This document shows, piece after piece, positions 1 through 32,584 of a stretch of DNA of 32,584 nucleotides. Numbering within the stretch: position 1 is the stretch's first letter; the number at the start of each line of letters is the position of its first letter. The DNA comes from an uncultured Fibrobacter sp. GTDB taxonomy: Bacteria; Fibrobacterota; Fibrobacteria; Fibrobacterales; Fibrobacteraceae. Location of the stretch: NCBI RefSeq assembly GCF_947305105.1, contig NZ_CAMZCS010000033.1, positions 1 through 32,584 of the forward strand, given 5' to 3'. The notes below the pieces were generated by a model. That model made no database searches, was not told the origin of the DNA, and saw only the letters and a program-made list of their open reading frames with translations. Made by a program: the position numbers and the translations under genes.

Positions 1-23
1 CACCAACCACTAACCACTTTGTT

Positions 24-929
24 ATGACTTTACAACAACTTAAATACGCCATCGCCATTGCCGACACGCGCAATATCACCGAAGCATCTAAGCGCGTTTT
101 CATCTCGCAACCGAGCCTCACCGCGGCCATCCACGAGCTCGAAGAAGAAATGGGCGTCACCATCTTCAACCGCTCCAATAAAGGCGTCACGATTACCAAT
201 GAAGGCGACGAATTCCTCTCTTACGCAAGGCAAGTCCTGGAGCAGGCGGCACTCATGGAAGACCGCTACAAGGGCGGCAAGGGAGGCAACACCATCTTCT
301 CCGTGAGCTGCCAGCACTACTCTTTTGCCGTGAACGCATTCGTCGATGTCATCCGGAAATTCGGCGGCCCGAGCTACGATTTTACGCTCCGCGAGACCCA
401 AACAAACGAAATTATCGACGATATTGCCAAGCTAAAAAGCGAAATTGGCGTGCTTTATTTGAGCGACAAGAACGAAAAAGTCATCAAAAAACTCATACAA
501 AAGAACAATCTGGTCTTTGAGCCGCTCTTTGCAACCCCTTTGCATGTGTTTATGTCGTCTAAAAATCCGCTTGCGAAGAAAGAAAAAATCACGCTGGAAG
601 ATTTGAAACCGTACCCGTACCTGACTTACGAACAGGGCGATTTCAACTCGTTCTACTTTGCTGAAGAGCCGCTAACCGCCATTGATTTTGACTGCCCGCG
701 CAACATCAAGGTTCGCGACCGCGCCACGCTTTTCAACCTGCTCATCGGCCTGGACGGCTACACCATCTGTTCGGGCGTTATCAGCCACAAACTCAATGGC
801 CGAAACATTATTGCAAAACAACTTGATGTACGCGATAAAATGACGATTGGTTACGTAATACGAAAAGGCGTAACGCCATCGCGCTACGCCAAAGCTTATA
901 TCGCCGCCTTAATGCGGCATTGTAGATAG
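24..929 (+). CDS. LysR-family transcriptional regulator
   Basis: The 301-residue protein opens with a LysR-type winged helix-turn-helix (about residues 1-60, with the typical ITEASKRVFISQPSLT recognition-helix region). A linker helix follows, then a periplasmic-binding-protein-like effector domain (about 90-295). The length is normal for the family. The start at 24 gives the canonical MTLQQLKY N-terminus. Only 23 bases lie upstream, so its promoter cannot be judged. It converges on the hydrolase gene, with 4 bases between the two coding ends. LysR proteins usually regulate a divergent neighbour, which here would lie left of the window, so the target and inducer are unknown. The family is certain; the regulon is not. 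Confidence 0.93.
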   Translation: MTLQQLKYAIAIADTRNITEASKRVFISQPSLTAAIHELEEEMGVTIFNRSNKGVTITNEGDEFLSYARQVLEQAALMEDRYKGGKGGNTIFSVSCQHYSFAVNAFVDVIRKFGGPSYDFTLRETQTNEIIDDIAKLKSEIGVLYLSDKNEKVIKKLIQKNNLVFEPLFATPLHVFMSSKNPLAKKEKITLEDLKPYPYLTYEQGDFNSFYFAEEPLTAIDFDCPRNIKVRDRATLFNLLIGLDGYTICSGVISHKLNGRNIIAKQLDVRDKMTIGYVIRKGVTPSRYAKAYIAALMRHCR

Positions 930-933
930 GTGA

Positions 934-1473
934 TTATAGACTGCGCTCAAATTCCGCGAGGAACTTGCGGCCCTGTTCCCATTCGCCGAGGTTGGAATCC
1001 GAATTGATGTGGCCGAGGGTGCCCGCGTTGAACAGCTTGGCCCCCCAGGACTTCGCAAAGAATTCCGCACGCGCAAATGTCATGTACGGGTCGTTCTCGC
1101 TACCCACGATACACGAAGGTACCGGCAGTTTTCCCGTAGGCATGGGCGCAAAGTTGCTGATGGATTCCACCACATCGGTATCGGCGGGCGCCACCAGAAA
1201 TACGCCCTTGATATTTGCCGGAAGTTCGCGCCGTTCCTGCGCACGCAATAACCAGAACACCGTTGTCACGCTGCCCAGGCTGTGCGAGACGAGGATGGTG
1301 TCGCCCTTCAACTGCTTGACGGTTTCGTCGAGAGTTGCAACCCATTCCTCTTTTTGAGGTTTGTCCCAGCAACGCTGGTAGACACGCGACGCGTTGGGCA
1401 AACTCTTCGCCCAAAAACTCTGCCAGTGGCTCGGGCCAGAATTGTTCAAACCAGGGACTATCAAATAGTTCAT
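934..1473 (-). CDS. RBBP9/YdeN-type serine hydrolase
   Basis: This 179-residue cytoplasmic alpha/beta hydrolase resembles the short RBBP9/YdeN family (DUF1234-like). The visible catalytic triad is Ser65 in SHSLGS, Asp128 in ENDPY and His155 in LGHINSDS. The N-terminal VPGLNNSGPSHWQ is the family's usual oxyanion-side motif. The natural substrate of these small hydrolases is generally unknown, so no reaction is claimed. The ATG at 1473 follows an AAGGGGG ribosome-binding sequence. A terminator hairpin at 1504-1550 separates it from the AhpD-like gene upstream on the same strand, so it is probably transcribed separately, with only a short space for its own promoter. Confidence 0.88.
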   Translation of the reverse strand: MNYLIVPGLNNSGPSHWQSFWAKSLPNASRVYQRCWDKPQKEEWVATLDETVKQLKGDTILVSHSLGSVTTVFWLLRAQERRELPANIKGVFLVAPADTDVVESISNFAPMPTGKLPVPSCIVGSENDPYMTFARAEFFAKSWGAKLFNAGTLGHINSDSNLGEWEQGRKFLAEFERSL

Positions 1474-1503
1474 GTTGGACCCCCTTTTTCACGTGTGAAA
1501 AAT

Positions 1504-1550
1504 AAAAAAAGGCGCTCCCGATAAAGGACTACGAATCTCTCGGGAACGCC
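1504..1550 (-). terminator. Rho-independent terminator of the AhpD-like gene
   Basis: The arms at 1511-1521 and 1540-1550 form an 11-bp stem. In the minus-strand RNA every position pairs, counting one G-U wobble. In plus-strand RNA the same position is a C-A mismatch. On the minus strand the stem is followed directly by seven U residues (1504-1510). Both facts give the direction. It lies 23 bases past the stop of the 1573-2130 gene. Confidence 0.85.
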
Positions 1551-1572
1551 AGCTTGTACGGAGAGTACAAAC

Positions 1573-2130
1573 TTACTTGATGTCTTTTCTCCAGGTGGCG
1601 GGTTTGAATTCGCCAACAATGGGGAGAAGACGTTGGTCCACATCGATTTTCAGTACCGAGTTGAAGTTGTTCGTTGCGATCATCTGTGCTGCAAAGCCCA
1701 CGATGGCAACAATCTCGGAATCGTTGTAGAACTTGCGCAGTTCCTCGAAGTAGGAGTCCGGAACGGCGGTGGGGTCCTTCACGATTTGCCTTGCAAGCTT
1801 CACGAGGATTTCCTCGTTCTTCTCGTATTCGAAACCATTCGGGTCGATACCGAGAGCCTTCAGGTCGCTGATGAAGAACAGCGAGCAGAGCTGGCAGCTG
1901 TTGGTCGTAGAAATGGCGTGGGCATAGACAGTGGCTGCGCGTTGCCCGATGATTTCCACAAGGCGTCCCCAGCTGGCGTACCAGCCCATGAAGGCGTCGA
2001 ACGTCGCGTAGTCCTGCAACAGCGCACGCTTCATGTTAGTGATTTTGCCTGTAGAGATGAGCTTTTCATAGGCTTCCTTTGCCTTGCCTTGAGCTTCGTC
2101 AACCGATTCAATAAATTTTACTCTTGCCAT
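1573..2130 (-). CDS. AhpD-like (carboxymuconolactone decarboxylase family) protein
   Basis: The 185-residue all-helical protein belongs to the carboxymuconolactone decarboxylase/AhpD superfamily, which includes peroxidase-linked disulfide reductases. The CxxC pair is Cys79-Gln-Leu-Cys82, preceded by HAISTTNS. AhpD proteins normally carry a histidine four residues after the second Cys (CxxCxxxH); here that position is Phe86, so classical AhpD proton-relay chemistry may be altered or absent. The start was moved to the ATG at 2130, because it follows AAAGGAGAG and gives the expected MARVKF opening. A longer in-frame start at 2205 has no such site and would cover the promoter. The gene is monocistronic, flanked by its own promoter and a terminator. 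A redox or peroxide-defence role is inference. Confidence 0.85.
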   Translation of the reverse strand: MARVKFIESVDEAQGKAKEAYEKLISTGKITNMKRALLQDYATFDAFMGWYASWGRLVEIIGQRAATVYAHAISTTNSCQLCSLFFISDLKALGIDPNGFEYEKNEEILVKLARQIVKDPTAVPDSYFEELRKFYNDSEIVAIVGFAAQMIATNNFNSVLKIDVDQRLLPIVGEFKPATWRKDIK

Positions 2131-2175
2131 ATTATGTACTCTCCTTTGGTGCGTCAGCACCTTTTTGATGCGCAA

Positions 2176-2205
2176 AATATAGAAGCGGGTTTTGCTATTG
2201 TCCAA
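2176..2205 (-). promoter_or_regulatory. Promoter of the AhpD-like gene
   Basis: On the minus strand TTGGAC (2200-2205) is followed after 18 bases by TATATT (2176-2181), then a G/C-rich discriminator (TTGCGC). The predicted start of transcription leaves a leader of about 40 nt containing the AAAGGAGAG site at about 2140-2148. Confidence 0.6.
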
Positions 2206-2368
2206 TATTTTAATTTTATGCGGAGTTATTGATTTTTTTTATAAGCCCCGTTAATGCGAATTTCATCTTCGCAAAGATAATGCTCAGGCTCTCCTTGGCA
2301 ATGCTCCATTATTTATATTTAAAGCAAGGAAGATTCCTTTAAAAGACAAAGAGCCCCTTGAGGAAATT

Positions 2369-2809
2369 TTGAAGCATCGTTGCAAAAAACACGCTCCCAT
2401 GAACCGCTCGCAGATGATGCAGGCGGTTCATTCGGAAAATACGAAACCAGAAATCAAGGTTCGGCAGGCGCTCTTCCATGCAGGATTTCGTTACAAGCTA
2501 CACCGTCACGACTTGCCAGGTTCACCCGATTTATTCATACTCAAACACGATGTCGTCATTTTTATCAACGGCTGTTTTTGGCATCAACATGGCTGTAAAT
2601 TCACAACCCGTCCCAAAAGCCATTCTGATTTTTGGGATAATAAATTCACAAACAATGCCGCACGCGACATCAAGACAAACTGGAAGCTTTCCTTGTTAGG
2701 GTTTCGGGTCGCCACAATATGGGAATGCTCAATCAAGAACGACTTCGAGCGCACTTTAGAACGCCTCAAAGCATTCATTGTGAGCGAGGAAGAATCCATC
2801 GAGATTTGA
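2369..2809 (+). CDS. vsr: Very short patch repair (Vsr) endonuclease, orphan
   Basis: Vsr enzymes nick 5' of the T in T:G mismatches that arise when 5-methylcytosine deaminates. The 146-residue product carries the family landmarks: RSQMMQAV near the N-terminus, the active-site aspartate Asp54 in GSPDLF, and the metal cluster INGCFWHQHGC (Cys69, His72, His74, Cys76) with Cys120 in IWECS. Length is normal. The listed start is TTG at 2369, two bases after AGGAAA. The ATG at 2399 (MNRSQMM) is an alternative but has no ribosome-binding sequence. No cytosine methyltransferase lies next to it, which is unusual because vsr normally accompanies dcm or a restriction-modification cluster. Its sequence looks more AT-rich than the neighbouring housekeeping genes, which would fit acquisition by transfer. 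Confidence 0.88.
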   Translation: MKHRCKKHAPMNRSQMMQAVHSENTKPEIKVRQALFHAGFRYKLHRHDLPGSPDLFILKHDVVIFINGCFWHQHGCKFTTRPKSHSDFWDNKFTNNAARDIKTNWKLSLLGFRVATIWECSIKNDFERTLERLKAFIVSEEESIEI

Positions 2810-2848
2810 GGAAGGGAACAATTTTACACCGCACTAAAGCGATGATTT

Positions 2849-3604
2849 TTAGCCTTTCACGTGAATTGCAGCAGAAAATTCCTTTAGCAACACCGGATCT
2901 TCGACTTTTTCCCAAAGCGTACCCGTCACGATGATGTTCGCACCTGCAGCCACACGAACGGCAGCCGTCTGCGGGTCTTTGATTCCACCACCAGTAATAA
3001 TCGTCATCTCAGTCGCCTTGCGGGTATAGGCGATATGCTCTACAGGTACAGGTTCTTCGGCGCCGCTACCCGCTTCCAGGTAAACATAGCGCATGCCCAT
3101 GAGTTCTGCGGCGATGGAGTTCACCATACTGAGCTTGGGCTTGTTCGCCGGTACAGGCATTGTACCGCTAATGTATTCCACTGTCGTACGTTTACCACTA
3201 TTGATGAGTTGGTAGGCCGTCGGGATGGCTTCCATATTGAGCGCACGCACCAGAGCACCTCCGCGAACCTGCTCATCGATAAGGTAATTCGGGTTGCGAC
3301 CGCTCACGAGAGTCATGAAGAGCATCGCATCGAAACCGGGAACCACCTGCGAGGCCCCGCCCGGGAAAAGTACCACAGGCAAGTCAACATGGGCCTTGAG
3401 AGCCGCAACCTGCTTAGGAAGCGTAAAATTCCCCAAATAAGAGCCACCCACCAGCAAGAGATCGGCACCGTTTTCGGCGGCCATCGCCCCCGCCTTCACG
3501 AAGGCGGCCTCGTCCGAAGTGTCCGGATCGAGCAGAACGGCAAATAGAGCCCCGCGTTTTTCGATGGCGGCATTCAGGCGAGTTTCGGTCTTTCCGATTT
3601 TCAT
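2849..3604 (-). CDS. Geranylgeranylglyceryl/heptaprenylglyceryl phosphate synthase (PcrB/GGGPS family)
   Basis: Enzymes of this TIM-barrel family join sn-glycerol-1-phosphate to a polyprenyl diphosphate, the first ether bond of archaeal-type lipids. The 251-residue protein shows the family's phosphate- and substrate-binding motifs: LDPD (25-28), VGGS (52-55), PGG (81-83), YLEAGSGA (175-182) and GGGI (205-208). The ATG at 3604 follows AGAGG with a 6-base spacer. A TTG six codons upstream is less likely. Chain-length specificity (C20, C35 or other) cannot be read by eye. Related bacterial enzymes are known in Bacteroidota and other FCB-group bacteria. The gene stands alone, converging on vsr. 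No other ether-lipid gene is in the window. Confidence 0.9.
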   Translation of the reverse strand: MKIGKTETRLNAAIEKRGALFAVLLDPDTSDEAAFVKAGAMAAENGADLLLVGGSYLGNFTLPKQVAALKAHVDLPVVLFPGGASQVVPGFDAMLFMTLVSGRNPNYLIDEQVRGGALVRALNMEAIPTAYQLINSGKRTTVEYISGTMPVPANKPKLSMVNSIAAELMGMRYVYLEAGSGAEEPVPVEHIAYTRKATEMTIITGGGIKDPQTAAVRVAAGANIIVTGTLWEKVEDPVLLKEFSAAIHVKG

Positions 3605-3773
3605 AACAACCTCTTGCGACAAAGCTAGAATCTCCCCAAAAGATAACTTTATAAAAAAAGAATAATCGAAAAAAGCACGGAAATCGTGCGAATAATGAGC
3701 AAAATCACAAAAAAATGAATTGCAAGCCCCAAAAATGCAAAAAAAAGCGGAAATATAACGAACTGAGCAGAAA

Positions 3774-3857
3774 GGCGCTGCAGCGTATCACAGAAAAAGT
3801 GAGCCAGAGATTTCTTTTTGGGGAGGTGTATACAGAATATCCCTGGGCTGCAGCGCC
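3774..3857. repeat. 11-bp perfect inverted repeat, arms 62 bases apart
   Basis: The left arm GGCGCTGCAGC (3774-3784) and right arm GCTGCAGCGCC (3847-3857) are exact reverse complements in an otherwise AT-rich region. As RNA they would close a loop of 62 bases. There is no adjacent T-run, so this is not a simple terminator. It could be a structured RNA or a relic of a small mobile element. Confidence 0.45.
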
Positions 3858-4323
3858 AAACTCAACAACAGCCAACAACCATCTCCTTAACGGGTGGCAC
3901 GCACAATATAAAAAGAAATATCTCAACAAGACATTTTTTAGAAAAATGTAAACAAAAAAAATCTTTTAACAAACAAATTCGCAACTTTGTCTGTTTTCTC
4001 GTCTATTTGTAAATATATTGGTTACCAAAACAGGCCTATTTTGGCCCAAACAGGCTATAACGGGGACGTTTAGCACATTATCAGCAAATTTATCAACAAA
4101 CAACATCAACAATTAGTCAACACTCCTACTAAAATAATCACTTTGAGGCATCGTTCGAATGCTATTAAAATGTTACTTTGAATGGAACACATACCCCCCT
4201 TCAGACGGATGCTGGATATAAACGGGAGCATACTCCAAAAGAGGGGCCAAGTTTCAATGGCCTCATTCCTCTTTCCGGGTCCAAAATGGACACGAAAAAT
4301 ATGAAAAAAATTGTTTCATTGAG

Positions 4324-4342
4324 TCATTTTTTTGAAAAATGA
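4324..4342. promoter_or_regulatory. Palindrome upstream of the TIGR02147 gene (candidate operator)
   Basis: TCATTTTT (4324-4331) and AAAAATGA (4335-4342) form a perfect 8-bp inverted repeat around TTG, about 95 bases before the regulator start. Its size and placement suit a dimeric DNA-binding protein, possibly the downstream regulator itself. In an AT-rich region chance is a real alternative. Confidence 0.35.
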
Positions 4343-4435
4343 GCCATTTGGGGATGATTGTTGTAAATCGTGCAACGAAAACTTTACGTTACAATTGGAC
4401 ACCTATACGCCAAATTATTAATTTTAGATAGATTG

Positions 4436-5317
4436 ATGAGCATGATAGACGTACTGGACTACCTAGAATACCGCGAGTATCTGAAGGACTGGTTTGTCGA
4501 AAGCAAAAAAGACAATCCATTCACTTCGTACCGCTACTTGGGCCAGAAAACCGGAGTCGACCCGGCCTGGCTTGTTCGCGTATTCCAAAAAGAGGGGCAC
4601 CTGAACGAAAGCACCCTCCCCGTATTCATACGACTCTGCGGCATGGACGACCGCCGCGCCGAATATTTCAAGACTCTTTACCGCTTTAACAAGACAAAAG
4701 CCAAGCAGACCCTCTCGGAGCTGTATTACAAGCTCATGGAGCTGCGCTCCCTGGAAACTAGGGTCCTTTCGCAGCCCGAATTGGCCTATTTTGGCAGCTG
4801 GGCCTGCGCCGCGCTCCGCGCCCTTATCGGAATTTCTAAAGACACAAGCAACCTGGACAAGCTCGCCAAGCAACTGAGCCCGACCATCAGCCAAGACGAG
4901 GCCCGCAATGCGCTGGGAATCCTCAAACAACTGGGGCTGGTCGTCCCGGACGACAACAATGGCTGGAACATCACCGACCAGATTTTGAGCACCGGTGGCG
5001 AGGTCAAGAGCCAGGCCGTCAGAAGTTTCCACAGGCGTACAATCGAACTCGCACAAGAATCGCTTGACCGCCACAAACCGGAGGAACGCGACATCTCTTC
5101 GACGGTATTCACCGCCGAAGAAGCCGACCTGCCCGAAATCCGACACCGCATAGAGGAATTCCGCAGGGCGCTCATGAAATTTGCCTGCCGCAGCGAACGG
5201 GCTGACCGCGTTTATGCACTCAATGTGGCCCTGTTCCCCCTGTCCGAAAAGGTGGACGACCCATTTGTATGCCCTGACAAAACACAAAACGGCGAAAACA
5301 AGGGAGGTAACCCATGA
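4436..5317 (+). CDS. TIGR02147-family (DUF4423-like) putative transcriptional regulator
   Basis: The 293-residue soluble protein opens with MSMIDVLDYLEYREYLKDWF, the usual start of the TIGR02147 paralogous family that I associate mainly with Fibrobacter. The N-terminal third (SYRYLGQKTGVDPAWLVRVFQ) looks like a helix-turn-helix. The middle (KLAKQLSPTISQDEARNALGILKQLGLV) resembles a second winged helix. The C-terminal third has the family's conserved FHRRTIELAQESLD-type helices. There is no signal peptide or membrane segment. The start was set at 4436 because the family begins here; a start at 4442 is equally possible, and neither has a strong ribosome-binding site. Its stop overlaps the lipoprotein ATG (ATGA), so the two are translationally coupled. 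Function is unproven; a DNA-binding regulator of the coupled gene is an inference. Confidence 0.85.
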   Translation: MSMIDVLDYLEYREYLKDWFVESKKDNPFTSYRYLGQKTGVDPAWLVRVFQKEGHLNESTLPVFIRLCGMDDRRAEYFKTLYRFNKTKAKQTLSELYYKLMELRSLETRVLSQPELAYFGSWACAALRALIGISKDTSNLDKLAKQLSPTISQDEARNALGILKQLGLVVPDDNNGWNITDQILSTGGEVKSQAVRSFHRRTIELAQESLDRHKPEERDISSTVFTAEEADLPEIRHRIEEFRRALMKFACRSERADRVYALNVALFPLSEKVDDPFVCPDKTQNGENKGGNP

Positions 5318-6780
5318 GACTCTCCCGGAAAATAATGTATTTTGGAACTATGCAGCAAACTTCCTCGGGCTTGAGGGGAATCGCCCTGAAATCGTTGACC
5401 GGACTCGCACTGGGTCTGGGCATTTGGGCGTGTTCCTCGACCGAAATGGCCGGAGGCGGCCCCAGCGGGACTGAAGCAGGAAACGCCATTACAGCCACCC
5501 TATATAACGAAGACGGCTCTTTGGCAAAATATGCAACAGCCATGCTCATCAAGAGGACAAGCCTGAGTGGAGAAGCCAACGCATACACAGTCCAAGCGGA
5601 TTCCAACGGCCTCGTTGTCATCGACAGCGTAGACGTGGGCGACTATATCATGGAAGTCTCCCTGGAAGGTAACAACGCCCAGATCGATGTTACCGTAGCC
5701 AACGACAAGGACAACGTGCAGCTCGGCGAACAAAAGCTCCAGAAGCCCGTGTACATCAGCGGTTCGCTCGTGGACTACGGCTGCAAGGACTGCGACAACG
5801 CTTTCGGTACGCTCAAGTTCTTCGGACTCAACCATTCTACAATCGTGACCAACGGAATGTTCTCCATCGGAGGGCTCCCCGCCGGTAACCTGAACTTTGC
5901 GTTCATCCCGAACATGGGTGCAAAGCTCGATACCATCGTTCTGCCCACCATCAAGGCGAAAGCCGGTGACTCCATTGTCGTGGAACACGTGGCACCCCCG
6001 ACGCCGCAACCCGAAGACACGACGAAAAAAGATACCGTATCCAAGCCCGAAAGCAAACTCGAGACGCTTCTGTTGGAAGACTTCACCGATGGCGATGAAA
6101 TCAACAACATGGGCGCCCCCTATACAAGAGAGAGGGGAGCGGCAATTGGCACCTGGTTACTCATGACTGGTGATTTTGCAATGGGGAAAGGTCCTATCTC
6201 AGTGGAGCCCAAAGCCAGTAGCAGCACCCCGTTCACGGACGTCATTGAAACCGATGACGACGGAAACAAGCTGGTGCATTTCAAGGTGACATTCCCGGAC
6301 TCGGATTATCGGGCCTACCACCCGGCATCGATGTACAATGAGACGTTCTTACAGTCAATGGATTCGCTTACCCGGGCCAAAGATTCAATCAACTGGATCT
6401 CGAAATGGTGGACGACATGCACCATGCAAATCGGCAAGAGCGGTTTAGGCTACAATTTCTCCTTGGTAGATTCCATTGCATTCGAAGCTTGGGGAACGGG
6501 TTCGTTCACGTTTGAATTCCTGAGTGGGAGTTCAAACATGGCCCCAATGTATTTATACATGTACACCGACCCACGTAATTCCATTATCGCAGCAAAGGAT
6601 TTTGACCTGTCCCAAAAGAAGAACCGAATTGCCGTAGCAGTCGCCGATCTCATTCCAGACGAGGAACAGCGGAAAAACATCAGCACAATTGCATGGACAT
6701 TCCATGAAAACGTGGAATTCTTCCTGGACAACGTGGAACTTATCGGGCACGACCTGGAAAGCATCTGGACAAAGGAATGA
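5314..6780 (+). CDS. Surface lipoprotein with Ig-like and carbohydrate-binding-like domains
   Basis: The 488-residue protein has a long lipoprotein signal peptide ending GIWAC (lipidated Cys40). Next comes a domain (about 50-140) like carboxypeptidase regulatory/SdrB beta-sandwiches (ITATLYNEDGSLAKYATAML, GDYIMEVSLEG), and a second small strand-rich segment with a CKDC pair. A Pro/Thr/Lys linker follows (about 228-250). The C-terminal domain starts LLLEDFTDGDEIN and ends FFLDNVELIG, a layout typical of CBM11/CIA30-like galactose-binding folds. GGGAGGT sits 5 bases before the ATG. The gene overlaps its neighbours on both sides by 4 bases. An outer-membrane carbohydrate-binding or envelope role is inferred from architecture. 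No catalytic motif is visible. Confidence 0.75.
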   Translation: MRLSRKIMYFGTMQQTSSGLRGIALKSLTGLALGLGIWACSSTEMAGGGPSGTEAGNAITATLYNEDGSLAKYATAMLIKRTSLSGEANAYTVQADSNGLVVIDSVDVGDYIMEVSLEGNNAQIDVTVANDKDNVQLGEQKLQKPVYISGSLVDYGCKDCDNAFGTLKFFGLNHSTIVTNGMFSIGGLPAGNLNFAFIPNMGAKLDTIVLPTIKAKAGDSIVVEHVAPPTPQPEDTTKKDTVSKPESKLETLLLEDFTDGDEINNMGAPYTRERGAAIGTWLLMTGDFAMGKGPISVEPKASSSTPFTDVIETDDDGNKLVHFKVTFPDSDYRAYHPASMYNETFLQSMDSLTRAKDSINWISKWWTTCTMQIGKSGLGYNFSLVDSIAFEAWGTGSFTFEFLSGSSNMAPMYLYMYTDPRNSIIAAKDFDLSQKKNRIAVAVADLIPDEEQRKNISTIAWTFHENVEFFLDNVELIGHDLESIWTKE

Positions 6781-7508
6781 GCGGAGCCCGGTCCGTAACA
6801 TCGAACCAGGAATCCGTCCACAGGGACCTCGCAAAAATTGTACGCAAATATGCAAGGACGCAGTACATGCGTCCTATTGCTTTACATACGCAAGAGGCTT
6901 TTGACGAGGCCAGGGAAAAGATTTGCACCTGGGCCGGGCAAAGCGACATCGCCTCCATCCCTGTCGTCCTCGATTCGGGATGCGGCACGGGCGAAAGCAC
7001 AATACACCTCGCACGGAGATTCCCGGACTGCGCAGTTATCGGAATCGACAAATCCGAAGCGCGCATTGGCAAAGGTTCTGGGGCGCGGGACGCCGAGGCC
7101 GAAGGAATTCCTCACAATGCCTTCTGGATACGCGCCGAACTCCTGGACTTCTGGAGGCTAGTTCTCGACAACCACTGGGACGTTCGCTATCACGCGGTAT
7201 TCTACCCGAACCCGTGGCCCAAGCAAGCCGAATGTACGCGCCGGTTCCACATGCACCCGATATTCCCGACCATGATGCAGCTCGCTCCCGTCACCGAACT
7301 CAGGACGAACTGGGAAATCTATGCGCAGGAATTCCGCGACGCCGTAGGCATCCTTGGCGAAGAAAGCGAGAACATTCCCGGACTCGCCAGCCTACGCGGC
7401 ATCCGTGCGGAACTTTCGCCCCTCTCGACGGACAATCCTGAAACTGCATTTGAAAGAAAATACGCCGCAGCGGGGCAACCGCTGTGGCGAGTCATTGCTA
7501 GCCGATAG
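6777..7508 (+). CDS. TrmB-like SAM-dependent methyltransferase
   Basis: The 243-residue Rossmann methyltransferase has motif I LDSGCGTGES (66-74), the acidic ribose-binding residue Asp91 (IGIDKS), YPNPWPK (143-149) in place of the usual F-P-D-P-W-P-K of TrmB, ELRTNWEIYAQEF (174-186), and a C-terminal FERK. These features place it near tRNA (guanine46-N7) methyltransferases, in a variant group that carries YPNPWPK. Modification of tRNA is likely but not certain. The start at 6777 overlaps the lipoprotein stop by ATGA. A later ATG at 6867 has a better-spaced AAGGA, but would remove the VHRDLAKIVRKY region that I believe is conserved in this group. The operon link to an envelope lipoprotein is unexpected. 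Confidence 0.78.
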   Translation: MSGARSVTSNQESVHRDLAKIVRKYARTQYMRPIALHTQEAFDEAREKICTWAGQSDIASIPVVLDSGCGTGESTIHLARRFPDCAVIGIDKSEARIGKGSGARDAEAEGIPHNAFWIRAELLDFWRLVLDNHWDVRYHAVFYPNPWPKQAECTRRFHMHPIFPTMMQLAPVTELRTNWEIYAQEFRDAVGILGEESENIPGLASLRGIRAELSPLSTDNPETAFERKYAAAGQPLWRVIASR

Positions 7509-7514
7509 GCCAAA

Positions 7515-8804
7515 TTACATTTCGGAATTCAGCCAGTTCAAGAAGGCCTTGGTCTGCTTCGTGAAGTTCACGAGCACCTGGGCGTCGCGGACAACGATGA
7601 ATTCGGAGAGGCCGTAGGTGGGCACACTCTGGGACCAGTCGTAAGTGTAGCCCAGACGAGTCCAGAGGCGCTTGGAAGACTTCTTCTCGTACTTCGCGGC
7701 AGTCTCGTCGAACCAGTTCTGATACCATATCATGAAGGCTTCGTCCTTCTTGCCGAACGGCGATTCCGCAGCAGGTTCGGAGGCTTCGGTCGACGGCATA
7801 TCGTCGCCTATCATAGCCGGTTCTGCCGCCGGGGTCTCATCGATAAAGCTAGCTCGCATGGTGTTTCCTGTCGGATCGATTTCGAAAGCCGGACGGACGA
7901 CATCCTTCGGGTCCACCCATATGGTGCTGAAGTAGTTGAGCGTCGTATCGAGCGAGTAGCCCATCAACTGGTGCAGACGGCGATTCCAGTTGCGCACGGA
8001 ATCCTTGTTCTGGTTGAACCACTTGCGGAATTCCTTGTCGGCCACAGTCCACAGGACCTCGTCCCCGAGCTTGATCGTACGGCCCTCTTCGAAGCGTTCC
8101 GGGTCGTTGTGCCACACGACAAGGAGAATTTTATTGCGGTCACCGTTCCATGTGACCATATCGGAAAGCGTGTCCAGCGAGATAAGCGGCTGGATTTGAT
8201 CGCTGCCCGCAGTGGCGGCCTGCTGGATAGCGGCCTTGTACGTCTCGGCAAGGAGCGAATCCTTGTTGGCAAACGAGACCTCGCCGCCCTTGCTGTCGAC
8301 AATGTTACAATACGGAATCGAGGCGGCGGGGACTGCGACATTCCACTTATCAAACTGTTCTTCGATCAGGAGGTCGTTATGCGTGAAAAGCTTTTCGCCC
8401 TCCACAAATGAAATCACAATCTTGCAGAAGCCCGTATCGGGGATGACCACGGTCGTCGGGACAGGCCCCTGAGAAGGATCGCTTTGGTCGAGCCTCAAGT
8501 CGAACTCGTCTTTCCAGCACTGGTAGTGATAAGAATACAACGTAGCCGGGCCCGGTTTCATCTCGCTGAAGAAGAGGTTGTCTTGGTCGTTACTCCAAGT
8601 GGGCTTGACCAGAATCGTAGAATCCCCGAGTTTCATTGTCTGCGGGAGCCCCTCGCTACAGAACGTAGCTGCCTGGCGGAACACGCCGATGACGCCTGTT
8701 TTTGTACGGAAAGTTTCGGAATTGGTGACCCTAGGCCCCTGAGTGCAGGACACCAAGGAAAAAATAGAAGCGCCGATGATGGCAAGGGGGATTATCTTTT
8801 TCAT
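7515..8804 (-). CDS. Lipoprotein of unknown function
   Basis: I do not recognise this 429-residue protein. It has a clean lipoprotein signal (MKKIIPLAIIGASIFSLVSC, lipidated Cys20). Four cysteines at about 49-176 (TFCSEG, YQCWKD, GFCKIV, PYCNIV) could form disulfides in the periplasm. The region around residues 310-345 is rich in Pro, Ala, Glu and Ser and looks like a flexible linker. The end (WYQNWFDETAAKYEKK to FLNWLNSEM) is helical and rich in aromatics. It converges on the methyltransferase gene with 6 bases between stops. There is no Shine-Dalgarno, but a -10-like box lies only 6 bases before the ATG. Envelope location is firm; its role is unknown. Confidence 0.8.
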   Translation of the reverse strand: MKKIIPLAIIGASIFSLVSCTQGPRVTNSETFRTKTGVIGVFRQAATFCSEGLPQTMKLGDSTILVKPTWSNDQDNLFFSEMKPGPATLYSYHYQCWKDEFDLRLDQSDPSQGPVPTTVVIPDTGFCKIVISFVEGEKLFTHNDLLIEEQFDKWNVAVPAASIPYCNIVDSKGGEVSFANKDSLLAETYKAAIQQAATAGSDQIQPLISLDTLSDMVTWNGDRNKILLVVWHNDPERFEEGRTIKLGDEVLWTVADKEFRKWFNQNKDSVRNWNRRLHQLMGYSLDTTLNYFSTIWVDPKDVVRPAFEIDPTGNTMRASFIDETPAAEPAMIGDDMPSTEASEPAAESPFGKKDEAFMIWYQNWFDETAAKYEKKSSKRLWTRLGYTYDWSQSVPTYGLSEFIVVRDAQVLVNFTKQTKAFLNWLNSEM

Positions 8805-8810
8805 GCCCTA

Positions 8811-8839
8811 AATATATGTTTTTGTTTTTTTTAAAGCAA
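8811..8839 (-). promoter_or_regulatory. Promoter implying a leaderless lipoprotein mRNA
   Basis: On the minus strand TTGCTT (8834-8839), a 17-base spacer and TATATT (8811-8816) are followed by TAGGGC and then the ATG at 8804. With a usual 6-7 base gap between -10 and +1, transcription would start at the A of the ATG. Confidence 0.55.
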
Positions 8840-8925
8840 CATTTTTTAAGCCGCAATGCAGCTTGCACAAAGATATGGGAATAACGTTTCCCTCAAAAAG
8901 GCGATTCAGGGCCTACAACGGCAAT

Positions 8926-10743
8926 CTAACGAACTGTAATGAACCGGCTCGACACTCTTTTTCCGCCAGCCTCGACCATTACCAAGACATTGCCTCTCGC
9001 CCACGACGAAACATTCACCTGGACAGACTCCCCTTCAAACGGGATATCCTGGATACATACGCCCATGGCATCGACGATTTTCAGACGTTTGGACCCCGGC
9101 ACAGGAGCCTGCACCGTCAGCATTCCTTCAAGGACTCGCATCTGTACAGGCGCAAACGGAGCAGAGGAACGCACCGCGCCAATAGCGGACGGCTTTGGCT
9201 TGGGGCACGCCTTGACTCCCTCTTCTTGAGTCAGCACGAAGCATACCAGAGAATCTCCGTAGACTTTCAGGTCGAAGATGCCCGGTATTTCGGTCTTGCC
9301 CTTTTCCCTTTTGTATGAGAAATCCGCATAGTAGGTGTTCTTGCTATCAAGCACCTGCATTACATCTATGTGAAGATTATTGGGGTCCGAATTTGGATAA
9401 TTGCTATAGAAAGCGGTTTCATCGTAATCAACGTACCACACGAAGACACCATTCTTCCCTTGGATTCCACTGTATTCGGATTCCGAAATTTTCGAGTCGA
9501 AACCGACCGCCGGACGATATTCAATGACGTAATATTCATCCCCATGTTTCGGGTTCGTAATGGAATAGGCGTGCATTTCCGAAAGGGGTTCCAGCATGTG
9601 GGGACGAAGCAAACTGTCTGGGAACACCTCGTCCAACAACATCCAACCCATGGATTCTCGCTCAAACGCAGAGAATGTCGGAGGGAATCGCCCACCCCCA
9701 TTGCGCGTTCCGAGAGCCATCAAATCAAAGGGGAGCGGGCCAACCGTCGCGTAACCTTCGGCATCGACACCGTACAGATCATAGAGCCCCAGCACGTGGC
9801 TGAATTCGTGAGCTATGGTCGCCAAGCGATTGAGCTTGCCCGTATCTTCGTCCTTCTGCGACACAAACGCGTAGTTATTAAAAGTATAGCCATCTTTCGT
9901 ATACACACTCTTCATAAGGGCTCTCAAAGTATATTGGTGTGAATAATAGTCGGCGTTGTAAGCCGAAGCTTCTTCGTTTGAAAGCGGGTGCATCAGAATA
10001 AACGGGCATTCTTCTTCATACTTCTCGGCACGTTTTTTGAAATCTTCACGTTCTACCAGTTTGTCAATAGCAGAGGTAATCAACGTACGTTCATTACGGT
10101 ATTCACCGAAAATCATCGGAAGAGAAATCGGATAGACATCGAATGTGGGCTTGAACTTTCCTCCAGAACTTTCAATGAAATAGTCCCGCATGCTCCCGAC
10201 ATGGCCGTCTTCGCTGTACCCTTTCTTGTTGAGTTTTTTATAAACCTTCGCCGAATCGAAAGCCTCGGCATCGTCCGTGCTGAGAAGCATCACGGGGAAA
10301 TAGCGGTCGCCCGTCACGAACGAACTCACACGCTTGTTGGCTCGCAACAAAGCCGCAGGCTTGATTACTGATGGGGCAAGGGTCTCTGGAAATCGGACCC
10401 CATTCAAAGCCTTGTGCTTTGAATGGACCTCGCTTTGATTCAAAGATTCTAGGAATTTCAATTCGTCGGGAGTCCTTTCCGCCGCGTCCTTGGCAATAAA
10501 GCCGGAGGGATTTCCTTTGGCATCTGCATACACGTAATTGCCATTTCCATCACCCACAACAAGGATTCCATCTATCGTCTTAGTAAAATGGTAGTGTTCA
10601 TCCCCGAACTGGCGAATCGTCACAGTAGAGCCGTCCTTCTGTGTAAAGACGACGGGTGTGGGATTCGCCGGAGCCGCCATCATCGACACGGGAAACAAAA
10701 CAACAAGCGAACAAAAAAGAGAAATAAATCTAATCAACTTCAT
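8926..10743 (-). CDS. Secreted M6-family metalloprotease with C-terminal sorting domain
   Basis: The 605-residue protease has a Sec signal peptide (about 1-24, ending MMAAPA) and an M6 propeptide start (FTQKDGSTVTIRQFGDEHYH). The zinc motif is HEFSHVLGLYD, with ligands His312 and His316, catalytic Glu313 and likely third ligand Asp322; PFDLMALG follows. The last 70 or so residues (LEGMLTVQAPVPGSKRLKIVDAMG to SSRFITVR) resemble the beta-sandwich sorting domains of type IX secretion substrates. The ATG at 10743 was chosen because GAGGAAC lies just upstream and the signal peptide begins there. An in-frame ATG ten codons earlier would spoil it. It is likely exported and possibly cell-surface attached. 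The substrate is unknown. Confidence 0.9.
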   Translation of the reverse strand: MKLIRFISLFCSLVVLFPVSMMAAPANPTPVVFTQKDGSTVTIRQFGDEHYHFTKTIDGILVVGDGNGNYVYADAKGNPSGFIAKDAAERTPDELKFLESLNQSEVHSKHKALNGVRFPETLAPSVIKPAALLRANKRVSSFVTGDRYFPVMLLSTDDAEAFDSAKVYKKLNKKGYSEDGHVGSMRDYFIESSGGKFKPTFDVYPISLPMIFGEYRNERTLITSAIDKLVEREDFKKRAEKYEEECPFILMHPLSNEEASAYNADYYSHQYTLRALMKSVYTKDGYTFNNYAFVSQKDEDTGKLNRLATIAHEFSHVLGLYDLYGVDAEGYATVGPLPFDLMALGTRNGGGRFPPTFSAFERESMGWMLLDEVFPDSLLRPHMLEPLSEMHAYSITNPKHGDEYYVIEYRPAVGFDSKISESEYSGIQGKNGVFVWYVDYDETAFYSNYPNSDPNNLHIDVMQVLDSKNTYYADFSYKREKGKTEIPGIFDLKVYGDSLVCFVLTQEEGVKACPKPKPSAIGAVRSSAPFAPVQMRVLEGMLTVQAPVPGSKRLKIVDAMGVCIQDIPFEGESVQVNVSSWARGNVLVMVEAGGKRVSSRFITVR

Positions 10744-10773
10744 AATCAGTTCCTCATGCGTCCAAAAATACAT

Positions 10774-10884
10774 TTATTCTAAAGACTTATTCATCACAAC
10801 TTCAAAAAGGAGCTTCTCGGCAGGAACCCCGAGCTTTGTGTTCGCGCCATCAAGAGCATCGACCCGCAGTTTCGTCTCTTTGCC
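10774..10884 (-). other. Coding-like mini-frame without a standard start, in the M6 protease leader
   Basis: Between an in-frame TAG (10885-10887) and a TAA (10774-10776) lies an uninterrupted 36-codon minus-strand frame. Its codon choice (GAG, AAG, CTC, GTC) and amphipathic product (KLRVDALDGANTKLGVPAE then KLLFEVVMNKSLE) look like a real protein. It has no ATG, GTG or TTG before the codons near its end; only CTG is available early. It is in the same frame as the protease and ends immediately before the ATG at 10773. It could be a leader peptide, a decayed gene or chance. Confidence 0.3.
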
Positions 10885-10887
10885 CTA

Positions 10888-10893
10888 AATATA
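10888..10893 (-). promoter_or_regulatory. Probable -10 box for the M6 protease transcript
   Basis: TATATT on the minus strand is followed by TAGGGC, the same arrangement as the box before the lipoprotein at 8804. Here it lies 145 bases upstream of the protease ATG, giving a long leader. No clear -35 is seen. Confidence 0.45.
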
Positions 10894-10949
10894 ACGAGTT
10901 TCCCCCTCTTTCTCTAACCACCAGCCTCTTACCATCAATCACTATTTTC

Positions 10950-10955
10950 TACATT
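10950..10955 (+). promoter_or_regulatory. Probable -10 box for hisE-hisG
   Basis: TACATT on the plus strand, preceded by a weak TTACCA 15 bases upstream, lies 28 bases before the hisE ATG. GAGG (10974-10977) is the ribosome-binding site. It is divergent from the protease promoter about 57 bases away. Confidence 0.4.
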
Positions 10956-10983
10956 TTTCTCCGTAAAAAACACGAGGTCAACT

Positions 10984-11244
10984 ATGACGTTTGAAGAAAT
11001 GTACGCCCTGGCTTGCCAGCGCAAGAAAGAAATGCCCGAAGGCAAGGGAACCACAGAACTGTTCAAGAAAGGCCCGCACGCCATTGGCAAGAAGCTTGTA
11101 GAAGAAGCCGCCGAAAGCTGGCAGGCTGCACGCTTCGAAAGCCGCGATGCCCAGTGCCTCGAACTTTCGCAGGTGCTCTACTATGTGGCCGTGATGATGG
11201 CCGAAAAAGGTCTCACTCTCGAAGAGGTGTACGCAAAACTATGA
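10984..11244 (+). CDS. hisE: Phosphoribosyl-ATP pyrophosphatase
   Basis: HisE hydrolyses phosphoribosyl-ATP to phosphoribosyl-AMP, the second step of histidine synthesis. The 86-residue protein is a complete stand-alone MazG-like helical domain. It shows GKGTTELFKKGPHAIGKKLVEEAAE, where the Glu pair coordinates magnesium, and LSQVLYYVAVMMAEKGL. In many bacteria it is fused to HisI; here it is separate. GAGG lies 6 bases before the ATG. Its stop overlaps the hisG start by ATGA, so steps 1 and 2 of the pathway are coupled. No other his genes are in the window. Confidence 0.93.
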   Translation: MTFEEMYALACQRKKEMPEGKGTTELFKKGPHAIGKKLVEEAAESWQAARFESRDAQCLELSQVLYYVAVMMAEKGLTLEEVYAKL

Positions 11245-12080
11245 TCAAGGTAGCTCTCCCGAACAAGGGCATGCTTTTCGAGCCCACGCAGGAACTCCTG
11301 AAGGCCTGCGGTTACAAGGCTTCCAAGCCTTACAAGACTTTGACCCAGCTCGACACGAAGAACGGAATCGAATTCTTCTTCTTGCGCCCGAGCGATATCC
11401 CCATGTACGTGGGCCGCGGCATCATTGACGCAGGCATTACCGGCATTGACTTCAACGCCGAGGCGAAGAGCCCCGCGGTGAAGGTGCTGGACCTCCCCTT
11501 TGGCGCTTCCAAGATGTGCGCCGCCGTCCCGAACGACAGCCCGGTGCAGTCGCTCGACGAGCTCAAGGACAAGACGATTGCCACGAGCTTCCCGCATATC
11601 GTGGAAGGTTTCTACAAGAAGTCGATGGACTTCGTTGTGCTCGAAGGCGCCGTCGAAATCTCGGTGAGCCTCGGCGTGGCCGACGCCATCGTTGACGTGG
11701 TGGAAACCGGCACGACGCTCAAGCAGGCCGGGCTCCGCATTGTGGGCGACCCGCTGTTCAGGAGCAACGCCGCGCTGTTCTGCAACCCGCAGAAGACCGA
11801 ACTCGAAGAAGTCAATACGCTCATCCGCCGCATCCAGGGCAAGCTGGTCGCGCAGTCCTACATGATGATCGAGTACGACTGCCCCGCCGAACTGTTGCAG
11901 AAGGCATGCGAAATGACTCCGGGCCTCGACGCCCCGACGGTCACCAAGCTGCACGGCCGCGAATGGTACTCCGTGAAGGCCATGGTCCCGCAAGAAGAAG
12001 CGAACGCCATCATGGACCGCCTTTGGGACGTAGGAGCAAGGAGCATCCTGCTGTTCGGAATCAAGAGCGCCCGTATTTAG
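11241..12080 (+). CDS. hisG: ATP phosphoribosyltransferase, long form
   Basis: HisG condenses ATP with PRPP, the committed step of histidine synthesis. The 279-residue product is the long form, which carries its own C-terminal regulatory ACT-like domain (about 205-279, ending ARSILLFGIKSARI) and needs no HisZ. Visible motifs include LPNKGMLFEP at the start, FFFLRPSDIPMYVGRGIIDAGITG, and the PRPP-binding stretch ADAIVDVVETGTTLKQAGL. The start at 11241 overlaps the hisE stop; GAGGTG lies upstream inside hisE. Feedback inhibition by histidine is expected for this form. A cluster of hairpins begins right after the stop codon. Confidence 0.95.
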   Translation: MIKVALPNKGMLFEPTQELLKACGYKASKPYKTLTQLDTKNGIEFFFLRPSDIPMYVGRGIIDAGITGIDFNAEAKSPAVKVLDLPFGASKMCAAVPNDSPVQSLDELKDKTIATSFPHIVEGFYKKSMDFVVLEGAVEISVSLGVADAIVDVVETGTTLKQAGLRIVGDPLFRSNAALFCNPQKTELEEVNTLIRRIQGKLVAQSYMMIEYDCPAELLQKACEMTPGLDAPTVTKLHGREWYSVKAMVPQEEANAIMDRLWDVGARSILLFGIKSARI

Positions 12081-12250
12081 CAATGAGGTCGCGCAAAGCG
12101 CTTTGAGCAATGGGGTCGGCACTACGTGCCTTTGAGCTAAAGTCAGGTGCCTTCGGCACAGTTATAATAGCTCATGCCCCATACGTCAAAGAAAGCTTGC
12201 GAACGGCCTCAGATCTCACACCTCAAAGGACCGAAGGTCCGACCTCATAC
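12081..12250. repeat. Cluster of small hairpins with conserved flanks and differing stems
   Basis: At least three units share a pattern. Unit 1 (12081-12108): CAATGAGGTC, stem GCGC-AAA-GCGC, TTTGAGC. Unit 2 (12108-12137): CAATGGGGTC, stem GGCAC-TAC-GTGCC, TTTGAGC. A later unit in the opposite orientation (12221-12250): CCTCAAA, stem GGACC-GAA-GGTCC, GACCTCATAC. A fourth stem GTGCC-TTC-GGCAC (12147-12159) and a blurred unit around 12184-12210 lie between them. Stem sequences differ but each remains fully paired, while flanks are kept. This looks like a REP-type dispersed repeat cluster; it may also end or stabilise the hisEG transcript. Confidence 0.75.
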
Positions 12251-12261
12251 CTCGAGCCTAA

Positions 12262-13497
12262 ATGCATTCTCTCGCTTATTTAGCACGCCAGCCTATCCTT
12301 GACCGCGAAGGCAAGATTTACGCCTACGAACTTTTATTCCGCGATTCGCCCGAAAGCGACATTGCCGTGATTTCAAGCGATGTTCAGGCGACGGCCCAAG
12401 TGCTGGAAAATGTCCTCAACAACATCGGGTTCCAGCGCCTCATCGGTGACCACAAGGCGTTCATCAACTGCAGCCGCCAGATGCTGCTCGACAATATTTT
12501 CGGATTATTGAACCCTGCGAACTTTGTGCTGGAAATCCTGGAAGACGTGGAAGTGGACAGCACGCTCATCCGCGCCGTAGAACGCTACAAGGCCCGTGGT
12601 TTCGAAATCGCGTTGGACGACTTCATCTACAACGACGATTACATCCGCCGGTTCGAGCCGCTGTTCAAGTACGTATCTTACGTGAAAATGGACATCGCGG
12701 ACAACGACAAGGAATCGTTGGAAAAGGCTGTCCAGTTTTTCAGCCCCATGCACATCAAGATTCTCGCCGAAAAGGTCGAAGACGAATCGACATTCAAGAA
12801 GTGCCTCGACGACGGCTACGACTACTTCCAGGGATTCTTCTTTGCCAAGCCCGAACTGGTGACCGGCCAGAAGATTGACGCGACCTCTGTCGCCATCCTG
12901 CGCATTTTGCTGTTGCTCCAGTCGCGCCCGAGCTTGGAAGAACTTTGCGAAAAACTCGACGAGACACCGGACATCGCAGCGAACCTGCTCAAGTTCGTGA
13001 ACTCGGGCAACAACGGCGATGGCAACGGAATCAAGACCGTGAAAGATGCCATCGTGTGGGTCGGCATGAGCCACATCCACAAATGGCTGATGCTCATGCT
13101 TTATGCGCGCCCGGAACTCGGCATCTCGCCACAGAGCTCGCCGCTATTCCAGAGTGCGGCTCACCGTGCCAAGTTCCTCGAAATCGTCGCGAAGGCTATC
13201 GAACCGACAAACCCGCTGTTCGCTGCAAAGGCATTCATGGTTGGGCTCATCAGCCGTATGGACGCACTGGTGCGCGCACCCCTCGAGACTATCCTCCCCG
13301 AATCCCCCGCCGACGACGAAATGAGCGAATCCCTGCTCAACAGAAAGGGGAAACTCGGCACACTACTCCGGCTTGCGGATGCCGTCGAACTCGACGACCG
13401 CAAAGCCATTCTCATGACAATCGAAGAATTAAAGATTTCCACCAAGCAGCTAAACCGCTGCATCAACGAGGCATACAGTTGGGCTAATGAATGTTGA
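12262..13497 (+). CDS. EAL-HDOD signalling protein (YuxH/CdgJ type)
   Basis: The 411-residue cytoplasmic protein joins an EAL-type cyclic-di-GMP phosphodiesterase domain (about 1-205) to an HDOD domain (about 205-400). The EAL signature reads ELL (Glu23). Other metal or catalytic positions appear kept: Asn69, Glu91, Asp119-Asp120, Lys142, Glu170, Gln190. The loop-6 motif DDFG is DDFI, however, so activity is uncertain. In better-known relatives such as CdgJ this architecture influences motility. There is no Shine-Dalgarno before the ATG, and the hairpin cluster ends 11 bases upstream. The last 11 bases overlap recR, which starts the tight gene run to pyrC. Confidence 0.88.
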   Translation: MHSLAYLARQPILDREGKIYAYELLFRDSPESDIAVISSDVQATAQVLENVLNNIGFQRLIGDHKAFINCSRQMLLDNIFGLLNPANFVLEILEDVEVDSTLIRAVERYKARGFEIALDDFIYNDDYIRRFEPLFKYVSYVKMDIADNDKESLEKAVQFFSPMHIKILAEKVEDESTFKKCLDDGYDYFQGFFFAKPELVTGQKIDATSVAILRILLLLQSRPSLEELCEKLDETPDIAANLLKFVNSGNNGDGNGIKTVKDAIVWVGMSHIHKWLMLMLYARPELGISPQSSPLFQSAAHRAKFLEIVAKAIEPTNPLFAAKAFMVGLISRMDALVRAPLETILPESPADDEMSESLLNRKGKLGTLLRLADAVELDDRKAILMTIEELKISTKQLNRCINEAYSWANEC

Positions 13498-14083
13498 ACC
13501 GCAAAGTCTAGAAGCGCTCATCTCCGAATTCGCTTCGCTACCCGGCATCGGACTCAAGACGGCACGCCGCCTTGCGTACCACATGCTTTCGCGTAACAAA
13601 GACGACATCCGGCGGTTCGCCGACAACATGATAGCGGCTTCGACTTCGGTCCACCCATGCCCCAACTGCCATGGTTTTACCGACCAGGAACTTTGCCCCA
13701 TCTGTAGCTCCAGGACAGGTTCCAAGACTCTCTGCGTCGTGGAGAAAAGCGCAGACATTCTCCCGTTTGAACGGTCCGGCATATACAAAGGACTTTACTT
13801 TGTCCTTGGCGGCACCATCTCGCCGCTGGACGGAATCGGCCCAGAACACCTGCACCTGCCGCAACTCGTGGAACGCATCCGCGAAGAGGGCATCGAGGAA
13901 CTGATTTTTGCGCTGGGATCGAGCCCCGAAGCAGACAGCACCGTGCTGATGATCGACAGGATGCTCGCCGATTCCCCCGTCAAGAGGACACGCCTCGCCC
14001 GCGGCATCCCGATGGGCAGCGACCTTGAATTTATCGACGAAGTCACTATGCTCAGAGCATTTGAAAGCCGAGGCGCTATATGA
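13487..14083 (+). CDS. recR: Recombination mediator RecR
   Basis: RecR works with RecO and RecF to load RecA at single-strand gaps. The 198-residue protein is full length. It has the helix-hairpin-helix (SLPGIGLKTARRLAYHML, about 17-34), a four-cysteine zinc finger (Cys58, 61, 70, 73), a Toprim domain starting CVVEKSADILPFERSG (about 83-98), and the C-terminal ARGIPMGSDLEFIDEVTM. It overlaps the upstream EAL-HDOD gene by 11 bases and engB by 4 bases (ATGA). recR often follows dnaX in bacteria; here it does not. Confidence 0.95.
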   Translation: MNVEPQSLEALISEFASLPGIGLKTARRLAYHMLSRNKDDIRRFADNMIAASTSVHPCPNCHGFTDQELCPICSSRTGSKTLCVVEKSADILPFERSGIYKGLYFVLGGTISPLDGIGPEHLHLPQLVERIREEGIEELIFALGSSPEADSTVLMIDRMLADSPVKRTRLARGIPMGSDLEFIDEVTMLRAFESRGAI

Positions 14084-14724
14084 TTACCGACGAAAAGAAG
14101 TCCCATCGCGCCCCCGTCATCGTGGGCGGCTACGAAATCCGCTCCGCCGAATTTGTCAAGGCGGCAGTGAACCTGAAAGGCCTCCCGGAGGAGCGCCTCC
14201 CCCAAATTGCCTTTCTCGGGCGCTCCAATGTGGGCAAGTCATCCCTCCTGAATGCCCTCATGGGGGCCAAAAAGTTGGTAAAAGTCAGCGCGGAGCCCGG
14301 AAAAACCCGCGAATTGAATTTTTTTAAAGTCAACAACGAATTTTTTCTTGTAGATTTACCAGGTGTAGGCTTTGCCAAGGTGAGCATCAGCAAACGCGAC
14401 CAGATGGCAGACTTCATCCGCGAATACGTCGAAAAGTGCAAAGACCTTCGCGGGCTTGTCTACCTGGTAGACATCCGCCACGGAGGTACCGCCATCGACA
14501 TAGAGACGGTGGAAAGCATCCGTGCAACGGGGTGTCCCGTGCTGGTTGTCGCAAGCAAGCGCGACAAGGTGAACCAGTCGGAATACGCCAAAAGCGTGAA
14601 GCTCATCAAGCAACGCCTCGGTTTGGAAACCAATCCGGTTTGTGTCAGTTCGCTGAAGAAAACCGGGCTGGACGAACTTTGGGACGAAATCTTGGAAGCT
14701 ATCAGGCAGGATGCAAGAAGTTAG
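14080..14724 (+). CDS. engB: Ribosome-biogenesis GTPase YsxC/EngB
   Basis: This essential GTPase helps mature the large ribosomal subunit. The 214-residue protein has G1 GRSNVGKSS (47-55), G2 PGKTRELNFF (73-82), G3 DLPGVGFAK (92-100) and G4 SKRD (159-162), the last a variant of the usual TKxD. G5 is SSLK (190-193). Length matches the family. It starts inside the recR stop (ATGA) and its end overlaps mlaE by 14 bases, so translational coupling is likely along the run. Confidence 0.94.
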   Translation: MITDEKKSHRAPVIVGGYEIRSAEFVKAAVNLKGLPEERLPQIAFLGRSNVGKSSLLNALMGAKKLVKVSAEPGKTRELNFFKVNNEFFLVDLPGVGFAKVSISKRDQMADFIREYVEKCKDLRGLVYLVDIRHGGTAIDIETVESIRATGCPVLVVASKRDKVNQSEYAKSVKLIKQRLGLETNPVCVSSLKKTGLDELWDEILEAIRQDARS

Positions 14725-15583
14725 GAATTGGCAAAAGTTGACTATCTTGGGGAAAGCCTTCCACAGGCTGGGGCTTTTCCTGATGAAGCGCACGGTGGGC
14801 CAGGAGGTCGCGCTGTTCTTCCGCGCATACGCATCCCTTTTCAACCGCAGCCGCAGTTTCAAAGCCGATACCAAGAACATCATCGCCCAGGCTTTTTTCA
14901 CAGGCGTCGAGATATTCCCCATCCTCTTTATCGTGGCAACGTTGTTCGGTGCCGTAGTCATTATAGAAGTGCTCACCATGATGGGCAAGATGGGCTTTGA
15001 CGACGTTATGGGAAGCCTCATGGTGGTCGTGGTCATCCGTGAACTGGGCCCCATCCTCACCGCATTCCTCATCGCCGGACGTAGCGGTTCTTCGCTCACG
15101 ACATACATCGGCAGCATGGTCATCAATTCCGAAGTGGACGCGCTTGCAACCATGGGCGTAAGCCCCATCCGCTACCTCGTCATGCCAGGCCTCATCGGCG
15201 GGACCATCTCGACATTCGTCATGACGATCCTCTTCAGCGCGATAGCCATCGGGTGCGGCTTCCTCGCCACTCAGGGGCTCTCGTTCCTTATCAGCGATGT
15301 CATCCACGCCAAGCTCACCTGGAGCTACCTTTCCTCGGAAATTCTCGATGCGATGTCGCTCACGGACTTCGTACTTATCATCGTGAAACCGCTCGTATTC
15401 GGGTCCATCATCACGACGAACGCCTGCTACCAGGCATTGAACATCCCGCACGATATCCGCCAAGTCCCCAAGGCCACCTCCCGCTCCGTTATCAAGTCCT
15501 TCTTGTACATTGTCGTTGCAGACGTGTTTATGTCTATATTCTATTTCCTCGACTACATGAACGAACTCTCGAAAATCATCTAG
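14711..15583 (+). CDS. mlaE: MlaE-family ABC transporter permease
   Basis: MlaE is the inner-membrane permease of the lipid (phospholipid) transport complex that supports outer-membrane asymmetry. The 290-residue protein has about five to six hydrophobic segments and the family's conserved core: VIRELGPILTAFLIAGRSGSS, EVDALATMGVSPIRYLVMPG and the C-terminal KPLVFGSIITTNACYQAL. An N-terminal extension of some 30 residues makes it slightly longer than E. coli MlaE. It overlaps engB by 14 bases and is followed 8 bases later by its ATPase. The MCE-domain partner (MlaD) is not next door and must be elsewhere if the system is complete. Confidence 0.92.
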   Translation: MQEVRNWQKLTILGKAFHRLGLFLMKRTVGQEVALFFRAYASLFNRSRSFKADTKNIIAQAFFTGVEIFPILFIVATLFGAVVIIEVLTMMGKMGFDDVMGSLMVVVVIRELGPILTAFLIAGRSGSSLTTYIGSMVINSEVDALATMGVSPIRYLVMPGLIGGTISTFVMTILFSAIAIGCGFLATQGLSFLISDVIHAKLTWSYLSSEILDAMSLTDFVLIIVKPLVFGSIITTNACYQALNIPHDIRQVPKATSRSVIKSFLYIVVADVFMSIFYFLDYMNELSKII

Positions 15584-15591
15584 AGGAAACC

Positions 15592-16410
15592 ATGCCGAAC
15601 ACGAACGCCCTACGAATAGAAGATTTGCACCTGAGTTACAAGGACCTTATCGGCGAACGCTTTTCTAAGCCCAAGACGCTGAGCTTTTTCGAGAAGCAGA
15701 TGCACACGCCCGAAAAGGAATTGCTTTCTGGTGCCAACATGACTTTGAAAAACGGCGAGACGCTCTGCATCGGCGGACCTTCGGGAACAGGAAAAACAGC
15801 CCTGCTGCGAGTTATTGCCGGGTTGAACCGCCCGCTGGCGGGAAAGTTTTATTACTTCGGGGAATACATCCCCCCCGAAAGGCATACCGCTTTGGAAATC
15901 GCCCGCCGCCAAGTCGGACTTGTGTTCCAGAACGGTGCATTGATTTCGAATCTGCGCATTAAGGACAACATTGCGCTCCCGCTGCACTACCACAAAAAAG
16001 GCACGCCAAAAGAAATCGAAGAAAAAGTCAACATGGCCATGGACTTGATGCGCGTTCGCAGCCAGGCAGACATGTTTCCGCACCAGTTGAGCGTGGGCAT
16101 GCAGAAGCGCGTGGCTATTGCCCGTTCCTGGGCGATGGACCCTAGACTGCTTTTGATGGACGAACCCACCGCAGGCCTTGACAACTACAACCGCCGCAAC
16201 CTGTTGCCGCTGATCGACAACATGCGCATCTTGTTCCGTACATCCATCATCATCATCACACACGATTTGCTGATGGCCAAGGAACTCGGCTGCAACATCT
16301 GCTTTGTCTACAAGAAACAGATTACGGAGCCCAGACCGTTCGATTACTGGCTCAACTCGGACACAGATATTTCCAGGGTGCTCTTCCGAGACCTTCACCG
16401 CAACGCATAA
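15592..16410 (+). CDS. mlaF: MlaF-type ABC transporter ATPase
   Basis: This is the 272-residue nucleotide-binding subunit expected to pair with the MlaE permease just upstream. Motifs are Walker A GPSGTGKT (62-69), Q-loop Gln113, signature LSVGM (166-170), Walker B LLLMDE (186-191) and switch His224. Residues about 17-44 form an insertion before the core that is longer than in typical MlaF. The ATG at 15592 was chosen because it follows AGAGGAAAC and matches the start of the ABC fold. The open frame extends far upstream through mlaE but is not coding there. pyrC begins 18 bases after the stop. Confidence 0.92.
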   Translation: MPNTNALRIEDLHLSYKDLIGERFSKPKTLSFFEKQMHTPEKELLSGANMTLKNGETLCIGGPSGTGKTALLRVIAGLNRPLAGKFYYFGEYIPPERHTALEIARRQVGLVFQNGALISNLRIKDNIALPLHYHKKGTPKEIEEKVNMAMDLMRVRSQADMFPHQLSVGMQKRVAIARSWAMDPRLLLMDEPTAGLDNYNRRNLLPLIDNMRILFRTSIIIITHDLLMAKELGCNICFVYKKQITEPRPFDYWLNSDTDISRVLFRDLHRNA

Positions 16411-16428
16411 ATATTTCAACGATACCCC

Positions 16429-17445
16429 ATGACCGATACATCCATGTTTCTCCCCTTACCTGACGATTTCCATGCTCACCTCCGCCAGGGCGACTTGATG
16501 CCCGGCTACGTACGCGACCTTGTAGCCCAATTCGGGCGCGCCATCATCATGCCGAACACGATTCCCGCCATGACGAGCGCAAAGGCGATTGCCGAATACA
16601 AGGCGCAGATTTTGGATGCCGCAAAAGACGTGCGCCCGGATTTTGAACCGCTCATGACGTTCAAACTGAATCCGAATTACACGGAGCAAGATTTGAAAGA
16701 CATGATGGCGGTAGGCGTTGTCGCAGGTAAATACTACCCAGCAGGCGTCACCACGAACAGCGCCGACGGCATCAGCGATTTCGAGGCGGTGTTCCCTGTG
16801 GTCGCGATGATGGAAAAACTTGGCCTTGTGCTTTGCGTACACGGCGAGGAGCCGGGCGAATTCTGCCTCGACCGCGAGCCCGCATTCATCAAGCGCGTAG
16901 AGACTCTTGCATCAAAGTTCCCGAAACTAAAAATCGTCTTTGAACATTTAAGTTCCGCAAAATCAGTCGAGGCGGTAAAGAGGCTGCCCGCAAACGTGGC
17001 GGCGACATTCACTGTACATCACCTGATGATGACGCTCGACGATGTAGTTGGCGACTCCCTCAGGCCGCATCACTTCTGCAAGCCTTTGCCGAAGCGGCCT
17101 GAAGACCGTGCCGCGATCCGCGAAGCGGCGTTCAGCGGGAACCCGAAATTCTTTCTCGGCACGGACTCCGCCCCGCACCAGCTGGGCAAAAAGGAATGCC
17201 CGTGCGGGGCGGCGGGCGTCTACAGCGCTCCCGTGGCTATTCCGCTGTTGGTACAGGAATTCGAAAAAGCCGGCCAACTCGACAAGCTTGCAAATTTCAT
17301 CGGTGGTTTCGGTGCAGACTTTTACGGAATCCCGCGCACGACAAAGCAAATCGAAGTCGTGAAGGAACCGTGGACCGTGCCCGCCGTGGTGAATGGCGTG
17401 GTGCCGCTTGCCGCCGGGCAGACTCTCGAGTGGAAACTCAAGTAA
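16429..17445 (+). CDS. pyrC: Dihydroorotase, class II (PyrC)
   Basis: PyrC cyclises carbamoyl-aspartate to dihydroorotate in pyrimidine synthesis. The 338-residue enzyme has the metal ligands His15 and His17 (FHAHLR), the lysine expected to be carbamylated, Lys101 (KYYPAG), His138 (CVHGEE), His173 (FEHLSS) and the catalytic Asp246 (GTDSAPH). Size and motifs match E. coli-type class II enzymes. There is no clear ribosome-binding site, but it starts 18 bases after mlaF and is probably the last gene of the run. A 116-base gap with an A-rich stretch follows before plsC. Confidence 0.95.
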   Translation: MTDTSMFLPLPDDFHAHLRQGDLMPGYVRDLVAQFGRAIIMPNTIPAMTSAKAIAEYKAQILDAAKDVRPDFEPLMTFKLNPNYTEQDLKDMMAVGVVAGKYYPAGVTTNSADGISDFEAVFPVVAMMEKLGLVLCVHGEEPGEFCLDREPAFIKRVETLASKFPKLKIVFEHLSSAKSVEAVKRLPANVAATFTVHHLMMTLDDVVGDSLRPHHFCKPLPKRPEDRAAIREAAFSGNPKFFLGTDSAPHQLGKKECPCGAAGVYSAPVAIPLLVQEFEKAGQLDKLANFIGGFGADFYGIPRTTKQIEVVKEPWTVPAVVNGVVPLAAGQTLEWKLK

Positions 17446-17561
17446 GCTTCCCTCAAAAAAAATAAACAGAGACTTTGCGCGCCAGGGCAATTTTTTTTCA
17501 AATTTACGTTCCCTGACCCGCAAAAAATATACATTAAGAGCAAAAAACAATAGGTCTTTTC

Positions 17562-18314
17562 ATGGCATTTTTTCGCGCTGTATTCTATTATATCCTAGTC
17601 TTCTCTGGAATGTGCATCTTGGGCCTTCCTTTCATGTTCTTCAAAGGCAAAATCCTGGGACGCTGGCAGGAAAGTACACAAATCTGTATTCCCTTCTTCA
17701 AGACCCTTTTCAAAATTTTCGGAGTCAAGCTCGAAGTCGTCGGCAAGGAGAACATTCCCGACCACAAGCAGTTCGTGATCGTCGCGAATCACCAGAGTTT
17801 CCTCGACATCAATGTCATCTGGCCATCCATCGCCATCACGGCATTCATCGCGAAGGCAGACCTTTGGAAAGTTCCTGTATTCAGCTGGGTACTCAATCAT
17901 ATCGGTTGCATTCCCGTACACAAGAACCCCCGCAAGAACCTCGGCATGGGCTCACTCGTCAAAGACCGCCTCGCACACGACTACACCATTTCGGTGTTCC
18001 CCGAAGGCCACCGCAGTAACGATGGGCGCATGCTCCCCTTCCAGAACGGGATTTTCCGCATGGCCAAGGAAAACGATTTGCCGTTGCTGCCGGTCACGCT
18101 TGTGGATACAGGCAAACGCCTCTCCAAGACAAAATGGGCGCAGGTTCCAGGTGTCGTTAAAATCGTCATCCATCCGCTACAGACGCCTGAAAGTTTCGCA
18201 GAAAAGTCCGTCATGCAACTGCGTGACGAAATCCACGACATGATTGAATCTGCACTGCCGTACAAGCAACAAGAAATTGCATCTGCCGCCGACAACGGCA
18301 CAAAGGAGGCCTAG
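17562..18314 (+). CDS. plsC: 1-acyl-sn-glycerol-3-phosphate acyltransferase
   Basis: PlsC adds the second acyl chain to make phosphatidic acid at the inner membrane. The 250-residue protein has an N-terminal membrane segment (about 5-27), the catalytic NHQSFLD (76-82), and the substrate-binding FPEGHRS (146-152) with the following LPLLPVTL. It is typical in length. A possible -10 TACATT (17530-17535) sits 26 bases upstream, with no strong -35. The ribosome-binding site is weak. It is followed 1 base later by rnr, whose AAGGAGG lies within the plsC end, so the two are probably cotranscribed with the RgpF-like gene. Confidence 0.92.
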   Translation: MAFFRAVFYYILVFSGMCILGLPFMFFKGKILGRWQESTQICIPFFKTLFKIFGVKLEVVGKENIPDHKQFVIVANHQSFLDINVIWPSIAITAFIAKADLWKVPVFSWVLNHIGCIPVHKNPRKNLGMGSLVKDRLAHDYTISVFPEGHRSNDGRMLPFQNGIFRMAKENDLPLLPVTLVDTGKRLSKTKWAQVPGVVKIVIHPLQTPESFAEKSVMQLRDEIHDMIESALPYKQQEIASAADNGTKEA

Positions 18315-18315
18315 A

Positions 18316-20661
18316 ATGGCTAAGAATTTACCGAGTGAAGAACAGATTATCGCTATCCTCCGTGACGAACCGATGGTCGGGAGCCGCCTGCGCAGCGCGC
18401 TCGGGCTGCCCAAGAAGCAGAAAATGGCATTCAAGCAGATGCTCGCCGACATGGTGGACCAGGGTCTTTTAAAACGTACGAGCCACAAGGAATACCAGCT
18501 CGGCGACGGGGAAAGCCTCGAAGAAAAGCGCGACAAGCGCATCAAGAAAATCGCGGAACAGCATCCCGAAGACAACCGCCGTCTGGGTGCCCGCAGCCGT
18601 CGCCAGAACGACAAGTCTACCGAGACCCGCGTCAAGCGCGGCATCCTCCACCAGACAGGCGAAGAAGAGTGGGAAGTCCACGAACTCGATACCGGCAAGG
18701 TGTACGAGATGTGCCACCGCAGGCAAGCCCCGGGCAAGGAAGGCGAGACCATCAGCTTCACGCTGTACCCACACCCGAAACTCAAGCACAGCTACCTCGC
18801 CAAGGTGGACCACAGCGCCGACGCTCTGAACATCTCTTGGGACGAAGTCAAGACGAAGTTCATGAACGATGCGAACCTCCCCAAGGATTTCCCGCCCGCC
18901 GTGAAGAAATACGTGGACAGCGTCAAGGAACCCTGCGGCAAAGATTTCAAGGGCCGCGTAGATTACAGGCAGACGACGATTCTCTGCATCGACCCCGAAG
19001 GCGCCATGGACCACGACGACGCCATCAGCGTAGAACGCACGCCTAAGGGCGGCTACAAGCTGGGCGTACATATCGCCGACGTGAGCTACTATGTGCCCGA
19101 AGGTAGCGAACTCGACGAAGAGGCTCTGGAAAGGAGCTACACGCAGTACCTGCCGTGGACCGCCGTGCCGATGCTCCCCGAAAAACTTTCGAGCAACGTG
19201 TGTAGCCTGCACCAGGGCGTAGACCGTTGCGCATTCACCTGCATGATGGAACTCGACAAGAACGCAAACGTACTCAGCTGGGATTTCCACCGCAGCATCG
19301 TGAAAATTACCAAGTCCATCACCTACGAACAGGCGATGGAAATGATGAAGGAAGGCGACGACGACATCAAGGCACTCGCCGAAGTGACCGCACTCCTCAA
19401 GAAGAACCGCACCAAGGACGGCCTCCTGGAATTCCAGAGCACCGAATTCGGCTGCAAGTTCAACGAGAAAGGCGAACCGGAAAAAATTTACCCGCGCCTC
19501 ACCGACGAAAGCAATTCGTGGGTGGAAGAGTGCATGCTCATCGCGAACAACTGCTGCGCCAAGGAACTCAAGAAGCGCAAGCTCCAGGGCATCTACCGTA
19601 TCCACGAAGCGCCCGACACAAAGGACATCATGGAACTGTACTACATGTATCCGGACCTGTTCAAGGATTCTCCGGTGATGTTGCGCGACTTGGGCAAACC
19701 CCGCAGCGGCGACACGAACCTGAACCCGACAGCCTTCAAGCTGTACGAGCACCTGGTGAAGCGCGCCGAGGGCGACGAGACGCTCACGAACCGCATTTTG
19801 CGCAGCATGCAGAAGGCGCACTACGACAGCAACAGCTTTGGCCACTTCGCGCTGAACTGGCAGGACTACGCGCACTTCACGAGCCCCATCCGCCGCTACG
19901 CCGACCTTTGGTGCCACCGCGAATTGGCGCGCAAGGGCAAGGAAATCAATGCCGAACGCAAGAACAGCGTGATTGAAGTTTGCGATTTGATTTCGGCGAA
20001 CGAAGTCAAGAACCAGAAAATCGAACGCATCGCCATCAAGGTGTGCAGCTGCTGGATTTTGAAGAGCCGTATCGGCGACGACTTCGAAGCGACCGTCACG
20101 GGTATTGAAGAATGGGGCATCTACGTTTCCATCGCCGACCCGATTGCCGAAGGGCTCGTGCGCTTCCGCGACATCGCGGGCGATGACTTCTACGTGTTCA
20201 ACCCAGACCAAGGTCTTGCCTTCGGCAAGAAGAGCGGGCGCACGTTCCGCCGCGGCGACAAGGTGCTTGTGCGCCTTCTGAGGGTGGACCCTCTGCGCGG
20301 TCAGGCGGACTTCAGCATCATCGAGAAACTCAGTTCCGAACCGAAAAAGCGCCGCCGTCAGGGAGACCGCAGCAACGAGGAACGCGCCGACCGCGCCGCC
20401 GCGGCGGAAGCCCTCGGCTACGTCAGCCAGCCCGACTTTGACGACGAACCGGAATACGCCTCCGCAGGGAGCCACAAGAACCGTGGTGGCCGCAAGGGCA
20501 ATTCACGCGGGGGCAAGTTCGATGCCGACGCCCCGAGTTTCGAGCGCACCGGACGTGGGCCACGTAACCGTGCCGAACGCCGTGCAGCCCTGCAGGGCGA
20601 CGATTTCCACGTAGCAAGCAAACCGCGCAAGACAAAGGGCGGACGCTTCCGCAAGAGGTAA
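18316..20661 (+). CDS. rnr: Ribonuclease R (RNB-family exoribonuclease)
   Basis: RNase R degrades structured RNA from the 3' end. The 781-residue protein has an N-terminal winged helix-like region (1-62), cold-shock-like domains, and an RNB core with the metal aspartates in IDPEGAMDHDD (Asp226, 232, 234, 235) and TSPIRRYADLWCHREL. An S1 domain follows (about 606-690; FEATVTGIEEWGIYVSI). The C-terminal tail of about 85 residues is rich in Arg, Lys and Gly, as in E. coli RNase R. The start at 18316 follows AAGGAGG with a 7-base gap; a longer in-frame start inside plsC is rejected. The RgpF-like gene begins 1 base after the stop. Confidence 0.95.
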   Translation: MAKNLPSEEQIIAILRDEPMVGSRLRSALGLPKKQKMAFKQMLADMVDQGLLKRTSHKEYQLGDGESLEEKRDKRIKKIAEQHPEDNRRLGARSRRQNDKSTETRVKRGILHQTGEEEWEVHELDTGKVYEMCHRRQAPGKEGETISFTLYPHPKLKHSYLAKVDHSADALNISWDEVKTKFMNDANLPKDFPPAVKKYVDSVKEPCGKDFKGRVDYRQTTILCIDPEGAMDHDDAISVERTPKGGYKLGVHIADVSYYVPEGSELDEEALERSYTQYLPWTAVPMLPEKLSSNVCSLHQGVDRCAFTCMMELDKNANVLSWDFHRSIVKITKSITYEQAMEMMKEGDDDIKALAEVTALLKKNRTKDGLLEFQSTEFGCKFNEKGEPEKIYPRLTDESNSWVEECMLIANNCCAKELKKRKLQGIYRIHEAPDTKDIMELYYMYPDLFKDSPVMLRDLGKPRSGDTNLNPTAFKLYEHLVKRAEGDETLTNRILRSMQKAHYDSNSFGHFALNWQDYAHFTSPIRRYADLWCHRELARKGKEINAERKNSVIEVCDLISANEVKNQKIERIAIKVCSCWILKSRIGDDFEATVTGIEEWGIYVSIADPIAEGLVRFRDIAGDDFYVFNPDQGLAFGKKSGRTFRRGDKVLVRLLRVDPLRGQADFSIIEKLSSEPKKRRRQGDRSNEERADRAAAAEALGYVSQPDFDDEPEYASAGSHKNRGGRKGNSRGGKFDADAPSFERTGRGPRNRAERRAALQGDDFHVASKPRKTKGGRFRKR

Positions 20662-20662
20662 T

Positions 20663-21604
20663 ATGCCGAGCTACAGGAAAGTCGCACTCTACGCCAGCTA
20701 CCAGACCGGAAAAGACCTTCCCGGCTATGTGCGTTTTGCACTTTCGCGCCTAGCCAAGACCGATTTCCATGTCGTTCTCCTGACAAACGAGCGCGAACTT
20801 TCCGCACAAACATACGAGTTCATCGCCGATAACGATATTGAACTCTTCTTGACGCAGAACCACGGTTTTGACTTTGGCATGTGGCACCGTTACCTCAAAC
20901 TCAAAGTCAACAGCCCCGCCGCGAACGGCACGCAAGATGCCATGGGGAACCTGGACCGCCTCCTGGTGCTGAACGACTCTATCGTCTATTTCCAGGACCA
21001 TTTCGAGAGGTTCTTCGCCGAAGCCGAAAAAAGCAGCGCCGACGTGGTCTCGCTCACGAGCAGCAACGAGATTTTCCCTCACCTCCAGTCATTCTTCTTG
21101 TACATGAAGCAACCCGCCCTCGGTGCATTCTTCATGCACATCTTCGAAACTCCCGAACAGGACAGTTTCGAAGCGACCGTCCGCAACATGGAAGTCGGCC
21201 TGAGCGGAAAATTCGTGGAAGCGGAAGTCCGCATGGAGGCTCTCTACCCCACGACCGGCAGCCCCCTATTTTCCTACAAAGACCTAATTGAACAGGATGC
21301 AGGCTTTGTCAAACGCAAACTCCTGCAACGCCGTTTCAAATTCAAGGAGAAGGTCCACTTCATCCGCAACGGAGCTTACGACGCACTCAACGCCGATTAC
21401 CGTAAAATGGCGAAAGACGCCGGACTGGACGCCAACTTCAAGGAAGAATGGTTGCCGCGCCCCATCGGGGGCAAGGCACTGCAAACAGCGAACCAACTGT
21501 GGGAAAAGGCCTTCGAAAAAATCGGCTGGCCCGTGCTGCGCACCCTTATCAAGGCCAAGTACAAAATACTGCGCAAGCCTCTCAAGGGCGATGAGTACAA
21601 GTAG
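20663..21604 (+). CDS. RgpF-like (rhamnan synthesis protein F family) glycan protein
   Basis: The 313-residue soluble protein resembles the rhamnan-synthesis F family (PF05045) involved in building cell-wall or O-antigen polysaccharide. Family landmarks are NHGFDFGMWHRYL, LLVLNDSIVYF, DVVSLTSSNE and HLQSFFLYMKQPAL. The acidic and Asn residues of LNDS are placed as in glycosyltransferase-like folds, but catalysis in this family is not well established. It begins 1 base after rnr, so it is likely cotranscribed with plsC and rnr. No other polysaccharide gene lies nearby, which is odd for the family. Confidence 0.78.
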   Translation: MPSYRKVALYASYQTGKDLPGYVRFALSRLAKTDFHVVLLTNERELSAQTYEFIADNDIELFLTQNHGFDFGMWHRYLKLKVNSPAANGTQDAMGNLDRLLVLNDSIVYFQDHFERFFAEAEKSSADVVSLTSSNEIFPHLQSFFLYMKQPALGAFFMHIFETPEQDSFEATVRNMEVGLSGKFVEAEVRMEALYPTTGSPLFSYKDLIEQDAGFVKRKLLQRRFKFKEKVHFIRNGAYDALNADYRKMAKDAGLDANFKEEWLPRPIGGKALQTANQLWEKAFEKIGWPVLRTLIKAKYKILRKPLKGDEYK

Positions 21605-21616
21605 CGCTGCTACTTG
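21598..21616. terminator. Hairpin spanning two convergent stop codons
   Basis: CAAGTAGC (21598-21605), loop GCT, GCTACTTG (21609-21616) form a perfect 8-bp stem that includes the stop codons of both the RgpF-like gene and the convergent lipoprotein gene. A weak T-run follows on the plus side only. It may act as a shared terminator; confidence is limited because no strong U-tract is present. Confidence 0.4.
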
Positions 21617-22524
21617 GCTTTAAAGAAAGTGGTTACCTGGATGGAATCCTTTTCCCCCACCCCGTTTTCGTAATGCATGAATCCCAGTGTCCAGGTAACC
21701 GTAGAATCTGACTTCATATTGATATTTTCAAACACATATTCTCTAGCGCTGACACGGCGTTTCGCAGGCCATGTGCGGTTGACGTCTACAAGTTCCGCAA
21801 AATCATAAGCGTTTTTCACACGCATGACAACTACCGGGAACCCCGTAAAAGACAATTGTGAATTGACAACAATGCGATTGTTCCCACCCAGCTGGGGGTC
21901 GCGCACATCCAAGGTGTCGAAGAAATCGCGCATCGCGGTAGAATCGAACGGATGCTCCCCCAAATCATAAACATATTCCGGCGGGATATAATCGGTCAGG
22001 CGATTCTTGCCATAGTTGATAAAGGTCGTATCGTATTTCTTCGTGAACGTATTCCGGAACAAAGTATCCTTATGGATAGTATCCGTCAAGACAACGACCG
22101 GAACCGAATCAGGATAGATTTCCATCTTTTTATATTCAAGGTCCGGATTGATCATCGGCTGCATGGCATATTTACACGAAAACGACTCTTCTTCCATATC
22201 GCACGTCAATCGAGTCGATTCACGCAACACCGTATCCAGATGGTTCGCCGAATCTCTATATATAAATGACGTATAGGACGATTCTATTTCTACTTCCTTA
22301 TCAACCGTGTCTTTATAGACAACAATGGTATCATGGACATAAATCGTATCGGCAGCATTTTTTTTCGCAAACGAATTCTGGGGCGCAGAATCCGCATAAG
22401 GCCCATCGGCAGGGCCGAGGACTAGTTCTTCATTTGAAGTGCAGGCCACAAGGAGCGCTACCGCAAACGCCAAAAGGAACAGAATCCACACAAATTGCAA
22501 AATATGTAAGAATGTCCAACGCAT
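21610..22524 (-). CDS. Putative lipoprotein of unknown function
   Basis: I do not recognise this 304-residue protein. Its N-terminus is a long hydrophobic signal with a lipobox-like LLVAC (Cys28); a transmembrane anchor is the alternative. The mature part has a Ser/Pro/Asp-rich start, then many short threonine- and aspartate-rich strands (DTIYVHDTIVVYKDT; LTDTIHKDTLF; TTFINYG) suggesting an extended or beta-rich exported domain, and two cysteines about ten residues apart (LTCDMEEESFSC). The gene is more AT-rich than the core genes beside it. It may form a unit with the next small lipoprotein, but 200 bases separate them. Confidence 0.7.
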   Translation of the reverse strand: MRWTFLHILQFVWILFLLAFAVALLVACTSNEELVLGPADGPYADSAPQNSFAKKNAADTIYVHDTIVVYKDTVDKEVEIESSYTSFIYRDSANHLDTVLRESTRLTCDMEEESFSCKYAMQPMINPDLEYKKMEIYPDSVPVVVLTDTIHKDTLFRNTFTKKYDTTFINYGKNRLTDYIPPEYVYDLGEHPFDSTAMRDFFDTLDVRDPQLGGNNRIVVNSQLSFTGFPVVVMRVKNAYDFAELVDVNRTWPAKRRVSAREYVFENINMKSDSTVTWTLGFMHYENGVGEKDSIQVTTFFKAK

Positions 22525-22724
22525 ACAAAACCGTCATCCCCGCAATAAAAATAACACTTTTCAAAAAAAAGGAAATTTTTTTATACAATCCGCACAAAAG
22601 CGTATTTGACGTCACAACATTTTGTCTTAAAACGTCCCGTCAAAGCAGGAACAACATATTTTTTTCGTAATTTATCCGTACCGGGGAAATCTTTAGTTTT
22701 TTCACCAGCCCGTAATGCCGATAA

Positions 22725-23255
22725 TCATAGTTTATCCGCACAATTGGAATCACGAGGCGTTGAAATTTCCACGGCAAATCTTCCTTCGTTTCCGCAGCTA
22801 TTGTTTTTTACCGGAATTCGTCCTCCACCTCTTATATGATCAATCCAGTATATACGTCTATTTTTTTGATGAAAAGACCACTCATATTCAATAAACGGAT
22901 ATTTTTCATTATCACAAAATACATCCATGTCCAATCTGCATTTTATCTCATCCTTCCCATGCCATATAGGATTTTCAGTTTTTACCTCGTACGTAAAAAG
23001 CCCCAATCCATCCTCGTTGCGATACTCATGATTCTTAAAGCCATGAACAGAATCAGGGTACCCAAGCAGAACGCCATCCCTGTTGGAGATGAGAACTGAA
23101 TCATCGCATGTAATCGTTGCCCAGGCAGAATCTACACCATTAGGGTTGGACACATACACCTCGTTTATGCAAGGAGAAAAAGAACCACTAGGATCTTGGT
23201 CCAAAAGGCACCCTGACAGCAAAAGCATCAATAAGAAAAAAAATATTCCCTTCAT
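22725..23255 (-). CDS. Small cysteine-rich lipoprotein of unknown function
   Basis: I do not recognise this protein. From the ATG at 23255 it is 176 residues with a textbook lipobox (LLLSGC, Cys16). Six further cysteines (SPCINE, ITCDDS, IKCRLD, VFCDNE, NSCGNE, SNCADK) could form disulfides outside the cytoplasm. An in-frame start at 23303 was rejected because it adds a charged tail before the signal peptide. A TATATT box only 6 bases before the ATG and the absence of a Shine-Dalgarno suggest leaderless translation. It lies directly downstream of the yidC terminator. Confidence 0.72.
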   Translation of the reverse strand: MKGIFFFLLMLLLSGCLLDQDPSGSFSPCINEVYVSNPNGVDSAWATITCDDSVLISNRDGVLLGYPDSVHGFKNHEYRNEDGLGLFTYEVKTENPIWHGKDEIKCRLDMDVFCDNEKYPFIEYEWSFHQKNRRIYWIDHIRGGGRIPVKNNSCGNEGRFAVEISTPRDSNCADKL

Positions 23256-23261
23256 GTTATA

Positions 23262-23267
23262 AATATA
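23262..23267 (-). promoter_or_regulatory. -10 box implying leaderless mRNA of the small lipoprotein
   Basis: TATATT on the minus strand ends 6 bases before the ATG at 23255, the same distance as at the lipoprotein at 8804. The -35 region would fall inside the yidC terminator stem and has no good match. Confidence 0.45.
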
Positions 23268-23270
23268 TAC

Positions 23271-23294
23271 AAAAGATCCCCGGCGTTGCCGGGG
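23271..23294 (-). terminator. Terminator of the rpmH-rnpA-yidD-yidC operon
   Basis: CCCCGGC (23278-23284), loop GTT, GCCGGGG (23288-23294) form a 7-bp GC-rich stem, extendable by one A-T pair. On the minus strand it is followed by ATCTTTTG. It lies about 30 bases past the yidC stop. The U-run is short but the stem is strong. Confidence 0.7.
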
Positions 23295-23322
23295 ACCTTG
23301 CACAATACTTTCTTTTTCGCCT

Positions 23323-25146
23323 TTACTTCACGATTTTGGCGTCTTCCACCTTCTTGCCATTGATGGTCTTGGGGGCAGAGCCTGTGTCGCGGCGGATTAT
23401 CTTGTACTGGATAATGCTCCAGATGTTAGAAACAATCCAGTAGAGCACGAGGCCGGAGGGCATCACCGCGCTGAACAGGAACATCATTGCGGGCATCATC
23501 CACACCATCATCTTCTGCTGGGCGGGGTCCATGCCGGCGCTGCCGCTCATGGTAACCTTTGTCTGGAAGTATGTGGTGACCACCATGATAATCGGGAGCA
23601 ATGCGAGACCCGACGGCATGAGGTACGGAATCGAGATGCCGCTCCAAATCACGTCGCTGCGGCTGAGGTCAGAAATCCAGAGGAACGCGGGCATGCCACG
23701 GAGTTCGATGGCGCGGCCGAGCACAAAGAAGAGGCCCATGAAAATCGGCATCTGGATGAGCATCGGGAGGCAGCCGCCGGAGCAACTGGCGAGCGGGTTC
23801 ACGCCGTTCTTGGAATAGAGTTCCATGATGGCAGCCTGCTTCTTCTGCGGATCGCTCCTGTACTTCACGTTGATTTCGTCGAGCTGCGGCTTGAGCTTGC
23901 TCATGGCCGAGGTGGACTTCATCTGTTTCACGGTGAACGGGGTCGTGATGCCGCGGACAATGAAGGTCACGAGGATGATGGCGACACCGTAGTTCGGAAT
24001 CATGGAGAAGAAGAACTTGAGGAGCTTGAGCAGCATGGCGCAAATCCACACGAACCACACGTCGGCACCGCACCATTTCCAGCCGCTCACGATAACCTTC
24101 TCGTAACCCTTGCCGTAGGGAGAAACTTCGTCCCAAGAAAGCGGAAGGACCATGAAGTCGTAGCTGAGAGAATCCGAACCGCGGAGATCGTCGGTAACGG
24201 CAATCTTGTAGGTGCCCGGATCATATTCGTTGTCGGCAATCTTCATCGGCTTCGCTTCGAGCGTCGCGGGGACCGGGGTATCGAACTGCACGGCCATGGC
24301 GACGTACTTGCGACGGATACCCGCCCAAGACATGTTGCCGTCGTTGAACTTTTCAGGATCGCGGACCATTTCGCGTTCCACGCCGCTACCGGCGCTGTAA
24401 ATCACTTCGCTAAAGAAGTAGCTCGTACCGCCAAAGCTCTTGCCCTTCGGGATAACTTCGGTTTCCTTCATGCCGCCCTTCCAGGCCAGTTCGTAGGCTT
24501 CGGGCTTGAACCCGACAAACTTGTTCACTTGGCGCACGGCGGCGCCGTCCTTGGTAAATCCGTAGCTGCGAACGACCTTGTTGCCGTTAGCATCGGAGAA
24601 CACGAACTCGACCGTAGCCTTGTCATCGACAACAATCTTTTCGGGAGCGTCAACCGCGAACATGGCTTCGCTCAAGTCGGCCTTGCCAAGCTTGAGGTCG
24701 AGGGCACCGAGCGCCGTATCCTGGATGAGTTCGGGGAAAGCGCCCGTAGAATCGGGAAGCGCCTTCACAATAACACTCTGCACCTTGCCGCCCTTGTTGC
24801 TGAGCGTCATGATGAACTTTTCGGTTTCGACGACAACCGTACGCGGCTCGACAACGACCGGGGCGGGCACGGAGGCGGAATCCACAGCTGAATCCGACGG
24901 GGCTACGCTAGAATCCTCGGAAGAACCGGCATCGCCCAGCACCGGGGCAGCCTTGAGTTCGGGGGTCTTGGTCGGGAGCACCAGTTCGCTTGCAACAGAA
25001 GAATCCTTCTGCACTTCCGCAGCGGCAGCCTTCTTCGCCTTGGCTTGGGCAGCGGCCTGGGCTTCGGCATTAGCAGCGTTCGTCGTCATCCACCAGATGA
25101 CAATCGCAGCGATAAGGATGGAACCGATAATGGTATTCTTGTTCAT
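23323..25146 (-). CDS. yidC: Membrane protein insertase YidC
   Basis: YidC inserts and folds inner-membrane proteins, alone or with SecYEG. The 607-residue protein is the Gram-negative form. It has an N-terminal anchor (about 5-22), an Ala/Ser/Pro-rich linker, a large periplasmic beta-domain (about 100-350), then five C-terminal membrane segments with the conserved NYGVAIILVTFIVRGITTPFT, PMLIQMPIFMGLFFVL and PSGLVLYWIVSNIWSIIQ. The C-terminal tail is lysine-rich. The ATG overlaps the yidD stop (ATGA). Upstream order rpmH, rnpA, yidD is the classical arrangement, while the usual downstream jag or mnmE is replaced by a lipoprotein. Confidence 0.96.
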   Translation of the reverse strand: MNKNTIIGSILIAAIVIWWMTTNAANAEAQAAAQAKAKKAAAAEVQKDSSVASELVLPTKTPELKAAPVLGDAGSSEDSSVAPSDSAVDSASVPAPVVVEPRTVVVETEKFIMTLSNKGGKVQSVIVKALPDSTGAFPELIQDTALGALDLKLGKADLSEAMFAVDAPEKIVVDDKATVEFVFSDANGNKVVRSYGFTKDGAAVRQVNKFVGFKPEAYELAWKGGMKETEVIPKGKSFGGTSYFFSEVIYSAGSGVEREMVRDPEKFNDGNMSWAGIRRKYVAMAVQFDTPVPATLEAKPMKIADNEYDPGTYKIAVTDDLRGSDSLSYDFMVLPLSWDEVSPYGKGYEKVIVSGWKWCGADVWFVWICAMLLKLLKFFFSMIPNYGVAIILVTFIVRGITTPFTVKQMKSTSAMSKLKPQLDEINVKYRSDPQKKQAAIMELYSKNGVNPLASCSGGCLPMLIQMPIFMGLFFVLGRAIELRGMPAFLWISDLSRSDVIWSGISIPYLMPSGLALLPIIMVVTTYFQTKVTMSGSAGMDPAQQKMMVWMMPAMMFLFSAVMPSGLVLYWIVSNIWSIIQYKIIRRDTGSAPKTINGKKVEDAKIVK

Positions 25147-25406
25147 CTTTTTTCCTTGGGAGGCGGTACAGGATCGTATCCGCCTTTACAGAATGGGTTG
25201 CATCTCAAGACTCTAAAAACCGCAAGATAGAAACCTTTGAAGGGTCCGTGCACCCGCAGAGCCTCGATTGCATACTGGGAGCACGTCGGCTGGAACCTGC
25301 ACACACCCCGGAAGAAGAAGGGGTGAATCAGCTGGTACAACCGGATAGGCAGCACAAGTGCCGCAGAAAGTACGTTCTTAACCTTTTGCCACATCCGCAG
25401 GCCCAT
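25143..25406 (-). CDS. yidD: Membrane protein insertion efficiency factor YidD
   Basis: YidD is a small membrane-associated protein that helps YidC-dependent insertion. The 87-residue product has the family core RLYQLIHPFFFRGVCRFQPTCSQYAIEAL and VFRVLRCNPFCKGGYDPVP, with the conserved cysteines. It could start at 25406 or, four codons later, at 25394 (MWQKVKNV). Either start lies within the 3' end of rnpA, so the genes overlap by 17-29 bases. The stop overlaps the yidC ATG. Confidence 0.94.
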   Translation of the reverse strand: MGLRMWQKVKNVLSAALVLPIRLYQLIHPFFFRGVCRFQPTCSQYAIEALRVHGPFKGFYLAVFRVLRCNPFCKGGYDPVPPPKEKR

Positions 25407-25740
25407 CCCATTCCATCTTGTGAAAAATCTTCAGGGCAGATTCGCGAAGGCATTCCGGGGACATCTCACTGGCACTGACGGTCACAACGACCATGGCCCA
25501 CACGGGCTTCTTTATCGAGGGGACCATCCCAAAAAACAAAGGCCGCAAGACCCTGCGACACTTGTTGCGGTAAACCGCGTTACCGTTTTTCTTTTTTGCC
25601 AAAAAGCAGAAACGACAATAGCCGTCCGGGCTTTCAATCCACTTCATCGATAACGATGGAGAGCGGACGAATTTCCCTTGGACGGCGACTTGCCGATAAG
25701 CGGGTTGCGTCGGCAGACGATAAGAACGCAGAGTGGCTAT
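25378..25740 (-). CDS. rnpA: Ribonuclease P protein component, probable ATA start
   Basis: RnpA binds RNase P RNA and helps mature tRNA 5' ends. The conserved core reads FCFLAKKKNGNAVYRNKCRRVLRPLF. The first ATG (25647) would give only 89 residues and omit the N-terminal part of the fold. The frame stays open upstream to the rpmH stop and encodes a fitting RnpA N-terminus (LRSYRLPTQPAYRQVAVQGKF, then VRSPSLSMKW). In that extension there is no ATG, GTG or TTG. The only well-placed candidate is ATA at 25738-25740, exactly 6 bases after GGAGGT, giving 120 residues, which is the normal family length. CTG at 25729-25731 is a weaker alternative. Gene identity is firm; the start codon is inference. 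Confidence 0.85.
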   Translation of the reverse strand: MATLRSYRLPTQPAYRQVAVQGKFVRSPSLSMKWIESPDGYCRFCFLAKKKNGNAVYRNKCRRVLRPLFFGMVPSIKKPVWAMVVVTVSASEMSPECLRESALKIFHKMEWDGPADVAKG

Positions 25741-25746
25741 GAGCCA

Positions 25747-25752
25747 ACCTCC
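25747..25752 (-). promoter_or_regulatory. Perfect ribosome-binding site that decides the rnpA start
   Basis: GGAGGT on the minus strand lies just 3 bases after the rpmH stop codon and 6 bases before ATA in the rnpA frame. No ATG, GTG or TTG in the rnpA frame is within reach of it, which supports a non-standard start. Confidence 0.75.
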
Positions 25753-25755
25753 GAC

Positions 25756-25911
25756 TTACTTCTTGTAGACGGAATCGCTGACAGTGAGACGCTTGCGGCC
25801 CTTGGCACGACGACGGCTCAAAACGGCGCGACCCCAGCGGTCTTCCATACGAGCCATGAAACCATGCTTGTTGACACGCTTACGATTGTGAGGCTGGAAT
25901 GTTCTTTTCAT
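25756..25911 (-). CDS. rpmH: 50S ribosomal protein L34
   Basis: The 51-residue, strongly basic protein begins [18 protein letters not shown] and contains the family-typical [19 protein letters not shown]. This is unmistakably L34, slightly longer than the 44-46 residues of many bacteria. AAGGTT precedes the ATG. It leads the rpmH-rnpA-yidD-yidC operon, and its stop codon is in the same frame as rnpA. Confidence 0.97.
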
Positions 25912-25950
25912 TGTTTTAACCTTTATAAAAAAGCGATTTTTTGGAACTCA

Positions 25951-25978
25951 AATTTAGTAAAAAGCCTGCATAAATCAA
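25951..25978 (-). promoter_or_regulatory. Promoter of the rpmH operon
   Basis: On the minus strand TTGATT (25973-25978), 16 bases, then TAAATT (25951-25956), with a leader of about 33 bases to the rpmH ATG. The region up to the helicase stop is AT-rich, with no other gene visible. Confidence 0.55.
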
Positions 25979-26038
25979 GGGGTTAGAAAGCGCCAAAGCC
26001 GTTTTTTGAGCAATTTTCACGACTTATTAACATTTTAC

Positions 26039-27481
26039 TCACCCTGCATCACCGGAAGAACGCATACGCTTGCGGGCGCGGGAGCCCGGACGGTTGCGGC
26101 GGTGCTTTTTCTTGAAGGGGGCCGGCTGCGCATCTCCCGCCTTCGCAACAGGGGCTTGTTTCACGGCAGGTTTCTGTGCGTTTTGGAACTTCTGGGGGTT
26201 CTGGGGGTTCTGCACCTTCTTTTCGCCGCCCTGCTTTTTCCCTTGGGCGTTCCCAGAATTTTCGCGGCGAGCCTTGTCGCGAGGCATCCTGCCACGTGCA
26301 TTGCGGAATTCGCTTTCGGGAGTCTCTTTTTGCGGGGGCGGGAGTCTGTCGAAGACAGACTTATCCCCTTCGGGGATGCGCACGCGGGTCAGCTTTTCGA
26401 TGGCACGCAAGTCCTGCTCCTCGTCGGGAGCGCAGAACGCGATGGCGACCCCGTCCTTGCCCGCGCGCGCCGTCCGCCCGATGCGGTGAACGAACGTTTC
26501 CGGCTCGTTGGGCAAATCGTAATTGAACACGTGGCTCACGTCGTCCACATCGATGCCTCGGGCGGCAATGTCTGTCGCCACCAGCACGCGAATTTCCTCT
26601 TTCTTGAACTTTCCGAGCGCTTCCTGGCGGCGGTTCTGGCTCTTGTTGCCATGGATGGCGGAGCACTTCACGCCCGCCTTTTCGAGCACGCGGACAATCT
26701 TGTCGGCACCGTGTTTCGTGCGGCAGAAAACGAGCACCTTTTGCATCTCGGGATGGCCGGCGAGCAGTTCCTTGAGAAGCGCTCCCTTGCGGCGCTTATC
26801 GATGCGGTAAAGTTCCTGGTGGATGCGCTCGATGGGCGTACTCTGCGGAGCAACCTCGACGCGCACCGGATCTGCATGGAGAATCGATTTCGCCAAATCC
26901 AGAATGCTGTCGGGCATGGTCGCGCTGAAGAACAGATTCTGCCTATTCTGCGGCAAGAGCGCCACCACCTTGCGGATGTCGTGGATAAAGCCCATGTCAA
27001 GCATGCGGTCGGCCTCATCCAGCACAAAGACTTCCAGCTTCTTGAGGCTCACCGCCTTCTGGCCAATCAAGTCGAGCAGGCGCCCCGGAGTCGCGACAAG
27101 CACATCGACGCCACGGATAAGGTTCCTCTTTTGCGAAGCATCGTTCACGCCGCCGAAAATGCAGGCCGTCGATATCGCCGTGAACTGGGCGTACTGCCTA
27201 AAGCACTCCTCCACCTGGATGGCGAGTTCGCGGGTCGGGAGCAGCACCAGCACGCGGCACGTCTTGGGAGCGCGGAAATTGCCCGACTCCAGCAGCCGCT
27301 GCAAAATGGGGAGCGCGAACGCGGCCGTCTTTCCCGTTCCCGTCTGGGCAATCCCCAGCAAGTCACGGCCTTCCAAAAGGCTCGGGATGGACTTTTCCTG
27401 GATCGGGGTGGGAGTTTCGTAGCCGACTGCACGAATGGCACGCTGCAAAGGGTTAGCAAGGGGTAAATCCGCAAACATCAT
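26039..27481 (-). CDS. rhlE: DEAD-box RNA helicase, RhlE type
   Basis: ATP-dependent RNA helicases of this group act in ribosome assembly and RNA decay. The 480-residue protein has the Q motif (Gln28), motif I AQTGTGKT (45-52), PTRELA (82-87), TPGR (131-134), DEAD (155-158), SAT (186-188) and the C-terminal ARGIDVDDVSHVFNYDLP and HRIGRTARAG. After about residue 375 comes a basic, low-complexity tail with NPQNPQKFQNAQKP and a final Arg/Lys-rich end, probably for RNA contact. It starts at one of two adjacent ATGs, with no Shine-Dalgarno and a TATATT box 10 bases upstream. The subfamily name is from similarity of the core; other DEAD-box types are possible. Confidence 0.88.
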   Translation of the reverse strand: MMFADLPLANPLQRAIRAVGYETPTPIQEKSIPSLLEGRDLLGIAQTGTGKTAAFALPILQRLLESGNFRAPKTCRVLVLLPTRELAIQVEECFRQYAQFTAISTACIFGGVNDASQKRNLIRGVDVLVATPGRLLDLIGQKAVSLKKLEVFVLDEADRMLDMGFIHDIRKVVALLPQNRQNLFFSATMPDSILDLAKSILHADPVRVEVAPQSTPIERIHQELYRIDKRRKGALLKELLAGHPEMQKVLVFCRTKHGADKIVRVLEKAGVKCSAIHGNKSQNRRQEALGKFKKEEIRVLVATDIAARGIDVDDVSHVFNYDLPNEPETFVHRIGRTARAGKDGVAIAFCAPDEEQDLRAIEKLTRVRIPEGDKSVFDRLPPPQKETPESEFRNARGRMPRDKARRENSGNAQGKKQGGEKKVQNPQNPQKFQNAQKPAVKQAPVAKAGDAQPAPFKKKHRRNRPGSRARKRMRSSGDAG

Positions 27482-27491
27482 AATAGGGCCA

Positions 27492-27521
27492 AATATAGAA
27501 AAACGGGGAAGCCCCCGCCAA
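27492..27521 (-). promoter_or_regulatory. Promoter placing the helicase start almost at +1
   Basis: On the minus strand TTGGCG (27516-27521), 18 bases, TATATT (27492-27497), then TGGCCC. The ATG at 27481 begins 10 bases after the box, so the leader would be only about 3-4 nt. Confidence 0.5.
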
Positions 27522-27537
27522 ATACTTGGTCAATGCG

Positions 27538-28290
27538 TCACTTCAGCGAACGCAATAGCGTTTTCTGCCCGTCGGTGATGCGGTAGCTCTCGCAGGCCTT
27601 CTGGATGGACTTCGCGTGAATCCACGGCGAAAGCTTGCGGCCCTTGATGTAGGGGAACGTCGCATCCCACTGCTTGGCAAGCGCCGTCGCGATGTACCAG
27701 GCAATGACCATCTGCACGTAGTAGCGGTCCGTGGGGCGCGCGGCATTTATCGCAGACTTTGCGGCGCCGGTATCGGAATCGTCGAACAGGTTCTCGTCTA
27801 TCGCGGCGACCATTTCCAGATGCTTCTTGTCGAAACGCCCGTCCAGGAAAAAGTTCATGAGCATGTTCACGCCGAAACGCACCGTGTAGGGCTTGCTCGA
27901 CTTGAGCCACGCCTTGATGCGGGCCAAGAAGCGAGATTCGTCCTTGAGCAACGCCTTCGGGGACTTGCCGTCGCACACCGCCCAGTTGTCGATGTAGGGC
28001 AAGAACTGTTCAATGCGGCGCAGGCACTCGTCAAAATCCTTGATGCGCTCGACCACAAAGAGGTGGACCTGGTTTTCTTCGAAATACCGATGCGGAAGCT
28101 TGTCCAAAAAGCTCGAGACATCCTTCGGCAAGGTTTTTGCGGCAAACTCCTTCGCAATTTTCCGCATCGTAGGCACGCGCACGCCGATAATCTTTTTCTT
28201 GTCGATGTTCGGCAACAGCGATGCATGAAAGTCCCTGTATTTCAGGTCCTGTTCGGCAAGGAGTCGCTTGACAAGTTCGGCGGGAGTCAT
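27538..28290 (-). CDS. DNA alkylation repair protein, AlkD-like
   Basis: The 250-residue, all-helical protein matches the HEAT-repeat AlkD family (PF08713), whose studied members are glycosylases that remove alkylated purines. Landmarks are IIGVRVPTMRKIAKEF near the N-terminus, DNWAVCD in the centre and VRFGVNMLMNFFL. Catalytic competence cannot be judged by eye because many paralogues are divergent. The start at 28290 was chosen since it gives MTPAELVKRLL and sits 1 base past the stop of the upstream transporter. A start 13 codons earlier would run into that gene. It is likely cotranscribed with the transporter. Confidence 0.85.
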   Translation of the reverse strand: MTPAELVKRLLAEQDLKYRDFHASLLPNIDKKKIIGVRVPTMRKIAKEFAAKTLPKDVSSFLDKLPHRYFEENQVHLFVVERIKDFDECLRRIEQFLPYIDNWAVCDGKSPKALLKDESRFLARIKAWLKSSKPYTVRFGVNMLMNFFLDGRFDKKHLEMVAAIDENLFDDSDTGAAKSAINAARPTDRYYVQMVIAWYIATALAKQWDATFPYIKGRKLSPWIHAKSIQKACESYRITDGQKTLLRSLK

Positions 28291-28291
28291 A

Positions 28292-29203
28292 CTATTCCGC
28301 CTTCGTTTCTTTCGGTTTGATTCTTGCACTCAAATAGCTGAGCACCAAGTTCTGCCACACCACATAGCACGTAGGCGCAAGCGCCACGACAGGGCCTGCG
28401 TACAAAGTCGCAATCCAGATGACGAGCGTCGTGTTTTTCTGGCCCATGCTCTGCGCACTTTCAATCGGGCGACGGTTCCTTTCGACATACCAACCGAGGG
28501 CATAAAGAAGAATGCAAAGAATCAGCGAAACGCCCGCCATCATCGGGAGTTTTCCGCTATTCCATAAATCCCAGAAACCCATCTCGCGGATATCGTAGCT
28601 TGCCTTGGCAAGAATCACGAACACGGAGAAAGTCCAGATGAACATCGTGTACTTCTGGAATTTGGCAGCGCGGTCAGCGAGTTCTGGGTAGAACGCGCGG
28701 AGGCCCAGCGCAAAAGCAAGCGGGATGCTGATGATGGGCTGGATGGTATTGAAAATCTTCATCGAAATGTCTTGCAGGCTCGCATCCGTGCCGGTCAAGT
28801 AACCGAACACAATCGGGATGGAGAAGCAAGCGATGAGGTTTCCACTCAAAAAAATCTTCAAGGCGAGAGAAGCCGAACCGCCGAGCATCTTGGCCATCGC
28901 CGGGGCAGCATTTGCAGGCGGGCAGAGCGCGATGATAGCACCACCGAGCAACACTTCACGAGGCAGGCTGAACAATTCAACAATTCCAGCGAGGGCGGCA
29001 ACAAGCAAAAGGCTTACCAAGAGAGCACGAATCTCTATCTTGAACGTGTAGCCGTGCGTTTGCGGAGGAATCTTCGTCACGAAAGTCAAAAACATCATCG
29101 AGCCGATTAAGAACGGCATCATCGGCGAAAGCACATGCGCCTGCGGGAGCAAAATCCCGAGGATAATCGCAACCGGCATGAGTATTGCACGTAGATTCTT
29201 CAT
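28292..29203 (-). CDS. BASS-family transporter (bile acid:sodium symporter fold)
   Basis: The 303-residue inner-membrane protein has about nine to ten hydrophobic helices. Family-like features are ALCPPANAAPAMAKMLGGSASLAL (the broken-helix region) and a C-terminal GQKNTTLVIWIATLYAGP followed by YVVWQNLVLSYL. BASS-fold proteins move organic anions, vitamins or arsenite with sodium or protons; the substrate here is unknown. There is no Shine-Dalgarno, and a TACATT box lies 10 bases upstream. The AlkD-like gene follows after 1 base. The radical SAM gene ends 33 bases upstream on the same strand, so read-through from that unit is also possible. Confidence 0.85.
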   Translation of the reverse strand: MKNLRAILMPVAIILGILLPQAHVLSPMMPFLIGSMMFLTFVTKIPPQTHGYTFKIEIRALLVSLLLVAALAGIVELFSLPREVLLGGAIIALCPPANAAPAMAKMLGGSASLALKIFLSGNLIACFSIPIVFGYLTGTDASLQDISMKIFNTIQPIISIPLAFALGLRAFYPELADRAAKFQKYTMFIWTFSVFVILAKASYDIREMGFWDLWNSGKLPMMAGVSLILCILLYALGWYVERNRRPIESAQSMGQKNTTLVIWIATLYAGPVVALAPTCYVVWQNLVLSYLSARIKPKETKAE

Positions 29204-29213
29204 AACGCGCCCA

Positions 29214-29219
29214 AATGTA
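29214..29219 (-). promoter_or_regulatory. -10 box just before the BASS transporter start
   Basis: TACATT on the minus strand, followed by TGGGCGCG, ends 10 bases before the ATG at 29203. The matching -35 would fall on the radical SAM stop codon and has no good consensus. Confidence 0.4.
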
Positions 29220-29236
29220 GAAATTAGAGACGACCC

Positions 29237-29896
29237 CTACGATTCAAACGGACGGACTCGCAGCGTGACGCCCAAATCTTCACAGGTTTTGCGGCAAATC
29301 TCGATTTTTTCTTCGGGCATCACCTTCTCGACGACGGTCATGACCACGTTCTTCACGTGGGCCTTCGCGAGCACAGCGAATTCCTTGAGGGCATCATAAG
29401 ACTTGATGCCAAACTTGGAACGCGTGAGTGCCAAGAATTCTTCGGCATCCGGGGCGTTCAGCGAAATCGAGACGGTATCGAAACGCCCTTCAAGTTCAGG
29501 CGTGATATCCTTGCCATGAATCAGGTTCGCAAGGCCATTCGTGTTAAGGCGCACCTTCAAGTTCGGGTACTTCGCCTTGAGCTTGTCAATCACGCTGCAT
29601 ACGTCGTAAAGGCGTTCGAGCGGTTCGCCGTATCCGCAGAAAATCAGTTCGTTGATGACGTTGAGGTCGTACGCATCAAAAATTTCCATCACCTGGTCAA
29701 CGCTCGGGTCGCCGCCCTTGAGCCAGAGCGTATTGCCTTCCATCATCTTCTTTGTCTGGCGCAGGCAAAACACGCAGTTGCACGGGCAACGGTTCGTCAT
29801 GTTCACGTAGATGTTCTTGCCGGTAATGTCGCCACTGTTGGCGATATCCAAATAGCCCGCCTGCCCGACGGTTCCTGTTACAGTATAAACTATCAT
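29237..29896 (-). CDS. TatD-associated-type radical SAM protein
   Basis: The 219-residue protein has the radical SAM cluster motif CxxxCxxC at Cys37, Cys41 and Cys44 (NRCPCNCVFC), preceded by IYVNMTN and followed by LRQTKK and LWLKGGDPS. The glycine-rich FCGYGEPL and VRLNTNGLAN are the SAM-binding motifs. The layout matches the TIGR04038 group, which is usually encoded with tatD; no tatD gene is present here. Its chemical product is unknown. It starts directly after the pyridoxal-kinase-like stop, with GGAGG placed in that gene's end, so the two are coupled. There is no SPASM-type C-terminal extension. Confidence 0.82.
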   Translation of the reverse strand: MIVYTVTGTVGQAGYLDIANSGDITGKNIYVNMTNRCPCNCVFCLRQTKKMMEGNTLWLKGGDPSVDQVMEIFDAYDLNVINELIFCGYGEPLERLYDVCSVIDKLKAKYPNLKVRLNTNGLANLIHGKDITPELEGRFDTVSISLNAPDAEEFLALTRSKFGIKSYDALKEFAVLAKAHVKNVVMTVVEKVMPEEKIEICRKTCEDLGVTLRVRPFES

Positions 29897-30727
29897 TTAG
29901 TCCTCCATCAAGTCGCGAAGGTACATCTCGACGCTTAAACCCCAGTGCATGGGGACATTGTTCTCTTCGCAGTAGCGGATGCACTTGGACGCAAATTCGG
30001 CGGCTTTCTTTACCGACTCGTAAAAATCGTGGCCGTTCAGGTACATGCCGGCAATGACAGCGCTTATCACGTCGCCCGTTCCGCTGCGGTCGCCACCGAT
30101 GCGGTCGGCCATCACGATTTTCGGTTCTTCGCCCTTGCTGTAAACGAAATTCATGATTTGCTTGCTACTGTAATGGATGCCCGTCACCACGATGTGTTCG
30201 GGGCCCTGTTCGGCAAGCGTCTTGCACATGTTCTCGATTTCGACAGGAGTGAGTTTGCCGTCGCGGTAATCGGAGCCCGTGAGCGAACAGAGCTCGGTAA
30301 GGTTCGGCGTGAGGATGTCGGCGTAGCTTACCAAAGCGCGCATCTTTTCGCACAAACTAGGCGTGTACGTTTCGTAGAGACGCCCGTAGTCGCCCATCAC
30401 CGGGTCTATGAGCGTGAACACGCCGTTTTTCTTGAATGTCTTGATGAAGTCGATGACGATGTCCACCTGTTCCTCAGAGCCGAGGAAGCCGGTTGCGATG
30501 GCGTCGAAGCTCATGTCCAGATCCTTGTACGTCTGGATGTAGTCGCGCATCTTGGAGGTGTAATCGTCAAAGAAATACTTGGGGAACTGCGTATGTGTCG
30601 AGAGGATTGCGGTAGGCACTGCGACCGCCTGGATTTTCATGGCCGAGATGACGGGAGCCATGACGGCAACCGAGCAGCGGCCGAATCCGGTGATATCGTT
30701 GATGAGGGCAATCTTCTTCTGTGGCAT
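29897..30727 (-). CDS. Pyridoxal/pyridoxamine kinase-like protein (PdxY/PdxK family)
   Basis: The 276-residue ribokinase-fold enzyme probably phosphorylates vitamin B6 vitamers, although hydroxymethylpyrimidine kinases share the fold. It opens INDITGFGRCSV, a pyridoxamine-kinase-type start. Next come the vitamer-loop region STHTQFPKYFFDD, DPVMGD (108-113), LTPNLTELCSLTG and the phosphotransfer motif GTGD with catalytic Asp219. The gene is coupled to the radical SAM gene and lies downstream of a CytX-like permease on the same strand, with a GC-rich inverted repeat in between. Substrate assignment is moderate. Confidence 0.85.
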   Translation of the reverse strand: MPQKKIALINDITGFGRCSVAVMAPVISAMKIQAVAVPTAILSTHTQFPKYFFDDYTSKMRDYIQTYKDLDMSFDAIATGFLGSEEQVDIVIDFIKTFKKNGVFTLIDPVMGDYGRLYETYTPSLCEKMRALVSYADILTPNLTELCSLTGSDYRDGKLTPVEIENMCKTLAEQGPEHIVVTGIHYSSKQIMNFVYSKGEEPKIVMADRIGGDRSGTGDVISAVIAGMYLNGHDFYESVKKAAEFASKCIRYCEENNVPMHWGLSVEMYLRDLMED

Positions 30728-30803
30728 AGCAATTACAAATTTAAAAATTAATCAACAGTAATGGTTCTTATGTTTTATTCGTTATTTTATTTTTTCTCAA
30801 GAA

Positions 30804-30890
30804 AAGCGTTATGCGGGAGGGGCCCCAGCTCAGAGTTGCGAAGGCCGCACGGGCCCCTCCCTGCACCCTCCCCATCCTTGGCCGACGCTT
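30804..30890. repeat. GC-rich nested inverted repeat between permease and kinase genes
   Basis: An 11-bp perfect pair, GGGAGGGGCCC (30815-30825) and GGGCCCCTCCC (30851-30861), sits inside an outer 6-bp pair AAGCGT (30804-30809) and ACGCTT (30885-30890). The element stands out sharply from AT-rich sequence on both sides. No T-run follows on either strand, so it is not a standard terminator. It looks like a small dispersed intergenic element or a folded RNA. Confidence 0.6.
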
Positions 30891-30947
30891 CCATTCTCTA
30901 AACGACAACTTATTTTCCTTTTTCTATTACTAACTATCTCGCTACAA

Positions 30948-32156
30948 CTAGGTCTCTTTTTTTCTAATTAGCACGCGGGTGGAGGCGAGGGCTGCCGATA
31001 CGATGACGGCAAGGAGCGTAGGGCCGAGGAAAACGGAATCCTGGTGTACGGCCACCTGATAGACAACAAAGCCCGCAAGCCAAGAGAAAAGGTTCCAGAG
31101 CCAGAAAGATTTCTTGGGTTCAGAACTGCGCTCGAAGTAAAAAGAGACAAGCAGCACCGCAGCCATGGGCGCGAACACCGACGCAATCAAGTACAAAAAG
31201 CTAATGTAGTGTTCCATTATTCCCGAGATGGCAAGGGCGGCGCTCAAAAGGCTCACGACAACGCCCGCAACCTTCGGGTTGATTTTGCCGTAAATTGCCT
31301 TGGAAGATTCGCCTGCGGAGTTCGCGGCAAGGAAGTTCGTCGTGACGGTCGAGAGCACCACGATGATGATGCCCGGGATGCCGAGACCCGCAAGAAGGAT
31401 GGCCTGCGCGATATTGTTGTTTGCACCGATGCCTGCAATCTCGATGCCGATGATGTACATCCAGAGGCTCGCGAACGTGTAGGCCGCCGCAGAAACTGCG
31501 GTTGCCTTCACCGGATTTTCCACGTCTTTCGTGTAGTCCGAAATCACCGGAAGCCAGGAGATGGGCATAGCGATGGAAATCTCGAAGATATTCCAGAAGC
31601 CGAGTAGCGCCACGGAACCAGCGGCGGCCCCGGCGGCAACGCCGGCGACGGTCGTGCCCGAAGCATCGTTAATTCCAAATAACTTAACAGAAAGAACTGC
31701 AAGCAAAATGGCGAGAGCGGCCATCACGACCGTCGTCACGGTCGCGGAGCGCCTGAGCCCCACAAAAACCCAAATGGCAATCAAGACCGCAAGAATAACG
31801 CAAGTGAGCGGGAAAGAGATGGGCAGGCTCAGGCCCGCTAGTGCTGAAGCGCCCTGCGCGTTCAGCACGGCCACCCACGCGAGCAACTGGAAAACGTTCA
31901 GGGCGGCAAAGAACCTGGAACCATACTTGCCGAATGTGGAAGCGGTCGTTTCCATCGCGTTCAGGCGCACGCGCGCCCCGATAAGGCCCACGAAGAACAG
32001 GAGGATGCCGCCAAGCACGTGGCCGAAGATAAGCGGGAGCCAGAGGGAATCACCGGCAGCAGCACCGATTTCGATACCCGCCTCGATTTCGGAAACCGAG
32101 ATGGCGACACCGAACCAGATGATTCCATTCGAAAAGAGACCCGTACGTTTTTCCAT
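30948..32156 (-). CDS. NCS1-family permease, CytX-like (putative hydroxymethylpyrimidine transporter)
   Basis: The 402-residue inner-membrane protein has about twelve hydrophobic helices and NCS1 (CodB/CytX) character. It opens NGIIWFGVAISVSEIEAGIEIG, has METTASTFGKYGSRFFAALNVFQLLAWVAVL, and carries the CytX-like ISWLPVISDYTKD. CytX proteins are predicted transporters of hydroxymethylpyrimidine, a thiamine precursor. Purine or cytosine uptake is the main alternative. No thiamine riboswitch is visible upstream, which weakens the thiamine link. GGAGGT lies 5 bases before the ATG. The kinase-like gene follows after 220 bases. Confidence 0.8.
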   Translation of the reverse strand: MEKRTGLFSNGIIWFGVAISVSEIEAGIEIGAAAGDSLWLPLIFGHVLGGILLFFVGLIGARVRLNAMETTASTFGKYGSRFFAALNVFQLLAWVAVLNAQGASALAGLSLPISFPLTCVILAVLIAIWVFVGLRRSATVTTVVMAALAILLAVLSVKLFGINDASGTTVAGVAAGAAAGSVALLGFWNIFEISIAMPISWLPVISDYTKDVENPVKATAVSAAAYTFASLWMYIIGIEIAGIGANNNIAQAILLAGLGIPGIIIVVLSTVTTNFLAANSAGESSKAIYGKINPKVAGVVVSLLSAALAISGIMEHYISFLYLIASVFAPMAAVLLVSFYFERSSEPKKSFWLWNLFSWLAGFVVYQVAVHQDSVFLGPTLLAVIVSAALASTRVLIRKKET

Positions 32157-32161
32157 TGAGT

Positions 32162-32218
32162 ACCTCCACGAGGTTTTAAAGACGGCGCAAAAATAGAAAT
32201 GCGAGTGTTATAGAACAA
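32162..32218 (-). promoter_or_regulatory. Promoter and ribosome-binding site of the CytX-like gene
   Basis: On the minus strand TTGTTC (32213-32218), 17 bases, TATTTT (32190-32195), then TGCGCC and GGAGGT (32162-32167). Just upstream are two copies of GTTATAGA on plus (32207-32214, overlapping the -35, and 32250-32257) and a small ACCAT/ATGGT inverted repeat (32232-32236 with 32243-32247), possible operator elements. Confidence 0.55.
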
Positions 32219-32286
32219 GGCTTGAACTAATACCATTTTCGTATGGTGCGTTATAGATTTTCACTATAATTCTAAAAGAACAAACT

Positions 32287-32313
32287 AAAAAGGCCGCCCC
32301 GCATGGGACGACC
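32287..32313 (-). terminator. Rho-independent terminator of the tsf transcript
   Basis: The arms 32292-32300 and 32305-32313 form a 9-bp stem with a 4-base loop. In minus-strand RNA all nine positions pair, counting two G-U wobbles. In plus-strand RNA those two are C-A mismatches. The minus-strand stem is followed by UUUUU (32287-32291). It lies about 115 bases after the tsf stop, with repeats in between. Confidence 0.8.
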
Positions 32314-32326
32314 AATTTAATTGTAG

Positions 32327-32365
32327 CCTGAGATCCTTCGACTTCGCCTTACGGCTTCGCTCAGG
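32327..32365. repeat. Imperfect inverted repeat, REP-like
   Basis: CCTGAG (32327-32332) pairs with CTCAGG (32360-32365), enclosing repeated CTTCG motifs and a short GCC-TTAC-GGC-like core. It lies in the untranslated tail of tsf. The layout resembles short dispersed intergenic repeats rather than a terminator, since no T-run follows. Confidence 0.5.
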
Positions 32366-32396
32366 ATGACACACAGTTTTTTCAGCAGCGGCATCA

Positions 32397-32424
32397 CTGT
32401 CTACTGCCTACTTCCTACTGTCTA
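32397..32424. repeat. Four tandem 7-bp repeats CT(G/T)(T/C)CTA
   Basis: CTGTCTA, CTGCCTA, CTTCCTA and CTGTCTA follow each other without gaps, ending 4 bases before the tsf stop codon. The unit varies only at its third and fourth positions. Such heptamer runs could change in number by slippage. Confidence 0.65.
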
Positions 32425-32428
32425 CTAA

Positions 32429-32584
32429 TTAGTTTCCGCGTTCGAAGCGGATGAAGTTCACGACCTTCAAGCTAGAAAGACCGAGCTGCTTGGCAACGAC
32501 TTCCTGGAGGTAGTCCTTGACAGAGAGCTTCTTCGGGTTCTTTTCAGACATGAAGAATTCCTGGTCTTCGAGAACGATTTCCTT
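32429..32584 (-). CDS. tsf: Elongation factor Ts, C-terminal part (cut by window edge)
   Basis: Only the last 51 codons are present; the gene continues past the right edge. The sequence KEIVLEDQEFFMSEKNPKKL, then SVKDYLQEVV and VVNFIRFERGN, matches the C-terminus of EF-Ts (the LEQPFVKD and FVRFEVGEG region), the nucleotide exchange factor of EF-Tu. It ends soon after FIRFERGN, earlier than in E. coli. In most bacteria rpsB lies upstream of tsf, which would be outside the window. Confidence 0.85.
   Translation of the reverse strand, partial: KEIVLEDQEFFMSEKNPKKLSVKDYLQEVVAKQLGLSSLKVVNFIRFERGN

What the first reader, a model, noticed from the sequence alone, without database searches (positions are those of the whole stretch)
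12081..12250. Hairpin cluster with conserved flanks and compensating stem changes
Seen: units share flanks (CAATGRGGTC left, TTTGAGC right) but have different, fully paired stems: GCGC/GCGC, GGCAC/GTGCC, GTGCC/GGCAC, GGACC/GGTCC, with 3-base loops. One unit is in the opposite orientation. Keeping pairing while sequence changes points to selection for a structure, or to a family of mobile short repeats with hypervariable cores. It sits between hisG and an EAL-HDOD gene, where it could separate or stabilise transcripts.
Basis: seen in the sequence. Interest (0 to 1): 0.6.

Follow-up and report, generated by a model that had tools for sequence, protein, structure and literature searches.

The report
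Hypervariable mini-hairpins in Fibrobacter heptamer repeats
The hairpin cluster between hisG and its neighbour is one copy of a large, fast-changing family of short DNA repeats in rumen Fibrobacter, whose tiny hairpins keep their shape while their sequence changes, and which also sit inside protein genes; how they spread is unknown.

Summary
TGAGGTC-[hairpin]-TTTGAG occurs 76 times in this Fibrobacter genome (control 2) and in most other Fibrobacter, but not outside the genus. Stems differ between copies yet stay paired: 97% of cells paired against 67% after shuffling, with three pairs showing changes on both sides.

New here: (1) The hairpins sit inside 7-bp-periodic arrays, G-rich at the left end of an insert and C-rich at the right. 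(2) A second family in another heptamer dialect, ACGARAGAAC-[hairpin]-TACAGACGA, has the same architecture. (3) On the C-rich strand, 3-nt loops are mostly GNA, and stems broken by a tandem G.A mismatch always show GA/GA (36 of 36 distinct cores), the sheared-pair arrangement. (4) hisG and the EAL-HDOD gene lie 3-5 nt apart in five relatives; the window has a 181-bp insert there, and other relatives have inserts of different heptamers. (5) Copies lie in-frame inside rsmB and a translational GTPase gene, at sites that hold different inserts in other species.

No RAYT, reverse transcriptase or Ku was found in this genome. Closest known: heptamer repeats of Nostoc and Xanthomonas. Verdict: a new variant of dispersed inverted heptamer repeats. 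The spreading mechanism is inferred, not shown.

The parts
12081..12261 (.). whole insert between the hisG stop codon and the EAL-HDOD start codon; relatives L038, L039, L041, L048, L053 have 3-5 nt here
12084..12107 (+). unit 1: TGAGGTC-GCGC-AAA-GCGC-TTTGAG
12111..12136 (+). unit 2: TGGGGTC-GGCAC-TAC-GTGCC-TTTGAG (TNC loop, i.e. GNA on the other strand)
12147..12159 (.). central hairpin GTGCC-TTC-GGCAC without the conserved flanks
   Evidence: comparison by eye with the common unit
12222..12247 (-). reverse unit: TGAGGTC-GGACC-TTC-GGTCC-TTTGAG on the minus strand
12213..12258 (-). C-rich heptamer array that carries the reverse unit (CTCACAC CTCAAAG ... CCTCATA CCTCGAG)
11235..12080 (+). hisG (HisG and HisG_C domains), left neighbour; approximate start, taken inside the longer mechanical ORF
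12262..13497 (+). EAL-HDOD gene, right neighbour

Best explanation
The 181-bp segment is one copy of a dispersed, fast-replaced insertion element of Fibrobacter. The element is built from short 7-bp-periodic arrays in inverted orientation (G-rich strand at the left end, C-rich strand at the right), with mini-hairpin units embedded in the arrays. Shown: dispersal through the genome, structural covariation between copies, the preference for GNA loops and tandem GA mismatches on the C-rich strand, different content or absence at the same junction in relatives, and in-frame copies inside genes. Inferred: the structure that matters forms on the C-rich strand as single-stranded nucleic acid (probably DNA, extruded or exposed during replication). 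The ~26-bp hairpin unit itself spreads from array to array by a hairpin-dependent copying or conversion step, which filters for cores that fold. The insert at hisG is therefore most likely tolerated rather than a conserved regulator of these genes. No enzyme has been identified.
For: Dispersal: 76 exact units against 2 in the control, none above control outside the genus. Covariation: 66 distinct 13-nt cores, 97% of cells paired against 66.8% shuffled, pairs 4-12 and 5-11 show GC, CG, AU and UA. Second family with other flanks and the same architecture: control 0, Fibrobacter only. C-strand signature: 36 of 36 distinct cores with one tandem G.A mismatch are 5'-GA/GA-5', 35 at pairs 3-4; 33 of 54 perfect 5-bp cores have TNC (= GNA) loops. 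Unit-level spread: GGCAC-TTC-GTGCC 9 times and GGCGC-GTT-GCGCC 6 times among 22 such cores in this genome, where independence gives a maximum of 5 in 5000 trials, while outer flanks of same-core copies are no more alike than those of different-core copies. Period 7: 46 runs of four or more KAG against 0 at periods 4-6, 8-11 and 13. Polarity: G-then-C 9, C-then-G 1. Turnover: empty junctions and different inserts at hisG; 1-nt gap in G008 against ~159 nt in the window genome at C1:201836; hairpin GGCGC-AAC-GCGCC replaced by GCGCC-TAT-GGCGC with flanks kept; different in-frame inserts in rsmB and the GTPase gene.
Against: No target-site duplication was recognised, no polymorphism within one species was seen, and no mobilising gene was found. 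Exact-core overlap between the two families (6) is what independent draws give (4.7), so exchange of cores between families is not shown. The GA class could partly reflect a few successful lineages. Arrays shared with near relative G031 are conserved, so turnover is not fast at every locus. Folding programs do not show the tandem-GA hairpins as unusually stable, though DNA-specific GNA bonuses may not be modelled. The comparison genomes are mostly metagenome-assembled.
Confidence: 0.5

Rival explanations
1. Mutational product without a mobile element: 7-bp arrays grow by replication slippage, and perfect mini-palindromes are made and corrected in place by strand switching (quasipalindrome repair) during replication.
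For: Degenerate 7-bp arrays; core overlap between families is at chance level, as expected if cores arise independently; no RAYT, RT or Ku in the genome.
Against: Strand switching gives perfect Watson-Crick stems, not a preferred tandem GA/GA at pairs 3-4 with covarying pairs on both sides; particular cores are multiplied within the genome; the same flanks recur at dozens of loci.
Confidence: 0.25
2. RNA element under selection at each site: the hairpins act in transcripts (3'-end protection, attenuation or insulation between hisG and the EAL-HDOD gene).
For: Pairing is conserved across copies; most inspected copies lie between genes, often next to stop codons.
Against: Both orientations in similar number (34 and 42); copies inside genes; content swapped or absent at the same junction; no terminator-like tail; on the G-rich strand the mismatches would be UC/UC, which are not stabilising.
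Confidence: 0.15
3. REP element mobilised by a RAYT (REP-associated tyrosine transposase).
For: Short palindromes, intergenic, inverted pairs.
Against: No Y1_Tnp match in the window genome, nor in G008, G013, G016 and G022; no GTAG tag next to the hairpins; REPs share a consensus stem, these do not.
Confidence: 0.04
4. Ends of broken chromosomes are extended by template-directed heptamer addition and rejoined, which would give the G-left, C-right polarity.
For: Polarity 9 to 1 and telomere-like dialects such as GGGGTTA.
Against: No reverse transcriptase in the window genome or copy-rich G013, G016, G022 and G031; no Ku in any of 37 Fibrobacter; an ordinary inverted repeat gives the same polarity.
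Confidence: 0.04

Closest known systems
Heptamer repeats of Xanthomonas (GGGANTN)n and Nostoc GGGGA(T/C)T (PMC4692102)
   Same: Degenerate 7-bp tandem units, dispersed, mostly intergenic, close to the 3' end of the upstream gene; about 70 pairs per Xanthomonas genome in convergent orientation; a minority inside genes; long arrays not at the same genes in two related species.
   Different: No embedded variable mini-hairpin units described in the passages read; one main heptamer per genome, whereas Fibrobacter shows several dialects in one array.
Heptamer stems in the P6b loop of the Nostoc trnL group I intron (PMC4476775)
   Same: Heptamer motifs (TDNGATT or NNTGAGT) build a stem; one class repeatedly replaces the other; side stem-loops tend to be inserted at the same position in both classes.
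   Different: One RNA locus there; here many loci and protein genes. The side hairpins are not described as having a tandem GA plus GNA signature in the passages read.
GTAG/CGTC-tagged REP elements (PMC3733652) and REPINs (PMC3116915)
   Same: Short dispersed palindromes, intergenic, inverted pairs, some inside genes; CGTC families lack a known transposase.
   Different: REPs have a family consensus and a GTAG or CGTC tag; here the flanks are conserved and the stem is not, and no RAYT is present.
Rickettsia palindromic elements (from own knowledge, Ogata and colleagues)
   Same: Palindromic repeats found between genes and in-frame inside protein genes.
   Different: No sequence relation tested; RPEs have family consensus sequences of about 100-150 bp.
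Extra-stable DNA mini-hairpins d(GCGAAGC) / C-GNA-G (Hirao 1994, Yoshizawa 1997, titles seen in the reference list of PMC11101458)
   Same: 3-nt GNA loop closed by C-G, as in most cores here on the C-rich strand.
   Different: A structural motif, not a repeat family.

Membership tests
Dispersed inverted heptamer repeats (Xanthomonas/Nostoc type) | 7-bp tandem period with degenerate units | tested here: met
   46 runs against 0 at periods 4-6, 8-11 and 13; autocorrelation peaks at 7, 14, 21, 28
Dispersed inverted heptamer repeats (Xanthomonas/Nostoc type) | convergent pairs of arrays | tested here: met
   G-then-C 9, C-then-G 1
Dispersed inverted heptamer repeats (Xanthomonas/Nostoc type) | mostly intergenic | tested here: met
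   of about 17 distinct own-genome loci inspected, 3 lie inside genes
Dispersed inverted heptamer repeats (Xanthomonas/Nostoc type) | sequence of the heptamer (GGGAATC / GGGGATT) | tested here: not met
   dialects here are TGAGGTA, AGACGAR, GTAGGAA, TTAGTGG, CTAGGGG and others; similarity of kind, not of sequence
REP / RAYT system | RAYT (Y1_Tnp) gene in the genome | tested here: not met
   none in G000 or in copy-rich G008, G013, G016, G022
REP / RAYT system | shared consensus palindrome with GTAG or CGTC tag | tested here: not met
   85 and 97 distinct cores in the two families; flanks TGAGGTC/TTTGAG and ACGARAGAAC/TACAGACGA
Rfam RNA families | match above gathering score in the window | tested here: not met
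   0 matches
Intrinsic terminator | GC-rich stem followed by a T run | tested here: not met
   0 found at 11900-12500
Rickettsia palindromic element-like in-frame insertion | in-frame repeat inside protein genes, absent or different in relatives | tested here: met
   rsmB and translational GTPase sites
Rickettsia palindromic element-like in-frame insertion | homology to RPE families | not tested
   no RPE sequences compared

The most novel reading that the evidence does not exclude
A mobile single-stranded-DNA hairpin element of a new kind: a ~26-bp unit recognised by fold alone (GNA triloop, sheared GA pairs, conserved short flanks), so that its stem is free to change, spreading through inverted heptamer arrays into gene gaps and protein loops by an unidentified enzyme.
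Probability: 0.2. Interest if true: 0.85.

Novelty: new variant of a known kind. Interest (0 to 1): 0.62.

Why it matters
Heptamer repeats have been noted in Nostoc and Xanthomonas without a mechanism; one paper states that no detailed literature on heptameric repeats was available (PMC4692102). Fibrobacter offers many copies, several dialects, many sequenced relatives and clear empty sites, so origin and spread become directly testable. The tandem-GA plus GNA signature points to one strand and to a fold as the recognised feature. The in-frame inserts in RsmB and a translational GTPase show that the process also alters conserved housekeeping proteins.

Tried and rejected
RAYT/IS200 link: PF01797 absent in the window genome and in most copy-rich genomes (present in G031). 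Reverse transcriptase: absent in the window genome. Ku end joining: absent in all 37. Rfam: no match. Terminator or promoter: none. Shared core cassettes between the two families: 6 exact perfect 13-nt cores shared, 4.7 expected (2-8), so rejected as evidence of exchange. Copying of large segments: outer flanks of same-core units are no more alike than others. Compensatory point changes at orthologous loci: arrays are either conserved (G031) or replaced wholesale (G008), with one whole-core swap, so the covariation is between paralogous copies. Literature: no paper in the held library describes these Fibrobacter repeats under the terms tried; this is absence from that library only. Core lists were copied from the partial hit lists and are not a complete census.

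Full report
WHAT IS THERE. The window belongs to a rumen Fibrobacter genome (G000, 3.57 Mb in 72 contigs). Three of the four have the conserved flanks. The hairpin at 12147-12159 does not. A decayed fifth unit in reverse orientation lies at 12185-12211.

NOT CHANCE. The pattern TGAGGT N{5,35} TTTGAG has 100 matches in the genome and 12 when read backwards; TGAGGTC N{5,24} TTTGAG has 76 and 2. Across 60 genomes the units are found in most Fibrobacter, from 0 to 105 copies, and reach only about control level outside the genus. Rfam has no match in the window.

STRUCTURE IS KEPT WHILE SEQUENCE CHANGES. Cores were collected by their flanks only, not by their fold, from the listed hits; these lists are partial and cover a subset of genomes. 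Of 85 distinct cores in family 1, 43 are perfect stems and 23 more are perfect except for one tandem G.A mismatch. In family 2 the numbers are 97, 62 and 13. For the 66 distinct 13-nt cores, 97.0% of cells pair against 66.8% after shuffling, and the covariation score is 0.662 against 0.130 (0 of 500 shuffles reach it); the two inner variable pairs show all four Watson-Crick types, while the outermost pair is almost always G-C and the loop-closing pair C-G. The 29 distinct 15-nt cores, which include the mismatch type, also covary.

A STRAND SIGNATURE. Read on the C-rich strand (CTCAAAG-core-GACCTCA), 33 of 54 distinct perfect 5-bp cores have a GNA loop (TNC on the other strand) closed by C-G. 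All 36 distinct cores with a single tandem G.A mismatch have 5'-GA opposite 5'-GA, 35 of them at pairs 3 and 4, with different pairs outside and inside. From established knowledge, C-GNA-G loops are exceptionally stable in DNA (Hirao 1994 and Yoshizawa 1997, titles seen) and tandem 5'-GA/GA-5' forms sheared pairs. On the opposite strand the same positions would be TC/TC, which has no such property. This is the main reason to think that a fold on the C-rich strand is what matters. The folding programs did not make the tandem-GA examples look specially stable, so the stability itself remains to be measured.

A SECOND FAMILY AND A 7-BP FRAME. The relatives L033, L035, L036, L037 and L056 carry a different insert at the hisG junction, made of AGACGAR heptamers with a hairpin in the same kind of position. 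The pattern from these, ACGARAGAAC N{8,26} TACAGACGA, finds a large second family in Fibrobacter (0 in the control, none outside the genus), again with variable stems, mostly 4-6 bp, and mostly 3-nt loops. In a 398-kb sample of the window genome, intergenic DNA shows autocorrelation peaks at 7, 14, 21 and 28, and runs of four or more [TG]AG at period 7 occur 46 times against 0 at periods 4-6, 8-11 and 13. Neighbouring arrays within 300 bp are G-rich then C-rich 9 times and the reverse once. The window insert has the same polarity.

TURNOVER AND IN-FRAME COPIES. At the hisG junction, L038, L039, L041, L048 and L053 have only 3-5 nt; L034 has the window's insert; L033, whose EAL-HDOD protein is 99% identical, has another insert; L050 and L045 have still other heptamers. 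At C1:201836 the relative G008 has a 1-nt gap between two genes where the window genome has about 159 nt. At one orthologous locus the hairpin GGCGC-AAC-GCGCC is replaced by GCGCC-TAT-GGCGC between matching flanks. Near relative G031 shares several arrays almost unchanged. Units lie in-frame inside rsmB and inside a translational GTPase gene (named here from its N-terminal domain; RF3/EF-G-like), with the C-rich, stop-free strand as sense strand; the same protein positions hold different heptamer or palindrome inserts in other species. A third copy lies inside a lipoprotein-like gene.

HOW IT MAY SPREAD. Within the window genome two cores make up 9 and 6 of 22 perfect 5-bp cores, more than independent draws allow (largest multiplicity 5 in 5000 trials), yet the outer flanks of same-core units are no more alike than those of other units. 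This points to the short unit itself as what is copied or converted. Exact cores shared between the two families are at chance level (6 against 4.7 expected), so exchange between families is not shown. No RAYT, RT or Ku gene was found in the window genome. The spreading step is therefore inferred, and slippage with strand switching remains a serious rival, although it does not by itself explain the preferred GA/GA mismatches.

FUNCTION AT THIS LOCUS. No terminator-like or promoter-like site was found. Copies are in both orientations, and the junction is empty or filled differently in relatives. A conserved role in separating hisG from the EAL-HDOD gene is not supported, though an effect on expression in this strain is not excluded.

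COMPARED WITH WHAT IS KNOWN. The closest kind is the dispersed, convergent heptamer repeats of Xanthomonas and Nostoc (PMC4692102) and the heptamer stems with side hairpins and class replacement in the Nostoc trnL intron (PMC4476775). The Fibrobacter elements share period, polarity, position and replacement, but not heptamer sequence, and add embedded variable mini-hairpins with a one-strand structural signature and several dialects per array. They do not meet the tests for REP/RAYT membership.

Noticed in passing
window 32328-32371: Copy of the CATCCTGAGCGAAGC...GAAGGATC type repeat (read as CHPERS in some proteins; widespread in bacteria from own knowledge) with an enlarged core; its short form also reads as a stem with GA/GA and a GAA loop. 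A relative of it sits in-frame in the translational GTPase gene of L127 and L129.
   Followed up: partly
window 32397-32432, 10911-10949 and 1-24: Further 7-bp-periodic C-rich arrays in the window (CTGTCTACTGCCTACTTCC, TCTCTAACCACCAGCCTCTTACC, CACCAACCACTAACCACTT).
   Followed up: partly
own genome, e.g. G000 C1:51830-52110 and C2:20248-20419 (L134, L147): Another dispersed element with two hairpins, GTGAAAAGAATCACGCACTTCGTGCGTTAATATAAGACGGCGAAGCCGTGATATTTCTCCCTAG, at the centre of inverted heptamer arrays whose dialects are layered in a recurring order.
   Followed up: partly
L102-L131 and L072-L101: The loop between ELGQ and SIRDKYQPLL in a translational GTPase, and the loop before FDRILLDVPC in RsmB, hold different repeat-derived peptides in many Fibrobacter species: permissive hot spots.
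   Followed up: partly
G038 and G039 (same order and class): Period-7 KAG arrays above control also in two genomes outside the genus (TTAGTGG-like heptamers in G038), although the hairpin units are absent there.
   Followed up: no
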